From the NCBI RefSeq assembly GCF_021191705.1, contig NZ_JAIWPU010000003.1, forward strand, positions 62,001 through 126,000: DNA of 64,000 bases, written 5' to 3'. A program made the position numbers and the translations under genes. The DNA is from Proluteimonas flavola (GTDB lineage Bacteria; Pseudomonadota; Gammaproteobacteria; Xanthomonadales; Xanthomonadaceae). How positions within the stretch are numbered: position 1 is the stretch's first letter; each line of letters begins with the position of its first letter. The notes below the pieces were generated by a model that was given only the letters and a program-made list of their open reading frames with translations, was not told the DNA's origin and did no database searches. Shown in pieces: positions 1-64,000 of the stretch.

Positions 1-105
1 GCAGACCGCGCAGCCGCTGTCGCAGCAGTCGCCGGGCAGCGGCGGTTCGGGCGGCTGCGGGCGCGGGTCGGGGGTGGGGACGCCGGGAGCGGGCCGGTTC
101 GACAC
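1..105 (-). CDS. Oxidoreductase-like domain small protein (N-terminal part)
   Basis: This is the start of a minus-strand gene that runs off the left edge. From a GTG at 103-105 it reads VSNRPAPG, a proline-rich stretch, then PPEPPLPGDCCDSGCAVC. The Pro-rich lead followed by DCC-x-SGC-x-x-C is the hallmark of the short oxidoreductase-like N-terminal domain family (Pfam Oxidored-like). Its function is unknown; the cysteines suggest metal or redox chemistry. The gene begins 2 bases after the acid phosphatase stop, so it is probably the last gene of that operon. No other start is obvious upstream. Only about 35 codons are visible. Confidence 0.7.
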   Translation of the reverse strand, partial: MSNRPAPGVPTPDPRPQPPEPPLPGDCCDSGCAVC

Positions 106-107
106 GG

Positions 108-974
108 TCAGTCGCGTGCGTCCGCGGCCGGGATCGGCGACTGCCGCAGGCCGATGGTTTCGGTATCGCAATGCGACGGCGTTGCACCGGCCGCGCGCTG
201 CGCGGCGATCTCGTCGCGTGCGGCGTCGAGGTCGGCGCGGAAGTCCGGCGACGCCTGCAGGCGTGCGAAGGTCGCCGCGCCGACGCGCTCGCCTTCGACG
301 ATGTCGCTGTGCCAGTGCACGTTGCAGACCAGCCGGCTCTCGCCGAGCGCGCGGCCGCGCTGCAGCAGCGCATCGCTGCGCTCGGGCGCGAGTTCGACCA
401 GCGCCAGCGTCCACGCCCAGCCGATCGCCGTATGGCCCGACGGATACGAGGCGCTGTGCGTCAGCCGCGGCACGTCTTCGGGCGTGCACACCGGCGCGGC
501 GTTGCGCGCGAACGGACGTCCACGCTGCCAGTGGTCTTTCGCCGCGCGGCCGGCATTCGACGCATCGGCAAGGCTGCGCCGCAGCAGCCGCACGAGATGC
601 GGCGTGCGCGCGGCGCTGATCTCGACCCCGAGCGCGCAGGCGAACAGGGGTTCGGCCGCCGGGAAGCTCAGATCGGCATCGACCGTGGCCTGACGCCAGC
701 GCGCGGTGCCGTGCAGCGCGAGGCTGCGCACGGCGAGCGCATCATCATGCGCCTGCGCTGCCGAACCCGGTGCGGGCGGTGCAGGCAACAGTGCGCGGCT
801 GTCGAACGCGGGCGCGTCGAGATACCCGATCGTCACGCCCGGCCGGCTTTCCGGCACGACCACGGCCGCGCCTGGCGCGGGCGCCTGGCGCGCGGGCAGC
901 GCGCAGGCGACCAGCAGCGGCAGCAGCGCCCCGCACGCAGCGATGCGCACGCCGTCCCGCACACGCGGGCGCAT
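108..974 (-). CDS. Class A (PAP2-type) acid phosphatase lipoprotein
   Basis: Non-specific acid phosphatase of 288 residues that removes phosphate from small organic monoesters in the periplasm. The N-terminus has a lipoprotein-type signal with a lipobox LVAC around Cys24. The three-part vanadium-haloperoxidase/PAP2 active-site signature is complete: K-x6-RP in KDHWQRGRP, PSGH in SYPSGHT, and SR-x5-H-x3-D in ESRLVCNVHWHSD. The last motif holds the nucleophilic His. The length fits PhoN/PhoC-like enzymes. The ATG lies 1 base from the transaldolase stop, so the two are likely co-transcribed. Substrate specificity cannot be read from the sequence. Confidence 0.93.
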   Translation of the reverse strand: MRPRVRDGVRIAACGALLPLLVACALPARQAPAPGAAVVVPESRPGVTIGYLDAPAFDSRALLPAPPAPGSAAQAHDDALAVRSLALHGTARWRQATVDADLSFPAAEPLFACALGVEISAARTPHLVRLLRRSLADASNAGRAAKDHWQRGRPFARNAAPVCTPEDVPRLTHSASYPSGHTAIGWAWTLALVELAPERSDALLQRGRALGESRLVCNVHWHSDIVEGERVGAATFARLQASPDFRADLDAARDEIAAQRAAGATPSHCDTETIGLRQSPIPAADARD

Positions 975-975
975 G

Positions 976-1950
976 TCAGCGGGCCTGCAGGCGCTGGGCG
1001 ATGGTCGCCCGCAGTGCGTCCAGATCCCTGGCGAACGCGGCGATGCCGCCCTGCAGCTTCTCGGTCGCCATCGGATCGGCGGCGAGGTCGGCGGCGTAGC
1101 GCGCGGCGTCGACCGGCGGCGCGATCTCGCCCTCGTCGTCGCCGGCCTTGAGCTTGCGCGGCAGTTCGCCGTGCGCGGCAGCGAGCTCGTCCAGCAGGTC
1201 CGGCGAGATCGTCAGGCGGTCGCAACCGGCCAGCGCTTCGATCTGCGCGGTCGAGCGGAACGACGCGCCCATGACCACGGTCGGCGAGCCGCGACGCTTG
1301 AATTCGGCATAGACATCGCGCACGAAGCGCACGCCCGGATCGTCGTCGATCGTCGCCGGCACCTCGCCGCGCGCGACGTGCCAGTCGAGGATGCGGCCGA
1401 CGAACGGCGAGATCAGGAACACGCCCGCTTCCGCGCAGGCGATCGCCTGGGTGCGGTTGAAGATCAGCGTCAGGTTGCAGTCGATGTCCTCGCGCTGCAG
1501 TTCCCTGGCCGCGCGGATGCCTTCCCAGGTCGCGGCGATCTTGATCAGCACGCGCTCGCGCGAGACGCCGGCGTCCTGGTACATCTCGATGAACTGCCGT
1601 GCCTTGGCGATCGTCGCCTCGGTGTCGAACGACAGGTCGGCATCGACTTCGGTCGAGATGCGGCCCGGCACCAGCGCGGCGAGCTTGCGGCCGACACCGA
1701 CCGTCAGGCGATCGACGACGGTGCGCGCGATCGTGTCGATGTCGCCATCGAGATCCGCGGCGCGCTCGAGCTCGCGCTCGACGAGATCGGCGTAGATCGG
1801 CAGGTCCAGCGCCTTGCGCACCAGCGTCGGGTTGGTCGTGCAGTCGACCGGCTTCAGGCGCGCGATGGCCTCGGCGTCGCCGGTGTCGGCGACGACCACG
1901 GAGAGCTCGCGCAGCTGTTCGAGTTTGGACGCGGATGATGCAGCGGACAT
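976..1950 (-). CDS. tal: Transaldolase
   Basis: Transaldolase of the TalA/TalB type, 324 residues, in the non-oxidative pentose phosphate pathway. It moves a dihydroxyacetone unit from sedoheptulose-7-P to glyceraldehyde-3-P. The Schiff-base lysine is Lys137 in [16 protein letters not shown], which aligns with Lys132 of E. coli TalB. The DCTTNPTL and ISPDLLDEL family motifs are also present. I chose the ATG at 1950 because GAGGTG lies just upstream and the protein then starts [15 protein letters not shown] as in the family. The open frame continues 26 codons further up without homology. It is the first gene of a short minus-strand operon with the acid phosphatase. Confidence 0.97.
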
Positions 1951-2139
1951 GGACACCTCGGGGTTCGGGACGCGCGCCGCGCTTCGGGCGGGCCCGTCAT
2001 TGTCGCGCCCGGCGTCGTCGAGGGCCACCCGTCCGGCGGTTGCGGCATTGGCGCGATTTGGCTACAACCCCCGGGCGCGCGTTGTCGGCAGGATCGCCCG
2101 ACGTGCGGCCCGTTACGCCACCATGGCCCGGCCGCTCCC

Positions 2140-2862
2140 TTGACCGATCTTCCCCTGCCTGCCAACGACCGTCCCTTGTGCGTCGCCCTGCTCGAGGACG
2201 ACGACGTCCTGCGCGACCGCGTGCTGGTGCCCGGGCTGCGCCGGCATGGCCTCGACGTGCGTCCACTGCGCACCGCCGCCGCGCTCGCGGCGCTGTTGCC
2301 GCAGGCACCGGTCGACATCGTGGTGCTCGACATCGGCCTGCCCGACAGCGACGGCTTCACCGTCACCCAGTCGCTGCAGGCCGCGCATCCGGGGCTGGGC
2401 ATCGTGATCCTCAGCGGCCGCGGCGAACCGCCCGACCGGCTGCGCGGCCTGAGCGGCGGCGCGGATGCCTATCTGGTCAAGCCGGTCGAGATCGACATCC
2501 TCGCCGCGACGATCTTCAGCCTCGCGCGGCGGCTGTCGCGCGCGCCGCAGGTGGTCGAGGACGGCTGGCAGCTGCAGCCCGACGGCTGGTGCCTGTTCGC
2601 GCCGAACGGCCAGTCGATGGCGCTGACCAGTTCCGAGCGCCACGTGCTGCAGACGCTGTGGGCGCAGCGCGACCAGTTGGTCACGCGCGAGGCCATGCTC
2701 GGCGCCTCGCCCGGACGCGCGCGCGACGAAAGCGGCGCCGATCCGCATCGCCTCGACGTGCTGCTGCACCGGCTGCGGCGCAAGGTGCTCGACCGCACCG
2801 GCCTGGCGCTGCCGCTGGATGCGGTGCGCGGCGCAGGCTACGTGCTGCGCCCGGGCGGCTGA
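2140..2862 (+). CDS. OmpR-family response regulator
   Basis: Two-component response regulator of 240 residues. The receiver domain (about 13-130) has the acidic pair LLEDDD, the phospho-acceptor Asp64 in VVLDIGLP, and the conserved Lys in YLVKPVE. A winged-helix DNA-binding domain (about 140-238) follows, with the TSSERHVLQ and RGAGYVLRP signatures. The only in-frame start near the domain is a TTG at 2140, so the true start may differ by some codons. A possible -10 element (TACAAC) sits near 2065. The gene converges on the histidine kinase at 2869-4233, 6 bases away, and that kinase is a plausible partner. Confidence 0.9.
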   Translation: MTDLPLPANDRPLCVALLEDDDVLRDRVLVPGLRRHGLDVRPLRTAAALAALLPQAPVDIVVLDIGLPDSDGFTVTQSLQAAHPGLGIVILSGRGEPPDRLRGLSGGADAYLVKPVEIDILAATIFSLARRLSRAPQVVEDGWQLQPDGWCLFAPNGQSMALTSSERHVLQTLWAQRDQLVTREAMLGASPGRARDESGADPHRLDVLLHRLRRKVLDRTGLALPLDAVRGAGYVLRPGG

Positions 2863-2868
2863 GCCCGA

Positions 2869-4233
2869 TCAGGCCACGCGCGGCAGTTGCAGGGTGAAGC
2901 GCGTGCCGCGGCCGGGCGTGCTGTCGACGGTCAGCGTGCCGCCTGCTTCCTGCGCCATCTCCCGCGCCACCGCCAGCCCCAGGCCCGTGCCCTCGCCCGC
3001 AGGCTTGGTGGTGAAGAACGGTTCGAAGGCCTGACGCATCACCTCGGGCGGCATGCCCTGGCCGGTATCGGCGACGACGATGCGCGCCCAGCCGTCGCCG
3101 GTGTCGCGCAGCGTGACGCCGAAGCGACCGCCGCCGGGCATCGCATCGCGCGCGTTCGCGGCGAAGTTGAGCATCACCAGATCCAGTTGGCTGCGATCCA
3201 GGCACACCGGCACCGGCGTGTCGGGGACATCGAGCACGACATCGACGCGGCCGTCGAACAGCTGGCGCAGCATCGGCACCAGATCGGCGAGCGCCTGCGC
3301 CGCGTCGAAGCGCGCCGGCACCGCGAGTTCGCGGCGGCTGAAGCTCAGCAACTTGCGGCTGAGCGCGATGCCATGCTGGGCGGCGAGTTCGATGCCTTCC
3401 AGCGCCTCGCCCATGCGGCGGGCGTCGGGCTCGGGATCGAAGTCGAGTTCTTCCAGCCGATGGCGCTCGGCCGTGTAGCCGACGATCGCGCCGAGCACGT
3501 TGTTGAAATCGTGGGACACGCCGCTGGCCAGATGGCCCACCGATTCGATCTTCTGCATGTGCAGCATGCGTTCGCGCATGCGCTCGCGCTCGATCATCTG
3601 TTCGCGCAACTGCTGCGCGCTGCGTTGCGCCTTCCACAGGGTTTCGCGCAGCGCGGCCACGGTGCGGTCGAGCACGATGGCGATCATCAGGTAGCTGAAG
3701 GCCAGCGACGGCAGGTTCTGGAACGCGTTGCCGCTGCGCGCCGGGCCCAGCCCCCACGGGCTGGCCATGCCGAGCGCGAACACGACCGGGATGCAGGCGT
3801 AGACGATCCACAGCGCGCGCCGCCCGATCACCAGCGCCGCCGTGGTCAGCATCACCATCGGATACGGATCGAAGGCCTGCAGCTGATGACCGAACGCGAG
3901 GTTCGCCGCGACCGCGCAGCCCATCAGGATCGTCAGGAACGCGGCGATGCCCTGGCGCAGGCGGCCGCGACGGATCATCCAGACCGCGAAGAACGCCGCG
4001 CCGGCGATCGCGACGTCGGTGCCCAGATCCACCGCCAAGCGCGCGCCGGTCATCGAGACGTGTCCGCTGAGCAGGTGATAGCCCTTGTTGAGCGGAATCT
4101 CGATGCCGAGGAACAGCAGCAGCACCTGCAGCGCGGGCGCATTGCGGCGATCGACCGGGTCGGCGATCGGCACACGGCGCAGCCACGCCGCCAGACGACG
4201 GCCGGGGGCGACGCGTGGCGACGCATGCGACAT
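2869..4233 (-). CDS. Membrane sensor histidine kinase
   Basis: Sensor kinase of about 454 residues. The N-terminal half is an integral-membrane region of roughly six hydrophobic segments with no large periplasmic domain. A coiled stretch leads into an H-box with His241 in GVSHDFNN. The HATPase domain shows the N-box NFAANARDAMPGGG, the G1 box DTGQGMP, an F-box EPFFTTK and the G2 box GEGTGLGLA. The H-box type (SHDFNN) is that of NtrB/hybrid-like kinases rather than EnvZ-like ones. I took the ATG at 4233 (MSHASPR); the frame is open 26 codons further. The gene faces the response regulator tail to tail with a 6-base gap. What it senses is not visible. Confidence 0.9.
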   Translation of the reverse strand: MSHASPRVAPGRRLAAWLRRVPIADPVDRRNAPALQVLLLFLGIEIPLNKGYHLLSGHVSMTGARLAVDLGTDVAIAGAAFFAVWMIRRGRLRQGIAAFLTILMGCAVAANLAFGHQLQAFDPYPMVMLTTAALVIGRRALWIVYACIPVVFALGMASPWGLGPARSGNAFQNLPSLAFSYLMIAIVLDRTVAALRETLWKAQRSAQQLREQMIERERMRERMLHMQKIESVGHLASGVSHDFNNVLGAIVGYTAERHRLEELDFDPEPDARRMGEALEGIELAAQHGIALSRKLLSFSRRELAVPARFDAAQALADLVPMLRQLFDGRVDVVLDVPDTPVPVCLDRSQLDLVMLNFAANARDAMPGGGRFGVTLRDTGDGWARIVVADTGQGMPPEVMRQAFEPFFTTKPAGEGTGLGLAVAREMAQEAGGTLTVDSTPGRGTRFTLQLPRVA

Positions 4234-4395
4234 GGGGGTGACGTGTCCCGGAGCTGGTGCCCCGCCTGCAGATGAGAGTCGAGTGTAAGTCGGACGAGAG
4301 TTCCGGTGCATTGAGCGACGGGCATCGCAGCGGCTTAGATCGGGATCCAGCGCCTGTCACGGCGCCGTCATCCCGCCGCAACCGGAAGCCAGACG

Positions 4396-6852
4396 ATGTC
4401 CATGCCCCGTACTCCTTCTTCCCGTCCCAGCCGCCGGCGCACGCTGCGCCCCGGCCTGCTGTCGGCGGCCCTGCTGCTGGCCCTGTCGGGTCACGCCGCC
4501 GGCGCACCGCAGGTGGCGCCCGCGACCGTCGCGAGCGACGCGTCCGAAGCGGCGCCTGCCGACGACGCGACGGATCCGGGCGCGCCAGATGCCACCGATC
4601 CGGTCGCCGATGTGGACGCGGCCGCCTACGACCGCGTGGTCGCGGCCTATTCGGTGGATGCCGCCGCGTACTACTTCGCGGTCGATGGCGCGCAGGACGG
4701 CAGCGACGACGCCAGCGCCACCGGCGCACGCGCGACCGCCGCCGGCGCACGCGCCAATGCAACCGGCGGCTACGCCGTCGCCATCGGCCACAACGCGCAG
4801 GCCGCGGCCTCGACCGCCATCGCCATGGGCGACGGCGCGCTCGCCTCGGGTGGCGGTGCGATCGCCATCGGCGGCAGCTTCTTCGGCAGCGGCGGCGGCG
4901 ACGCGCCGGGCGCGCAGAGCACCGGCTACGGCGCGATCGCGCTCGGCGCGGCGACGACTGCCACCGGCACCACCGCGACGGCGCTGGGCTGGGCCTCGCG
5001 GGCGACCGCGACCGATGCCGTCGCGGTCGGCGCGACCGCCTATGCCGAAGCCGCCGGTGCGATCGCGATGGGCCGCGCGGCGACTGCATCGGAGATCGAA
5101 GCCATTGCGATCGGTTATGGCGCGCAGGCGACCGGCTTCGGCGCAATGAGCATGGGGGCATATGCGAACGCCACCGGCTTCGCGGCGCTGGCCCTGGGCA
5201 GCGATGCGCGCGCGCCGGGCAATGGTGGCATCGCGGTCGGTGATGGCGCATTGGCGGCCGGCCAGCAGAGCGTCGCGATCGGCGCCAGCAACGCCGGCGT
5301 ACCGACCCAGGCCAACGGCCTCGGCAGCACGACCGTCGGCGCGGCCTCGTGGGCGCTGTCGGACTATGCCACCGCGCTGGGCTTCGACAGCCATGCCGAT
5401 GCAACGCGCAGCCTCGCCGCCGGCGCGAATGCACTTGCGCTTGCGCTGGACGCAAGCGCGCTTGGCGCGGGCAGCTACGCCAGCGCGGAGTATGCGACCG
5501 CCGTCGGCGCCAGCTCGGCCGCCTGGGGTGCCGGCGCCACGGCGCTTGGCAGCGGCGCATTCGCGCTGGAAGAGGGCACCCTCGCACTCGGCTACAACGC
5601 CAGCGCGATCGGCATCAACAGCGTCGCGCTCGGTGCAGCCTCCGTGGCCGACCGCGACAACGTCGTGTCGATCGGCGACGTGGGCAGCGAACGCCAACTG
5701 GTGAACGTGGCCGACGGCGTGCTCGACACCGATGCGGTCAACAAGGGCCAGCTCGACACCGCGATCGCGACGGTCGGCGGCGACGTCGGCGCGCTCGATG
5801 CGGCGGCGGTGAAGTACGACGACGTCGCCAGCAGGGGGTCGGTGACGTTCGCCGGCGCGGCCGGCACGACGCTGCGCAATGTCGCCGACGGCGCGCTCGC
5901 GGACGGCAGCCTGGACGCGGTCAACGGCGGCCAGGTGTTCGGCGTCGGGGCCTCGTTCGCGCAGGCGCTGGGCGGCGGCGCAGCGATGACGGCGACCGGC
6001 TTCACCGGTCCGTCGTACACGGTCCAGGGCAGCAGCTTCGGCTCGGTGGGCGATGCCTTCGGCGCCGTCGACAGCCAGTTCGACGCGATCCGCGCCCGCT
6101 TCGATGCGATCGGCAGCGGCGGCGGCAACGTGCCGGTCGGCACGGGCGATGGCCTGGCGATCGGCACCGACAGCGGCGCTACGACCGCCGGCAGCACCGC
6201 AGTCGGCAGCAACGCCCAGGCGGGCACCGGCGGTACCGCGATCGGTGCCGGCGCGGTCGCGAGCGCCGATGGCGCGGTCGCGATCGGTCAGGGCTCGGTC
6301 GCCGATGCGGCGAACACGGTCTCGGTCGGCAGCGCGGCCAACCAGCGCCGCGTCACCAACGTCGCCGACGGCGTGGCCGCGAGCGACGCGGCGACCGTGG
6401 GCCAGGTGCAGAGCAGCGCCACCGCCAGCCGCACGTATGCCGACGCGGGCGACGCACGCACGCTCGCCGACGCGAAGGCGCATGCCACGGCCGGGGATAC
6501 CGCCACGCTCGACAGCGCACGCAGCTACACCGACGACGTGTTCGCACGCGCGCTCGACCGCAACGATTTCGATGTCTTCCGCAGCAGCGTCGACGACCGC
6601 TTCCAGCGTGTCGATCGTCGCATCGACAAGATCGGCGCGATGGGCACGGCGATGTCGCAGATGGCGGTCAACAGCGCAGGCCTGTCCGGTGCCAACCGCG
6701 TCGGCGTGGGCATCGGCCAGCAGGGCGGCGAAGAAGCGCTGGCGATCGGCTACCAGCGCGCGTTCCGCGACAACCGCGCCAGCGTGTCGATCGGCGGCTC
6801 GATGTCCGGCTCCGAAAGTTCGGTCGGCGTCGGCGGCGGCTTCAGCTGGTGA
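4396..6852 (+). CDS. Trimeric autotransporter adhesin (YadA/Hia type)
   Basis: Surface adhesin of 818 residues. It starts with a signal peptide (Arg-rich n-region, hydrophobic core about 20-31, cleavage near AGA-PQ). The head region (about 75-430) is built of 14-16-residue left-handed beta-roll repeats of the form AIAIGxxAxAxGxxA. Two clear neck/connector motifs follow, RQLVNVADGVLDTDAVNKGQL and RRVTNVADGVAASDAATVGQV, plus a degenerate third (TLRNVADGAL). A short coiled-coil stalk leads to the C-terminal YadA anchor (about 744-818), which ends in Trp as expected for an outer-membrane beta-barrel. GGAAG upstream of the ATG can serve as ribosome site. Such proteins mediate attachment and autoaggregation; the target is unknown. 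Confidence 0.95.
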   Translation: MSMPRTPSSRPSRRRTLRPGLLSAALLLALSGHAAGAPQVAPATVASDASEAAPADDATDPGAPDATDPVADVDAAAYDRVVAAYSVDAAAYYFAVDGAQDGSDDASATGARATAAGARANATGGYAVAIGHNAQAAASTAIAMGDGALASGGGAIAIGGSFFGSGGGDAPGAQSTGYGAIALGAATTATGTTATALGWASRATATDAVAVGATAYAEAAGAIAMGRAATASEIEAIAIGYGAQATGFGAMSMGAYANATGFAALALGSDARAPGNGGIAVGDGALAAGQQSVAIGASNAGVPTQANGLGSTTVGAASWALSDYATALGFDSHADATRSLAAGANALALALDASALGAGSYASAEYATAVGASSAAWGAGATALGSGAFALEEGTLALGYNASAIGINSVALGAASVADRDNVVSIGDVGSERQLVNVADGVLDTDAVNKGQLDTAIATVGGDVGALDAAAVKYDDVASRGSVTFAGAAGTTLRNVADGALADGSLDAVNGGQVFGVGASFAQALGGGAAMTATGFTGPSYTVQGSSFGSVGDAFGAVDSQFDAIRARFDAIGSGGGNVPVGTGDGLAIGTDSGATTAGSTAVGSNAQAGTGGTAIGAGAVASADGAVAIGQGSVADAANTVSVGSAANQRRVTNVADGVAASDAATVGQVQSSATASRTYADAGDARTLADAKAHATAGDTATLDSARSYTDDVFARALDRNDFDVFRSSVDDRFQRVDRRIDKIGAMGTAMSQMAVNSAGLSGANRVGVGIGQQGGEEALAIGYQRAFRDNRASVSIGGSMSGSESSVGVGGGFSW

Positions 6853-6899
6853 CGACAGGCGCCTCCCCTCCTCCATCCCTTCTTCCAGGAATCGCATCC

Positions 6900-8858
<1,959 letters not shown>

Positions 8859-8955
8859 TGCGGTACCGGCGCGCGCGGCGGCCCTGCCGTCGCGCGCGTC
8901 GCGGCAATCGTCAGATATCGCAGGGCGCACGCCGCACTGCGGACCGGCATCTGAC

Positions 8956-8987
8956 GGAGGTCCCGACACTATGATGTCGGGACCTCC
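8956..8987 (+). promoter_or_regulatory. Perfect 13-bp inverted repeat before the M20 gene
   Basis: GGAGGTCCCGACA at 8956-8968 and its exact reverse complement at 8975-8987 are separated by a 6-base loop. There is no T-run, so it is not a classical intrinsic terminator. It ends 15 bases before the ATG of the amidohydrolase, and the only strong GGAGG near that start lies inside the left arm. It could end subtilase transcripts, protect a 3' end, be an operator, or control translation of the next gene. Confidence 0.6.
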
Positions 8988-9002
8988 GCCTGGACCGCTC
9001 CC

Positions 9003-10298
9003 ATGCGCATCCGATTCCATTCGCTGCCGGCCTGCCTCGCACTGGCACTGGCCTGCACCACGCCCGCAGCGGCCGCCGCACCCGATGCGGCACTGACGCA
9101 GAAGCTCGTCGACTGGCGCCGCGATCTGCACCGGCACCCCGAACTCGGCAACCAGGAAACGCGCACCGCCGAAGTCGTCGCGAACCACCTGCGTGGTCTC
9201 GGGCTCGAACCGCGTACCGGCATCGGTCTGACCGGCGTCGTCGCCGTGCTCGAGGGCGGCCGGCCCGGTCCGCGCATCGCACTGCGCGCGGACATGGACG
9301 CGCTGCCGGTGACCGAACAGACCGGCCTGCCGTTCGCCTCGACCGCGCGGGCGACCTATCGCGGCCAGGACGTCGGCGTGATGCACGCCTGCGGCCACGA
9401 CATGCACGTCGCGATCCTGATGGGCGTGGCCGAAGCGCTGGCCGGCATGCGCGAGCAGCTCGCCGGCGAAGTGGTCTTCATCTTCCAGCCGGCCGAGGAA
9501 GGCCCGCCGGAACCGGGCGAGGTGTTCGGCGCCAGGCGCATGCTCGACGCGGGCGTGTTCGACGATGCGAAGCCGGACGCGATCCTCGGCCTGCACGTGT
9601 GGGCGGGCCTGCAGACGGGACAGATCGGCTTCCGCAGCGGGCCATCTCTGGCCAGCGCCGACGAGTGGTCGCTGACGATCACTGGCAAGCAGACGCATGG
9701 TTCGCGGCCGTGGGATGGCGTCGATCCGATCACCGTCGGCGCACAGGTACTGCTGGCGACGCAGAGCATGCTCGCGCGGCAGATCAATACGGTGAATGCG
9801 CCGGTGGTGCTGACCGCGGGCCAGTTCCAGAGCGGCGTGCGTTTCAACATCATTCCCGACGACGCGCGCCTGGTCGGCACGCTGCGCACCTATGACGATG
9901 CCGTGCGCGAGGACGTCATCGCCCGCTTCGACCGCATCGCCACCGATTACGCGCATGCCGCCGGCGCGACCGCCAAGCTCGACGTCGTCAACAACGCGCC
10001 GGCCACGGTCAACGATCCCGAACTGGCGCGGCGCGTGCTGCCCTCGCTGCAGGCCGCCGTGGGCGCGGACCATGTCGTCGAGATGCCGCTGGTCACCGTG
10101 GCCGAGGATTTCTCTCAGTTCGCCAATGTGGTGCCCGGCGCGTACTTCTTCGTCGGTACCACGCCCGCAGGCCAGGATCCGGCGACGATGCCGATCAACC
10201 ACTCGCCGCACTACGCGCCCGACGAAGCCGCACTGGCGGTCGGCGTGCGCGCGATGCTGCAGGCGACACTGGATCTGCTGGGTGCGGAACCGGGCTGA
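9003..10298 (+). CDS. Exported M20D amidohydrolase (hippuricase/IAA-amino-acid hydrolase type)
   Basis: Zinc amidohydrolase of 431 residues with a Sec signal peptide (about 1-25), so it acts in the periplasm or outside. M20D motifs are complete: RRDLHRHPELG, ALRADMDALPV, the metal ligand block MHACGHDMH, the catalytic Glu pair in QPAEEGP, and the dimerisation domain from about 215 to 330. The family removes N-acyl groups from amino acids (hippurate, N-acetyl amino acids, auxin conjugates); the natural substrate is not evident. The ATG at 9003 lies directly downstream of the 8956-8987 hairpin and has no clear Shine-Dalgarno of its own. Confidence 0.93.
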   Translation: MRIRFHSLPACLALALACTTPAAAAAPDAALTQKLVDWRRDLHRHPELGNQETRTAEVVANHLRGLGLEPRTGIGLTGVVAVLEGGRPGPRIALRADMDALPVTEQTGLPFASTARATYRGQDVGVMHACGHDMHVAILMGVAEALAGMREQLAGEVVFIFQPAEEGPPEPGEVFGARRMLDAGVFDDAKPDAILGLHVWAGLQTGQIGFRSGPSLASADEWSLTITGKQTHGSRPWDGVDPITVGAQVLLATQSMLARQINTVNAPVVLTAGQFQSGVRFNIIPDDARLVGTLRTYDDAVREDVIARFDRIATDYAHAAGATAKLDVVNNAPATVNDPELARRVLPSLQAAVGADHVVEMPLVTVAEDFSQFANVVPGAYFFVGTTPAGQDPATMPINHSPHYAPDEAALAVGVRAMLQATLDLLGAEPG

Positions 10299-10350
10299 CC
10301 GAACGCCTGACCCGGTTCCACGCAGGCGCCGCGCATGCCGTGGCACCGGC

Positions 10351-10388
10351 GCAAAACCCGTCGCGCCGCGCCGCGCGCCGGGTTTTGC
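10351..10388 (+). terminator. Terminator-like hairpin after the M20 gene
   Basis: GCAAAACCCG (10351-10360) pairs exactly with CGGGTTTTGC (10379-10388). The right arm carries a short TTTT run and the 18-base loop is itself GC-rich and self-pairing. It lies between the amidohydrolase stop and oleA, so it probably insulates oleA from upstream transcription. Confidence 0.6.
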
Positions 10389-10465
10389 GTGATCCCCCCG
10401 TCATGCGTCGCCCCGCCGAAGCGGTTACCCTATGCGGCTCCTTTGCCAGACCCGGCGCCCAGCCC

Positions 10466-11482
10466 ATGCTCTTCAAGAACGTCGCCATCGCCGGCCTCGC
10501 CCATGTCGATGCGCCGAACCGCGTGACCAGCGACGACATCAATGCAAGGCTGAAGCCGACCATCGACCGCCTCGGCATCAAGACCGACGTGCTCCAGGAC
10601 ATCGCAGGCATCCACGCCCGTCGCCTGTGGGACGACGAAGTGCAGGCCTCGGACGCCGCGACCATGGCCGGCCGCAAGGCGCTGGACGATGCCGGCATCG
10701 ATGTCGGCAAGCTGGGCCTGCTGGTCAACACCTCGGTGAGCCGCGATTACCTCGAGCCTTCGACGGCCAGCATCGTCGGCGGCAACCTCGGCATTCCGGA
10801 CACCTGCCAGAACTACGACCTGGCGAATGCCTGCCTCGCGTTCGTCAACGGCATGGATGTCGCCAGCCGCATGATCGAACTGGGCGAGATCGACTACGCG
10901 CTGGTCGTCGACGGCGAGACCGCGAACCTCGCCTACGAGAAGACCATCCAGCGCCTGCTGCGCCCGGAAACGACCGAAGAGGATTTCCGCAACGAGCTGG
11001 CCACGCTGACCCTGGGCTGCGGCTCGGCGGCGATGGTGCTCGCGCGGGCCGACCTGCTGCCCGATGCGCCGCGCTACAAGGGCGGCGTGACGCGCTCGGC
11101 GACCGAGTGGAACACCCTGTGCCGCGGCAACCTCGACCGCATGGTCACCGACACCCGCATGCTGCTGATGGAAGGCATGAAGCTCGCGCAGAAGACCTTC
11201 GTCGCCGCGCGCGAGGCGATGGGCTGGGTGGTCGACGAGCTCGACCAGTTCGTGATCCACCAGGTCAGCAAGGTGCACACCGGCGCCTTCATCCAGTCCT
11301 TCGGCATCGATCCGAAGAAGGTCCACACGATCTTCGGCGAGCACGGCAACATCGGCCCGGCCTCGGTGCCGATCGTGCTGAGCAAGCTCAAGGAGCTGGG
11401 CCGTCTGAAGAAGGGCGACCGCATCGCGCTGCTGGGCATCGGTTCGGGCCTGAACTGCACGATGGCCGAGGTCGAGTGGTGA
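10466..11482 (+). CDS. oleA: OleA, acyl-CoA condensing thiolase (3-ketoacyl synthase III-like)
   Basis: First enzyme of olefinic hydrocarbon synthesis: a non-decarboxylative Claisen condensation of two fatty acyl-CoAs to a 2-alkyl-3-keto acid. The 338-residue protein is very like Xanthomonas campestris OleA along its whole length. The active site is intact: nucleophile Cys123 (ANACLAF), His265 (FVIHQVS), Asn295 (GEHGNIG), and Glu97 (DYLEPST), the base supplied across the dimer. These equal Cys143/His285/Asn315/Glu117 in the tagged numbering I recall for the X. campestris structure. I chose the ATG at 10466 (MLFKNVAIAGL) over the upstream open frame. A strong terminator follows, so oleA is monocistronic here, 13 kb from oleB. 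Confidence 0.96.
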   Translation: MLFKNVAIAGLAHVDAPNRVTSDDINARLKPTIDRLGIKTDVLQDIAGIHARRLWDDEVQASDAATMAGRKALDDAGIDVGKLGLLVNTSVSRDYLEPSTASIVGGNLGIPDTCQNYDLANACLAFVNGMDVASRMIELGEIDYALVVDGETANLAYEKTIQRLLRPETTEEDFRNELATLTLGCGSAAMVLARADLLPDAPRYKGGVTRSATEWNTLCRGNLDRMVTDTRMLLMEGMKLAQKTFVAAREAMGWVVDELDQFVIHQVSKVHTGAFIQSFGIDPKKVHTIFGEHGNIGPASVPIVLSKLKELGRLKKGDRIALLGIGSGLNCTMAEVEW

Positions 11483-11512
11483 GGCGTACGCACGCGCCGC
11501 GATCGTGAAAAC

Positions 11513-11535
11513 AGGCCGGATTTCCCGGCCTTTTT
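11513..11535 (+). terminator. Intrinsic terminator of oleA
   Basis: AGGCCGG (11513-11519), a 5-base loop, then CCGGCCT (11525-11531) running into TTTT. It lies 31 bases after the oleA stop and shows that oleA is transcribed alone. Confidence 0.85.
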
Positions 11536-11590
11536 CGTATGTCATCCAGGGCAGGGCTCGACCGCGCGCCGCTCGAACGGTCATGCAGGG

Positions 11591-11866
11591 TCATCCCTGG
11601 GGCTGCGGCCCGCCTGGCTTCGCACCCCCATCGTCCAGGGATGCACCACCTGCCGGGAGATCGCAGCGAGCGCGTTCCTGCACGAGCACATCGAGCAGAA
11701 ACGCGACAACCTCCCGTCCTGCGCCGGCGGCCACCAGGGCGTGTGCGGTGCGACCGCCCAATGCGGCGATCGGATCGGACCGGTACCAGACGTCGACCTG
11801 CACCGGATCGGCCACCACCCCAGCGGCCAGGGCGAGGATCCGGCGTTCGAGCAGCTGCGTCGTCAT
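11591..11866 (-). CDS. Small protein coupled to the sensor kinase; MbcA/ParS-like C-terminal motif (tentative)
   Basis: Frame of 91 codons whose ATG overlaps the TGA of the histidine kinase (ATGA), so its translation is probably coupled. Residues about 25-65 read VWYRSDPIAALGGRT then AHALVAAGAGREVVAFLLD. This resembles the short toxin-binding domain of MbcA/ParS/Xre (DUF2384) antitoxins, but there is no helix-turn-helix in front and no toxin gene beside it. The last 24 residues or so are encoded by an intergenic repeat copy that also occurs near 22206, so the native end may be shorter or the tail was gained. It could instead be an accessory of the two-component system. Confidence 0.55.
   Translation of the reverse strand: MTTQLLERRILALAAGVVADPVQVDVWYRSDPIAALGGRTAHALVAAGAGREVVAFLLDVLVQERARCDLPAGGASLDDGGAKPGGPQPQG
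11592..11664. repeat. Dispersed repeat, copy A (partner at 22206-22260)
   Basis: The core GGCTTCGCA-CCC-ATC-TCCAGGGATG followed by CCTGCCGGGA-ATC is shared with copy B, with a 6-base indel and a few substitutions. In this copy CATCCCTGG (11592-11600) also pairs with CCAGGGATG (11635-11643), giving a 9-bp stem. It overlaps the 3' end of the small coupled ORF. Confidence 0.55.
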
Positions 11867-13224
11867 CGGATTCCGTCCCCGCCCGCAGTCGCGGGCATGG
11901 TGACCACGAATCGGGCACCGCCCCGTGGCGCAGGTTCGAAGTGCACGGTCCAGCCATGCGCCAGGCAGATCTCCTGAACGATCGCCAGTCCCAGCCCGGC
12001 CCCGTCGCTCGCACCGGGCGCGCGCCAGAAGCGGGCGAACAGATGCTCGCGATGCGCCTCCGCCACGCCGGGGCCTTCATCCGTGACGGCCAGCCCGCGC
12101 GGCGATACGTCGAGTGTCACGGCGCTGCCGGCAGGCGAATGGTTCACCGCGTTCTCGAGCAGATTCTTGACCAGCACGAACGCCGCGCCGTCGTCCAGGT
12201 CGGCCCACGCCTCGGGACCGTCGTAGCGGATCTGCAGGGTCACGCCCCGACGTTCGGCAAGCCGGCCGAGATACTCGACGCCATCGGCGGCCAACGCCCA
12301 CAACGAACGACGCACGAAGCGGTAATTGTGACCTTCGCTGGCCTCGGCCAGGTGCAGCAGCTGCTTGACCTGGCGGGCCATCAGCCGGGTCTCGCGCAAC
12401 ATGGCGTCGCGGTTCTGCCCACCCAGCTCGATCTCCGCCTGCAGCAGCGCCAGCGGTGTCTTGAGTTCGTGCGCAGCGCGGGCCAGGAACTCCTGCTGCA
12501 CCTGGAATCCGTGTTCGAGCCGCGCAAGCGCCGAGTTCAACGCATCGATCAGGGGTTTCACCTCGGATGGCACGTTGCCGACATCCAGGCGCGCCGCGAG
12601 CGTGCGCGGCCCGATGCCCGATGCGATCGTCGACGCCCGCTGCAGCGGTGCCAGCGCGCGCCGCACGGTGAAGAAGACCACCAGGGCGAACACCAGCAGC
12701 GCGAGCGCCACCGTCGCCACTGCCGAGCCCAGATACAGCTCGCGCGCGTAATCGCCCAGGCGCGCTTGGAAGCGGCTGCTGAGGGCGGTCTGGATGCGAT
12801 AGGCGGCACCGCCCCGCATCACCTCGCGCTCGCCCACCCGCAACCGCACCCGTTCGCCATCGTCATGGATCTCCAGGCCGTGGGCGCCGGGCGGCATGTC
12901 CTGCAAGGCCTGCAGCGCCGGCCCGTCGAGACTGGAGAAGACCGTCCGTCCGGATGCATCCAGCACCCGGAATGCGGAGTCCTTGCGCAGCGCGTCGTAC
13001 ATGTCCGAGTTCGAGATCGGCCGGTGCAGCAGACGGCCATCCGGTGCGGCGACGATGCTCCGTTCGAGGGAATCCAGCCTTTCATTCACCTCCACCCCGA
13101 GCAGGTAATCCGCATCGCGCAGGTGGTGCACCGCCAGCAACAGCAACGCGGCGGCCGCGGCCGCGGCGAGCATCGCCAACAGCGTGGCGCGCAGCAGCCG
13201 GGCGACGAGGCTAGCGGGTCGCAT
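11863..13224 (-). CDS. Sensor histidine kinase (QseC/TctE-like)
   Basis: EnvZ-type sensor kinase of 453 residues. TM1 is about 12-33 and TM2 about 165-187, with a periplasmic sensor of about 130 residues between them. A HAMP-like linker, the H-box with His252 (RAAHELKTPLA), the N-box (LLENAVNHSP) and the G boxes (DEGPGVA, GAGLGLAI) follow. The start overlaps the response regulator by 14 bases and the stop overlaps the start of the small downstream ORF, so all three are translated in series. The ligand is unknown. The layout (regulator, kinase, and a MipA gene in front) is common for envelope-stress or cation-responsive pairs. Confidence 0.93.
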   Translation of the reverse strand: MRPASLVARLLRATLLAMLAAAAAAALLLLAVHHLRDADYLLGVEVNERLDSLERSIVAAPDGRLLHRPISNSDMYDALRKDSAFRVLDASGRTVFSSLDGPALQALQDMPPGAHGLEIHDDGERVRLRVGEREVMRGGAAYRIQTALSSRFQARLGDYARELYLGSAVATVALALLVFALVVFFTVRRALAPLQRASTIASGIGPRTLAARLDVGNVPSEVKPLIDALNSALARLEHGFQVQQEFLARAAHELKTPLALLQAEIELGGQNRDAMLRETRLMARQVKQLLHLAEASEGHNYRFVRRSLWALAADGVEYLGRLAERRGVTLQIRYDGPEAWADLDDGAAFVLVKNLLENAVNHSPAGSAVTLDVSPRGLAVTDEGPGVAEAHREHLFARFWRAPGASDGAGLGLAIVQEICLAHGWTVHFEPAPRGGARFVVTMPATAGGDGIR

Positions 13225-13897
13225 CGAAGGTCTTCAATGCGAACCCGTGGCCGCGGATGTTCTCCAGTGAAAGCGCCGCGCCGATCGCCCCGAGTTTCCG
13301 GCGCAGGCGATGCACGGCAACGTCGAGTGCGTTCGGCGTGACCGCGTCCGCGAGGCCCCACGCCGCCTGCTCGAGGCTCTGCCGGCGTACCGGCTGTCCG
13401 CCGGCGCGCACCAGGCAGATGATCAACTGCAGCTCCGCCGGCGACAGCGTCACCATCTCGTCGTCGACGGCCATGCACCCGGCTTCGGGCACCACGCGCA
13501 ATCCGCCATGCACGAGTTCGGCCGACTGCAGCGCCGGTGTCCTGCGCAGCAGCGCACGTACCCTGGCCAGCAGTTCCTCCATCGCGAACGGCTTGGCCAG
13601 GTAATCGTCTGCACCCGCCTCCAGGCCATCCACGCGGTCGCGCAGCGCGTCCCGCGCGGTCAGCACGAGACAGGGCGTGCGCCGGTCGGCGGCACGCAAC
13701 CGCCGGACCAGATCGAGTCCGTCGCCACCCGGCAGTCCGCGATCGACGATCAGCGCGCCGTAGTCGCGCTCGTTGAGCGGATGCCAGGCCGATTCCAGCG
13801 TGTGGAAGACATCCGCGGCGATGCCGGCCGGCTGCAGGCCTCGCACGATCAGGTCGGCCAGGCGCTCATGGTCCTCGACAAGGGCGATGCGATTCAT
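13211..13897 (-). CDS. OmpR-family response regulator (QseB/TctD-like)
   Basis: Response regulator of 228 residues. The receiver has acidic residues in LVEDHE, phospho-acceptor Asp52 (LIVDRGLPGGDG), the Thr in VLTARDA and Lys in LAKPF. The winged-helix output domain runs from about 130 to 225 (LSPAELQLI ... NIRGHGFAL). I use the ATG at 13897 (MNRIALVEDHE); the longer open frame upstream reads through mipA. It lies 31 bases after the mipA stop and overlaps the kinase start. Its probable target is the direct-repeat pair upstream of mipA at 14765-14782. Confidence 0.93.
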   Translation of the reverse strand: MNRIALVEDHERLADLIVRGLQPAGIAADVFHTLESAWHPLNERDYGALIVDRGLPGGDGLDLVRRLRAADRRTPCLVLTARDALRDRVDGLEAGADDYLAKPFAMEELLARVRALLRRTPALQSAELVHGGLRVVPEAGCMAVDDEMVTLSPAELQLIICLVRAGGQPVRRQSLEQAAWGLADAVTPNALDVAVHRLRRKLGAIGAALSLENIRGHGFALKTFDATR

Positions 13898-13928
13898 GGA
13901 CGCGACCCGGGAAAACGACGATGCGCGC

Positions 13929-14720
13929 TCAGAACCCGCGCGCGACACCGATGACGAGCTGCGCGGCGCCGCTCGCATCGCGTTCCAGCAACGGGCTGTC
14001 GGTGAGCTCGTTCGGCAGGAACTGGTAACGCAGCAGGCCCTGCAGGCGCCACTTGCCCGCCAGCGGATGCGAGAACGCGACGCCCACATGCGGCACCAGC
14101 GCCGCATCGGGCTGGTAGCCGACGCCCGCGAAGGTCTCCCCCGGCGCAACGCCGTAATAATAGTTCGCCATGTCGTCGGACATCCAACGCACGCCGACAC
14201 CGGGAATCAGCGTCGTGCGGCCCAGCCGCACGCGGTACCCGTAGTCCGCGGACAGCTCATATCCGCCGCTGGTGTCGGTGATGTCGGCCAGCGCGCGCAC
14301 GTGCAACTGGTGTGCATCCCACCCCCAGCGCGCCGCGATGCCGGCATCGGCCGCATCGTCGCGGTCGCCCAGCCGGTCGAAGTCCACGCCATTGGCGGCC
14401 AGTTCCTCCCGCCCCAGATCGTCGCTGTCGAACCCGTCGAACCTGCCGGACACCACGGCGTCGAGCGAGAAATCCGATGTCTTCCAGAGATGCATGCCCA
14501 GCGTCACGCCCTGCCAGTAGAAGCGCTTGCCCTGGAAGTTGACCAAAGGCGCCGGGCGCAGCTGGATGTCCTCGCCGGCATAGGCGGTGTCCTTGGCCGA
14601 CACGCCCAGACCTAGCGTCCAGCGGTCATTGGCTGACGGCACTGCGTGCTCGGTCGTATCCGACTGGGCGAACGCGGAGAGCGGGAACAGCAGCGCGAGG
14701 GTGAGGACAGGTCGGATCAT
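13929..14720 (-). CDS. mipA: MipA/OmpV-family outer-membrane protein
   Basis: Outer-membrane beta-barrel protein of 263 residues with a signal peptide (MIRPVLTLALLFPLSAFAQ). It shows the family pattern: RWTLGLGVSAKDTAYAGED near the N-terminus, alternating beta-strands, and a C-terminal strand ending in Phe (VIGVARGF). MipA proteins link the lytic transglycosylase MltA to PBP1b in E. coli, but many homologues are simply envelope-stress outer-membrane proteins under a neighbouring two-component system. That fits here: it is the first gene of a mipA-regulator-kinase-small ORF operon. I chose the ATG at 14720 because the signal peptide starts there. Confidence 0.88.
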   Translation of the reverse strand: MIRPVLTLALLFPLSAFAQSDTTEHAVPSANDRWTLGLGVSAKDTAYAGEDIQLRPAPLVNFQGKRFYWQGVTLGMHLWKTSDFSLDAVVSGRFDGFDSDDLGREELAANGVDFDRLGDRDDAADAGIAARWGWDAHQLHVRALADITDTSGGYELSADYGYRVRLGRTTLIPGVGVRWMSDDMANYYYGVAPGETFAGVGYQPDAALVPHVGVAFSHPLAGKWRLQGLLRYQFLPNELTDSPLLERDASGAAQLVIGVARGF

Positions 14721-14764
14721 GGGGAAACGCCGCGGGGGAAGGGGAACCCACTGTGCGTGCGCAT

Positions 14765-14782
14765 GCCTTACGCCAGCCTTAC
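14765..14782. promoter_or_regulatory. Direct-repeat operator for an OmpR-type regulator (proposed)
   Basis: GCCTTAC occurs twice, at 14765-14771 and 14776-14782, exactly 11 bp apart. This is the spacing and size of half-sites bound by dimers of OmpR/PmrA/QseB-class regulators. It lies 45 bp upstream of the mipA ATG. The likely user is the regulator encoded at 13211-13897, by autoregulation. Confidence 0.5.
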
Positions 14783-14908
14783 ACATGAAAGCCGGGTGAC
14801 GCGGTGCGAGGCCAGCCAGGGAGAGTGCCTGTCATCGATCCACGGTTCCAGCGCGCCGGCCGGGTGATGCGTGGCATTGGCGACGCCCGTTGGGTCGGTC
14901 AGCTTCGT

Positions 14909-15751
14909 TCACACTTGCGGAGCGGTCGGGGTACGTGCGCTTCCACGCGTCTGATGAAGGAGGAATGTCAGCACGAACATCATGCCCAGCAGCACCACGA
15001 TGGTCGGTGCCGGCGCGCTGTCGATCAGGAAGCTCAGGTAGACCCCGGCCAGACTGGCGAACAGCGAGACCGCCGCCGCAGTCAGCAACATCGCGGGGAA
15101 AGTGCGTACCAGCAGGAACGCGATCGCGCCCGGCGCGATCAACAGGGCAATCGCCAGGACCAGGCCGACCGACTTCAGCGTGCCGACGATGGCCAGCGAC
15201 AGCAGCGCCAGCAGGCCATAGTGCAGCGCACGCACCGGCAGGCCGATGCTGGCCGCATGGACCGGATCGAAGGCGTGCAGCAGCAGGTCGCGCCAGCGCC
15301 AGCCCACCACCAGGACGGCCAGCAACACGATGCCGCCGGCCAGCCACAGGTCGGCGGGCACGATGCCGAGCATGTCGCCGAACAGGATGTGGTCCAGGTG
15401 CACGTCGCTGTGGATCGCCACGTACAGCACCAGGCCGAGCGCGAACATGCCCGAGAACACCACGCCCATCAGGGTGTCATGGCGCACCCGGCTGTGTTCC
15501 TTCAGGTAACCGATGGCCAGGGCGCATCCCATGCCGGCGGCGAATGCACCGACCACGTAGGGCAGTCCGATCAGATAGGACAGCACCACGCCGGGCAGCA
15601 CCGCGTGCGCGATGGCATCGCCCATCAGAGCCCAGCCCCGCAGCACCAGGAAACACGACAGCAGCGCCGTGGGCAGCGATACCAGCGACGCCACCAGCAG
15701 GGCATCGCGCATGAAGTCCAGCCGCAGCGGTTCCAGCAGCAGGTCGATCAT
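14909..15751 (-). CDS. Manganese/zinc ABC transporter permease (second)
   Basis: Polytopic permease of 280 residues in the ABC-3 (MntB/SitD/ZnuB) family, with about eight to nine hydrophobic segments and the family stretch GDAIAHAVLPGVVLSYL. It partners the other permease at 15748-16620, with which it shares an ATGA overlap, to form the membrane channel of the importer. It is the last gene of the manganese operon. The residue pattern is closest to the SitD/MntD side of the pair. Manganese is inferred from the operon and from MntR, not from this protein alone. Confidence 0.92.
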   Translation of the reverse strand: MIDLLLEPLRLDFMRDALLVASLVSLPTALLSCFLVLRGWALMGDAIAHAVLPGVVLSYLIGLPYVVGAFAAGMGCALAIGYLKEHSRVRHDTLMGVVFSGMFALGLVLYVAIHSDVHLDHILFGDMLGIVPADLWLAGGIVLLAVLVVGWRWRDLLLHAFDPVHAASIGLPVRALHYGLLALLSLAIVGTLKSVGLVLAIALLIAPGAIAFLLVRTFPAMLLTAAAVSLFASLAGVYLSFLIDSAPAPTIVVLLGMMFVLTFLLHQTRGSARTPTAPQV

Positions 15752-16620
15752 GCCTGGGCCTCCGAATTCCGTGCCACCTGCGCATCGCGGATCCGGCGCC
15801 GCGCCGCCAGTCGCCCGTGAATGGGCGCGAACACGAAGGCGAGCAGGAACAGCGCGGTCTGCAGCAGCACGATGATCCCGCCGGTGGCGCCGTCGATGTA
15901 GTAGCTGATGTACGCGCCGAGCGCACCGGTCAACGCACCGATGCAGACACTGATCGCCAGCAGCCTGGGAAAGCGGTCGGCCAGCAGGTAGGCGGTGGCC
16001 CCTGGCGTCACCACCATCGCGATCACCAGGAACGCGCCGACGGTCATCATCGCCGCCACCGTGCACGCCGACAGCAGGCCGAAGAACAATACCTTGAGCC
16101 GCAGCGGATTCAGTCCGATCGAATGCGCATGCTGCTCATCGAAGAACACCGCCAGCAGGTCGCGCCACTTCCATAGCAGCAGCGCCAGCGAGACCACGCC
16201 GATGACCGCGAGTTGCAGCGTGTCCTCGCGGGTGATCGCCAGCACGTTCCCCATCACGATGGTCTGTACGTTGATCGGCATCGGCGACAGCGAGACCATG
16301 AACAGGCCGAGGCCGAAGAAGCTGGTGAAGATCAGCCCGATCACCACGTCCTCGCGCAGCCGGGTGCGCTGGCGCAGGAACAGCATCGTCGCCGCCGCCA
16401 GCCCGCCGGCCAGGAATGCGCCCAGCGAGAACGGCAAGCCCAGCATCCATGCGCCGGCCACGCCGGGCACGATCGAATGCGACAGCGCATCGCCGATCAG
16501 CGACCAGCCCTTGAGCATCAGGTAGGCAGACAGGAACGCGCACACGCCGCCGACCAGCGCGCACACCCAGACCGCGTTGCGCATGTAGCCGTAGGCGAAG
16601 GGTTCGAGCAGGAGATCCAT
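15748..16620 (-). CDS. Manganese/zinc ABC transporter permease (first)
   Basis: ABC-3-family permease of 290 residues (SitC/MntC type) with many membrane spans and the motif LIGDALSHSIVPGVAGAWML, seen in chelated-metal importers. The cytoplasmic C-terminus is Arg-rich. Its start is 7 bases after the ATPase stop and its end overlaps the second permease by 4 bases, so both are translated from the operon mRNA. With the other permease and the ATPase it moves the metal delivered by the binding lipoprotein across the inner membrane. Confidence 0.93.
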   Translation of the reverse strand: MDLLLEPFAYGYMRNAVWVCALVGGVCAFLSAYLMLKGWSLIGDALSHSIVPGVAGAWMLGLPFSLGAFLAGGLAAATMLFLRQRTRLREDVVIGLIFTSFFGLGLFMVSLSPMPINVQTIVMGNVLAITREDTLQLAVIGVVSLALLLWKWRDLLAVFFDEQHAHSIGLNPLRLKVLFFGLLSACTVAAMMTVGAFLVIAMVVTPGATAYLLADRFPRLLAISVCIGALTGALGAYISYYIDGATGGIIVLLQTALFLLAFVFAPIHGRLAARRRIRDAQVARNSEAQA

Positions 16621-16627
16621 CGACAGC

Positions 16628-17500
16628 TCAGTCCGCGCGCTGTTGGCCGCGCGCGGTCGGCTTGCCTTCCACCAGCACCAGCGGGCGCTCGTCGTCGGTG
16701 AGGATGCCGAGGCCGGCGGCGCGCTGGTCGCCATCGGCGAACACGAAGTGGCGCAGCACGCCGCCGAAGGTACGTTCCAGGTTGTCGCGGGTGAACACCT
16801 CGGCGGTCGGGCCGCTGGCCAGCACGGTGCCGGCCAGCAGCACGGTACGGTCGCAGAACTCCGGCACGCTGCCGAGGTTGTGGGTGGAGACCAGCAGGAT
16901 CCGGCCCTCCCCACGAAGCTCCCGCAGCAGGGCGACGATGGCATCCTCGGTGGTCACGTCGACGCCGGTGAACGGCTCGTCGAGCAGGATGACGCGCCCG
17001 TCCTGGGCCAGCGCGCGAGCCAGGAACGCGCGCTTCTTCTGCCCGCCGGACAGTTCGCCGATCTGGCGCTTGCGCAGCGCCGACATGCCCACGCGCTCGA
17101 GGGCGGCATCCACGCGGCGGCGATCCTCGCGCGAGGCGATCCGGAACGTGTTCATGCGGCCATAGCGGCCCATCATCGCCACGTCCTCGACCAGCACCGG
17201 GAAGTTCCAGTCCACTTCCTCGCTCTGCGGCACGTAGGCGACCTCACCGGCCTTCAGCGCCTCGCGCACGCCGTGGCCGAGGATGCGGATCCGGCCCGAG
17301 GCCATCGGGACCAGCCCCATCACCGCCTTGAACAGCGTCGACTTGCCGCTGCCATTGATGCCCACCAGCGCGGCGATCGAACCGGGCGGGATCGAGAACG
17401 AGGCGCGCTCCAGCGCGACGTGGCCGTTGCGGTAGACGACGCTGACGTCATCGACCTCCAGCCCGGGCGCGCCATCGTCCGCCGGCGTGCCTGCGCTCAT
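16628..17500 (-). CDS. Manganese/zinc ABC transporter ATP-binding protein
   Basis: ATPase of 290 residues. Walker A is GINGSGKST, the Q-loop is YVPQSEEVDW, the ABC signature is LSGGQKKR, Walker B is VILLDEPF and the switch His is in VSTHN. This is a complete single-domain import ATPase of the MntA/SitB/ZnuC class; DWNFP after the Q-loop is typical of the manganese members. A C-terminal extension of about 40 residues (ILTDDERPLVLVEG) lies beyond the core. Its ATG overlaps the TGA of the binding-protein gene. Confidence 0.95.
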   Translation of the reverse strand: MSAGTPADDGAPGLEVDDVSVVYRNGHVALERASFSIPPGSIAALVGINGSGKSTLFKAVMGLVPMASGRIRILGHGVREALKAGEVAYVPQSEEVDWNFPVLVEDVAMMGRYGRMNTFRIASREDRRRVDAALERVGMSALRKRQIGELSGGQKKRAFLARALAQDGRVILLDEPFTGVDVTTEDAIVALLRELRGEGRILLVSTHNLGSVPEFCDRTVLLAGTVLASGPTAEVFTRDNLERTFGGVLRHFVFADGDQRAAGLGILTDDERPLVLVEGKPTARGQQRAD

Positions 17501-18435
17501 TGCGACAGTTCCGTGGCGATGCGGTCGGCGGTCACCCGCAGCAGGTCGAGATAGGTCGGCACCTCGCCGTCCGGGCCACTGAGCGAGTCGACGTAGAGCA
17601 CGCCGCCGTAGCGCGCACCGCTCTCGCGTGCGACCTGTTGCGCCGGTGCCGGCGACACCGTGCTCTCGCTGAAGACCACCGGAATGCCGTGTGCGCGCAC
17701 GCCGTCGATCACCTTGCGCACCTGCTGCGGCGTGCCCTGCTGATCGGCGTTGATCGGCCACAGGTACAGCTCCTTCAGCCCGAAATCGCGGGCCAGGTAG
17801 CTGAAGGCGCCCTCGCTGGTCACCAGCCAGCGGCGATCCTCGGGAAGGGCGGCGAAGCGTGCGCGGATCGGCACGAACGCCGCGTCGATGCGCGCCTTGT
17901 AGGCATCGGCATTGGCCCGATAGGCGTCGGCATTGGCCGGATCGTGCGCGACCAGCGCATCGCGGATGTTGTCCACGTATACGTGCGCCGCCTCGGGCGA
18001 CATCCAGGCGTGCGGGTTGGGCTTGCCGGTGTACGGCCCTTCGGCGATCCCGAGGGGTTCGATGCCGTCGCTGACCACCACGCCGGGCACGCCGTCCATG
18101 CGGGCGAAGAACTTCTCGAACCACAGCTCCAGGTTCAGGCCGTTCCACAGGATCAGCTGCGCGCCGCGCGCCCGCGCCAGGTCGCCGGGCGTGGGCTGGT
18201 AGTTATGGATTTCGGCATCGGGGCGGGTGATCGACTCGACCACTGCCGCGTCGCCGGCGACGTTGCGGGCCATGTCGGCGATGACGGTGAACGTGGTGAC
18301 GACCTTGAACTTCGCGTCCGCATCGGCAGCGTGGCCGTTCGCGGGCGGCGCGGACTTGCCGCATGCGGCCAGCAGCAGGCAGGCGAGCGCGAAGGCGGAG
18401 GTCCAGCGCATGGCGAGGTGTCGTGACGGATTCAT
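17497..18435 (-). CDS. Metal-binding lipoprotein of the manganese ABC importer
   Basis: Substrate-binding protein of the cluster A-I/TroA class, 312 residues. The signal ends in a lipobox LLLAACG. Probable metal ligands are the His in EIHNYQPTP, the His in NPHAWMSP, Glu near VVFSEST and Asp near LYVDSLSG; this His/His/Glu/Asp set favours Mn(II). The start MNPSRHLAMRW at 18435 overlaps the thioredoxin stop (ATGA); a second possible start is 8 codons on. It hands metal from the periplasm to the permeases encoded downstream. Confidence 0.93.
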   Translation of the reverse strand: MNPSRHLAMRWTSAFALACLLLAACGKSAPPANGHAADADAKFKVVTTFTVIADMARNVAGDAAVVESITRPDAEIHNYQPTPGDLARARGAQLILWNGLNLELWFEKFFARMDGVPGVVVSDGIEPLGIAEGPYTGKPNPHAWMSPEAAHVYVDNIRDALVAHDPANADAYRANADAYKARIDAAFVPIRARFAALPEDRRWLVTSEGAFSYLARDFGLKELYLWPINADQQGTPQQVRKVIDGVRAHGIPVVFSESTVSPAPAQQVARESGARYGGVLYVDSLSGPDGEVPTYLDLLRVTADRIATELSQ

Positions 18436-19055
18436 CGGGAAGATCCCTTCGGGGAAGATAGGGCGTCGACCGGGCGGCCCTCGCCGGCAAGCGATGTGGC
18501 GGATCGCTGCATCCATGCATCCAGGACCGGTTGCAGTCCGGTGTAGCCCCGTCCGTCCCAGCCACTGGCCAGCACGCGGCCGTCGCGGTCGATCAGGACG
18601 AGGTTGGGCGGCGCCGTGCCGCCGAGCGCGCGGATCGCAGGCAGGGTGCGCAGGCGACGGTGGTCGATGGCAGGCCAGGGCATGTCCTGCAATCGCATGT
18701 AGCGGCGCATGTCGGCCTCGCGGGTGTCGAGGCTGACGTAGACCACTTCGGTATCGGCGCCGGCCGCGCGCAACGCGTCGCGGACTTCGCGCAGGGTCGG
18801 TACGAAGACATGGCAGGGGCCGCACCAGTCGGCGCCGAAATAGAGCGCGACGATGTCCGGCTCGCGCTCCCAACGGAACGGGACGAAACGCGCGCCCTCG
18901 GGACGGACGAGATGCCGGGCGATGCTGTCGCGAAGGCCGGGATCGGACGCCGACACGTCGGCGGCGACGGCCGCCGGCGAGACGAACCCGGCCAGCAGGC
19001 CGGCCAGCGCCGCGGCGAAGCGCGGCCGCCTAGAAGTTGAACCGTGCGCTCGCAT
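18432..19055 (-). CDS. Exported thioredoxin-fold protein in the manganese operon
   Basis: Periplasmic thioredoxin-like protein of 207 residues. A signal peptide (cleavage near AVAADV) precedes a thioredoxin domain with the active site DWCGPCHVFVP, the cis-Pro region TAPPNLVLID and a C-terminal helix. The gene is wedged between the TonB receptor, whose 3' end it overlaps by 26 bases, and the binding lipoprotein, which it overlaps by 4. It is therefore produced in step with manganese uptake. A redox role for the receptor's paired cysteines or for another envelope protein is inference only. Confidence 0.9.
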   Translation of the reverse strand: MRAHGSTSRRPRFAAALAGLLAGFVSPAAVAADVSASDPGLRDSIARHLVRPEGARFVPFRWEREPDIVALYFGADWCGPCHVFVPTLREVRDALRAAGADTEVVYVSLDTREADMRRYMRLQDMPWPAIDHRRLRTLPAIRALGGTAPPNLVLIDRDGRVLASGWDGRGYTGLQPVLDAWMQRSATSLAGEGRPVDALSSPKGSSR

Positions 19056-21150
19056 AGACCGACCGCGCGAACCGCGGGCCATAGACGTAATCGCTGTCGC
19101 GGCCGGCGCCGGTTTCCAGGTCCTTCTGCCGCTGATCGAACAGGTTGCGCACGCCCAGCGCCAGATCCCAGTGGCGGTCGCCCTGGCCCAGGTGCCAGGT
19201 GGTGCCGGCATCGACCACCCAGAACTCGCGACTGCGGTCGAGGCTGGCGGTGTTGTTGTTGAGCACCCGCATGCGGCCGGTGTACTTCAGCCCCACGTAG
19301 GCGTCGAGCAACGGTGATGGCGACCAGGTCAGCTGCGCCTGCCCGCTCCAGCGCGGGGTCTTGAGGTAGTCGCGCGTCCAGATCACCGTGTCGCCGCCGT
19401 CCCCGGTGTCGTCGAACACCACCTGCGCCGCGTCGAAGCGCGAGCGGTACCAGGCCACGCCGGTGCTGACACGCACGGTGTCGCTCGCCTGCCAGCTGAG
19501 GTTGCTCTCGAAGCCGGCCACCTGCGAGCCGGCGGCGTTCTCGCGGACTTGGTGCAGGCCGCCGGCATCTTCGCGGATCTCGCTGAGCACGAAGGTGTCG
19601 CGCAGCTGCGTCAGCGACACCGTGGCATCCCAGCTCAGGCGGCCGTCCGAGCCGGGCCGCCAGTCGACGCCGAGCATCGCGGTGGTCGCGCGCTCCTCGG
19701 TCAGACCGTCGGCATTGCGGATGCGGATCGGGTCGGCGCCCAGCGTAGCCACGTGCAGGTCTTCGCTGAACACTTCGGGGGCCCGGAAGCCGGTCGAGAT
19801 GCCGGCGCGGACCTTCAGCGCGTCGCTGGCCTGCCAGGCCAGCGCGAGGCGCGGCGAGAAGATCGCATCGTCCAGTGCCGAGTGCTTGTCCACCCGCACG
19901 CCCAGCACCAGATCCACCGCATCGTTGACCGCCCACTCGTCCTGCACGAAAGCGCCGAGGTTGCTGAACGTCTCGCGTTCACCCCGCAGCAAGGTCTCGC
20001 CGTCGCCGTTGCGCTGGTCGTCGCGCACCGATTCGCGCTTGTACTGCAGGCCGAACGCCAGCGCATGCGCGCCGCGGCGAAGGTTGAACTGGCTGTCGAG
20101 GTAATGCAGCGGGTTCTCGGTGTAGCCGTACTGGTCGAACGAGGTTTCCGCCGCGCTACCGGGCACGCCCGGGGCGAGCTCATCCGGGTCGAAGTCCGGA
20201 TCGGCCGGATCGGTCGCAACCTCGCCCAGCCCGCCGTAGAAACTCCTGCGCTTGATGAAGGCGAACGAGTAGCCGACGGTGAAGTCGGCACTGTCGCCGA
20301 TCGCGCGATCCAGATGCACGCCGCCGCGGTGGTAGTCGGTTTCCAGCGACTCGGCGATGTTGGCCAGCCATTCGGGCTGGTCGAGGCGGTTGCCGCCGCG
20401 GCGTTCCTCGTGGGTGAACAGGTAGTTGGCGCGCAGCAGGGTGTCCTCGCCCGGCGCATACCAGCCCTGTGCGCCGACGACGTGCTGATCCTTCTCGACG
20501 ATCTCGCTGTAGCCGTCGCCGTTGAAGTCGATGGCGTCGGTGGTCGACCACTGCCCGACGACCGACAGGCCGCCGCGCCCATCGGCCGACACCAGGTCGC
20601 CACGGCCGTCGATGCTCCATGCCGGTTCCCCGTCCTGCACGTCGGTGCCGGCCTGCACGAATCCGCCGTTGCGGGTGGGCTGCTGCGGGATCAGGTTGAC
20701 CACGCCGGCCACCGCGCCCGGCCCGTACAGCGACGAACCGCCGCCCTTGACCACTTCGACACGGTTGATGAACGCCACGGGGATCTGCTCGAGCCCGTAC
20801 ACCCCGCCCAGCGTGGACAACAGCGGCGCGCCATCGAACAGCAACTGGTTGTAGGCGCCGCCCAGGCCCAGCAGCTGCACTTCGGAGGTGTTGCAGTTCT
20901 GGCAGTTGCTTTCCACGCGCAGGCCGTTGACCAGTTCGGCCACGCGCGAGAAGTCGGTGACCGCGCGCAGGGCGATGTCCTCGCCGCGCAGCACTTCGGT
21001 GCGGATCGGCACATCGGACAGCAGGCGCTCGGTGCGGGTGGCTGTGCTGACGGTCACTTCGACCGTGTCCAGTTCGGTCGCGACAGGCGGCCGGTCCTCG
21101 GCAAGCGCCAATGTGGGCACCAGCAGACACAGGGGCGACGCACGACGCAA
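19030..21150 (-). CDS. TonB-dependent outer-membrane receptor, probable manganese transporter (MnoT-like)
   Basis: Outer-membrane receptor of about 706 residues. A signal peptide (RRASPLCLLVPTLALAED) and a short TonB-box-like stretch (DTVEVTVSTATR) precede the plug, with LLFDGAPLL and VEVVKGGGSSLYGPGAVAGVVN. The 22-strand barrel ends YASARFNF, with the terminal Phe required for assembly. The plug contains CQNCNTSEVQLLGLGGAYNQ, a paired-Cys motif of this receptor group. Location in an MntR-controlled operon points to Mn import. The start is uncertain: there is no ATG, and the 21267 TTG lies inside the operator and promoter. I chose the TTG at 21150, which gives the cleanest signal peptide; GTG 21192 and TTG 21186 are alternatives. 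Confidence 0.9.
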   Translation of the reverse strand: MRRASPLCLLVPTLALAEDRPPVATELDTVEVTVSTATRTERLLSDVPIRTEVLRGEDIALRAVTDFSRVAELVNGLRVESNCQNCNTSEVQLLGLGGAYNQLLFDGAPLLSTLGGVYGLEQIPVAFINRVEVVKGGGSSLYGPGAVAGVVNLIPQQPTRNGGFVQAGTDVQDGEPAWSIDGRGDLVSADGRGGLSVVGQWSTTDAIDFNGDGYSEIVEKDQHVVGAQGWYAPGEDTLLRANYLFTHEERRGGNRLDQPEWLANIAESLETDYHRGGVHLDRAIGDSADFTVGYSFAFIKRRSFYGGLGEVATDPADPDFDPDELAPGVPGSAAETSFDQYGYTENPLHYLDSQFNLRRGAHALAFGLQYKRESVRDDQRNGDGETLLRGERETFSNLGAFVQDEWAVNDAVDLVLGVRVDKHSALDDAIFSPRLALAWQASDALKVRAGISTGFRAPEVFSEDLHVATLGADPIRIRNADGLTEERATTAMLGVDWRPGSDGRLSWDATVSLTQLRDTFVLSEIREDAGGLHQVRENAAGSQVAGFESNLSWQASDTVRVSTGVAWYRSRFDAAQVVFDDTGDGGDTVIWTRDYLKTPRWSGQAQLTWSPSPLLDAYVGLKYTGRMRVLNNNTASLDRSREFWVVDAGTTWHLGQGDRHWDLALGVRNLFDQRQKDLETGAGRDSDYVYGPRFARSVYASARFNF

Positions 21151-21257
21151 GCGGCGCGGATCGAAGGATGCGGAAAGTGCAATCAAGAACACGACCAATA
21201 CCCGGAAGACAAGAGAGGCGGCCGTCCAGCGCGCGCAGCCGGGGAGTGCCGCGCACC

Positions 21258-21286
21258 AATATAGCAATTGCTATTTTATGTAGCAA
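21258..21286 (-). promoter_or_regulatory. Promoter of the manganese uptake operon
   Basis: Read on the minus strand, -35 TTGCTA (21281-21286), a 17-bp spacer and -10 TATATT (21258-21263). This predicts a transcript start near 21250 and an approximately 100-base leader before the receptor gene. It is among the few AT-rich stretches in the window. The MntR box lies within the spacer and touches the -10. Confidence 0.7.
21261..21274. promoter_or_regulatory. MntR box (operator)
   Basis: ATAGCAATTGCTAT is a perfect 14-bp palindrome and keeps the ATAGC-N4-GCTAT core of the E. coli MntR box. It sits between the divergent mntR gene and the receptor operon, covering the spacer and the edge of the -10. 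An extra half-site (TAGCAAT, 21281-21287) lies about two helical turns away, inside the -35. Mn-loaded MntR bound here should block transcription of the uptake genes. Confidence 0.8.
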
Positions 21287-21385
21287 TCACTTGAGATACT
21301 GCACGTCCCTATGATTTCTCCCGGGCCTCCGGAATAGCGACAATGGCGGCATCCGGCCTCCCGGCCGCCAATTGGCCTCGTCTCA

Positions 21386-21880
21386 ATGCCCCGCAAGTCC
21401 GTCCCACCTGCCGCCGCTACCGAAGCCTCCGGGCTGCTGGACGCCAGCGTGCAGGTCGAGAGCTTCCGGCAGGTTCGCGAGGCGCACCGGCTGGAACTCA
21501 TCGAGGACTACGTCGAACTGATCTCGGATCTGATCGCGCACGATGGTGAAGCCCGACAGGTGGACATCGCAGAGCGCCTGGGCGTGGCCCAACCCACCGT
21601 CGCCAAGATGCTCAAGCGGCTGGTGCGGGAGGGTTTTGCGGCCCAGCGCCGCTACCGTGGCGTGTTCCTGACCGAGGCCGGAGAGGCACTGGCGACTGCC
21701 AGCCGCGAGCGGCACAGGACGGTCGAGGAGTTCCTGCTCGCCCTCGGCGTGCCGGCAGACATCGCACGTCGCGATTCCGAGGGCATCGAGCACCACGTCA
21801 GTCCCGAGACGTTGAAGATCTTCGCCATGTTCACGCGCGCGCGCGACAAGCAGCTTGCCCAGCAGGTTCCGAGCGACTGA
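21386..21880 (+). CDS. mntR: Manganese-responsive repressor MntR
   Basis: DtxR-family metalloregulator of 164 residues, close to E. coli MntR over nearly its whole length. [24 protein letters not shown] leads into the winged helix-turn-helix ([21 protein letters not shown]), the wing [12 protein letters not shown] and the metal/dimer domain with [32 protein letters not shown]. The Glu and paired His of EGIEHHVS are metal ligands. It binds DNA when loaded with Mn(II). It is transcribed away from the manganese uptake operon across a 235-bp region that contains the MntR box. There is no SH3-like third domain, as usual for the proteobacterial form. Confidence 0.96.
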
Positions 21881-22258
21881 ATCGGGTCAGCCCCAGCACG
21901 TTGCCCAGCGGGACGCGCGAGAGGGTCGCGTGCGCAGGTGGCGCATGCGAACGCGGCAGGGGAGCTGCGCGACTTGCACCAGGCATCGTTGCCGGCCAGG
22001 GCGCACTCGAAGCCCCCCTGACCCTGCAGCAGCGAACCGCCTGCAGGCGGGCCCTGCAAGGCGCTGTTCCCGCGCTCGCTGGACTCGATGCGCCGAACGC
22101 AACGCGGCGCGGTCATCGATGGCCGGGTGGACATGGTCCCGGCCGATGCCGTCGGCATCGATCTGGCCATCGCCGGCGACGCGATCCGGGTTCCGGGGCC
22201 TGTCCGGCTTCGCAACCCATCTTCCAGGGATGCCCCGGAGGCACATCCTGCCGGGACA
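21881..22258. other. Gene-poor stretch between mntR and bphP, holding repeat copy B
   Basis: About 380 bases with open frames on both strands but no convincing start, domain or ribosome site. The right end (22206-22260) is the repeat copy related to 11592-11664. A palindrome-like GCCGATGCCGTCGGCATCGA lies near 22142-22161. The mntR terminator is not obvious. Confidence 0.5.
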
Positions 22259-22260
22259 TC
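22206..22260. repeat. Dispersed repeat, copy B
   Basis: It shares GGCTTCGCA-CCC-ATC, CCAGGGATG and CCTGCCGGGA-ATC with copy A at 11592-11664, in the same orientation. It ends at the stop codon of the bacteriophytochrome gene. Confidence 0.55.
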
Positions 22261-23983
22261 AGGGCTTGTCGGCGTTCGCCACGCTCACCGCGCCGATCAT
22301 CGACTGCAACTCGCTCTCGAGCTTGTTGATCCGATCCGACAACTGCGAGGCTTCCTGCGGGCTGACGTGCACCAGGCCTTCGAGCAGTTCCGAGAGCTGC
22401 AGCAGGCGCGTCTTCTGCTCGCGCACGTCCAGACGCACGCGACGCGCGCGCACGTCGCCGAGTTCGGCATGCAGCGCGCCGCGGCGGTAACGCTCGCGCA
22501 GCATCATGTGCAGGCGGCCGACGACCCGGCGATCGGCATCGCTCCACGGCGCGCCGGCGCCGCGCACGGTCTCGTGCCACGCGGCGAAGCTCGCGCGTGG
22601 GCCGATCCTGCCGCCGTCGTGGTCGACCAGGAACGGTTCTTCGGGGCTGCCCGCCCAACGCACTTCCTCCACCTGCTCGCAGCGGAAGAAGAACAGCCAT
22701 TCGTCGTTCGCGAGATCCAGCGGCAGCGCGAGCACGCCGGCAATGCCATCGGCTTCGTCGGCGCTGCCGCTCCAGTCGGCCGCACGTTCGGTGCTGACCG
22801 GGCCGGTGGTGTTGGACTGGCGCAGCCAGTCGAGCAGACCCGGGAGACGGGATTTGTCCGGTGCGCGACCGGCGCTGTACCAGTGCCCGGCCTGCACGAG
22901 GCCGACGCCGTCGTTGTCGATCGCGCGGTTGAGCAGATCCAGTTCGCCCTGCAGCGCCAGGCGCGGATCTGCGGCGTTGTCGAGACGCAGCGCGAGCATG
23001 TCGCGCACGCTGCGCGCGCTGTCCTCGAGCATGACCGCATCCTGCTGCTCACGTGAGGCGATGCGCATCGACACGAACAGGCCGAACAGATCGGCCGCTG
23101 CGCGCACGCCCGGCGGCACGCGGCGCGGGGTGCGGTGGTGGCAGGCGATCAGGCCCCACAGACGGCCGCCGGCGACGATCGAGATCGACATCGACGCGAC
23201 CACCCCCATGTTGGCGAGATATTCCAGATGCACCGGCGACACGCTGCGCAGCGCCATCTGGCTCAGATCCAGCGGGCCGCCGTGGCTGTCGCGATCGGGC
23301 AGGATCGGCACCGGCACGTAGGTCGCGTCGGGAATCACGCGGATGCGGTTGCGCAGATACAGCACGCGCGCCTGCACCGGGATATCGGACTGCGGATAGC
23401 GCAGGCCCAGGTAGGCCGGCAGTGCGGAATCGCGCGATTCGGCGACGACTTCGCCGGCGTCGTCATGACGGAATCGGTAGACCATGACGCGGTCGTAGCC
23501 GGTCAGCAGGCGCACCTGCTCGGCGACGCGCTGGTTGAAATCGTCGATGTCCCCGCTGCCGGCGACGCGCGCGATCATCGTCTGCGCGACCACGGTGGGC
23601 GAACGCTCGCCGGCGCTGCGCGGCTGCGGCTCGACCTCGATGTGCACCAGGCCATCGGCGACGTGCACGCTGATGTCGCACAGGTTCGCCATCGGACCGA
23701 TATTGCCGACGGCGGCGCGTTGCGGCGGCGACCCCGGCTCGCCGAACCCGATCGTCTCGGCGATCGCCTGGATCAGGTCGTCGGTCAGGAACTCGCGCAC
23801 CGAGTGCCGCAGCATCTCCTCGGGCGTCGCGCCGGTCAGCGCCTCGACGTTGGCCGACACGTGACGGATCGTCCAGTCGGGCAACTGGCAGCTGATCAGA
23901 TAGCCGTGCGGCTGGACCGCACCCGACAGATGGATCGGTTCGTTGGCGCACTCCTGAAGGGCGCGCTCGAGTGCTGGATTCAT
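22259..23983 (-). CDS. bphP: Bacteriophytochrome without a histidine kinase domain
   Basis: Red/far-red photoreceptor of 574 residues. The N-terminal extension carries the biliverdin-binding Cys12 (QECANEPIHLSG), followed by the PAS domain (QPHGYLISCQ...). The GAF domain has the signature PQSDIPVQARVLYLRN and chromophore-pocket residues (GLIACHHRTPRRVP). The PHY domain contains the tongue PRASF and WSDAD. After PHY only about 60 residues remain, predicted as a coiled coil (RLLQLSELLEGL ... SDRINKLESELQS). The HisKA/HATPase module of typical BphPs is absent, and no obvious PAS9-like domain replaces it. Its ATG overlaps the heme oxygenase stop, so the two are made together. The output is probably protein-protein. 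Confidence 0.93.
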   Translation of the reverse strand: MNPALERALQECANEPIHLSGAVQPHGYLISCQLPDWTIRHVSANVEALTGATPEEMLRHSVREFLTDDLIQAIAETIGFGEPGSPPQRAAVGNIGPMANLCDISVHVADGLVHIEVEPQPRSAGERSPTVVAQTMIARVAGSGDIDDFNQRVAEQVRLLTGYDRVMVYRFRHDDAGEVVAESRDSALPAYLGLRYPQSDIPVQARVLYLRNRIRVIPDATYVPVPILPDRDSHGGPLDLSQMALRSVSPVHLEYLANMGVVASMSISIVAGGRLWGLIACHHRTPRRVPPGVRAAADLFGLFVSMRIASREQQDAVMLEDSARSVRDMLALRLDNAADPRLALQGELDLLNRAIDNDGVGLVQAGHWYSAGRAPDKSRLPGLLDWLRQSNTTGPVSTERAADWSGSADEADGIAGVLALPLDLANDEWLFFFRCEQVEEVRWAGSPEEPFLVDHDGGRIGPRASFAAWHETVRGAGAPWSDADRRVVGRLHMMLRERYRRGALHAELGDVRARRVRLDVREQKTRLLQLSELLEGLVHVSPQEASQLSDRINKLESELQSMIGAVSVANADKP

Positions 23984-24567
23984 GCAACGGGCTCGGCGTC
24001 GGGGGCGGGAATCGCATCGAAACCGCGTTCGAAACACGACTGGACCAACAGGAAGGCATCGCGTGCGCCCTGCAGAAGACCGGTGGTCGGCAGATCGGTG
24101 CGCGCCGAGCGCGCGGCGAGGCGGTCGAGCACAGTGCGCCACGTATCGCCGCCGGCATGGCGCGCCAGGAACCGGGCGCCGCTCTGCCCGTCGTGGCCCA
24201 GTGCCTGCACGCCACGCAGCAGATGGCGCGCGCCCAGGCTGCTGCCGGCCATCACGTATTCCCAGCCCAGGCGCTCGTCGGCGTCGCTGGCATAGCCGCG
24301 CACGCCCGAGGGCGGCAACGGCGTCAGCGACAGATCGCGTAGATCGCCGGCCAGCCAATAGGACGCACGGGGCAGCGCGCCGACGACGATTTCGAAATCG
24401 GATGCGAAGCGGTGCATGGCGACCAGATAGCGCGCATATGCAAGCGGGGTGTCGAGACCGTTGGCGAACCACGCATCGACGCGCGCATGCAGGTCCGACG
24501 TCCCGGCGCGCAGTCTATGGCGCAGGGTTGCAGGACGCGCAGCCAGCTGGCGGACACTCGTATTCAT
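23980..24567 (-). CDS. bphO: Heme oxygenase (BphO)
   Basis: Biliverdin-forming heme oxygenase of 195 residues that cleaves heme to biliverdin, CO and Fe. The proximal heme-ligand region TSDLHARVDAWF (His27) and the distal-helix motif EYVMAGSSLGAR are present. The family is BphO/HemO-like. It is followed with a 4-base overlap by the phytochrome gene that needs its product. The -10-like TATGCT lies only 6 bases upstream of the ATG, so the message may be leaderless. Confidence 0.94.
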   Translation of the reverse strand: MNTSVRQLAARPATLRHRLRAGTSDLHARVDAWFANGLDTPLAYARYLVAMHRFASDFEIVVGALPRASYWLAGDLRDLSLTPLPPSGVRGYASDADERLGWEYVMAGSSLGARHLLRGVQALGHDGQSGARFLARHAGGDTWRTVLDRLAARSARTDLPTTGLLQGARDAFLLVQSCFERGFDAIPAPDAEPVA

Positions 24568-24573
24568 GTTTTC

Positions 24574-24579
24574 AGCATA
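24574..24579 (-). promoter_or_regulatory. -10 element of bphO-bphP (proposed)
   Basis: Minus-strand TATGCT ends 6 bases before the bphO ATG at 24567. The predicted transcription start would fall on or next to the start codon, suggesting a leaderless transcript. No good -35 is visible. Confidence 0.35.
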
Positions 24580-24683
24580 CGCCGATGCCCGGCGACGGTC
24601 CGTCTGCCAGCGCGCACAGTGTGTCCGGCTCGAGCCCTGTAAAGGCCCCGATGGCCCGGTTCGGGCCGTGCGCCTGCGCCGAC

Positions 24684-24689
24684 TACAAT
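24684..24689 (+). promoter_or_regulatory. -10 element of oleB (proposed)
   Basis: TACAAT in the context GACTACAATGCG. It overlaps the first possible ATG (24688) of the oleB frame, so that ATG would be outside the transcript and the GTG at 24727 becomes the better start. The same CTACAATGCG context precedes ubiJ. Confidence 0.45.
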
Positions 24690-24726
24690 GCGTCGCATTG
24701 ATCGCAGCCTCTGGTCCAGACAGCCC

Positions 24727-25629
24727 GTGCAACTTCCCGACTATCCGTTCGACGGCCACCGTTTCGAAGTCCACCCCGGCATCCGGATGCACTACCTCGA
24801 CGAGGGCCCGCGCGACGGCCAGATCGTGCTGATGCTGCATGGCAATCCATCGTGGAGCTATTACTGGCGCCATCTGGTGCTGGGCCTGCGCGACCGCTAC
24901 CGCTGCATCGTGCCCGACCACATCGGCATGGGCTGGTCGGACAAGCCCGACGATGCGCCGGGCGCGCTGCCGCGCTACGACTACACGCTGGCCTCGCGCG
25001 TCGAGGACATCGGCGCCCTGCTCGCGCACCTCGGCATCGACGGCCCGGTCACGCTGGCGGTGCACGACTGGGGCGGCATGATCGGCTTCGGCTGGGCGCT
25101 GGCGCACATGCCGCAGGTCAGGCGCCTGGTGATCACCAATACCGCCGCGTTCCCGCTGCCGACCGACAAGCCGATGCCGTGGCAGATCGCGCTCGGCCGC
25201 GACTACACGGTGGGCGAGTGGATCATCCGCGGCTTCAATGCGTTCTCCGCCGGCGCGTCGTGGCAGGGCGTCGAGACGCGCATGCCGGCCGACGTGCGCC
25301 GCGCGTATGTCGCGCCTTACGACACCTGGGCCAACCGCATCAGCACCGTGCGTTTCATGCAGGACATCCCGCTCGGCCCGAAGGACCGCGCGTGGCCGCT
25401 GCTGGAGGCGGCCGGCAAGCGTCTGCCCGGGTACGCCGACCGTCCAGCGTTCATCGGATGGGGCCTGAAGGACTTCGTGTTCGACCACCACTTCCTCGCC
25501 GGCTTCCGCGCGGCGCTGCCGCAGGCCGAGGTCATGGCGTTCGAGGACGCGGGGCATTACGTGCTCGAAGACAAGCACACGCTGCTGGTGCCGGCGATCC
25601 GTGGATTCCTGGACGCGAATCCACTCTGA
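24727..25629 (+). CDS. oleB: OleB, beta-lactone decarboxylase (haloalkane-dehalogenase fold)
   Basis: Last enzyme of the Ole pathway: an alpha/beta hydrolase that turns a cis-beta-lactone into a cis-olefin and CO2. Features are the oxyanion stretch LHGNPSWSYYWR, the nucleophile Asp114 in AVHDWGGMIG, a cap domain, and the catalytic His in EDAGHYVLED. With the GTG start at 24727 the nucleophile is residue 114, the number I recall for X. campestris OleB. An ATG at 24688 would add 13 residues but overlaps the -10. It is a stand-alone oleB, not the OleBC fusion of actinobacteria, followed by a REP hairpin. Haloalkane dehalogenase is the alternative label by fold. Confidence 0.93.
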   Translation: MQLPDYPFDGHRFEVHPGIRMHYLDEGPRDGQIVLMLHGNPSWSYYWRHLVLGLRDRYRCIVPDHIGMGWSDKPDDAPGALPRYDYTLASRVEDIGALLAHLGIDGPVTLAVHDWGGMIGFGWALAHMPQVRRLVITNTAAFPLPTDKPMPWQIALGRDYTVGEWIIRGFNAFSAGASWQGVETRMPADVRRAYVAPYDTWANRISTVRFMQDIPLGPKDRAWPLLEAAGKRLPGYADRPAFIGWGLKDFVFDHHFLAGFRAALPQAEVMAFEDAGHYVLEDKHTLLVPAIRGFLDANPL

Positions 25630-25638
25630 GGTTCCGAC

Positions 25639-25708
25639 TGTGGGAGCGCGCTTGCGCGCGATATGGCCTTCCCGGTCAAGCCACATCGCGCGCAAGCGCG
25701 CTCCCACA
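25639..25708. repeat. REP-type hairpin (large perfect inverted repeat)
   Basis: Two 24-bp arms (25639-25662 and 25685-25708) are exact reverse complements around a 22-base loop. The arm begins TGTGGGAGCGCGC and continues TTGCGCGCGAT, the pattern of REP elements in Pseudomonas and Stenotrophomonas. It lies between oleB and the convergent DUF4156 gene and may stop transcripts from both sides. A related single unit is at 58720-58742. Confidence 0.8.
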
Positions 25709-25748
25709 TCAGAGCTCTTGCATCCGGGCGCTCACATTGGAAGCGCCG

Positions 25749-26060
25749 TCAGCGTCCGCACTGCCAGGCGCCGAAGCGCTGGCTGCCGCCGGCCGGTTCG
25801 CCGAGCGGGCTGATCGTGTCGGCGTTGAGGCCGGGCGCCTCGTTGCGCGCGAGGGTTTCCAGTTCCTCGCGCACGCGCAGCGGGTTGCGTTCGACGAAGG
25901 CGATGCTGTGCTTGACCGAGACTTCGACCTCGCCACGCTTCTGGCAGTCGGCCGGAGCCGCACTCACCACGCGCACCGCGCTCGCGCCCGGTGCCATGTG
26001 CACCCAGGTGCAGCCGGCGGCGGACAGGGACAGCAGCATCACAGCCAGGGACTTGCGCAT
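25749..26060 (-). CDS. DUF4156 lipoprotein
   Basis: Small outer-envelope lipoprotein of 103 residues with a clear signal and lipobox (LSAAGC). The body has the DUF4156 pattern: VRVVSAAPADCQKRGEVEVSV, a middle with LREELETLARNEA-like helix, then an A-x-G-C end (AWQCGR) that can form a disulfide with the first Cys. Function unknown. It lies downstream of and on the same strand as the M16 peptidase with a 147-bp gap, so it may have its own promoter. Confidence 0.88.
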   Translation of the reverse strand: MRKSLAVMLLSLSAAGCTWVHMAPGASAVRVVSAAPADCQKRGEVEVSVKHSIAFVERNPLRVREELETLARNEAPGLNADTISPLGEPAGGSQRFGAWQCGR

Positions 26061-26207
26061 TCGGAATGCTCCGGGGATTGGTGGGGTAGGACGCGATGCC
26101 CGCCATTGTGGCGGGCATCGACTGAGCGGGCGATCACCGCCCGCAGGACCCGTTCAAGTCCGGCTGCGCGCGCCAGCCGGCGAACGCAGCAGGACATTGG
26201 AGCGGGG

Positions 26208-29078
26208 TCAGCGCGCGACCCGCTTGCCGTCCGCGTCGAGCACCTGCACCTCGCCCAGTTCGAGCGCGCGGATGGGCGCCTCGATCTGCTCGAGATCGCC
26301 GACGACGACCCAGGTCAGTGTCCTGGGATCGATCGTGGTCGCCACGCCGCCCAGATCGGCCACCGTCATCGACTCGATCTCGGCCTTGCGCTGGAACACG
26401 TAGTCGTCCGGACGGCCGAAGCGCACGTTGCTGCCGATCGTCGACATCACCGACCACGCGGTTTCGTAGGCACCGGGCAGGCTCAGGGTCTGGATCGCCT
26501 GGGCGCGTGCGAGCTCGGCGGCGGTCGCCGGACGCTCGCCGTCTGCGAAGTCGGCCAGCTCGCGCTGGATCTCGGCCATCGCCTCGGCGGTCTTGTCGAT
26601 CTGCACCGGCGCCGACGCCATCCATGGACGCTGGCCCAGCGTGCCGCTGGCCGAACTGCGCGCGCCGTAGGACCAGTGCTTGTCCTCGCGCAGGTTCATG
26701 TTCAGGCGCGCGGTGAAATCGCCGCCGATCACCGTGTTGGCCATGTCGAAACGGATCGACGACGCATCGTGGGTCGGCGGAATCACCTGCGCGGCGAAGA
26801 TGTTCGCCTGCACCGCACCGGGCTGGTCGATCAGGAATACGCGCGAGGTGGTGGGGCGTGCGACCTCGGCCACTTCGATCGGTGCGGGCGCCGCGCCGGT
26901 GCCGCGCCAGTCGCCGAAATGCGTTTCCAGCAGCGGCACGATTTCGTCCAGCGTGGTGTCGCCGACGACGATCAGCGTCGCGCCTTCCGGACGCACCCAG
27001 TCGCGGTGGAAGGCGACCAGTTCGTCGCGCGTGAGCCTGGCGATCGAGGCCTCGTCGCCGCTGCCGGTGAACGGGATCGCGTACGGGTGCCCGGCGCCGT
27101 AGACCAGCGGCGGCAGCACGCGCATCGCCACGCTCGACGGGCGCGCCTTCTCCTGCGCGATACCGGCGATCCACGTGGCCTTGATGCGGTCGATTTCCTT
27201 CTGGTCGAAGTTCGGGCGACGCAGCATGTCGGCGAACAGCGCCAGCGACGGATCGAGGTTCTCCTTCAGCGCCGAGACGTAGGCATTGCTGCCGTCGAGC
27301 GACGCGCCCGCGCCGAGGCTCGCGCCCAGCGCTTCGACGCGGTCTGCGAAGTCGAGCGCGCCCAGGCCGCCGGCACCTTCGTCGAGCACGTTCATCGTGA
27401 AGCTCGCGGTGCCCGGCGTGCGGCCCAGGTCGGCGGTGTAACCGCCCTTGAACTCGTAGCTCAGCTGCACGACCGGAATCTCCGGACGGCGCGCCAGGAT
27501 TACCTGGGTGCCGTTGGACAGCGTCGCGCGCTCCTGCGCCGGGAACTTGAGTTCCGGGAACAATGCGGTCTTCGGCACGCCGGTGCTGCGGTCGATGCGG
27601 CTGCGCGTGGTCGTGTACTTGGTATCGGGCGCCGGCGGGGTGAACGGCGCGGGCGTGACCGCGGGTTCTTCGGCCAGCGGCGTGCGTGCGCCCGGCACGA
27701 CGGTGATGGTGTGGCTGCCGACATCGAGCCACTTCGCACCGGCCGCCTTGACGTCCTCGGCGGTGGTCGCGGCGACGTTCGCCAGCGAGTCGCGGAAGCA
27801 GCCCGGATCGCCCTCGTAGACCGTGCATTCGGCCAGTGCGTCGGCCTTGCCGCCGAAGCCGCCGATGCGCTCGATGCCGCGCACGAAGCCCGCACGGAAC
27901 GAGGTCTTGGCGCGCTCGAGTTCTTCGGCGCTGGGGCCTTCGGTGATCAGGCGCTCGAGTTCCTCGTCGATCGCTTTCTCGACCGTCGCCGGGTCCACGC
28001 CCTGCTTCACGGTCGCCATCACGACGAAGTTCGAGCCCAGCTGCGAGCCGTAGGCGCCGGCGCTGATGTTGTCGACCAGGCGGTCGTCGTGCAGCAGGCG
28101 ACGGTCGAGACGCGAGGCCTTGGCGCCGCCGAGCACGCTGCCGAGCACCTGCAGGTGGTCGATGTCGGTCGTGCCCAGTTCGGCGACGTTCCAGGCGCGG
28201 TAGATGCGCACCTGCGGCACCTGGTCCTCCAGCGTCTGGCGGGTGTCGGCGCTGCGCCTGGCCACGTCGACGGCCGGCTGCGCCATCGTCGGGCCGGCCG
28301 GGATGTCGCCGAAGTACTGCGCGACCTTGGCCCGCGCGGTCGCCACGTCGATGTCGCCGGCCAGCACCAGCACCGCGTTGTTCGGGCCATACCAGGTGCG
28401 GAACCACTGCTTGACGTCGTCGAGCGCGGCCGCGTTGAGGTCGTTCATCGAGCCGATGACGCCGTGGTGGTACGGGTGACCCTTGGGATACAGCGCGCGG
28501 GTGAGCTTGTCCCAGACCTGACCGTAGGGCTGATTCTCGCCCTGGCGCTTCTCGTTCTGCACCACGCCGCGCTGCTCGTCGAGCGCCGCCTGGTCGACCG
28601 CGCCGAGCAGATGGCCCATGCGGTCGGATTCCATCCACAGCGCCATGTCGAGCGCGGTGGTCGGCACGTTCTGGAAGTAGTTCGTGCGGTCGGTGTTGGT
28701 GGTGCCGTTCTGGTCGGTCACGCCGACCTGCTTGAAGGGGTCGAAGAACTCGCCGTCGTGGTGTTCGCTGGCCTGGAACATCAGATGCTCGAACAGGTGC
28801 GCGAAGCCGCTGCGGCCGGCGGGTTCGTCCTTGCTGCCCACGTGGTACCAGATGTTGACCGCGACGATCGGCGCCTTGCGGTCGGTGTGCACCACCACGC
28901 GCAGGCCGTTGGGCAGCGTGAAGGTCTCGTACGGGATGTCGACGCCGGCGGCCTGGGCGGGCGGTGCGGCCATCGCCATCGGCGCGGCGGCGAAGCCGGA
29001 CAGGGCGAGACCGGTGGCCAGCGCGAGCAGGGCCGCGCGCGGGCGGGTCGGAGCGGTACGGAGACGGTCGACGGACAT
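26208..29078 (-). CDS. Exported M16 zinc metallopeptidase (insulinase family), two-domain
   Basis: Periplasmic peptidase of 956 residues with a signal peptide (cleavage near AMAAPP). The N-terminal catalytic half carries the inverted zinc motif HxxEH at His94-Glu97-His98 (HLFEHLMF), with the distal Glu likely in DEQRGVVQNEKR. The C-terminal M16 half (about 480-956) lacks the zinc motif and forms the second clam-shell half. Target peptides are unknown. I use the ATG at 29078 (MSVDRLR) since the signal peptide starts there; the frame is open 26 codons further. Confidence 0.95.
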   Translation of the reverse strand: MSVDRLRTAPTRPRAALLALATGLALSGFAAAPMAMAAPPAQAAGVDIPYETFTLPNGLRVVVHTDRKAPIVAVNIWYHVGSKDEPAGRSGFAHLFEHLMFQASEHHDGEFFDPFKQVGVTDQNGTTNTDRTNYFQNVPTTALDMALWMESDRMGHLLGAVDQAALDEQRGVVQNEKRQGENQPYGQVWDKLTRALYPKGHPYHHGVIGSMNDLNAAALDDVKQWFRTWYGPNNAVLVLAGDIDVATARAKVAQYFGDIPAGPTMAQPAVDVARRSADTRQTLEDQVPQVRIYRAWNVAELGTTDIDHLQVLGSVLGGAKASRLDRRLLHDDRLVDNISAGAYGSQLGSNFVVMATVKQGVDPATVEKAIDEELERLITEGPSAEELERAKTSFRAGFVRGIERIGGFGGKADALAECTVYEGDPGCFRDSLANVAATTAEDVKAAGAKWLDVGSHTITVVPGARTPLAEEPAVTPAPFTPPAPDTKYTTTRSRIDRSTGVPKTALFPELKFPAQERATLSNGTQVILARRPEIPVVQLSYEFKGGYTADLGRTPGTASFTMNVLDEGAGGLGALDFADRVEALGASLGAGASLDGSNAYVSALKENLDPSLALFADMLRRPNFDQKEIDRIKATWIAGIAQEKARPSSVAMRVLPPLVYGAGHPYAIPFTGSGDEASIARLTRDELVAFHRDWVRPEGATLIVVGDTTLDEIVPLLETHFGDWRGTGAAPAPIEVAEVARPTTSRVFLIDQPGAVQANIFAAQVIPPTHDASSIRFDMANTVIGGDFTARLNMNLREDKHWSYGARSSASGTLGQRPWMASAPVQIDKTAEAMAEIQRELADFADGERPATAAELARAQAIQTLSLPGAYETAWSVMSTIGSNVRFGRPDDYVFQRKAEIESMTVADLGGVATTIDPRTLTWVVVGDLEQIEAPIRALELGEVQVLDADGKRVAR

Positions 29079-29262
29079 GCCGGTCCTTGCAGTTCGGGCG
29101 GGATTGGACCCGCATCGTAGCCAGCCGCGGAGCCTTGGGCACGGGCCGCAGGTCATGGTCGGGCAGAGTTCGGGATCGGCGGCGCTTCTCTAGATACCCG
29201 GGTCACCAGCTCTCGTGGTGCCGCAGCACCAAGCCACGGATCAGCCGCAGTCACGTTCGAAG

Positions 29263-29412
29263 CCTTCCCCCGTGTGCGGGGGGAGGGTTGGGTGGGGCAA
29301 ACGGTCAGACCGAGGGACGCCCCCTTCAGGCATCTGCAACCCGCTCGACCGGCTCCTGCCGCGATCGGACCGTTCGCCCCCATCCCGGCCTTCCCCCGCG
29401 TGCGGGGGAAGG
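29263..29412. repeat. Composite inverted repeat, copy 1 (partner at 42763-42915)
   Basis: Two outward GC hairpins flank a spacer: TTCCCCCG/CGGGGGGA at about 29265-29284 and a near-perfect 11-bp stem at 29389-29412. The inner parts (GGGTTGGGTGGGG... and the reverse-oriented ...CCCCCATCCCGG) are also inverted relative to each other. The unit recurs with the same architecture after ubiB. It occupies most of the 450-bp gap between the M16 gene and the SDR gene. Confidence 0.75.
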
Positions 29413-29531
29413 GGGCTCCCGCGACGATCCGGGCTGGTTGAGACGCGTGGGTCCGTGCGGCGCGCGCTTGCCCGTCCGATCGTCACGACCCGCCCGTTAG
29501 CATCGAAGACCTGTCCTCCTGAGGCACGCGC

Positions 29532-30236
29532 ATGACCCACTGGACCCTCGTCACCGGCGCCAACCGCGGCCTCGGCCTCGAATTCGTCCGCCAGCTGCTG
29601 GCCGATGGCATCCGCGTCGTCGCGACCTGCCGCCAGCCCGGCAAGGCGACCGCGCTCAACAATCTCGCCGCCGAACACCCCGGCCATCTGAAGGTGCTGC
29701 CGCTGGATGTCGGCGACGCCCGTTCGCGCGACGAACTGGTCCGCGAATGGCCGCTGGCCGCGGGCGAGGACGCGCGCATCGGCGTGCTGATCAACAACGC
29801 CGGTGTGCTGCACAGCGGCGAGCGCTTCGGCACGCTGAGCGCCGATACGCTCGACGACAGCCTGCGCACCAACGTGGTCGGCCCGTTGCTGCTGACCCAG
29901 GCGCTGGCGCCACTGCTGATCGATGGCGCGCGCGTCGCCAACCTGTCCTCGCAACTCGGCTCGATCGCCAACACCGCGCGCCTCGGCACGCCGAGCTACG
30001 CGATCAGCAAGGCCGCGCAGAACATGGCGACCGTGCAGCTGGCCCACGCCCTGCACGAGCGCGGCATCGTCGTCGTCGCCCTGCATCCGGGCTGGGTGCA
30101 GACCGACATGGGCGGCGCCCAGGCCAGCGAAGTGCCGGAAGATTCGGTCGCCGGCCTGCGCAAGGTGATCGACGGTCTCGGCCCAGACGACAGCGGCCGC
30201 TTCCTCGACTGGACCGGCGCGAGCCTGCCCTGGTGA
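29532..30236 (+). CDS. Short-chain dehydrogenase/reductase (sniffer/CsgA-like)
   Basis: Rossmann-fold SDR of 234 residues. The cofactor motif is TGANRGLG (TGxxxGxG), NNAG follows at about 95, the catalytic Ser is in NLSSQLGS and YxxxK is in SYAISKAA. Arg at the end of beta2 (CRQPGK) hints at NADP preference. The subclass is the carbonyl-reductase/sniffer group. Substrate unknown. It stands 34 bases upstream of trmL on the same strand. Confidence 0.92.
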   Translation: MTHWTLVTGANRGLGLEFVRQLLADGIRVVATCRQPGKATALNNLAAEHPGHLKVLPLDVGDARSRDELVREWPLAAGEDARIGVLINNAGVLHSGERFGTLSADTLDDSLRTNVVGPLLLTQALAPLLIDGARVANLSSQLGSIANTARLGTPSYAISKAAQNMATVQLAHALHERGIVVVALHPGWVQTDMGGAQASEVPEDSVAGLRKVIDGLGPDDSGRFLDWTGASLPW

Positions 30237-30270
30237 CTGACAATGGCCGGCCCGCAGCCCGGACCGGTCC

Positions 30271-30738
30271 ATGTTCGACGTCATCCTGCACACACCCGAG
30301 ATTCCGCCCAACACCGGCAACGTGATCCGCCTGTGCGCCAACACCGGTGCGCGGCTGCATCTGGTACGGCCGCTGGGCTTCGATCTCGACGACCGCAACC
30401 TGCGCCGCGCCGGGCTCGACTACCACGAGTACGCGACGCTGCGGGTCCATGACGACCTCGATGCCGCACTCGTCGCGATAAAGCCTGCGCGGTTGTTCGC
30501 GTTGAGCACGCGTAACAGCGTCCGCTTCGATGCGCCTGCGTTCGCGCCGGGCGCTGCCTTCCTGTTCGGCAGCGAGACCCGCGGGCTGCCGGACGAGGTA
30601 CTCGGCCGCGTGCCCGACGGCCAGCGCCTGCGCCTGCCGATGCAGCCCGGCAACCGCAGCCTCAACCTGTCGAACGCGGTCGCGGTGGTGGTGTTCGAGG
30701 CCTGGCGGCAGCAGGGCTACGCGGGCGGCGATCTCTGA
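30271..30738 (+). CDS. trmL: tRNA (cytidine/uridine-34-2'-O-)-methyltransferase TrmL
   Basis: SPOUT methyltransferase of 155 residues that 2'-O-methylates the wobble base of tRNA-Leu isoacceptors. TrmL/YibK signatures are complete: PEIPPNTGNVIRLCANTG, LVRPLGFDLDDRNLRRAGLDY, FGSETRGLP and the knot region IPMxxGxRSLNLSNAVAV (here LPMQPGNRSLNLSNAVAV). It is the usual minimal length with no extra RNA-binding domain. It probably shares a transcript with the SDR gene upstream. Confidence 0.96.
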   Translation: MFDVILHTPEIPPNTGNVIRLCANTGARLHLVRPLGFDLDDRNLRRAGLDYHEYATLRVHDDLDAALVAIKPARLFALSTRNSVRFDAPAFAPGAAFLFGSETRGLPDEVLGRVPDGQRLRLPMQPGNRSLNLSNAVAVVVFEAWRQQGYAGGDL

Positions 30739-30846
30739 TGTCAGGATCGCGGCCCATCGGCGACCTGAATATCACGCCAAAAGTTCCTGTACTTGCGAGT
30801 TCAATATTCAGCGCGGGTTGCACGCGCAGGTCGAGAATGCGCCCTA

Positions 30847-30911
30847 CCGGCCCGGGTGGCCGTGCTTCCCCCTCCCCTCGAAGCGCATCCCCTCCCTGCC
30901 ACCCGGGCCGG
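30847..30911. terminator. Long-stem hairpin after trmL
   Basis: CCGGCCCGGGTGG (30847-30859) and its exact complement (30899-30911) are 39 bases apart and followed by CATTTTCC. It is a probable terminator for SDR-trmL and separates them from the Ax21-like gene. Confidence 0.6.
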
Positions 30912-30977
30912 CATTTTCCAAGGTAGACCCCATAAGAGCCGGACTCCACGCAGGGCCTGGCCGGAGAGAGACCCCGA

Positions 30978-31556
30978 ATGAAGCGTTTCCTTCCGATCGC
31001 AGCCCTCGCCGCTGCGCTCCCCTTCGCCGCGAATGCCGCCGAAGGCCTGTCCTACACCTATGTCGAAGGCGGCTACTCGGCCAGCAAGTCCGACATCGCC
31101 CCGGTCAACCGTGACGTCGATTCCGACGGCTGGTCGATCCGCGGTTCCGCCGCGTTCCATCCGAATTTCCACGCCTTCGGCGACTACACCCGCGAGAGCA
31201 TCGACAACAGCCCGCTCGACCGCGACCAGTGGCGTCTGGGCGTCGGCTACAACCACGAAGTGTCGCCGCGCACCGACCTGCTGACCCGCGTGGCCTACCA
31301 GAAGCTCGACTTCGGCCGCGGCCTCAACGCCGACGGCTACTCGGTCGAAGTCGGCGCGCGCACCGCGCTGCTGCCGGCGCTGGAAGGCTACGCACTGGCC
31401 GGGTACGAGGATCTCGACAGCGGCTTCGACAGCGAGTTCTACGGCCGCCTCGGCGCGCAGTGGAAGTTCAACCCGAACTTCGGCGTGGCTGGCGACATCA
31501 AGCTGATCAAGGGCGGCGACACCCAGTGGTTCGTGGGTCCGCGCCTGACCTGGTAA
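30978..31556 (+). CDS. ax21: Ax21-family outer-membrane protein
   Basis: Small beta-barrel of 192 residues with signal peptide (cleavage near ANAAEG). It follows the Ax21/Omp1X pattern of Xanthomonas and Stenotrophomonas closely: LSYTYVEGGYSAS, AAFHPNFHAFGDY, DQWRLGVGYNHEVSPRTDL, EFYGRLGAQWKFN and the end WFVGPRLTW. The terminal aromatic fits outer-membrane insertion. Ax21 was once proposed as a secreted quorum signal; that claim was withdrawn, and it is now seen as an outer-membrane/vesicle protein. It has its own leader (GGAGAGAG upstream of the ATG) and a strong terminator, so it is monocistronic. Confidence 0.93.
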   Translation: MKRFLPIAALAAALPFAANAAEGLSYTYVEGGYSASKSDIAPVNRDVDSDGWSIRGSAAFHPNFHAFGDYTRESIDNSPLDRDQWRLGVGYNHEVSPRTDLLTRVAYQKLDFGRGLNADGYSVEVGARTALLPALEGYALAGYEDLDSGFDSEFYGRLGAQWKFNPNFGVAGDIKLIKGGDTQWFVGPRLTW

Positions 31557-31626
31557 GCAGCACACGCTCCCCCGCGGTTTCCGGTCCCCAGCGCTTCCCC
31601 GGCGCCTCTCTCTCCCGGAAATCGCC

Positions 31627-31659
31627 AGAACCCGGCCAGTGATGGTCGGGTTCTTTTTT
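31627..31659 (+). terminator. Intrinsic terminator of the Ax21-like gene
   Basis: AGAACCCGGCC (31627-31637) pairs with GGTCGGGTTCT (31644-31654) with one mismatch over a 6-base loop, and is followed by TTTTT. A textbook rho-independent terminator. Confidence 0.9.
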
Positions 31660-31689
31660 GGGCGATGGCGCCGGGTGGCCGATGTAGTC

Positions 31690-31872
31690 CCCGTCATCCC
31701 GGCCGTCGCCTGGATGACGACCAGATTTGCGTGGCGATTCAGGAGCGCGAATGCTGCCGCGTCTCAGGAAAACAGGCCTGGTCCGCGCTGCCCTCACCCC
31801 ACCATCCGCGTTGCGGATGGTCCCCCCCTCTCCCGGAGGGAGAGGGACTCGGGTCGGGCCTTCGGCCCGGCT
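31690..31872. repeat. Cluster of short inverted repeats before the gpsA stop
   Basis: In order: CGTCATCC/GGATGACG (about 31690-31717), ACCATCCGC/GCGGATGGT (about 31801-31821), a CTCTCCC/GGGAGAG hairpin and GGGCC-TTC-GGCCC just before the gpsA stop. These are common intergenic palindromes; the last may act as the gpsA terminator although no T-run follows. No gene is visible here. Confidence 0.55.
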
Positions 31873-31874
31873 TC

Positions 31875-32885
31875 TTATTCGAACTCGGGCTTCTGCTCGC
31901 GCGCCATCAGCCGTGCCAACCCTTCGGCCGGCGTGATGTCGCCATGCAGCACGGCGCGGACGTTGCTGGAGATCGGCAGTTCGATGCCGTGGCGTTCGGC
32001 CAGGCGCATGACTTCATCGGCGGTCTGCACCGATTCGACCACCTGGCCGATCGCACGGACCGCGTCTTCGAGCTTCTCGCCGCGGCCCAGCGCCAGGCCC
32101 AGCCGGCGGTTGCGCGACAGGTCGCCGGAACAGGTCAGCACCAGATCGCCGAGACCGGCGAGGCCCATCAGGGTTTCCGCGCGGCCGCCGATCGCCTGGT
32201 TCAGGCGCAGCATTTCGTTGAGGCCGCGGGTGATCAGGCCGGTGCGGGCGTTGAGGCCCAGTTCCATGCCGTCGGCCGCGCCGGTGGCCACGGCCAGCAC
32301 GTTCTTCATCGCGCCGCCCAGTTCGGCGCCGCGCATGTCGGTGCCGGTGTAGGCGCGGAACGTCGGGCCGTGCAGAACGTCGGCGACGGTCTGCGCGAAA
32401 TCGGCGTCGTCCGATTGCACGGTGATCGCGGTCGGCAGGCCGGACGCGACTTCCTTGGCGAACGACGGACCGGTGACGACGGCCAGCGGCACGTCCTCGC
32501 CAACCAGCCCGCCAGCCACTTCATGGAGGAATCGCCCCGAGCCGGGCTCGAAGCCCTTGGTCGCCCACGACACGCCGACACCCGCCGGACGCAGCGGCGC
32601 CAGCAGTTCCAGGGTTTCGGCGAAGGCGTGCGACGGCACGACGACCAGGATCAGGCCGACGCCGTCGAGGGCATGGGCCAGATCGGTGGTCGCGCGCAGG
32701 TTCTGCGGCAGCGGGATGCCCGGCAGGTAGCGCGGGTTCTCGTGGCGCTGGTCGATCGCCTCGATCTGGTCCGCGTTACGGCCCCACAGCGTGGTGGGGT
32801 GCCCGTTGCGTGCGATCAGCGAGGCGAGCGCGGTCCCCCAGGAGCCCGCGCCCAGCACCGCGACCGCGGTCTTGCGGTCGGTCAC
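31875..32885 (-). CDS. gpsA: Glycerol-3-phosphate dehydrogenase [NAD(P)+]
   Basis: Biosynthetic GpsA of 336 residues; it reduces dihydroxyacetone phosphate to sn-glycerol-3-phosphate for phospholipids. The cofactor motif is [12 protein letters not shown], the substrate region [18 protein letters not shown], the catalytic Lys is in [13 protein letters not shown], and the C-terminal helical domain has [23 protein letters not shown]. The start is GTG at 32885, immediately after the secB stop. Co-location with secB and the membrane rhodanese is conserved in gammaproteobacteria. Confidence 0.96.
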
Positions 32886-32887
32886 GC

Positions 32888-33415
32888 TCAGGCGTTGCCG
32901 ATCTGGTCGGTCGTCGGCTGTTCGTTGCCCGGCTGGCTGCGCTGGCGCAGGCCTTCGGCGTAGAGCGCGTCGAAGTTGATCGGCTGCAGGAGGAACGGCG
33001 GGAAGCCGCCGGCCTGGATCAGCTCGCCGATCAGCTGGCGGGCGTAGGGGTACAGCACGTTCGGGCACTGGGTGCCGAGCAGCGCATCGAGGGTGTTGCC
33101 GTCGAACCCGGCCAGACCGAACACGCCGGCCTGCTTCACTTCGGCCACGTACACCGTGTTCGCGTTGTCCTCGCCGGTGGCGCAGGTCAGGGTGATCGCC
33201 AGCACGACTTCGTAGGCGTTGTCGCCGACGCGCTGCACGCTCTGGTTGAGGTTCATGTTGAGCTGCGGCTGGGCCTGCTCGTTGAAGATCGCCGGCGACT
33301 TGGGCGACTCGAACGAGACGTCCTTGACGTAGATCTTCTCGACGCTGAACTGCGCGCCGGCCGGCTGCGCCGGGGCTGCGCCATTGGCGCCGTTGGTGGC
33401 CTGTTCTTCGGACAT
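32888..33415 (-). CDS. secB: Protein-export chaperone SecB
   Basis: Cytoplasmic chaperone of 175 residues that keeps preproteins unfolded and delivers them to SecA. The SecB core is clear: [31 protein letters not shown], the [36 protein letters not shown] block and a flexible C-terminus. The N-terminal Ala/Gly-rich extension is longer than in E. coli. ATG at 33415. It lies between the rhodanese (77-bp gap) and gpsA (2-bp gap). The many exported proteins in this window would be its natural clients. Confidence 0.97.
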
Positions 33416-33492
33416 GTGGATCGACTCCGGCAAAAATGTTGGGTGAGACGGATTGCCGATTATGGCATTCCGGTATGGCGGTACCGCTGCGC

Positions 33493-33930
33493 TCAGCCGC
33501 GTCCCTTGGCCAGCGGCAGGTCGGCCTGCAGCCAGCCGCCGATGCCGCCGTCGAGCACGTAGACGTTCTCGAAGCCGGCCTTCTTCAGGCGCTTGGCGGC
33601 GTCGCTGGCGGTGCTGCCGGTCTTGCAGACCAGCACCACCGGCAGGGCCTTGGCCGGCGCGAGTTGCTTGCTCTCGGGATCGAACTGGCTCATCTGCACG
33701 TTCTTCGAGCCCGGGATGTGGCCCTTGCCGAAGTCGGCGGCGGGGCGCAGGTCGACGACCAGGGCGCTCTCGCGGTTGACCAGCACGGTCAGCTCGGCCG
33801 GGCGCAGGACCTTGAAGCCGCGGAACAGCCGCGAGATCTCGTTGAAGACGATCGCCACCGTCAATGCGGCGAGGATCAGCGACAGCATCTGGTTGCGGCC
33901 CAGGAAGGCCAGAAGTTCTTCGAAATTCAC
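33493..33930 (-). CDS. Membrane-anchored rhodanese-like protein (YibN type)
   Basis: Protein of 145 residues: one N-terminal membrane helix ([18 protein letters not shown]) and a single rhodanese domain with the active-site loop CKTGST and the partner motif [19 protein letters not shown]. Its place upstream of secB and gpsA matches YibN of enterobacteria, a factor linked to the Sec translocon/YidC. The start is a GTG at 33930 ([11 protein letters not shown]). Sulfur transfer or a Sec-related role are both possible. Confidence 0.92.
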
Positions 33931-34018
33931 GGATGGATCGCGGTGCGTCGGCGGGCGGCGATTGTCGCACACCACCGCGACCGCCCGGCGGCGGGCCCCC
34001 GATGCCGGCCCGGCGGGG

Positions 34019-34462
34019 TCATTGCCCGGCCCAGAAGTCCGGCAGGCCGTCGACGATCCACCAGGTGCCGGCGGCCGCGTCCCAGCGCCAGCGCTCGGTG
34101 TAGCGCACGGTGCGCTCGGCCATGGTGTGGCGGTTGATCACGCCGATCTGGATCTCGCGGATCGCCTCTTCCTTGCCCGCGGTGGCGCTGGTTTCGCGGT
34201 AGCCGGTGACCTGTACCTGCTCGTAGCGGGCGAAGTCCAGTTCGCTGGCCGGATGCGCGGCGCGGTACTCGGGGTCGACCAGCTGCCAGGCGGTCTGCAT
34301 GTCGTTCCAGCGCACCGCGCCGGTCCAGGCGTACTGCGCGCGCTCGAGCGCGGTGCCCTGCTTGCCGGCGCTGGCGCAGCCGGGCAGCAGGACCAGCAGC
34401 GCGAGCAACGCGGCGGCGACGTGCAGGCGGAACAGGGACGGACGGCCGGGAGTCGCGCGCAT
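34019..34462 (-). CDS. Conserved lipoprotein of unknown function
   Basis: Lipoprotein of 147 residues with signal and lipobox (LLVLLPGCA). The mature part is a small alpha+beta domain (QYAWTGAVRWNDMQTAWQLVDPEY ... RYTERWRWDAAAGTWWIVDGLPDFW) of the NTF2-like/DUF4440 general look. I do not recognise a named family. It starts 78 bp from and divergent to oleC, so the two share an upstream region. I chose the ATG at 34462 because the signal peptide begins there. Confidence 0.82.
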   Translation of the reverse strand: MRATPGRPSLFRLHVAAALLALLVLLPGCASAGKQGTALERAQYAWTGAVRWNDMQTAWQLVDPEYRAAHPASELDFARYEQVQVTGYRETSATAGKEEAIREIQIGVINRHTMAERTVRYTERWRWDAAAGTWWIVDGLPDFWAGQ

Positions 34463-34539
34463 GGCAGGGTCTCGAATCGTGAGGCCGCCATCGTAGCCGC
34501 GGCGGCGGTGCATGTGCGGCTGCCGGTATCCTCTGCGCG

Positions 34540-36204
34540 ATGGATGTCGACACTTCTTCCCGGGCCGCCACGGTCAACATCGCCGCCGCGTTGCCGCGGC
34601 TGGCGAACGCCGCGCCCGATCGCATCGCGATGCGCTGTCCCGGTGCCGATGGTCGCTACGCCGATGCGCATGCGCTGACCTACGGCGCGCTCGATGCGCG
34701 CAGCGATGCGATCGCCGCCGGACTCGCCGCGCGCGGCATCGTCCGCGGCACGCGCACGGTGCTGATGGTGCGGCCGACGCCCGAGTTCTTCCTGCTGATG
34801 TTCGCCCTGTTCAAGGCCGGCGCGGTGCCGGTGCTGGTCGATCCGGGCATCGACAGGCGCGCGCTGAAGCAGTGCCTGGACGAAGCCGGCGCCGAGGCCT
34901 TCATCGGCATTCCGCTGGCGCAGTTCGCACGGGTGCTGCTGGGTTGGGCGAAGTCGGCGCGCGTGCGCATCACCACGGGGCGATGGGCGGTGCTCAGCGA
35001 CGCGACGCTGGCGGATGTGGAACGCGCCGGCGCCGGCGCAGGCGCGCAACTCGCTGCGACCGCGGGCGACGATGTCGCGGCAATCCTCTTCACCAGCGGC
35101 TCGACGGGCGTGCCCAAAGGCGTGGTCTATCGCCATCGCCATTTCGCCGCGCAGATCGACATGCTGCGCGACGCATTCGGCATCGGCGCCGGTGGGATCG
35201 ACCTGCCGACGTTTCCGCCGTTCGCGCTGTTCGATCCGGCGCTCGGGCTGACCTCGATCATCCCGGACATGGACCCGACCCGCCCGGCCAAGGCCGATCC
35301 ACGCAAGCTGCATGCCGCGATCGAACGCTTCGACGTCGACCAGCTGTTCGGATCCCCCGCATTGATGGGCGTGCTCGCGAAGTACGGCACACCGCTGCCG
35401 ACATTGCGCCGCGTGACCTCGGCCGGTGCACCGGTGCCGCCGGACACGGTCGCGAAAATCCTCGAACTGCTGCCTGACGACGCGCGCTTCTGGACGCCCT
35501 ACGGCGCCACCGAATGCCTGCCGGTCGCCGTCGTCGAAGGCCGCGAACTGCTGGCACTGCGCACGCGCACCGAACATGGCGCCGGCACCTGCGTCGGCCG
35601 GCCGGTGCCGCCGAACGAGGTGCGCATCATCCGGGTCGACGACGATGCGATTCCCACGTGGTCCGACGCGCTGTGCGTGCCCGGCGCGCAGGTCGGCGAG
35701 ATCACCGTCGCCGGGCCGAGCGCCACCGACACGTACTTCAACCGCGACGCGCAGACGCGGCTGGCGAAGATCACCGAGACATTGCCCGACGGCAGCGTGC
35801 GCATCGTCCATCGCATGGGCGACCTCGGCTACTTCGATACCGAAGGCCGGCTGTGGTTCTGCGGCCGCAAGGGCCATCGCGTGGTGACCGCCACCGGCAC
35901 GCTGTGCACCGAACAGGTCGAACCGGTGTTCAACGTGCACGCCGAGGTGAAACGCACGGCGCTGGTCGGTGTCGGCCCGACGGGCGCGCAGACGCCGGTG
36001 CTGTGCGTGGAGCTGGAGGCCGGCGTCTCGAAAACGGAACAGGCGCGCATCGCCGACGAACTGCGGCACATCGGCGAAGGCTTCGTCCACACCGGGCGCA
36101 TCGAGCGCGTGCTGTTCCATCCCGGTTTCCCGGTCGACATCCGCCACAACGCCAAGATCGGCCGCGAGACCCTGGCCGCGTGGGCGGCGACGCGTGTCGG
36201 GTGA
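34540..36204 (+). CDS. oleC: OleC, beta-lactone synthetase (ANL superfamily)
   Basis: Third enzyme of the Ole pathway, 554 residues; it uses ATP to adenylate the beta-hydroxy acid made by OleD and closes it to a cis-beta-lactone. The ANL P-loop is FTSGSTGVPKG at residues 184-194. Further motifs are TPYGATECLP, the ribose-binding MGDLGYFDTEGRLWFCGRKGHRV and the C-terminal catalytic Lys region RHNAKIGRETLA. The length matches X. campestris OleC. It is followed without a gap by the winged-helix/TPR regulator, whose GTG overlaps oleC by 11 bases. It was earlier annotated as acyl-CoA synthetase in many genomes. Confidence 0.95.
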   Translation: MDVDTSSRAATVNIAAALPRLANAAPDRIAMRCPGADGRYADAHALTYGALDARSDAIAAGLAARGIVRGTRTVLMVRPTPEFFLLMFALFKAGAVPVLVDPGIDRRALKQCLDEAGAEAFIGIPLAQFARVLLGWAKSARVRITTGRWAVLSDATLADVERAGAGAGAQLAATAGDDVAAILFTSGSTGVPKGVVYRHRHFAAQIDMLRDAFGIGAGGIDLPTFPPFALFDPALGLTSIIPDMDPTRPAKADPRKLHAAIERFDVDQLFGSPALMGVLAKYGTPLPTLRRVTSAGAPVPPDTVAKILELLPDDARFWTPYGATECLPVAVVEGRELLALRTRTEHGAGTCVGRPVPPNEVRIIRVDDDAIPTWSDALCVPGAQVGEITVAGPSATDTYFNRDAQTRLAKITETLPDGSVRIVHRMGDLGYFDTEGRLWFCGRKGHRVVTATGTLCTEQVEPVFNVHAEVKRTALVGVGPTGAQTPVLCVELEAGVSKTEQARIADELRHIGEGFVHTGRIERVLFHPGFPVDIRHNAKIGRETLAAWAATRVG

Positions 36205-37771
36205 CACCGCGCCTGCGCGGTACCGGCTCGACGATCTGCGCATCGATGTCGCGCGGCAACGCGTGGTCCGCGACGACGGACAGGCGCTGGATGTGTCCGG
36301 CCTCAGCTTCCGGCTGCTGCACGTGCTGCTGGGGCAGGGCACGCGCGTGGTCGGCTTCGACGAACTGATCGAACGCGTGTGGGCGCCCGCGCACGTCGGC
36401 GAGGACACCGTCACCCAGCGCGTGCGCCTGCTGCGCCAAGCGCTGGGCGACGATGGCCGGCAGCCGCGCTATCTGCGCTCGGTGCGCGGGCAGGGCTATC
36501 AGCTGTGCAGCGAACCGCGGGTCGAAGAGCCGGTGACGCCGACGGCGGTTCAGATCAAACGGCGACCGCGCGCACTGCGCATCGCCGCGCTGCTGGCGCT
36601 GCCGCTGCTGGGTGCACTGGTCTGGTGGCAATGGCCGAGGCCGGAGACACCGGTCGCCTCGCCGCTGCTCGAACGCGCGGCCTACTACGCCGCCATCGGC
36701 CAGCCCGCGAACAACGAACGCGCGATCGCGCTGTATCGCCAGCGGCTGCAGGAATCGCCGGACGACATCGACGCGCAGCTCGGCCTGAGCCGCGCCTACA
36801 GCGCGCGCCTGTGTCTCTACAGCGGCAACGCCAAGGATGCAGCGCAGGCACTGGCGCTGGCCGAAGCGGTGATCGCGCGACAGCCGGATGCATCGGCCGC
36901 ACATGCCGCGCTCGCCTACGCGCAGGATTGCCGCGGCGAGATCGCCGCGGCGCTGGCCGGCTACACGCGCGCCGTGCAGCTGGATCCCGCGGCCGACGGC
37001 AGCCGTGCCTCGGCGGCGTACCTGCAGGCACGGCAGGGCCATATCGCCGCGGCGCTGGCCGCCAATCTGGACGTACGCGCGCCGCAGAAGGTGCGTTTCC
37101 TGGAGCTGCAGATCGCGTCCAACCTCGACCTGCTCGGCTACACCGCCGCGGCCGAGGCGCGGTACCGGCGCAGCTTCCAGCTGTACCCGGACAACGTGTT
37201 CTCCAATCTCGCCTGGCCCACGTTCCTCTACGAACACGGCCGCGTCGACGAGGCGCAGGCTGCGTTGACCCAGGCGATGTCGCGCGGCACCGAGCACGCC
37301 GGCCTGCATCTGCTGGCCGCGGAACTCGCCATGCGCCGCGGCGATACGGCCGCTGCACGCGACGCCGTACTGCAGGCGCGCGCGCTGAAACCGCATGCCA
37401 GCCTGCCGGAGACGATGGCGTGGATCGTCGCTGCCGAGCCGCGACCCGAAGCCGCCACGCTGCGCGCGCGCGCCGACGCATTGCGCGCCGGACTGGCCAG
37501 CGGCACGGATCCCTTCGACGGCGTCGAAGCCGCATTGCTGCAAATGCTCGCGGATGACTCCGCCGCGGCGCTCGATGCACTCGATGCCGCAGTCACCGCC
37601 GGCTTCCGCAATGCAGGTTACCTGCGCGTCTCACCGCTGTTCGCGGACCTGCGCACCGCGTCGCGCTTCGACGCCGCGCTGCGCCGCATCGACATCGCGC
37701 TCGCGGCCGAACGCGCGGCGGTGCAGGCGTCCGGTCGTCTGCCCGACGATGCGGTCACGGCATCGCGCTGA
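36194..37771 (+). CDS. Membrane-bound winged-helix regulator with TPR sensor region (CadC-like layout)
   Basis: Protein of 525 residues. An OmpR-type winged helix (about 10-105; FDELIERVWAPAHVGEDTVTQRVRLLRQALGD ... VRGQGYQL) has no receiver domain. One membrane helix (about 128-146) precedes a periplasmic part of tandem TPR-like helices (about 160-500). This is the ToxR/CadC one-component architecture. The GTG at 36194 overlaps the 3' end of oleC, so it is translated with it. It could regulate ole genes or envelope functions; the sequence does not tell. Its 3' end overlaps the convergent serine-hydrolase pseudogene by 17 bases. Confidence 0.88.
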   Translation: MSGDTAPARYRLDDLRIDVARQRVVRDDGQALDVSGLSFRLLHVLLGQGTRVVGFDELIERVWAPAHVGEDTVTQRVRLLRQALGDDGRQPRYLRSVRGQGYQLCSEPRVEEPVTPTAVQIKRRPRALRIAALLALPLLGALVWWQWPRPETPVASPLLERAAYYAAIGQPANNERAIALYRQRLQESPDDIDAQLGLSRAYSARLCLYSGNAKDAAQALALAEAVIARQPDASAAHAALAYAQDCRGEIAAALAGYTRAVQLDPAADGSRASAAYLQARQGHIAAALAANLDVRAPQKVRFLELQIASNLDLLGYTAAAEARYRRSFQLYPDNVFSNLAWPTFLYEHGRVDEAQAALTQAMSRGTEHAGLHLLAAELAMRRGDTAAARDAVLQARALKPHASLPETMAWIVAAEPRPEAATLRARADALRAGLASGTDPFDGVEAALLQMLADDSAAALDALDAAVTAGFRNAGYLRVSPLFADLRTASRFDAALRRIDIALAAERAAVQASGRLPDDAVTASR

Positions 37772-38861
37772 GCACGTAGTCGGCGAACAGCGTCTGCGAC
37801 TCGGCATGCATGCCGCGCTGGTTGTAGCGGGTACGGGTGATCACCACGACCAGCTGCGACTCCGGCACGATGAAGACATAGTTGCCGCCATTGCCGGACA
37901 TCGCCCAGGCCCGCACCTGCCGGTCGCCGGCTGTGAACGGAAAGCGCCACATCTGGTAGCCGTAGTCGGCATCGAACGGCGTCTGCGCATGCACCTGCGA
38001 CATCGCCCGTATCCAGTGCGCCGACACGATCTGCCGGTCGTGCCAGCGGCCGCCATCAGTGATCAGCTGTCCGAATTTCGCCAGATCGCGGCTGCGGTAT
38101 TCCGTGCCGCCACCGCCCATGCCGGTGCCGTCGGACGAACGGTGCCAGCGCGCGGCCTCGATCCCCAGCGGGCGCTCGAGTACGTCGGCAGCGAACCGGT
38201 CCAGCGACATGCCGCTGGCGCGCTCGACGATCGCCCCGAGCAGGAAGGCATTCGCCGTGCAGTAGGCGAACGCGCGTCCATGCGGACTGTCGGCCGGGCG
38301 CGTGGTCCACGCCGGATAGCCGCGCTGCGGCAGGTCGAGCGCGAACTGGACCCAGTCAGCGCTGACGTACATCCGCTCTTCGTGCCCGGACGAGAATTCG
38401 TTGTTGTCGTCGCATTCCCATTGCGCGCTCATCGTCAGCAGGTCTTCGACCGTCGTGGCGGTCTTGAACGCGCGCGGGTGGGCCGGCGTGCGATCAGGAA
38501 AGAAGCCGAGCACCGGCGAGTCGACGCTTTCGATCAGGCCGCGGTCGATCGCCGCGCCAACCAGCAGCGCGGTCACGCTCTTGGTCAGCGAGCGGGTGTT
38601 GTGAAGCGTCTGCCGGTCGGCGCCATTGAAGTAGGCCTCGTGGATCAGCGCGCCGCGATGGACGACCAGCACGCTGGTGGTATCCGGCGCCTCGCCGGCG
38701 GCGACGGCGGCATTCAGCGCGGCGAGTCGATCGGTCTTTCAGCCGGAAGCGCCGGCATCGGCGATCGGCCAGTCGGCGTCGGGCCATGGCGGAGCGGCTG
38801 CAACCTGCGCTGCGGACAGGGCGAACAGCGCGGACAGGGCGAGGCGGGACAAGGGATGCAT
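37755..38861 (-). pseudogene. Exported serine hydrolase (class C beta-lactamase fold) broken by an in-frame TGA
   Basis: Reading from the ATG at 38861 gives a signal peptide and 40 residues ending ADAGASG, then TGA at 38739-38741. The same frame then continues KTDRLAALNAAVAAGEAPDT into a full hydrolase. TGG (Trp) to TGA is the simplest explanation. Downstream motifs are intact: SLTK (SxxK) with the nucleophilic Ser, YCTAN (YxN), and a GNGGN region in place of KTG/HxG. Without readthrough only the first 40 residues form, unless translation restarts inside, for example at GTG 38672, giving a cytosolic 305-residue piece. It sits between the regulator and oleD on the opposite strand. A sequencing error is possible. 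Confidence 0.8.
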
Positions 38862-39043
38862 GGACGGACTCCGGTCGAGGGAGCCGCACTGCACCGCGAT
38901 CCCGGATGAAGTGCCTGATGTGCGAATGAAGAATTCTGAAGTGCAGGCGGATCAGCCACTTGCAGCCGTCGACCCGGGCGGCGCGTCGCCAACGCCTGTC
39001 CGCCTCGTTATCGTGTGCGGCCCTGCAGCGTGTGGAGTCGGCA

Positions 39044-40039
39044 ATGCGGATCCTGGTCACCGGTGGCGGCGGCTTCCTCGGCCAGGCCCTGTGCCGCGGC
39101 CTCGTCGAACGCGGTCACGACGTCACCAGCTTCAATCGCGGGCAGTATCCCGAACTCGATGCGATCGGCGTGCGCCAGGTGCGCGGCGATCTCGCCGATG
39201 CCGACGCGGTACGCGCTGCCGCGCAGGGCATGGACGCGATCTTCCACAACGCGGCCAAGGCCGGCGCCTGGGGCAGCTACGAGAGCTACCACCAGGCCAA
39301 CGTCGTCGGCACGCAGAACGTGCTCGACGCCTGCCGCGCGCACGGCATCGGCCGGCTGGTCTACACGTCGACGCCGAGCGTGACCCACCGGGCGACGCAT
39401 CCGGTCGAAGGCGGCACTGCCGACACCGTGCCCTACGGCGAGGACTTCAAGGCGCCGTATGCGACGACCAAGAAGATCGCCGAGCAGGCGGTACTCGCCG
39501 CGAACGGACCGGACCTCGCGACGGTCGCCCTGCGACCGCGTCTGATCTGGGGACCAGGGGACCAGCAGCTGCTGCCGCGTCTGGTCGAACGCGCGCGGGC
39601 GGGGCGCCTGCGCTTCGTCGGCGACGGCGGGAACCGTATCGACACCACGTATATCGACAACGCCGCGCAGGCGCACTTCGATGCGTTCGCCCATCTGGCG
39701 CCGTGCGCGGCCTGCGCCGGCCGTGCGTACTTCATCAGCAATGGCGAACCGACGACGGTGCGCGAGATCGTCAACGCGCTGCTCGCCGCGGCCGGTGCGC
39801 CGCAGGTCGAGAAGACGCTTCCATTCGGCGCGGCCTACGCGATCGGTGCGATCTGCGAATCGGTGTGGCCACTGCTGCGCCTGAAGAGCGAACCGCCGAT
39901 GACCCGTTTCCTCGCCGAACAACTGAGCACGACGCACTGGTACGACATGGCACCGGCGACGCGCGATTTCGGCTATGTCCCGCGGGTTTCCCTTCACGAA
40001 GGACTCATCCGACTGAAAGATTCGTGGACAGGTACCTGA
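39044..40039 (+). CDS. oleD: OleD, NADPH-dependent 2-alkyl-3-ketoalkanoic acid reductase
   Basis: Second enzyme of the Ole pathway by reaction order; it reduces the OleA product to the 2-alkyl-3-hydroxy acid. Extended-SDR/epimerase-like protein of 331 residues. The cofactor motif is [12 protein letters not shown] (TGxxGxxG), the catalytic Ser is in YTSTPSV, and YxxxK is in [10 protein letters not shown]. It then shows [11 protein letters not shown] and the late [14 protein letters not shown] typical of 3beta-HSD-like SDRs. The ATG at 39044 has GGAG upstream. The strand and order follow oleA-B-C, with oleC 2.8 kb upstream. Confidence 0.95.
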
Positions 40040-40111
40040 CCGTCACCTGATCGCGACCCGGCCGGGCATAGGGTGGCCTCCGAACCGCTCACGGGAATCA
40101 GGAGACCACCC

Positions 40112-40270
40112 ATGCTTCGTTATGCAGTCATTTTTCTTGTCGTCGCCATCATTGCCGGCGTGCTCGGCTTCAGTGGTGTCGCCGGCGCCGCCACCAACAT
40201 CGCCTGGATCCTCTTCGTCGTGTTCCTGATCCTGGCCGTGATCTCGATGCTGCGTGGCCGCGGACCGTAA
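40112..40270 (+). CDS. DUF1328 small membrane protein (YtjA family)
   Basis: Protein of 52 residues with two membrane helices ([17 protein letters not shown] and [17 protein letters not shown]), the whole of the DUF1328/UPF0391 pattern. AGGAG is placed 9 bases before the ATG. Function unknown; homologues are often stress-induced. It is followed by its own terminator and lies 72 bp after oleD. Confidence 0.92.
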
Positions 40271-40294
40271 GTCCCGGTCCTGCACGTGATTCGA

Positions 40295-40321
40295 AACGCC
40301 CGCCTTCCGGCGGGCGTTTTC
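40295..40321 (+). terminator. Intrinsic terminator of the DUF1328 gene
   Basis: AACGCCCGCC (40295-40304), loop TTCC, GGCGGGCGTT (40309-40318), then TTCT. A 10-bp perfect stem with a UUCC-type tetraloop. Confidence 0.88.
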
Positions 40322-40395
40322 TGTTGGGGACTCGCAGTCCGTCGCACGCGGTGCTGTCGATCGCGCATTGCGCGTGGCGCCGCGGAATCGGCCGC

Positions 40396-40401
40396 TACAA
40401 T
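40396..40401 (+). promoter_or_regulatory. -10 element of ubiJ-ubiB (proposed)
   Basis: TACAAT in the context GCTACAATGCG ends 6 bases before the ubiJ ATG at 40408, so transcription should start at or next to the start codon. Same sequence context as the oleB -10. Confidence 0.45.
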
Positions 40402-40407
40402 GCGGCC

Positions 40408-41052
40408 ATGGCCGGATTCCTTCCTTCTCCTTTCGCGGCGCTCAAGCCGATCGCCGGACGCGCGCTGGAAACCGCGCTCAACCAGGCGCTCGCGCTCGAT
40501 GCCGACACGCGCACCGCACTCGCCGGACTCGACGGGCAACGCATCGCGCTGACCCTCGCCTCGCCCCCGATCGCGCTGGAACTGCGCGTCGACGGCGAGC
40601 GCCTGCGGGTCGGTCCGGTCGACGAGGCCGTCGAACCCGATCTCGCCGTCCGCACGACGATCACCGGTGTGCTGTCGCAGCTGCCGTTCCTGCGCCGCGA
40701 CGATGCGCCGCCGATCGGCAAGGTACGGGTGTCGGGCGATGCCGAACTCGCGCGCCGGCTGCAGAAGCTCGCGGGTCGTTTCGATCCCGACTGGCAGAAG
40801 CCGTTCGTCGCGGTGTTCGGCGACGTGATCGGCGTGCAGGTCGCCAACGCGTTCGCCAGTGCGCTGCAGCAGGCGCAGGGGCTGGGGCGCACGCTGACCG
40901 AGAGCGCTGTGGAATACGTGACCGAGGAATCGCGCGACGTGCTCGGCCGCGACGAACTCGAGGCCTTCAACGACGACGTCGACGTGTTGCGCGACGATGT
41001 CGAACGGCTCGCGGCGCGCGTGTCGCGCCTGCGGCGCGGGCCGGCCGCATGA
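40408..41052 (+). CDS. ubiJ: Ubiquinone biosynthesis accessory protein UbiJ
   Basis: Protein of 214 residues: an SCP2 lipid-binding domain (about 10-125; [23 protein letters not shown] ... [15 protein letters not shown]) and a C-terminal coiled-coil/helical part ([28 protein letters not shown]). UbiJ with UbiK helps the Ubi complex handle hydrophobic intermediates. It lies 10 bases upstream of ubiB, the usual partner order. ATG 40408 follows a -10-like TACAAT at 6 bases. Confidence 0.9.
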
Positions 41053-41062
41053 AGGCGCGCCG

Positions 41063-42751
41063 ATGAAGGGCCTGCTGCGCGCCTCGCGTATCGGCCGCGT
41101 GCTGCTGCGCTACCGTCTCGACGATCTGCTCAACGACACGCCGGCCGAGCGCTGGCTGAAGCTCGCTCGCCCGTTCGTGCCGCGCGCCTCGGCCGGCATC
41201 GCCGCGCAGTCGCGCGGTGCGCGCCTGCGCCTGGCGCTGCAGGAACTCGGCCCGATCTTCGTCAAGTTCGGGCAGATCCTCTCGACCCGGCGCGATCTCG
41301 TGCCGCCGGACATCGTGGACGACCTCGCCCTGCTGCAGGACCGCGTGCTGCCCTTCGACGGCGCGCAGGCACAGGCGATCATCGAGCGCGAACTCGGCAT
41401 GCCGATCGCGCAGGCCTTCGAAGCCTTCGACACCGTGCCGCTGGCGTCGGCGTCGATCGCCCAGGTGCATGCGGCGACGCTGCCGGCCGACGAGCGCAAT
41501 CCGCGCCGCGAGGTCGTGGTCAAGGTGCTGCGGCCGACGATCGAGAAGCAGATCGCCGCCGACATCGCGCTGCTGAAGAACCTCGCCGCGCTGGTCGACC
41601 GCACCCACCCCAACGCCGACAAGATCCGCCCGCGCGAAGTCGTGGCCGAGATCGAGAACACGCTGGCCGCCGAACTCGACCTGCAGCGCGAAGGCGCGAA
41701 CGCGTCGGTGCTGCGCCGGTTCTGGACCGGTTCGCAGGATCTCTACGTACCGGCGCCGGTGTGGGAGCGCACCACCCAGCGCGTGCTCACGCTCGAGCGC
41801 GTGCACGGCATTCCCAGCGACGACATCGCCGCGCTGGATGCCGCCGGCATCGATCGCAAGGCGCTCGCGGCCAAGGGCGTGCGCGTGTTCTACACGCAGG
41901 TGTTCCGCGACAACTTCTTCCACGCCGATGCGCATGCCGGCAACATCTGGGTCGACCCGGACCGCAGGACCGATCCGCGGTTCATCGCGCTGGATTTCGG
42001 GATCATGGGCCAGCTCTCGCGCGAGGACCAGTACTACCTCGCCGAGAACTTCATGGCGATCTTCCGCCAGGACTACAGGCGCATCGCCGAGCTGCACATC
42101 CAGGCCGGCTGGATGCCGGGACACATCCGCATCGACGAACTCGAAGCCGCGGTGCGTTCGGTGTGCGAGCCGTATTTCACCCGTCCGCTGTCGGAGATCT
42201 CGCTGGGCGAAGTGCTGGGCAAGCTGTTCCGCACCGCGCAGCGCTACCAGCTGACCCTGCAGCCGCAGCTGATCCTGCTGCAGAAGACCCTGCTGAGCAT
42301 CGAGGGCATCGGCCGCCTGCTCGACCCGAAGCTCGACATCTGGGCGGTCGCACGCCCGGTGCTCGAACGCATCCTCGTCGAGCGCTACAGCCCGCAGCGG
42401 TTGGGCCGCGAATTCCGCGACCGGCTGCCCGAACTGATCACCCAGGCCCCGGACATGCCGCGCCTGCTGCACGGTTGGCTCAGGCAGCAGGTCGAAGGCC
42501 GCCACGAACTGCGCATGCGCTCCGACGACCTCACCGCGCTGACCGCGACGATGCAGGGCATGCAGAAGCGCGTGGTCGCCGCGATCCTCGGCGTCGGCCT
42601 GCTGATCGTCGCCGCGGTGCTGTACGCACTGGAAGCGGGTGGGCCGAGTTTCGTCGGCCTGCCGGTCGCGACCTGGGTCGCGGGGGTCGGCGGACTGTGG
42701 GCGCTGCTGGCCGCGTGGCCGCGGCGGTCGCCGGCGCATCTGCGGGATTGA
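41063..42751 (+). CDS. ubiB: Atypical kinase/ATPase UbiB
   Basis: UbiB/ABC1/ADCK-family protein of 562 residues required for ubiquinone synthesis. It has the KxGQ motif ([16 protein letters not shown]), the A-rich loop [10 protein letters not shown], the invariant Lys region VVVKVLRP, the ExD motif ([10 protein letters not shown]), the catalytic-loop equivalent [11 protein letters not shown], the DFG equivalent ([10 protein letters not shown]) and two C-terminal membrane helices (about 515-555). I use the ATG at 41063 ([14 protein letters not shown]). It is co-transcribed with ubiJ. Confidence 0.96.
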
Positions 42752-42762
42752 CCGCCCTGAAG

Positions 42763-42915
42763 CCCTCCCCCGTTCTACGGGGGAGGGTTGGGTGGGGGCA
42801 ATCCGTCGGCGCTGGCGATACCGAATCGAGCGATTGATCGAGGTGTCGCCCGGATCATTTCGACGCGTGCGGAGCGTTCGCCCCCACCCAACCCTCCCCC
42901 GCATGCGGGGGAGGG
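42763..42915. repeat. Composite inverted repeat, copy 2
   Basis: Outer hairpins at 42763-42787 (10-bp arms) and 42892-42915 (11-bp arms). Between them the 21-base segment at 42779-42799 is the exact reverse complement of 42880-42900, so the whole unit can fold as one large cruciform. It has the same build as the copy at 29263-29412. It lies just after ubiB; the remaining 240 bases to the META gene hold no convincing gene. Confidence 0.8.
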
Positions 42916-43155
42916 CTCAAGCGGTGCCTCGCGCCCGACACTCCGCCGCACGCACACCGAGCCAGTCCCGCTCCCGCGGATGACGCGCCGGCAGTGCTGC
43001 AGCTTCGTACGCATGGTGGTGTCCTCGAAAGGCCACCGGGTGCCGGTGGTTGCAACGCCGCACCAGTGCACCGGGAATCGACATCGCTGCCCACACAGCG
43101 CGTTCCGGACCCGCCCGCTAAGCTGCCGGGCCCGTTCCGTACCGAGGAGACGCCG

Positions 43156-43980
43156 ATGCGCCGCCCCCTGATGTTGCTGTTGCCGCTCGCCCTCGCCGCC
43201 TGCGGCGGATCCACACCGCCGGAAGGCGCCGCCACGGCGCCCACCCAGGCCGCCGCCGACGCGATTCCCGACGCCGCGCCCGCCGATCATTCGACGACGC
43301 TCGAGGCCTACCACTGGCGTCTGGTCGATGCGACGGGCAGCGGCGGCACGCGCATCGACGCGCTGCTCGATGGCGGCGGCGAAGCGCTGCAGCTGGATTT
43401 CGCCGACAGCGGTCTGAGCGTGTCGAATGCCTGCAACCGCATGGGCGCGAACGTCGCGCTGGACGACGACCGCCTGACGGTCGACCAGGTGATCTCCACG
43501 ATGATGGCCTGCGCCGATGCGCAGCTGACCGCACGCGAGCGCGAGATCGGCCAGCGCCTGCCCGGCACGCATCGCATCGCGCTGACCGGTGGTGAACCAC
43601 CACGGCTCACGATGCATCTCGACGACGGCGACGTGCTGGTGTTCGAGGGCGTGCCCACGCCGGCCACGCGCTACGGCGGCGAAGGGGAGACGGTGTTCCT
43701 GGAGATCGCCCCCGAGCGCGTCGCCTGCAGCCACCCGCTGATTCCCGAACAGCGTTGCCTGCAGACGCGCGAAGTGCAGTACGACGACGAGGGCGTGCGC
43801 TCGCCGGGCGATGCCGAGTGGACGCCGCTGTACCAGGACATCGAGGGCTTCACCCACGAGGACGGCGTGCGCAATGTCGTGCGCGTGCAGCGCTTCGACG
43901 TGACCGATCCGCCGGCCGACGCGCCGTCGCAGGCCTACGTGCTGGATATGGTGGTGGAGTCGGAGAACGTGGGGCGCTGA
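43156..43980 (+). CDS. META-domain lipoprotein with DUF4377
   Basis: Lipoprotein of 274 residues (lipobox LALAACG). Residues about 45-165 form an HslJ/META domain (YHWRLVDATGSGGTRI ... GLSVSNACNRMGANV ... MMACADAQLTARE). The C-terminal part (about 175-270; ETVFLEIAPERVACSHPLIPEQRCLQTREV) matches DUF4377. Members are linked to heat or novobiocin tolerance, but the role is unproven. GAGGAG lies upstream of the ATG at 43156, and a -10-like TAAGCT lies about 30 bases before it. Confidence 0.88.
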   Translation: MRRPLMLLLPLALAACGGSTPPEGAATAPTQAAADAIPDAAPADHSTTLEAYHWRLVDATGSGGTRIDALLDGGGEALQLDFADSGLSVSNACNRMGANVALDDDRLTVDQVISTMMACADAQLTAREREIGQRLPGTHRIALTGGEPPRLTMHLDDGDVLVFEGVPTPATRYGGEGETVFLEIAPERVACSHPLIPEQRCLQTREVQYDDEGVRSPGDAEWTPLYQDIEGFTHEDGVRNVVRVQRFDVTDPPADAPSQAYVLDMVVESENVGR

Positions 43981-44036
43981 GTCCGTCTGGGTGGAGCCGC
44001 GCCCGCGCGGCCTGGATCTGCCAGACATTCCGGCAA

Positions 44037-44072
44037 CCGTCGTCCCTGCCTGCGCGGGGATGACGACGTCAA
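44037..44072. repeat. Intergenic palindrome (GTCGTC...GACGAC type)
   Basis: GTCGTCCCTGC/CGGGGATGACGAC form an imperfect stem around TGCGC. This is the widespread 'CCCGCGCAGGC' intergenic palindrome. It lies between the convergent META and PEBP genes and may terminate both. Confidence 0.55.
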
Positions 44073-44115
44073 GCGGCGTTGCCGTCGCTGGAACACATGC
44101 GGCGCGCGTTTGCGA

Positions 44116-44733
44116 TCAGACCGCCGCAGCCTTGGGGTGCAGCGCATAGCTGCCCCAGGTCGTGGCTTCGGCCAGCACATGCCCCTGCACCGCGCGCAGC
44201 ACGTCGCCTGCGGTGAAGCGCCCGGGCACGTCGAGCGTGGCGACATCCAGCGCGAACAGGCGGAAGAAATACCGGTGCGTGCGCAGGTCGTTCGGCGGTG
44301 GATACGGGCCGTCGTAGCCGAACCAGTCGCCGGCCAGTTCCGGGTCCCCGGCGAACCAGCGTGTGTAGTCGTTGAGGCCCTGACGCGCGCCGTCGGGCCC
44401 CGGCGGATGGGTCTTGCCGCCCCGGGTCACGCCATCGCTGGCACTGCCCTCGGCGATCGTGCGCAGATCGGCCGGCAGGTCGACGACCGCCCAGTGAACG
44501 AAGGTGCCGCGCGGGTGCTCGACCGGAATCTCGACGCCGTCCTTGCCCGCCAGCGACGGATCGGTCGGCGCATCGGGATCCATGCACAGCAGCGCGAACG
44601 AACGCGTGCCCGCGGGCACGTCGTCCCAGGCGAGGTGCGGGTTGCGGTTGCCGCCGAAGCCTTCGGATGCGCCGACGGCGAACGTCGCCGCGATCGGCTG
44701 GCCTTGTTCGAAGCTGTCGCTGTGGATTCGCAT
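44116..44733 (-). CDS. YbhB/YbcL-family PEBP (Raf-kinase-inhibitor-like) protein
   Basis: Phosphatidylethanolamine-binding-like protein of 205 residues without a signal peptide. Family motifs: NRNPHLAWDDVPAGTRSFALLCMDPDAPT, FVHWAVVDLPADL, and the ligand-pocket stretch WFGYDGPYPPPNDLRTHRYFFRLFALD. Cellular role unknown in bacteria. It starts 22 bases after the TPR-sulfotransferase stop, so it is the second gene of that operon. Confidence 0.93.
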   Translation of the reverse strand: MRIHSDSFEQGQPIAATFAVGASEGFGGNRNPHLAWDDVPAGTRSFALLCMDPDAPTDPSLAGKDGVEIPVEHPRGTFVHWAVVDLPADLRTIAEGSASDGVTRGGKTHPPGPDGARQGLNDYTRWFAGDPELAGDWFGYDGPYPPPNDLRTHRYFFRLFALDVATLDVPGRFTAGDVLRAVQGHVLAEATTWGSYALHPKAAAV

Positions 44734-44755
44734 GGTGTCTCCTGTCGGGAACGGA

Positions 44756-46822
44756 TCAGTCCTGCCGGTAGCCCAGGCGCATCGCGACCGGGGTCAGCGC
44801 CGCGAACGGGCCGGCCAGCGCGTCGCGATAGGCGAGCCAGCGGCCGGCCGGGATGCGGTCGGGGCCCAGCAGTTCGCGCGGCGGGGTCGGGAACGTCGGC
44901 ACGCCGAGGGCCTCGGCGAAGCGCGCGGCCAGGCGTTCGGGATCCTCGCCCGGTGCATCGGTGCGCACGACGGTGTGCGGGAACAGGTCCTGCTCGATCA
45001 CGTCGGCGATCTGCGACAGGTGCGCGGCCAGCCACTGCGCGGCGCTGTCGGCATCGGTGATGCGCATCGTCATCGGCGCGCCGAACGCGAACCAGTCGAG
45101 CAGCATGTCGCGCGGATCGCGCAGTGCGAACAGCAGCCGCGCCTGCGGCAGCTGCGGACGCAGCGCCAGCAGCCAGGCGTTGTCCCAGAACGGGATCCAG
45201 TCGATGACCGCGCCGTTGGGTCCGACACCGCGCGCGGGCAGCAGCGCGAGCCAGCTGCCCACGACCTGCCCGGCGGTGAATTCGCCGGCTGCGAGGCGTG
45301 CCGGAACGGTCGTGTCCTGGAAGGCATCCTGGACCGGCGTCGAGAAGCGGTCGCCCCGGAATTCAGGCAGCGCGCGTTGCAGCACGTTGGCGATGCGGTC
45401 GACCTGCGACCCCGGCGCGCCGTAGAGGAACACCGCGGGTGTACGCGTGCCGTCGACCTTCTCCGGCCAGCTCGCTGGTGCTGCGGTGGGCGCGGGCGGA
45501 GGACCGGCCTGCGCCGTTTCCTCGACATCGAGGGCGAGCCATGTCGCGATCGCGTCGGCCGGACGATCCGCCGCGTCCTGGGCCAGGCCGATCCAGCGGC
45601 GCAGCATCAGACGCGCCGGTGGGCTGGCGGCCGGCAGCAGACCTTCGGCGAAGGTGATGGCCGCATCCGGATCGCGCGCCAGCAGACGGTTGAACAGCAG
45701 TTCGTTGGCGTTGCCGTGGCCGGGTTGCAGGGCGGTGATCCTGCGCGCCGTGGCTTCCGATGCATCGTGCGCGCCGGTGCCCGATTCCAGCGAGAGCTGC
45801 GCCTGCAGCGCGGGCAGATGATCGGGACGTGCCGCGTTCCAGCGCGCGATGATCGCGGTCGCTGCGTCGCTGCCGAAGGGTTCCATCGCCAGTCGGGCGA
45901 ACCACAGGTGATCCCACTGCGCGTCCCGGTCGAGCGCGCCATCGAGCGTGGCTTGCGTCTCCTCGGTGTTGCCGGTCGCTTCCCACAGCAGCAGCAGGCC
46001 GTTGGTCGCGCGGCGCGAGTCGGGGTGCGCCGCGAACGCGGCCTGCAACAACGGCTGCGCGCGGTCGAAACGCCTGGCCTGCAGTTCCAGTTCCCCGGCG
46101 AACACCTGCAGCGCCGGCGTGGCATGGGCGGGATCGGCCAGCAGCACGGCGAGTTCGTCGGCCGCCTCGGCCGGGCGGCCCTGCTGCAGAATGATCTGGG
46201 CCAACAGGCCGCGCAGCTGCGACTGTCCGGTCGTCTCGATCACGCGGCGGAACGACTGTTCGGCGAATGCCAGGTGGCCCTTGGCGAGATAGGCGAACGC
46301 CAGCGCGTGGAGCACCTGCAGATCGTCGGGCGCGTCCTTCGATGCAGCCGTCAGCAGCGCCAGCGCGCGGTCGTGGTCGCCGCGGCGCGAGGCCAGCACG
46401 CCTTCGAGCATCCGCGTCCACGGGTGCTCGGGCGCGACGCGTGCGGCCAGCCTGGCCTGTCGCTCGGCTTCGTCGAGATCGTTGCGGCCGATCGCCATCT
46501 GTGCCTGGACGACATACGCGCCGAACTGGTTGGGATCGAGTGCGATGGTCTGCGCCAGCGCGGCCTGCGCACCGCCCAGATCCCGGGTATCGAGCAGCAT
46601 GCCGGCGCGCAGGAAATGCAGTTCCGCGTCATCGGGCATCTGCGCGATCGCTGCGTCGATCGTCGACAGCGCGGTCTCGCGCTCGCCGACCGCGCGAAAC
46701 GCGAGCGCGGCCGCGCTCAGCGTAGCGGTGTCCTTGTGCCCGTCGGCCATCGCCTGGCGGGCGAGCGTGGCGGCTTCGGCGTTCGCGCCGCGGCGCAAGG
46801 CTTGGTAGATCTGTTGCGACAT
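44756..46822 (-). CDS. TPR-repeat protein with C-terminal sulfotransferase-like domain
   Basis: Protein of 688 residues. The first 420 or so are tandem TPR units (ALAFRAVGERETALSTIDAAIAQMPDDAEL and similar). The C-terminal about 230 (from AVFLYGAPGSQVDRIANVLQRAL) have the sulfotransferase fold, with a modified 5'-phosphosulfate loop (YGAPGSQ where GxPRSGT is usual) and ALRDPRDMLLDWF in the 3'-phosphate position. The fusion order occurs in proteobacterial protein-sulfating or glycan-modifying candidates, but the acceptor is unknown. The changed loop makes activity uncertain. ATG at 46822. Confidence 0.87.
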   Translation of the reverse strand: MSQQIYQALRRGANAEAATLARQAMADGHKDTATLSAAALAFRAVGERETALSTIDAAIAQMPDDAELHFLRAGMLLDTRDLGGAQAALAQTIALDPNQFGAYVVQAQMAIGRNDLDEAERQARLAARVAPEHPWTRMLEGVLASRRGDHDRALALLTAASKDAPDDLQVLHALAFAYLAKGHLAFAEQSFRRVIETTGQSQLRGLLAQIILQQGRPAEAADELAVLLADPAHATPALQVFAGELELQARRFDRAQPLLQAAFAAHPDSRRATNGLLLLWEATGNTEETQATLDGALDRDAQWDHLWFARLAMEPFGSDAATAIIARWNAARPDHLPALQAQLSLESGTGAHDASEATARRITALQPGHGNANELLFNRLLARDPDAAITFAEGLLPAASPPARLMLRRWIGLAQDAADRPADAIATWLALDVEETAQAGPPPAPTAAPASWPEKVDGTRTPAVFLYGAPGSQVDRIANVLQRALPEFRGDRFSTPVQDAFQDTTVPARLAAGEFTAGQVVGSWLALLPARGVGPNGAVIDWIPFWDNAWLLALRPQLPQARLLFALRDPRDMLLDWFAFGAPMTMRITDADSAAQWLAAHLSQIADVIEQDLFPHTVVRTDAPGEDPERLAARFAEALGVPTFPTPPRELLGPDRIPAGRWLAYRDALAGPFAALTPVAMRLGYRQD

Positions 46823-46944
46823 GCTGGATATCCCGGCGCGAAGCCGACCAAAGGCAAGGCCGGGCATTGTAGCGGGCGCGCTGGGGCGGGCTCGAAGCGC
46901 CGTGGGCACGCGAAAAGCCGCTCGCTCGCGCGGAAATCCTGACC

Positions 46945-47050
46945 CGTCGCCCCAGCGCAGGCTGGGGCCCATCTTGATTTTCGCGAGGCCAGGCACACGC
47001 CAGTTCCGTTCAAAGATCAAAATGGGTCCCAGCTTGCGCTGGGACGACGG
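46945..47050. repeat. Long imperfect inverted repeat
   Basis: About 37 bases on each side (46945-46981 and 47011-47050) pair with few mismatches; each arm contains its own hairpin (CCCAGCGCAGGCTGGG; CCCAGCTTGCGCTGGG) and a CCCAT-TTGAT tail. It fills most of the approximately 310-base gap between the hydrolase and TPR genes. No gene is seen here. Confidence 0.7.
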
Positions 47051-47132
47051 GCATGGGATCGGACAGATGCCGGCCTCGGGCGAGCGCGTTCTGAAGAGTC
47101 CGGATCTCGGGACGGGTCGCTGTTCGTGCCGC

Positions 47133-48197
47133 TCAGCCGTCCGACGCGTGCGTACCCGCATGGACCGCGGTCGCCAGACGCGTGTGCGCCGACGCCGTGC
47201 GCGCCGCATCGGCGTGCGCGTCCAGGCGCGCGGCGACCCAGCGCTCGGCGAAGCCGTCGAGATGGCGGTCGAGCAGGAAGCCGCAATGGCCGCCCCAGCG
47301 GCTGATTTCCAGACGCGCATGCGCCGGCAACGCGAGCCCATGGAAGGCATCGAGCGGAATCACCGGATCGTCCGCCGACATCAGGATGTCCACCGGCACC
47401 TGCAGCGACGACAGGCGGTCGCCGGCCACCGAATACCCGTCGAAATAATCGTCGAGCGTGCCGAAATCGGTATGCGTCCGCACCAGCCAGTCGGTGAGGT
47501 CGCGCATGCCCAGTTGCAGCGTGGCGTCGTCGAAGACGTGGTGGTCGGGGAACAGGTCGCGCTTGCGCCGCAGCGAGGCGCGCCAGTTGCGTTCGAAATG
47601 GCGCAGGTACAACCGGTGGCCGCGCTCCATCTGCAGCATCGTGCGCGCCGGGTCGATGACCGGACAGACCGCGGCCACGCCGGCCAGCTGCAGGCCGGCT
47701 GCAGGCGCCCGCATCGCGAGCCGCAGCGCGAAGTTGCCGCCGAGCGAATAGCCCGCCGCGATCATCGGCCGCGGTGCGAAGCGCGCGGCGATGTCGACCG
47801 CCGCATGCACCACTTCGTCGATGCGGTTGGAGTGGAAGATCGCTTCGTTGAGATGGTGGCTGTTGCCGTGGTCGCGGAAATTCAGCCGGAACACCGCATA
47901 GCCGAGGTCGAGCATCTGCGCCGCGGTCTGGCGCATGTAGCTCGATTCGGTGCTGCCCTCCCAGCCGTGCAGCAGCAGGGCGAGTCCGCGCGGTTCGCGG
48001 CCGGGCACCGCGCTGTGCAGGCCGTGCAGGCGCACGCCTTCGCCGCCGTCGACCAGGTGCCCGGTGGTCACCGCACCGGTCGCGGCCAATGCCTGCGCGC
48101 CGCGTCGCCGGCGCCACGTGCTGCTGCCCAGCACCGTCTGCACGTGCGGACTGCGCAGCCACAGCGGCGGCGCATAGTCGCTGCCGCCCACGCGCAT
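47133..48197 (-). CDS. YheT-family alpha/beta hydrolase
   Basis: Hydrolase of about 354 residues. Family marks: PPLWLRSPHVQTVLGS at the N-terminus, oxyanion region LLLHGWEGSTESSYM, nucleophile elbow AAGYSLGGNFAL, acid around MSADDPVIP and His in RWGGHCGFLLD. This is the YheT/ABHD1-3 group, which acts on acyl esters; the substrate is unknown. I give the ATG at 48197. A TTG at 48254 overlaps the stop of the acyltransferase (TTGA) and would add 19 residues by coupled translation. It likely forms an operon with the acyltransferase. Confidence 0.92.
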   Translation of the reverse strand: MRVGGSDYAPPLWLRSPHVQTVLGSSTWRRRRGAQALAATGAVTTGHLVDGGEGVRLHGLHSAVPGREPRGLALLLHGWEGSTESSYMRQTAAQMLDLGYAVFRLNFRDHGNSHHLNEAIFHSNRIDEVVHAAVDIAARFAPRPMIAAGYSLGGNFALRLAMRAPAAGLQLAGVAAVCPVIDPARTMLQMERGHRLYLRHFERNWRASLRRKRDLFPDHHVFDDATLQLGMRDLTDWLVRTHTDFGTLDDYFDGYSVAGDRLSSLQVPVDILMSADDPVIPLDAFHGLALPAHARLEISRWGGHCGFLLDRHLDGFAERWVAARLDAHADAARTASAHTRLATAVHAGTHASDG

Positions 48198-48250
48198 GCC
48201 GTCCGGGGCGACGCCGCCCGCATCCGCCGCTGGTGACGGATGCGCGGTGC

Positions 48251-49054
48251 TCAAGTGCGTGCGTCCAGCGCCGCGACGATGCGCTGGCGCGACACGTCGG
48301 CCATCTGCCGGCGACCTTCGGTGTCGCCTGGCAGGATCGGTTCGAGGAACGCGACCTCGGCGTCGCGCGACGGTTCGCCGAGCAGCCGGATGAAATTGGC
48401 GAAGAACGATTCGCGCGGGCCGAAGGCGACGACCGTCTGCGCCGAACCGCGCCGCCCGTAGCGCAGCGCCACCGGTTGCACGGCGACATTGGCTTCCACG
48501 GCGGCCAGGAAAATGCGCGCATGGAACGGGCCGACCGCGTCGCCGCCGCGCGTGCGCCCCTCCGGGAACACCGCGACCGGACGCCCGTCGCGCAGCCGCG
48601 CCACCATCTCGTCGAGGACGCCGCCCAGCGACTCGGTGCTGCCGCGCTGGTGGAAGATCGTCTCCCCGCGCGCCGCCAGCCAGCCGACCACCGGCCAGCC
48701 GGCGATCTCGCGCTTGGCGACGAAGCCGACCATGCGCTGGCTGTGCAGCGCGACGATGTCGATCCAGCTCACGTGGTTGGCGACGAACAGCACCGCGCCC
48801 GGCAACGGCGTGCCGCGGCGATGCATGCGGAAACCGAACACCCGCATCAGTCCGCCCTGCCACCAGCGGATCATGCGGTGGTCGACGCGCTCCCCGCTGC
48901 GCAGCCGGCGCCGGCCGATCGGCGGCAGCATCGACAGCAGCAGGATCGGCAGGTGGATGCACAGGTGCCACAGCAGCACCGGCACGCGTATGCAATAACG
49001 CGACACGCGCGCCGGCGTGTCGCCGGCGTCGGCGCGAACGGAAGAAGAACTCAT
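48251..49054 (-). CDS. 1-acyl-sn-glycerol-3-phosphate acyltransferase-like protein (PlsC family)
   Basis: Membrane acyltransferase of 267 residues. A hydrophobic N-terminal span (VPVLLWHLCIHLPILLLSMLPP) precedes the HX4D catalytic motif in VANHVSWIDIVAL and the acceptor-binding block FPEGRTRGGDAV. It may make phosphatidic acid or transfer acyl chains to ornithine or other lipids. ATG at 49054 (MSSSSVRADAG). It is followed by the YheT-type hydrolase, suggesting joint lipid acyl turnover. Confidence 0.92.
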   Translation of the reverse strand: MSSSSVRADAGDTPARVSRYCIRVPVLLWHLCIHLPILLLSMLPPIGRRRLRSGERVDHRMIRWWQGGLMRVFGFRMHRRGTPLPGAVLFVANHVSWIDIVALHSQRMVGFVAKREIAGWPVVGWLAARGETIFHQRGSTESLGGVLDEMVARLRDGRPVAVFPEGRTRGGDAVGPFHARIFLAAVEANVAVQPVALRYGRRGSAQTVVAFGPRESFFANFIRLLGEPSRDAEVAFLEPILPGDTEGRRQMADVSRQRIVAALDART

Positions 49055-49307
49055 CGGTGCACGATACCCAAACACGGACCTTCGCGGCGTAGAACGCGTC
49101 CAAGGTCCGTCGCGAGCGCCGCCGGATGGTGCGTGGCGGAGCGCAGGAAGCGCAGCGTACGCGTGGTACGTGGGCATTGTGGCCGCCGTCCACGGCGCCC
49201 ACCCTTCGGGCCAGCGACGAGCGCTGTCAGGAACCGCGCTCCCGCGGTTCCTTCCGAGCACCGCACGCGCGCCATCGGGCAAGCGCAGCAGGACCTTGGA
49301 TGCGTTC

Positions 49308-49724
49308 TCACGGTTTCGGCACCACCGCGAGCGTCAGCCGCGAGATGCAGACCAGCTTGCCGGCGGCGTCTTCGATGCGGATCTCCCAGACCTGGGTGCT
49401 GCGGCCGACATGCAACGCGCGCGCGGTGCCGGTCACGGTGCCGCCACGCACGCCACGCAGATGGTTGGCGTTGATCTCGATGCCGACGACGCCGTGGCCC
49501 TCGGGCGCGGACAGGCCGCCGGCGCTGCTGCCGAGCGTTTCGGCCAGCAGCGCGGACGCGCCGCCATGCAGCAGGCCGAACGGTTGATGGGTGCGGCTGT
49601 CGACGGGCATCGTCGCGCGCAGGAAGTCCGGGCCGATCTCGGTGAAGACGATGCCCAGCGCGGCAATCGCCGTGTTGGCGGACATCGCGTTGAGCTGGTC
49701 GAGCGAAGTGTCGCTGCGGAACAT
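49308..49724 (-). CDS. Hotdog-fold thioesterase (YbdB/YdiI/PaaI type)
   Basis: Acyl-CoA thioesterase of 138 residues. The hotdog signature THQPFGLLHGGASALLAETLGSSAG has the catalytic Glu on the central helix, and the late strand GTARALHVGRSTQVWEI completes the fold. It is like EntH/YdiI, which act on aryl or acyl-CoA. A 253-base gap with no evident gene separates it from the acyltransferase. It stands downstream of the three small ORFs on the same strand. Confidence 0.92.
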   Translation of the reverse strand: MFRSDTSLDQLNAMSANTAIAALGIVFTEIGPDFLRATMPVDSRTHQPFGLLHGGASALLAETLGSSAGGLSAPEGHGVVGIEINANHLRGVRGGTVTGTARALHVGRSTQVWEIRIEDAAGKLVCISRLTLAVVPKP

Positions 49725-49856
49725 GCGCGGAAGGCTCCGGTGGAAACCGGCAGCTTAGGCCGTTGTGCGCCGCCGCGCAGCGCGACCGGCGGAATGGCGC
49801 GTCGCGATCGCGCGCATACCGGTCGCGGAAGGTCGATGCACGTCGGGCGACGCGGA

Positions 49857-50030
49857 TCAGGCGATGCGGAAGCGCGTCGGCATGGCGCTGTCGCGGACTT
49901 CGCAGCGGAACGGGCTGTCGGCGTGGCGGCGCGCGGCGCGGACCTGGGCATGGAAGCGCGCAGGCTGGGCGATGCAGGCCGGAACCGGAGCGGACGTCTC
50001 GGTGGTGCGGATGGTGTGGATGCGGAACAT
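49857..50030 (-). CDS. Tandem small protein 3 (57 aa, C-terminal RFRIA)
   Basis: Frame of 57 codons: starts MFRIHTIRTTETSAPVPACI, has two Cys, and ends MPTRFRIA. AGGAG lies 8 bases upstream of the ATG. The last eight codons or so are nearly identical in DNA to those of the two upstream ORFs. The middle lacks the Gly-Tyr-Gly block of the others and is Arg/His-rich. No signal peptide or membrane span. I do not recognise the family. Confidence 0.6.
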   Translation of the reverse strand: MFRIHTIRTTETSAPVPACIAQPARFHAQVRAARRHADSPFRCEVRDSAMPTRFRIA

Positions 50031-50100
50031 GGCGGATCTCCTGAGGATCGCGGGAACGCTTCAGGTGCCGGCACTGATCAGGCGATCGGACGATCGGGAA

Positions 50101-50265
50101 TCAGGCGATGCGGAAGCGCGAAGGGCTGGCGTGGGTGACGTAGCTGCGCGGGGCGCCGTAGCTGCTGCTGGCGCCGTAACCGGTGCCGGGCTCGCGGGCG
50201 GGGCGTGCGGCGACGCACGGCACGAGGTGGGCGGCGGCATCGACGATGGCGTGCATGCGGGACAT
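50101..50265 (-). CDS. Tandem small protein 2 (54 aa, C-terminal RFRIA)
   Basis: Frame of 54 codons: MSRMHAIVDAAAHLVPCV, then GTGYGASSSYGAPRSYVTHA and the end SRFRIA. AGGAG stands 9 bases before the ATG. It shares the GYG-SSxYGxPRSYxT block with protein 1 and the C-terminal RFRIA with both others. It lies 29 bases after protein 1 and 70 before protein 3, a clear tandem family. Such short proteins could be RiPP-like precursors, toxin/antitoxin peptides or structural peptides; none of these is proven. Confidence 0.65.
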   Translation of the reverse strand: MSRMHAIVDAAAHLVPCVAARPAREPGTGYGASSSYGAPRSYVTHASPSRFRIA

Positions 50266-50294
50266 GGCGGTTCTCCTGGAATGCTGGACGGGGA

Positions 50295-50441
50295 TCAGGC
50301 GACGCGGAAGCGGGCCGGGACCGATGCGGTGGCGTAGCTGCGCGGCGTGCCGTAACCGCTGCTGCGGCCGTAGCCGAGACCGAAGGGGCGGACGAGGGCG
50401 GTGTTGGCGTTGCGGGCGGTGGGCGGGGTCTGGGTCTGCAT
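50295..50441 (-). CDS. Tandem small protein 1 (48 aa, C-terminal RFRVA)
   Basis: Frame of 48 codons: MQTQTPPTARNANTALVRPF, then GLGYGRSSGYGTPRSYATAS and the end ARFRVA. GAGGA lies upstream of the ATG at 50441. It is the first of three same-strand ORFs, preceded by an AT-richer regulatory-looking region (50465-50570). It lacks Cys, signal peptide and membrane helix. The net charge is strongly positive and the middle is Gly/Tyr/Ser-rich. Confidence 0.62.
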   Translation of the reverse strand: MQTQTPPTARNANTALVRPFGLGYGRSSGYGTPRSYATASVPARFRVA

Positions 50442-50792
50442 GGCGGGGTCCTCGAGGTGGTTGTGCTTCGGTGTGTTGGTAGACTACAACACCACTGTTC
50501 GATAACACCACGTGCAGAAAGTCATGCCGTGCGAATTCATCAGCAATGTTCATTGTTTGTTCATTCAAATGGCGATGCTTCCCGTCGTTGCAATCAAGAC
50601 GGGTCGGCGACGAAGCGCGTGACCGCGCAGGGACGATGCCGCGCATGCGCGCGGCCGCAGGGCGTCCGGACAGTCGAAATCCCGAAGCCGCGCCGCGTCG
50701 GCGCGGCACACAGGACCCGTCGGATGGGGAGAGCGCAGCGAAACCCGCAGCCACCGCGCACGCAGTGCCGGGAGGGCGATCCCCGTCCGGCC
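50442..50792. promoter_or_regulatory. Upstream region of the small-protein cluster
   Basis: GTGTTG (50473-50478) and CAACAC (50487-50492) form an inverted repeat around TAG-A-CTA. TGTTCATT occurs twice (50547-50554, 50558-50565), 11 bp apart, i.e. one helical turn. The stretch 50500-50590 is clearly AT-richer than its surroundings. The remaining part to 50792 (after the phospholipase stop) is GC-rich with an imperfect hairpin around 50690-50715 and no convincing gene. Confidence 0.45.
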
Positions 50793-52739
50793 TCAGAGAA
50801 TCGGCACGAGCCCCGCACCGAACGCGGTGAAGATCCGCGTCAGCAGGCTGCGCAAGCCCAGGCTCACTTCCGGGAAATCGCCCACCGCGACATAGCACTC
50901 GCGGAAGCCCGGGGCGTCCGGCGGCAGCGGTGCCGGGCAGTCGGGCCCGGGCTGGAACTCGAAACTGGTCGCGTAGCGCGTCGGCCACAGGTCGAAGATC
51001 GGCAGACGCTCGGAGACCTTGGCCATCGAGTAGTCCACGCCCGAGAACACCAGCGGCGGATCGCGCCGCGCGATCGTCCAGGAATTCTCCGGCGACATGT
51101 CGCGGCGGATGCTCGCGGCCAGCCGCTGCGCGAAGCGCGCGTCGTCGATGACCACGGCGCTCTCGGTATTGAGGTTGTCGCCGCGCGGATCGAAGTTGTG
51201 CGTGCCGACCACGCCGATGCGTTCGTCGACGACCAGCGACTTCGCGTGCAGACCCATGCGCAGGCCGGTGCGGTTCAGGGGCACGCGCCGGTTCACACCG
51301 ATGCCCGCATAGCGCAGGGCCGAATACTCGCGCGTCAACGGCGGCACATTCGCGGGACGCGCGGCGATCACGTCCTCACGCGTCGTCGCCGCGCCTTCGG
51401 TGCCGCTTTCGTCGAGATTGACGCTGCCATCGGCATTCCAGGAGATGCCGACCGCGCCGGTGACCTCGAGATCGATCGGCGCGTCCTCCGGAAACGGTTT
51501 GTACTCGTAGATCTGGAAGCCGAACTCGCGCAGGTGCCGGCGCTTGTACTTGTACGACAGCGCGTAGGTGATGAAGGAGTCGGTCGCCGCCAGGCTGTTG
51601 GTCGACACCACGACCTGCGGCGCGTCGGGCCGGGCACGCAGATCGGCGAACATCTGTTCGGCTGGCTTGGACAGCACCAGGTAGGGCGTCTGCAGCAGCA
51701 CTTCGTCCTGGGCCGACTCGATCAGTTCGCGCAACCGCGGCGTCGACGCACTCGCGGCCTCGGCGGCCTCGCGGTCGCGCCGGTGCTTGGCCGGCAGGTC
51801 GCCGATGAACTCGACCTGCCCCACCGGCAGCGCGGCATCGACCAGGCGCTGGCGCACGAGCGCGGCATCGCCGGCGTCTTCCAGGATCGCGGCCACGCGC
51901 TGCGGGCGCTGGTATTCCTGGAACGACACCGCCGGCACGCCGCGGCGCAGCAGGTGCCGTCCGACGTCGCCCAGCTGTTCGACCGGCGTGCTGAGCGGCG
52001 CATGCCAGAACGCGACGAAGTTCTCCTCCATCGCCTCGATCACGGGCCCGGCGATCAGCAGATCGCGGTCGCGGAAGTTGAAGGTGTCGTTCCAGTCGAA
52101 ATAGTCGTCCTGGTAGTTGCGGCCGCCGGTGATGCCGACCACGCCGTCGATCAGCAGCGCCTTGCTGTGCATGCGCTGGTTGAGCCGGCGCCAGCAGCAG
52201 GCCGCGGCCAGCGCGTATTGCGGATAACTGATGCGCGCGCGCCCGAGCACCGGGTTGTAGATGCGCATCTCGAAATTGGTGTGCGCGCCGGCCAGCGCCG
52301 ACAGCGTTTCCACCGTGCGCATCGCCGAGAGCTGGTCGACCAGCAGCCGCACCTGCACGCCCCGCCGCGCGGCCGAGAGCAGTTCCTCGAGTACGAGATG
52401 ACCCGAATCGTCCTCGTCGAAGATGTAGGTCTGCACGTCGATCGTGCGTTGCGCGCCGCGGATCAGATCCAGTCGTGCGAGCAATGCGTCCTGGCCGTAT
52501 TCCAGCAGCAGCGCGTAATGCCGCGGTGCGGTCGGCGTGCTGTGCGCCACCGCCTGCGTGCCGAGATCGCGCAGCGGCGACGGCGCCGCGCAGGCGTCCG
52601 CGCGATCGCACAGCACTTGTGTCGAACGCGCTTCGACCGCGATATGCGCGGCGGCATCGCGCTTGGCCGGCGACAGCGTGGTGCAGGCGGCGGTCGCCAG
52701 CGTCGCCGCCAGCAGCAGGGCGCGGGTGACAGCGTGCAT
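50793..52739 (-). CDS. Phospholipase D-family lipoprotein (cardiolipin synthase-like)
   Basis: Lipoprotein of 648 residues (lipobox ATAACT) with two HKD half-sites: HSKALLIDGVVGITGGRNYQDDYFD (about 220-245) and HAKSLVVDERIGVVGTHNFDPRGDN (about 470-495). Both keep His, Lys and Asp, so the enzyme should be active. The family includes ClsC/YmdC-like cardiolipin synthases and PLD nucleases; the envelope location favours a phospholipid substrate. Its ATG overlaps the YceI stop (TGATG), giving an operon SixA-YceI-PLD. Confidence 0.92.
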   Translation of the reverse strand: MHAVTRALLLAATLATAACTTLSPAKRDAAAHIAVEARSTQVLCDRADACAAPSPLRDLGTQAVAHSTPTAPRHYALLLEYGQDALLARLDLIRGAQRTIDVQTYIFDEDDSGHLVLEELLSAARRGVQVRLLVDQLSAMRTVETLSALAGAHTNFEMRIYNPVLGRARISYPQYALAAACCWRRLNQRMHSKALLIDGVVGITGGRNYQDDYFDWNDTFNFRDRDLLIAGPVIEAMEENFVAFWHAPLSTPVEQLGDVGRHLLRRGVPAVSFQEYQRPQRVAAILEDAGDAALVRQRLVDAALPVGQVEFIGDLPAKHRRDREAAEAASASTPRLRELIESAQDEVLLQTPYLVLSKPAEQMFADLRARPDAPQVVVSTNSLAATDSFITYALSYKYKRRHLREFGFQIYEYKPFPEDAPIDLEVTGAVGISWNADGSVNLDESGTEGAATTREDVIAARPANVPPLTREYSALRYAGIGVNRRVPLNRTGLRMGLHAKSLVVDERIGVVGTHNFDPRGDNLNTESAVVIDDARFAQRLAASIRRDMSPENSWTIARRDPPLVFSGVDYSMAKVSERLPIFDLWPTRYATSFEFQPGPDCPAPLPPDAPGFRECYVAVGDFPEVSLGLRSLLTRIFTAFGAGLVPIL

Positions 52740-53335
52740 CAGCGCGATTCCAGCGCGCGGATCCGCAGCGTGAACCGCACCTGGTCGGCGAGCGCATAGC
52801 CCCAGCGATCCATCGCGTACTGGCTGCGCCGCACGTCGCCTTCGCCGACCACATCGCAGTCCAGGCCGGGACGCGCGCATTCGGCGGCCACGATCCGGAA
52901 GGTTTCCCGGCGCTGCACGCCGCGGATGCTGAGGATGCCGGTCATCTCGCCGCCGTCGCGCGTCAGCGTGGCGGGGTAGGGGTCGGAGACGAAGCGCACT
53001 TCGGGAAACCGCGCGACATCGAACACGCCCGGCCCGCGGGTGATGCGGGTGTAGGCGCGGCTGTCGACGATCTCGACGCTTTCGGCATCCAGGATCAACC
53101 GCACCTGATGGCGGCCATCGGCCAGCACGGCGATCTCACCGCGCCAGTCGTCGAAACGGCCTTCCAGTTGCTGGCCCCAGCGGGTCTTGAGGCTGAAGCC
53201 GATCTCCGAACGCGTCCGGTCGAGCGACAGCGTGTGGCCGGGCGCGTCGGTCGATGCGAATGCAGGCGCGACGCAGGCCGCCGACAGGCACAGGCCCGCC
53301 AGTGTACGCAGCACGGAGCCGGCGGCGTGGGCCAT
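52739..53335 (-). CDS. YceI-family periplasmic protein
   Basis: Exported lipocalin-like protein of about 198 residues. The signal peptide is MAHAAGSVLRTLAGLCLSAACVAPAFAS. The YceI pattern follows: HTLSLDRTRSEIGFSLKTRWG, GRFDDWRGEI, SRAYTRITRGPGVFDVARFPEVRFVS, MTGILSIRGVQRRETF, and SQYAMDRWGYALADQVRFTLRI. It binds isoprenoid-like or amphiphilic lipids in homologues. The start could be the GTG at 53383 that overlaps the SixA gene; I prefer ATG 53335 for the cleaner signal. It is coupled to the phospholipase gene. Confidence 0.9.
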   Translation of the reverse strand: MAHAAGSVLRTLAGLCLSAACVAPAFASTDAPGHTLSLDRTRSEIGFSLKTRWGQQLEGRFDDWRGEIAVLADGRHQVRLILDAESVEIVDSRAYTRITRGPGVFDVARFPEVRFVSDPYPATLTRDGGEMTGILSIRGVQRRETFRIVAAECARPGLDCDVVGEGDVRRSQYAMDRWGYALADQVRFTLRIRALESR

Positions 53336-53373
53336 GGGCGAAGCGGCGTGGGACGAAGCGGGCGCCGGTGCGC

Positions 53374-53850
53374 CTACGGCCACCAGAACGCCGAGAGTTC
53401 GGCGACGGCTGGTTCGACCGCGGCGCCCGTCGGCAAGGTCAGCACCGCGATGCCGCCCGGCGGCATGCCGCGGTACTCGCCGGTCTGGCCGCTGTGCAGC
53501 AGCGCAGCCAGGCGTTCCAGACCGGGATTGTGGCCGACCAGCAACAGGCGGCCGGTGTCGCGGTGATCATCGAGCAGCGTCGCCAGGGTGCCGGGCGTCG
53601 CCTCGTAGATCGACGGTTCCAGGCGCTGGTCGACATAGCCGATCGCACCGAGCACCGCTTCCAGCGTTTCGCGGGTACGCCGCGCGGGCGAACACAGCAC
53701 GCAGTCGGGCACCAGATGCTTCTCGCGCAGCCAGCGACCCGCCGCCTCCGCTTCGGCCAGACCTTCGGCCGACAGGGGCCGGTCGATGTCGGCTTGCCCG
53801 GGCAGGGCGGGATCGGCGTGGGCGTGGCGGAGCAGGATCAGTTCGCGCAT
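53374..53850 (-). CDS. sixA: SixA-type phosphohistidine phosphatase
   Basis: Histidine-phosphatase-superfamily protein of 158 residues. The catalytic motif is LLRHAHADPA (RHxxA), then CSPARRTRETLEAVL and the second catalytic His in LLVGHNPGLERLAALL. SixA removes phosphate from phosphohistidine of HPt domains or of the nitrogen-PTS protein NPr. It lies between an orphan parA (77 bp upstream) and YceI, which it overlaps if the GTG start of YceI is used. Confidence 0.93.
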   Translation of the reverse strand: MRELILLRHAHADPALPGQADIDRPLSAEGLAEAEAAGRWLREKHLVPDCVLCSPARRTRETLEAVLGAIGYVDQRLEPSIYEATPGTLATLLDDHRDTGRLLLVGHNPGLERLAALLHSGQTGEYRGMPPGGIAVLTLPTGAAVEPAVAELSAFWWP

Positions 53851-53927
53851 GTGCGGTCGGCGGCCTCGTTTTGTGACTTCAATGACGGGCGGAGCGTTCG
53901 GATGCGGTGAACGCGTCAGCGGACAGC

Positions 53928-54560
53928 CTACTTCCGGACCCATTTCAGCAGCGGCGCCCAGTCGTCCTGATGGTCGCGCACCTGCGCCGAATGGTAGTCG
54001 AACAGGCTCTTGCCCAGCCCGACGAGCATCACGTAGGCCTGGCTGTCGCGCAGTTGCGCGACCACCGGATACGGCCATTGCGCCAGCAGTGCGAGCGCCT
54101 GTTGCGAGGCATTGGTGTGCGGCCGCAGGCGATTGGCGACCAGGCCCACGCGGGTCTGGCCGCGACGGATGCGCGGATGCTTGGCCAGCGTGTTGAGGAA
54201 GCCCACGGTCGCGTCGATGTCGAGCGCCGACGGCAGCACCGGCACCACGATGGCGTCGGCGATCTCCAGATACGCATCGAGATCGTCGGCCATCGCGCCG
54301 GCAGGCGCGTCGATCACCAGCCGGGTCGCGCCCTCGGGAATCGAGGCCAGCACCTTCTTGTGGCGCGCGCTGCCGTCGACCGGCAACACGGCCGCTTCCA
54401 ACCCGGCGCGGCGCTCGGCCCAGCGTGTGGATGAGTGCTGCGGATCGGCATCGACCAGCACCGTCGACTCGCCGGCCAGCGCGGCGTGCGCTGCGAGATG
54501 GGTGGCGATCGTGGTCTTGCCCACGCCCCCCTTGGAACTGGCCACCAGTACCGTCTTCAT
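53928..54560 (-). CDS. ParA/MinD-family ATPase (orphan)
   Basis: Deviant Walker A ATPase of 210 residues: SSKGGVGKTTIATHLA, switch/Walker regions VDADPQHSSTRWAERR and RLVIDAPAG. It is a short ParA form without an N-terminal HTH. No ParB or parS-like gene is adjacent, so it is not a plasmid-type partition pair. It is more like chromosomal orphan ParAs that position other cargo. ATG at 54560. Confidence 0.92.
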   Translation of the reverse strand: MKTVLVASSKGGVGKTTIATHLAAHAALAGESTVLVDADPQHSSTRWAERRAGLEAAVLPVDGSARHKKVLASIPEGATRLVIDAPAGAMADDLDAYLEIADAIVVPVLPSALDIDATVGFLNTLAKHPRIRRGQTRVGLVANRLRPHTNASQQALALLAQWPYPVVAQLRDSQAYVMLVGLGKSLFDYHSAQVRDHQDDWAPLLKWVRK

Positions 54561-54602
54561 CGAAGTCTCCGGGTCGGTTCGCGCATCGAGCGTACACCGC
54601 CC

Positions 54603-54815
54603 GTGCGACGCCCGCGACCGCGCGCCGTCGAACTGTTCCGGCAGTCGCTGCTGCAGGTCTGGCGCGCGCTGTACCGCTGGACGATCGCCGAAAGCCTACG
54701 CCGCGTGGATCTGGACGACGAATCGGAGACCGGCACCGCGGCCGACGACGTCCGTCGCCAGGGCGCGCGAGCGGACGGAGCCGGCGGATCGATCCGTGAC
54801 CGCCGAAGTCTCATG
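54603..54815 (+). pseudogene. Possible gene remnant ahead of a repeat
   Basis: From GTG 54603 the frame reads RAVELFRQSLLQVWRALYRWTIAESLRRVD and then acidic DLDDESETGTAADDV. It looks like a natural amphipathic helical protein start, unlike the low-complexity frames around it. The frame does not stop but runs through the repeat at 54825-54872 into the lipoprotein, which makes no sense as one protein. It may be a short gene whose end was lost when the repeat arrived. No family recognised. Confidence 0.3.
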
Positions 54816-54824
54816 CACACCAAG

Positions 54825-54872
54825 CGTCATTCCCGCGGCTTCAAACAGACGGATGTCTGGTCAGGCGGGAAT
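54825..54872. repeat. Intergenic palindrome (CGTCATTCCCGC type)
   Basis: CGTCATTCCCGC at 54825-54836 pairs with GCGGGAAT at 54865-54872, with CAGAC/GTCTG inside. This is a common proteobacterial intergenic palindrome. It lies within the spacer before the small lipoprotein gene. Confidence 0.6.
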
Positions 54873-54983
54873 CCATGGACGTCGATCCGACCCGAGGCAT
54901 CGAACGGTACCCGGTTGAACACCGGGCCAGCGTCTGGCGGCATGATGAACCCGCGACTTCGAACCTGCACGCGAGGGCACCGG

Positions 54984-55532
54984 ATGCCGATCAGAACGAC
55001 GCACACATGGCCGGGCCTCTTCCTGCCGCTACTTCTGCTGACGGCATGCAGCCATCGCACCGCACAGGTCGAACGCGCGATGGTGCTCCCGCCGTCGGCG
55101 CAGGTGCATGCGGTCGAATCCCATCAGCGCTTCCTGATGGCGGCTCCGATCCACGATCCCGATCCGGCGTTTCCGGTCGGCGCGCGTCTCGAGGGCGAAC
55201 TGCGTCTGTGCGTCGGTTTCGTCGTCGATGCCGACGGCGCAGTCCGGAACGTTGCAGCCGATCGCGAGGGCGTGGGCTGCGCGGATCCCACCGGCCTGGC
55301 GACGGCACCTTTCGTCGAGGCCGTGACCGGCACGCTGCGCACCTGGCGCTACTTCGGCGCCGCCATCTGCACGTTTCCCGCCGATGTCGATCCGGATTCG
55401 GATCCCCGTTGCGAGGGCGAAGGCGTCGAGGTCGACGCCGTGCCGATCCGCCTGCGTTATGCGTTCACGTTCTCGTCCGAGCGTGGCGGACGCGTGTCGC
55501 GGACAACGTCCCGCGACACGAGGCACAGATGA
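54984..55532 (+). CDS. Small lipoprotein with TonB-C-terminal-like domain
   Basis: Lipoprotein of 182 residues (lipobox LLLTACS). The middle (GELRLCVGFVVDADGAVRNVAADREG ... ATAPFVEAVTGTLRTWRYFGAAICTFP) follows the TonB C-terminal pattern, in which a short beta-alpha-beta unit reads V-DxDGxVxxxxxxxS--F-xAaxxaxxxWxF. Three Cys may pair. Role unknown. I use the ATG at 54984; the frame is open far upstream without homology. It is divergent from parA. Confidence 0.72.
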   Translation: MPIRTTHTWPGLFLPLLLLTACSHRTAQVERAMVLPPSAQVHAVESHQRFLMAAPIHDPDPAFPVGARLEGELRLCVGFVVDADGAVRNVAADREGVGCADPTGLATAPFVEAVTGTLRTWRYFGAAICTFPADVDPDSDPRCEGEGVEVDAVPIRLRYAFTFSSERGGRVSRTTSRDTRHR

Positions 55533-55673
55533 CGCACGCTGCCGACGCAGCGCGGTGCGATGCCATCCGCCGACGCCGCCGGTCTCGCCGTTGCCGGGCT
55601 GCGGATCGGGCGTGACTCCCGCGCCGAGCGAACAGGGGATGCGGGGCCGCGCGAAACGGCGCGGACACATGCT

Positions 55674-56714
55674 TCAGCGCGGCGGCTGCCAGCCCGCGGG
55701 TGGTTCCAGCGGAATGCCGGCCTCCTGCAACGCGCGCGCGATCAGATCCGCTTCGGTGCGGATCGACGGGTCGGCGAGGAAGCGCACGAACTGACCGGCG
55801 CCATCGCGCGGCAGGGCGGCATTGGCGCGGCCCCATTCGAGCATCCGCCAGTCGAACGCGCGGCGGCGTGCCTGCACATCGGCACGCTCGGCCTGCGTGG
55901 TGGCGAGCCGTTCGAGCAGGGCCAGTCCGAGCATCTCACCGAACTGGGTGTCCGAACGGTTCACCATGATCCCGGCGATGTGGCGGCAGTCTCGCGAGCG
56001 GGTGGCGTTCGCACCCGGCGCGTCCGCGTCGCAGCCCTGCATCAGCGGCTCCAGCCCCGGGATCGCGACCGCGGCCCACAGGCCCATCGCAGTGATCGCG
56101 GCATGTTCGGTCGGCACGAATTCGCCGGCTTCGGCGAACGCGGCGCGCTCGGCCGGCGTCGGCGGCGTGCGCAGCAATGCGGCCTGCATCCAGCGCACCT
56201 GGTCGAGCATGCCGAGTTCGAACCGCGTCGCGACGCGCGCATCGGCGAGCAGTGCATCCACGCCGCCGCCACGCACCAGCAGCGGCGCGAGATTCTGCGG
56301 ATCGGCGCCGAGCCAGCGTTGCGCGGCGCGCAGCCGCGTCGCTTCGTCCGCGCCGTAGGCGAGCAGCGCATTGGCGAGCACATCGTTGCCCGCGCGCGCT
56401 GCAGCGTCGCGACGCCAGGCGCTGGCCTGCGCATCCGGCGACACCGGCTGCGAGGGCGCCTCGGTGTCGGGCTGCTCCGGGTTCGCATCGGCGAGCCCAC
56501 GCAGTACCGCAGCGAACGCCAGCTCGCGCGGCTGACCCGTCGCGGCGAGTGTGGCGGCACTGCGCTGCGACCAGCTGCGCCATGCGGTCCGATCGGCCGC
56601 GGTGTCCGGCTGCGCGACAGGCGCTTCGTCGAAACGCGAGTACGGTGCCTGCGCCTGCGCGGCGGGGACGAGCAGGGCGGCTGCACAGGCGGTCACGAGG
56701 ACGAGACGGATCAT
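55674..56714 (-). CDS. Exported protein of unknown function
   Basis: Protein of 346 residues with a signal peptide (MIRLVLVTACAAALLVPAAQAQA). The mature part is almost all alpha-helical and Ala-rich, with HEAT/TPR-like helix pairs (ATRLRAAQRWLGADPQNLAPLLVRGGGVDALLADA). Two Cys (MQGCDADAPG and SRDCRHIAG) lie close together and may form a disulfide. I do not recognise the family. It is downstream of ggt on the same strand with 149 bp between, so it is possibly separate. Confidence 0.8.
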   Translation of the reverse strand: MIRLVLVTACAAALLVPAAQAQAPYSRFDEAPVAQPDTAADRTAWRSWSQRSAATLAATGQPRELAFAAVLRGLADANPEQPDTEAPSQPVSPDAQASAWRRDAAARAGNDVLANALLAYGADEATRLRAAQRWLGADPQNLAPLLVRGGGVDALLADARVATRFELGMLDQVRWMQAALLRTPPTPAERAAFAEAGEFVPTEHAAITAMGLWAAVAIPGLEPLMQGCDADAPGANATRSRDCRHIAGIMVNRSDTQFGEMLGLALLERLATTQAERADVQARRRAFDWRMLEWGRANAALPRDGAGQFVRFLADPSIRTEADLIARALQEAGIPLEPPAGWQPPR

Positions 56715-56863
56715 GCGGATGCCGGGCAGGAAAGAGGCGGCCAGCATACCGGCGCCGGTCGTGGCCTGAAGTCGCGAGCACCACCAGCCCCGCCATGATC
56801 CATCTCCGCATGTCCCATTTCCCATTCGTGCGGTGGCGAGCATGGCGTCGTGCGTGGCCCGCG

Positions 56864-58576
56864 TCAGTAGCCCGCGGCCTGTCCGTCCTTGCGCGATTCG
56901 CTGGCGCCGGTCCAGCCGCCGTAGGGATTCTTCATGATCGCCTGGTAACCGCCATACGGGCCGTGCGAGAAGCGCACCGAATGGCCCTTCTGCATCAGCG
57001 CGCGCACGGTCTCGTACGGAAAGCCGGTTTCCAGGTCCACTTCGCCGCCATCGGTCATCGCGGTGTTCTGCCCGGTGGGTTCGGTCGAACCGTCGTGCTG
57101 GATGCGCGGCGCGTCGCCGGCTTCCTGCAGGTTCATGCCGAAGTCGAGCATGTTGATCAGGATCTGCACGTGGCCCTGCGGCTGCATCGCGCCGCCCATC
57201 ACGCCGAAGCTCAGCCACGGTTCGCCGTCCTTGGTCGCGAACGCGGGAATGATGGTGTGGAACGGGCGCTTGCCCGGCGCGTAGCCGTTGGGATGGTCCT
57301 CGCGCAGCACGAACTGCTCGCCGCGGTCCTGCAGGATGAAGCCCAGGCCCGGTGGTGCCATGCCGCTGCCCATGCCGCGGTAGTTCGACTGGATCAGCGA
57401 GACCATCATGCCCTCGGCGTCCGCGGTGGTCAGGTAGATCGTGTCGCCCTCGTCGAGCTGTTTCGGCGTGCCCGGCTGCACTTCGCGCAGCGCGGTGTCC
57501 ATCGAGATCAGCGCGCCGCGCTCGCGTGCGTAGTCCTTGGAGATCAGCCGCTCGACCGGCGCCGGATGGAAGGCCGGATCGGCGTACCAGCGCGCGCGAT
57601 CGGCGAAGGCGAGCTTCTTCGCCTCGACGAACAGATGCACGTGCTCGGGGCTGCCGAAGCCGTAGGACTTGAGGTCGTAGGGTTCCAGCAGGTTGAGGAT
57701 CTGCAGCGCGGCGATGCCCTGCCCGCTCGGCGGCAGTTCCCACAGTTCGACGCCGCGGTACGTGGTCGAGACGGGTTCGACCCAGTTGCCGGTATGCGCG
57801 GCGAGGTCTTCGTAGGCGAGGAAGCCGTCGTTCGCTGCGAAGTAATCGCCGATCACCCGCGCGATGTCGCCCTTGTAGAACGCATCGCGGCCGCCGTCGG
57901 CGATCGCCTGCAGCGTGTTCGCCAGATTCGGGTTGCGCCAGGTCTCGCCGGTGCGCGGCGCGCGGCCCTGAATCGTGAACTGCTCGGTGAAGCCCGGCCA
58001 CTTGCCCAGGCGCGGCACCGAACGATCCCAGTAGTACGCGATGACCTCGTGTACCGGATGGCCTTCGCGCGCATAGCGGATCGTCGGTGCGAGGTTCTCG
58101 GCCATCGCGCGCTTGCCGAAGCGGCCGTGCAGCGCGAACCAGCCGTCGACCGCGCCGGGCACGGTGACCGGCAACGGACCGTGCGAGGGAATGTCGCTCA
58201 GGCCGCGGCGCTGGAATTCGGCCAGCGTCAACGACTGCGGCGAACGGCCCGAGCCGTCGTAGCCGTACAGCCGCTTCGTCTTCGGGTCCCAGACGATCGC
58301 GAACAGATCGCCGCCGATGCCGTTGCCGGTCGGCTCCATCAGGCCGAGCGCCGCGTTGGCGGCAATCGCCGCATCGACCGCGCTGCCGCCGGCCTTCATC
58401 GTGTCGAGCGCGATCTGCGTCGCCAGCGGATGCGAGGTCGCGGCCATCGCGTGCGGCGCGTGCACCTCGCTGCGGGTCGCGAACGGCTGGCCGGTGATGC
58501 GGTCGGCGGCGAAGGCCGGGAGCGCCGGCACGGCGACCAGCAGCAGGACGGACAGCAGGCGAGCGTTACGAGACAT
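56864..58576 (-). CDS. ggt: Gamma-glutamyltransferase
   Basis: Periplasmic Ntn-hydrolase of 570 residues that cleaves glutathione and other gamma-glutamyl compounds. It has a signal peptide (cleavage near AFAADR). The self-cleavage site is at EGD-Thr379 (LDEGDTIYLTTAD), where the new N-terminal Thr is the nucleophile. GGxxxP-type glycine loops (SGQGIAALQILNLLEPY; GVMGGAMQPQGHVQILINMLDFGMNLQEAGDAPRI) are intact. The C-terminus ends SRKDGQAAGY as in the bacterial family. It stands beside the dipeptide operon but on the other strand. Confidence 0.95.
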   Translation of the reverse strand: MSRNARLLSVLLLVAVPALPAFAADRITGQPFATRSEVHAPHAMAATSHPLATQIALDTMKAGGSAVDAAIAANAALGLMEPTGNGIGGDLFAIVWDPKTKRLYGYDGSGRSPQSLTLAEFQRRGLSDIPSHGPLPVTVPGAVDGWFALHGRFGKRAMAENLAPTIRYAREGHPVHEVIAYYWDRSVPRLGKWPGFTEQFTIQGRAPRTGETWRNPNLANTLQAIADGGRDAFYKGDIARVIGDYFAANDGFLAYEDLAAHTGNWVEPVSTTYRGVELWELPPSGQGIAALQILNLLEPYDLKSYGFGSPEHVHLFVEAKKLAFADRARWYADPAFHPAPVERLISKDYARERGALISMDTALREVQPGTPKQLDEGDTIYLTTADAEGMMVSLIQSNYRGMGSGMAPPGLGFILQDRGEQFVLREDHPNGYAPGKRPFHTIIPAFATKDGEPWLSFGVMGGAMQPQGHVQILINMLDFGMNLQEAGDAPRIQHDGSTEPTGQNTAMTDGGEVDLETGFPYETVRALMQKGHSVRFSHGPYGGYQAIMKNPYGGWTGASESRKDGQAAGY

Positions 58577-58719
58577 CTGGATTTCCGGTGCGGATCAGGC
58601 GGACACGATACCGTCTGGCCGGCTGGACGGACGCGTTGTCGCATCCAGGCGGCGGTTGCGCGGGAGATGGCGCGGATGGGCGCTCTTCAAGCGCGCGATC
58701 GACGCACACGCGCATGCCC

Positions 58720-58742
58720 ATCGCGCGCGAGCGCGCTCCTAC
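58720..58742. repeat. Single REP-like unit
   Basis: Same core as the arm of the 25639-25708 element but with GAG for AAG and ending CTCCTAC (GTAG type). It lies between ggt and the XRE-cupin gene. A degenerate partner (AAGCGCGCGATCG) lies at about 58688-58701. Confidence 0.6.
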
Positions 58743-58764
58743 GGACATACAACGACGCGACGCG

Positions 58765-59469
58765 CTAAGGCTGCGCCGCTTTCTTCCCCGCGCGCCTGGC
58801 CGGCTTCGCCACCGGCCCAAGTTGCCGGACCTTGGTGGTGACGGCCCCTTCCTCGCCATGCAGCGTCAGCAGCGATTCCATGAGCTGCTCGTCGGCGCTG
58901 GAGCACACGCCGAGCAGCAGCACTTCGTCGCAGCCTTCGGCAGCGATGTAGGCGTGGCCCATGTTCGAGTCGATGTACACGCCCTCGCCGGTCTCCAGCA
59001 CCATCGGGTCGTAGAACTCGGTGTGCACCTCCATGCGTCCCTCGAGGACATGGATGTACTCCTCGCCGGAGTGGCGCACCAGCTCGCCGAACGCCTCGAT
59101 GCTCTTGGCGCGCACGCGGGTGAGCACCGGGATCATGCGCTTGCGGCGCAGTTCCGGGCACAGGTAGTAGTAGTCGTAGTTGGGCGTGGTGACCCGGATC
59201 GCGTCCTCGATCCGGCCGATGCTGCGCCGCGCGGTGACCGGCGGTTCGGGCGCCTCGTCCTGTTCGGCGAACAGCTCCGACATGCGCAGCTGCAGGCGTT
59301 GGCTGAGTTGCAGCAGCTTGTCGTAGGTCAGCGTCAGCCGGTCGTGCTCGACCTTCGACAGGGTCGACAGCGGAATGCCGGAGTGTTCGCTCATCTGCTT
59401 GAGCGTCCAGCCTTTTCGCGCGCGCAGCGAGCGCAGCAGGTGGCCGATGGTGGGGTGTTGCGCTGTCAT
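58765..59469 (-). CDS. XRE-family regulator with C-terminal cupin domain
   Basis: Regulator of 234 residues. The helix-turn-helix (about 8-65; LLRSLRARKGWTLKQMSEHSGIPLSTLSKVEHDR) is followed by a linker and a cupin sensor (about 110-205; AFGELVRHSGEEYIHVLEGRMEVHTEFYDPMVLETGEGVYIDSNMGHAYIA), then a basic tail (KPARRAGKKAAQP). The PuuR/SinR-like class usually senses amino-acid or polyamine-like ligands. It is divergent from the serine hydrolase/epimerase/transporter operon across 177 bp that contain a promoter and an inverted repeat, so it most likely controls that operon. Confidence 0.93.
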   Translation of the reverse strand: MTAQHPTIGHLLRSLRARKGWTLKQMSEHSGIPLSTLSKVEHDRLTLTYDKLLQLSQRLQLRMSELFAEQDEAPEPPVTARRSIGRIEDAIRVTTPNYDYYYLCPELRRKRMIPVLTRVRAKSIEAFGELVRHSGEEYIHVLEGRMEVHTEFYDPMVLETGEGVYIDSNMGHAYIAAEGCDEVLLLGVCSSADEQLMESLLTLHGEEGAVTTKVRQLGPVAKPARRAGKKAAQP

Positions 59470-59588
59470 CCTTGTTGGGTCCGTTCGTGTTCTCTACGGG
59501 ATCATCATCGCCCCAGCGGGCGGCCGGTGGAAAGGCGCTGCGGCATTCGCCGCCGCCCTTGACCGTTCTATGGGGACTTCCGGCACGG

Positions 59589-59617
59589 TTGACAATTCTC
59601 TGATTGGGATCAATATC
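59589..59617 (+). promoter_or_regulatory. Promoter of the dipeptide operon
   Basis: TTGACA (59589-59594) matches the -35 consensus exactly. After a 17-bp spacer comes AATATC (59612-59617) as a weak -10. The predicted start is about 20 bases before the ATG at 59647. Confidence 0.65.
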
Positions 59618-59626
59618 GCCAATCAG
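59600..59626. promoter_or_regulatory. Probable operator of the XRE-cupin regulator
   Basis: CTGATTGG (59600-59607) and its exact complement CCAATCAG (59619-59626) are 11 bases apart, covering the -10 of the dipeptide operon promoter. A dimeric HTH repressor bound here would exclude RNA polymerase. Confidence 0.6.
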
Positions 59627-59646
59627 GACAAAACCGGGGCGATGCG

Positions 59647-61671
59647 ATGCGCGTGATTCCTATATCCCTGTTCGCCGGGCTCTTCGCAGTCGGCCTCGCA
59701 TTCGCGGCGACTCAGGACGCGGCGATCCCGCCCGCGCCCGTGACCGCGCCCCTGACGCCGGCAGCACCCGTCGACGCCACTGTGGTGGACGCGCAGGCGC
59801 CCGTTGCCCCCGGCGGCGCACCGGCGCTGACATCCGCGGATGCCGAAGCCTGGCTGGACGGGTTCTTTCCGTATGCGCTGGCCGCCGGCGACATTGCCGG
59901 CGCCGTGGTCGTGGTGGTGAAGGACGGCGAGGTGTTGCTGCAGAAGGGTTACGGCCATGCCGATGTCGCCGCGCGCACGCCGGTCGATCCGGCCGCCACG
60001 CTGTTCCGGCCGGGCTCGGTGTCCAAGCTGTTCACCTGGACGGCGGTGATGCAGCTGGTCGAGCAAGGCAAGCTCGACCTCGACGCCGACGTCAACCAGT
60101 ACCTCGACTTCGAGATTCCGGCGCGCGACGGCACGCCGGTGACGCTGCGCCAGGCGATGACCCACACCACCGGCTTCGAAGAGCAGGTCCGCGCGCTGAT
60201 CACGGCCGACCCCGACGAGATCTCGCCGCTGGGCGCCGCGCTGAAGCACTGGGTGCCCGAGCGCATCCATGTGCCGGGCGCCACGCCGGCCTACTCGAAC
60301 TACGCGACCGCGCTGGCCGGCTATATCGTCGAGCGCGTGTCGGGCGAATCGTTCGACGACTACATCGAACGCCACATCTTCCAGCCGCTCGGCATGGCGC
60401 ATTCGAGCTTCCGCCAGCCGCTGCCGGCGCCGCTGCTGGCGAACATGTCGATGGGCTACTCGAAGGCCTCCGACGGGGAGGCCAAGCCCTACGAATTCAT
60501 CAGCCTGGCGCCTGCCGGCAGCCTCGCCGCCACCGGCGCCGACATGGGGCGCTTCATGATCGCGCACCTGCAGGACGGCGCATTCGGCGACGCGCGCATC
60601 CTCGGCGCCGACACCGCGCGCCAGATGCATTCGACCGCACAGGCGTCGATCGGTCCGCTCAACCGCATGATGCTCGGCTTCTACGAAACCTCGGTCAACG
60701 GGCGCCGCGCGATCTCGCACGGTGGCGACACGCAGTGGTTCCACAGCGATCTGCAGTTGTTCCTCGACGACGGCATCGGGCTGTTCGTCTCGATGAACAG
60801 TTCCGGCCGCGACGGCGCGACCGGCCATATCCGTTACGCGCTGTCGCGTGGATTCGCCGACCGCTATCTGCCCGGCACACCCGCGCAGACGCCCGGCGTG
60901 CCGGAGGCCGATGCCAGGGCCCACGCCCAACAGCTCGCCGGCACCTACACCAGCAGCCGCCGGCCGGACCGCAACTTCCTGTCGCTGGCCAACGTGCTGG
61001 GACCGGTCAAGGTGGCCGCCAACGCGGACGGCACGATCGCCGTGGCGATGGCGACGGGCGCCGGCGGGGCACCAAAGCAGTGGCGCGAAGTGGCGCCTTA
61101 CGTGTGGCAGGACCTCGCCAGCACGGACCGTCTCGCGGCCGACGTCGTCGACGGCAGGGTGGTGCGTTTCACCATGGAGCCGTACGCGCCGATCATGGTG
61201 TTCGAACGCGTTTCGGCGTGGCAGGCACTGGCGATGCCGCTGCTGGTCGCGAGCCTGGTCGTGCTGCTCTTGACCGTCGTGGCATGGCCGGTCTCGGCCC
61301 TGGTGCGGCGCTACTACGGCGCGCCCTACCGGCTGACCGGCACCGACGCACGCGCGCATCGCCTGGTGCGGATCGCCGCGCTGCTGGTGCTGCTGGCGAT
61401 GGGCGCGGCCCTGGCGCTCGTCGTCGGCATGCTGAGCAACCTCGCGATGACCAGCCCGGATACCGATGGCCTGATCATCGCCGTGCGGCTGTTCGCCACC
61501 GTGGTGCTGCCGCTCGGCGCGGCGGTCGCGGTCTGGAATGCGTGGCAGGTGCTGCGCGGCAGGCGCCGCGTGCTGGCCAAGCTGTGGGCATTGCTGCTGG
61601 CGCTGGCCTGCGTGTTCCTGCTGTGGATCGGCATCGCCAACCACGTCATCGGCTTCGGCGCGAACTACTGA
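59647..61671 (+). CDS. Exported serine hydrolase (beta-lactamase fold) with C-terminal membrane domain
   Basis: Protein of 674 residues: a signal peptide, a Pro/Ala-rich linker, then a class C beta-lactamase/DD-peptidase domain (about 65-420) with SVSK (SxxK, Ser nucleophile), YSNY (YxN) and SHGG (HxG). A lipocalin-like segment (about 430-530) and four hydrophobic helices (about 540-665) follow. The membrane tail ties the enzyme to the inner membrane facing the periplasm. As the first gene of an operon with a dipeptide epimerase and peptide importer, it may be a D-amino-acid-releasing or muropeptide peptidase. The motifs do not prove the substrate. Confidence 0.9.
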   Translation: MRVIPISLFAGLFAVGLAFAATQDAAIPPAPVTAPLTPAAPVDATVVDAQAPVAPGGAPALTSADAEAWLDGFFPYALAAGDIAGAVVVVVKDGEVLLQKGYGHADVAARTPVDPAATLFRPGSVSKLFTWTAVMQLVEQGKLDLDADVNQYLDFEIPARDGTPVTLRQAMTHTTGFEEQVRALITADPDEISPLGAALKHWVPERIHVPGATPAYSNYATALAGYIVERVSGESFDDYIERHIFQPLGMAHSSFRQPLPAPLLANMSMGYSKASDGEAKPYEFISLAPAGSLAATGADMGRFMIAHLQDGAFGDARILGADTARQMHSTAQASIGPLNRMMLGFYETSVNGRRAISHGGDTQWFHSDLQLFLDDGIGLFVSMNSSGRDGATGHIRYALSRGFADRYLPGTPAQTPGVPEADARAHAQQLAGTYTSSRRPDRNFLSLANVLGPVKVAANADGTIAVAMATGAGGAPKQWREVAPYVWQDLASTDRLAADVVDGRVVRFTMEPYAPIMVFERVSAWQALAMPLLVASLVVLLLTVVAWPVSALVRRYYGAPYRLTGTDARAHRLVRIAALLVLLAMGAALALVVGMLSNLAMTSPDTDGLIIAVRLFATVVLPLGAAVAVWNAWQVLRGRRRVLAKLWALLLALACVFLLWIGIANHVIGFGANY

Positions 61672-61735
61672 CGACCCGACGCACCGGCGGCATCGGCCGC
61701 CGGTGCCTTCGCCCCTGTCCCGACGAGGAACCCGC

Positions 61736-62746
61736 GTGACTGCCCAGCCGGTCGAACTCGAGCTGCACAACGAACCCTTGCCGCTGTCCGCGCCGTTCCG
61801 GATTGCCGGGCACGTGTTCTCGGCCATGCCGGCGACGGTGGCGACCCTGCGCGCCGGCGCGCATGTCGGACGCGGCGAAGGCGCCGGCGTCTACTACACG
61901 GGCGATCATCCCGACACGATGCTGGCCACACTGGAGGCGATGCGGCCACGCATCGAGGCGGGGCTGGATCGCGAGACGCTGCGCACGCTGCTGCCCGCCG
62001 GCGGCGCCCGCAATGCGCTCGACGCCGCGTTGTGGGAGCTCGAATCGCAGCAGACCGGCGTGCCGGTGTGGCGACTCGCAGGCCTCGATGGCATGCGCCC
62101 GCTGCTCACCACATTCACCGTCGGCGCCGACGATCCCGCCGTCATGGCCGATCGCGCCGCGGCGTATACGCAGGCGCGCGCGCTGAAGCTGAAGCTGACC
62201 GGCGACGTGGACCTCGACGCGGCGCGCGTGCGCGCGGTGCGCGCGCGTTGTCCGGCGGTGTGGATCGGCGTCGACGCCAACCAGGGCTACGACGGCGCGA
62301 CGCTGCCGGCGCTGCTGCCGGCCCTGCTGGAGGCGGGCGTGTCGCTGCTGGAGCAGCCCTGCGTCCGCGACCGCGAACACGCACTCGACGGCATTGCGCG
62401 CGCGCTGCCGTTCGCCGCGGACGAAAGCATCCTCGACCTCGCCGAACTCGAAGCGCGTCACCACCACTTCGACGTGATCAATATCAAGCTCGACAAATGC
62501 GGCGGCCTGACCGAAGGGCTGCTGATGGCGCGTCGCGCGCGCGCGCTCGGCAAGCGCGTGATGGTCGGCAACATGTGCGGCACCAGCCTGGCGGCGGCGC
62601 CGGCGTTCGTGCTCGGCCAGTTCTGCGATGTCGTGGATCTGGATGGCCCGATCTTCCTCAAGCAGGACCGCACGCCGTCGGTGCGCTACACCGACGGCTA
62701 CATCTGGTGCGGCGACGAGGTCTGGGGGCCGTCGGCGACGACATGA
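61736..62746 (+). CDS. Dipeptide epimerase (L-Ala-D/L-Glu type, enolase superfamily)
   Basis: Enolase-superfamily enzyme of 336 residues. Acid-base Lys pair in LKLKLTGD, metal ligands Asp (VDANQGYDG), Glu (LLEQPC) and Asp (AADES), second base Lys in INIKLDKCGG, and the specificity loop near GNMCGTSLA. The set matches the dipeptide epimerase branch (YcjG/YkfB), which inverts the alpha-carbon of the second residue, as in L-Ala-D-Glu from murein. GTG start at 61736 with GAGGA upstream. Its stop overlaps the transporter ATG (ATGA). Exact dipeptide preference cannot be read off. Confidence 0.92.
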   Translation: MTAQPVELELHNEPLPLSAPFRIAGHVFSAMPATVATLRAGAHVGRGEGAGVYYTGDHPDTMLATLEAMRPRIEAGLDRETLRTLLPAGGARNALDAALWELESQQTGVPVWRLAGLDGMRPLLTTFTVGADDPAVMADRAAAYTQARALKLKLTGDVDLDAARVRAVRARCPAVWIGVDANQGYDGATLPALLPALLEAGVSLLEQPCVRDREHALDGIARALPFAADESILDLAELEARHHHFDVINIKLDKCGGLTEGLLMARRARALGKRVMVGNMCGTSLAAAPAFVLGQFCDVVDLDGPIFLKQDRTPSVRYTDGYIWCGDEVWGPSATT

Positions 62747-64000
62747 GCAGCGTCGCCGACAAGACCTGGTTCGGCCAGCCGCGCGGGCTGACGATCCTGT
62801 TCCTGACCAACATGTGGGAGCTGTTCTCCTACTACGGCATGCGCACGCTGCTGGTCTATTACATGACCAAGCAGCTGCTGTTCGTGCAGGAGAAGGCGTC
62901 CTTCATCTACGGCGCGTATACGGCGATGGCGTACTTCACGCCGATCCTCGGCGGCGCCATCGCCGACCGCTGGCTGGGCAAGCGCAACGCCGTGATCCTC
63001 GGCGGCAGCATCATGGCCTTGGGGCATTTCGTGATGGCGTTCGAGCCGACGTTCTACATCGCCCTGGCCACCATCGCGCTCGGCAACGGCCTGTTCCTGC
63101 CGAGCCTGCCGAGCCAGATCAACGACCTCTACGCCGCCGACGATCCCCGACGCGGCCGCGCCTACAACGTCTACTACGTCGGCCTGAACATCGGCGGCTT
63201 CATGGCGCCGCTGGTGTGCGGCACGCTGGGCGAACTCTACGGCTGGCATTACGGCTTCGGCGCGGCCGGCATCGGCATGTTCATCGGCCTGCTGATCTAC
63301 GTGTCCGGCCGCCGCTACCTGCCGCCCGAGCCGGCGCGCAGCGTGGCGCGCGTGGCGGATGCGCAGGACGTGCGCGGCAACCATCGCAAGGTGTGGCTGT
63401 TGCTGCTCGGCGTCGGGATCGCCGCGACCATCTTCCGCGGCGCCTACGAACAGGTCGGCAACACGCTGCCGCTGTTGATCGACACCGGCGTGGACCGGAT
63501 GGTCGCGGGCGTCACCATTCCGATGACCTGGTTCCAGTCGCTGAATCCGTTGCTGGTGATCAGCATGACGCCGTTGCTGCTGCTGCACTGGCGGCGCCGC
63601 GCCGAGGCGGGGCACGAGACCGCACCTGCGCTGCGCATGGCGATCGGCGCGCTGATCGTGGCGGCCGCCTACGTGCTGCTGGCGACGGTGACGGCCTTCG
63701 CCGGCGACACCCGCATCGGCTGGCTGTGGCTGGTCGCGTTCTTCGTGATCCTGACGCTCGGCGAGCTCTACATCCTGCCGACCGGCCTGGGCCTGTTCGC
63801 CAAGCTCGCGCCGCCCCGGCTGGGCGCGACCACGGTGGCCTCGTGGTTTCTCGCGGTCTTCAGCGGCAGTCTGCTGGCGGGCCTGGTCGGCACGCTGTGG
63901 TCGAAGGCCAGCCATTCCGGTTTCTTCCTGCTGCTCGCCGGCCTGGCCGTCGTGGCCGCCATCTTGCTCTGGCGCCTGGATCGCCCGATCCGCGCCTTGC
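62743..64000 (+). CDS. POT/PTR-family proton-dependent oligopeptide transporter (3' end missing)
   Basis: Start of a major-facilitator peptide symporter; about 419 codons are inside the window and the frame is open at the edge. It begins MSSVADKTWFGQPRGLTILF. POT motifs are visible: FxxxxWExFSYYGMR (NMWELFSYYGMRTLL), the Glu/Arg-rich first helix, GGAIADRWLGKRNAV (the loop between helices 2 and 3), and GLNIGGFMAPLVCGTLGELYGWHYGFG. About ten membrane helices are present. Its ATG overlaps the epimerase stop, so it is the third gene of the dipeptide operon. It imports the di/tripeptides the other two enzymes would act on. Confidence 0.94.
   Translation, partial: MSSVADKTWFGQPRGLTILFLTNMWELFSYYGMRTLLVYYMTKQLLFVQEKASFIYGAYTAMAYFTPILGGAIADRWLGKRNAVILGGSIMALGHFVMAFEPTFYIALATIALGNGLFLPSLPSQINDLYAADDPRRGRAYNVYYVGLNIGGFMAPLVCGTLGELYGWHYGFGAAGIGMFIGLLIYVSGRRYLPPEPARSVARVADAQDVRGNHRKVWLLLLGVGIAATIFRGAYEQVGNTLPLLIDTGVDRMVAGVTIPMTWFQSLNPLLVISMTPLLLLHWRRRAEAGHETAPALRMAIGALIVAAAYVLLATVTAFAGDTRIGWLWLVAFFVILTLGELYILPTGLGLFAKLAPPRLGATTVASWFLAVFSGSLLAGLVGTLWSKASHSGFFLLLAGLAVVAAILLWRLDRPIRAL

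Follow-up and report, generated by a model that had tools for sequence, protein, structure and literature searches.

Two of three tandem tiny genes in Proluteimonas flavola belong to a microprotein family with a conserved C-terminal module and a near-private promoter box

What is the role of three tiny genes that lie in tandem on one strand of the Proluteimonas flavola genome and end in the same few residues? We analysed a stretch of 64,000 nucleotides (hereafter the window), in which an earlier note, made from the sequence alone, had described minus-strand ORFs of 48, 54 and 57 codons, each with its own AGGAG or GAGGA site and spaced 29 and 70 bases apart. All of these features were found again in the window sequence. 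ORF1 (50295..50441, 48 aa), ORF2 (50101..50265, 54 aa) and ORF3 (49857..50030, 57 aa) lie on the minus strand, with gaps of 29 nt between ORF1 and ORF2 and 70 nt between ORF2 and ORF3, and their Shine–Dalgarno sequences are GAGGA, AGGAG and AGGAG respectively, each followed by ...CCGCCATG. The stop context TCAGGCGAYGCGGA (plus strand) is exact at all three genes, but of the approximately eight last codons described as nearly identical only five, together with the stop, are common to them. The GYG-SS-YG-PRSY block ascribed to the first two proteins is present in ORF1 and ORF2 and nowhere in ORF3.

A microprotein family with a conserved C-terminal module

Alignment of 20 members, ORF1 and ORF2 included, gave the C-terminal module consensus RxRDFGxGYGxSSGYAxxRRY...RFRxA behind free N-termini. 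Used as the sole query, ORF2 found ORF1 in its own genome (E 1.5e-6) as well as tiny genes in tandem arrays across many genera of the bacterial family, the relatives in other genera reaching down to E 8.3e-8. A homologue search of this kind had been proposed in the earlier note, and it recovered relatives with the same frame and tail across these genera. The cross-matches of ORF2, together with the ORF3 orthologues described below, indicate that the likeness exceeds chance. The module profile gave E values of 5.1e-19 and 1.0e-17 in the window's own genome, which are partly circular because ORF1 and ORF2 are rows of the profile.

The same profile, with tiny genes and the YkvA-like tails described below counted together, matched 192 of 297 genomes of the bacterial family, in 41 of its 54 genera, with at most 21 candidates scored per genome. 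A draw from the order gave 16 matching genomes out of 200 (at most 32 candidates scored in each), among them three genomes from a second family and one from a third; for these two families tiny genes were listed and no long tailed frame was listed. Draws from the class (274 genomes, at most 23 candidates each) and from the phylum (398 genomes, at most 16 each) both yielded a single match, the window's own genome. A scan of named genomes led to 54 loci in Luteimonas, Lysobacter, Thermomonas, Vulcaniibacterium and others, of which 50 had at least one tiny gene, three had a YkvA-like tail only and one had no profile match. The named loci nearest to the window were those of Lysobacteraceae bacterium PS02340 and Luteimonas terrae, which would place it probably within or near Luteimonas, and a single tiny-gene copy was present per fetched locus in Lysobacter enzymogenes (L116) and L. 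antibioticus (L111 and L113).

Profile searches of Pfam, NCBIfam, PADLOC, PDB and Rfam gave no at-threshold match for the family. The best match in a curated library was the unannotated PHROG 32629, obtained with two of 20 members (E 0.0063), in line with the initial statement that no named family has this ending. The module strings were absent from the parts of the literature that were searched; the portions covered on small proteins, YkvA and Clp held nothing on such tiny genes, and those on DUF1232 consisted of plant RING-gene papers only. Judged by alignment, ORF1 and ORF2 belong to a microprotein family that is limited to the order and keeps one C-terminal module, and the family is new in the sense that no named family or described system was matched in the libraries and the parts of the literature searched.

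The three proteins had been taken as a trio sharing one tail. Although ORF1 and ORF2 are true module members, ORF3 does not stand as their equal, since it aligned with the module profile over 8 columns (hhalign probability 2, E 0.023), and by this comparison it is unlinked to the GYG module beyond its last residues. ORF3 is a genus-level companion and the last gene of the genus array, with orthologues in six of 51 other genomes of the genus (53–82% identity, E 3.7e-27 to 5.6e-10), all within such arrays; five of these six relatives end in RFH, not RFR.

Several variants were observed among the loci. A longer form of 83, 92 and up to 111 aa (L180, L181 and L187) has a related N-terminus and the same module at its end, adjoins one conserved large gene (C77) and has no box listed. 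At L089 and L099 an internal RFRVA/RFRIA precedes the module, no box lies upstream, and a tailed YkvA-like gene adjoins. One tiny gene (L110, 5534-5734) has a GRSSGYG unit duplicated within it. Two contigs of metagenome-assembled genomes, labelled Cupriavidus sp. (L103) and Gammaproteobacteria bacterium (L102), contain Lysobacteraceae-type tiny genes and neighbours, and L103 may be mis-binned.

We compared the tiny proteins with two known kinds of protein. In size (~55 aa), basic character and Gly/Tyr/Trp/Arg content they resemble the hibernation factor RMF, but this candidate was rejected, as no alignment was obtained with the E. coli RMF sequence (hhalign probability 0.1). A homologous C-terminus on unrelated N-termini, limited to one bacterial group, also recalls C-terminal sorting tags of the PEP-CTERM type, in which a transmembrane helix precedes the basic end. 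Unlike these, the tiny proteins are hydrophilic and have no transmembrane stretch, none of 87 exceeding a hydropathy of 1.6 over 19 residues; their mean net charge is +5.9, with a lowest value of −2. The structure model of ORF2 (pLDDT 61.7, pTM 0.20) had no confident fold and one helix at residues 3–13. The N-termini are Ala/Pro/Thr-rich by eye, and the variable N-terminus is probably disordered, although the helix in the ORF2 model counts against this.

Protein-level constraint and array turnover

Protein-level constraint was seen in the module core and at its end. From the 89 members kept (nine were dropped), 87 distinct proteins were compared pairwise with relatedness ignored, and pN/pS was 0.60 for the core and 0.52 for the last four codons. 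Shifted frames of the core gave 1.16 and 0.95. The codons that separate core and end were unconstrained (1.27), and the N-terminal part gave 1.29 on unaligned codons. Selection on the C-terminus, claimed at the outset, is borne out, constraint being stronger there. A dN/dS comparison had also been proposed: for the four array genes of the genus, dN/dS was below 1 in every orthologue pair, the highest being 0.87, again with relatedness ignored. The summed pN/pS values were 0.52 for ORF2, 0.31 for gene 2, 0.56 for gene 1 and 0.59 for ORF3, and some pairs of ORF3 and of gene 1 reached a dN/dS of 0.8–0.87, that is, moderate whole-gene constraint.

The arrays of the closest relatives contain four genes. 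Compared with all three relatives examined, ORF1 of the window corresponds to gene 1 of the genus up to about GGCCGCAGCAGC and to gene 2 beyond it. ORF1 is therefore a recombinant of the 5′ part of gene 1 and the 3′ part of gene 2, and the window array lost one gene by recombination between two modules. Thus the proposal of a recent tandem duplication stands as regards a tandem family but not as regards 'recent', the window array being a contraction.

A promoter box bound to the tiny genes

Three features were absent from the earlier note: the full length of the GYG module, the presence of this module on a DUF1232/YkvA-like protein, and a promoter box. The box, GGTGTTGTAGTCTACCAACACACC (50470..50493, minus strand), is an imperfect palindrome, GTGTTG...CAACAC, around a sigma70-like −10, TAGTCT (50481-50486, minus strand), and a TGAC-anchored element, TGACTTTCTGCACGTG (50509..50524, minus strand; family consensus TGACTTCYGGCMCATG), lies upstream of it. 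Across the family, the consensus of the box upstream of the first tiny gene is GGTGTTGTAnnnTACCARCACACC. A DNA-only scan with GTGTTGTANNNTACCARCACACC detected 77 exact boxes in 69 of 198 genomes of the bacterial family, and the reversed control pattern detected none. A tiny GYG gene starts 5–110 nt downstream of 76 of the 77 boxes; the remaining one precedes an interrupted frame (L203 from 1500, genome G011), in a genome where another box, at a different place (L229), precedes an open tiny gene. The window's own genome contains one box site at up to 3 mismatches. In the reverse direction, the first tiny gene had a box (up to 4 mismatches) no more than 160 nt away at 47 of the 50 named loci, and at three it had none. 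The box is near-private to the tiny genes, which is the strongest of our results, and the reverse link is incomplete. Tiny genes that lie dispersed among other neighbours are preceded by this box too, indicating that the unit consists of the box plus a tiny gene.

In total 104 distinct boxes were available; as most of them come from loci retrieved on account of a tiny gene, the unbiased figure is that of the 77-box scan. T1, A2 and T6 of TAnnnT were invariant in all 104, and TAnnnT reads as a sigma70 −10, while the arms GTGTTG and CAACAC have the appearance of an operator. The TGAC-anchored TGACTTCYGGCMCATG element lies 28–32 nt before 101 of the 104 boxes, with a spacing of 29 in 60/101, 30 in 25/101 and 31 in 9/101; the window, at 31, is two above the commonest value. 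A spacing of 29 places the centre of the element 29.5–30.5 nt from the −10, depending on the register chosen, and spacings of 29 and 30 together place it at 29.5–31.5 nt. In class II CRP/Clp promoters the activator site is centred approximately 29.5 nt upstream of the −10, and the CRP/Clp recognition sequence is TGTGA-N6-TCACA; set against this sequence, one half of TGACTTCYGGCMCATG fits and the other half fits poorly. Scans of 49700-50800 for sigma70 promoters (−35 and −10) and for terminators found none, which for the former fits a promoter without a −35. Rfam returned one sub-threshold match only for 49400-50900. The full box strings were absent from the parts of the literature searched, in which TGACTTCCGGC alone occurred only in animal or medical papers. 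An early guess that the box is a GntR/YtrA operator was dropped for lack of support, and the literature passages searched yielded nothing on it either.

A module shared with a DUF1232 protein and what it may do

The neighbours of the array are conserved, as a comparison of the kind first proposed revealed. Upstream is a PLD-domain protein (50793..52880, minus strand; Pfam PLDc_2; cluster C1 in 44/55 loci), which we take to be cardiolipin-synthase-like, and downstream are a 4HBT thioesterase (49308..49724, minus strand; Pfam 4HBT; cluster C0 in 45/55 loci) and an acyltransferase (48251..49282, start codon provisional, minus strand; Pfam PF01553; cluster C2 in 35/55 loci). The order at the main locus is PLD protein, tiny array, a YkvA-like gene in some genera, 4HBT thioesterase and acyltransferase. 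Five window neighbours put to Pfam were identified as 4HBT, PLD, acyltransferase, ParA-like and YceI; none is a modifying enzyme, in agreement with the original observation. No shared modifying enzyme was seen among the 55 loci or the neighbours at 24 more (five of the main-locus type), all compared as ORF clusters rather than by Pfam.

A phage or plasmid origin was considered and rejected: viral contigs gave no confirmed relative, a plasmid search gave four weak matches (best E about 1), and a phage search gave eight, seven of them at E 0.3–10 and one at 1e-3. The last is a 1547-base sequence named Cyanobacteria phage AS-1 contig_20 (DQ115827.1; L249), in which a near-box accompanies a tiny GYG gene; it is probably bacterial contamination and looks to be of Lysobacterales origin.

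At some loci a DUF1232/YkvA-like protein of ~203 aa (Pfam DUF1232, E 5.4e-9) is encoded just downstream of the tiny genes, and the module forms its final ~37 residues (37 columns align at the C-terminus by hhalign, with probability 99 and E 2.4e-18). A tiny gene and a tailed YkvA-like gene occur together at nine of the 50 named loci, eight found by script and one (L071) by eye. Matches to the YkvA-like protein were obtained in 92 of 149 genomes of the bacterial family, and in one group the alignment continues through the tail, as far as about residue 200; for other DUF1232 proteins in these genomes the alignment ends at residue 193 or earlier, without the full tail. Thus one group of DUF1232/YkvA proteins (PF06803) in this bacterial family shares the module and can adjoin the tiny genes, whereas the tiny proteins themselves are without the DUF1232 domain (0/20 members match). 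No box is listed before the 203-aa protein. In the window's own genome no YkvA-like protein was found at E 0.1, and only the two tiny tails match. The structure model of the YkvA-like protein is poor overall (mean pLDDT 51.5), so the values below 50 at tail residues 174–203 are weak evidence that the tail may be disordered.

Our best explanation, which we favour only tentatively, is that the module on the tiny proteins is a docking ligand for a putative trans-encoded partner shared with the YkvA-like protein, dosed by promoter and copies. ORF1 and ORF2, probably with ORF3, would be transcribed from one dedicated promoter, in which a sigma70 −10 (TAnnnT) lies within a palindromic operator for a putative repressor, and the upstream element, a candidate activator site, is at roughly the class II distance from the −10. 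Each tiny protein would combine a variable N-terminus with a fixed cationic-aromatic module that docks on the partner. That the partner may be shared is suggested because the DUF1232/YkvA-like protein, encoded in this cluster in other genera, ends in the same module, and an invariant short module on proteins otherwise unlike one another is most readily read as a ligand of one partner. Each tiny protein would be a free-standing copy of the tail that competes for, or loads, the same site as the YkvA-like tail, with promoter and tandem copy number determining how much of it is made. Since the window's own genome is without a YkvA-like protein, the tiny proteins of that genome cannot act by competing with it. 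Also against the explanation are the three named loci whose first tiny gene has no box, the two other families of the order with tiny genes but no listed long tailed frame, the unconstrained codons between core and end, the moderate whole-gene constraint and, for an activator, the window's spacing of 31 and the poor match to a CRP/Clp-type site. A bolder version, which we hold more doubtful, is an 'operon key' private to the order: a box that stands almost exclusively before one microprotein family, and a module serving as a docking code shared with the DUF1232 protein, would together form a self-contained regulatory unit that duplicates, disperses and addresses one putative cell hub.

Two further readings rank after docking. 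The Arg/Tyr/Phe-rich module may itself contact anionic lipid or RNA, with no need of a protein partner, as its basic and aromatic make-up (87 proteins, mean net charge +5.9) and the PLD-domain, thioesterase and acyltransferase neighbours of the main locus would suggest. However, most dispersed copies adjoin other genes, the Gly/Tyr/Ser spacing is invariant and stricter than a composition-driven binder needs, and the match of the YkvA-like proteins to an NCBIfam 'RNA-binding protein' is weak (3/12, best E 0.0077), so we regard this reading as unlikely. Somewhat less likely again is autoregulation, in which the tiny basic proteins would bind their own palindromic box and hold the promoter at a set level. 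The near-privacy of the box (76/77 sites, and one own-genome site at up to 3 mismatches) is what one would expect of a regulator that travels with its operator, but ORF2 has no confident fold, no Pfam DNA-binding family was matched, and the module also ends a 203-aa protein with no listed box before it. By contrast, we give very little credence to the box being an RNA hairpin that controls translation rather than an operator, the least probable reading of all. Pairing of the arms is feasible, and the T-G combination seen in 22 of 104 boxes preserves a wobble, yet no compensatory change was found, pairing is broken in 11 cells at left-arm positions 5 and 6, and TAnnnT as a −10 would leave most of the box outside the transcript.

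Two more readings are likewise disfavoured. The precursor-peptide role first suggested as one possibility, in which the conserved end would be modified and then released, fits small, tandem proteins with one conserved C-terminal block, but other comparisons speak against it: no modifying enzyme was found by Pfam among the five window neighbours and no shared one among the ORF clusters elsewhere, although one may be encoded at a distance; RiPP precursors usually have a fixed leader and a variable core, and here the pattern is reversed, the conserved part being C-terminal (pN/pS 0.60 for the core against 1.29 for the unaligned N-terminal part); the module also ends a large protein; and the promoter-gene unit disperses alone. 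We consider this role highly improbable, and we think just as little of small peptide toxins or antidotes. Small size, tandem copies and an own promoter would suit the latter, but none of the 87 proteins has a hydrophobic stretch or a transmembrane segment as in type I toxins, PADLOC gave no match in 20 members, and inheritance is syntenic in most loci.

Tiny proteins are hard to separate from noise, and here protein-level constraint and a near-exclusive promoter box are two independent signals, which together establish the family across the bacterial family that contains Lysobacter. The box allows members to be found from DNA alone, and the presence of the module on a DUF1232 protein offers a starting point for asking which partner the tail might bind.
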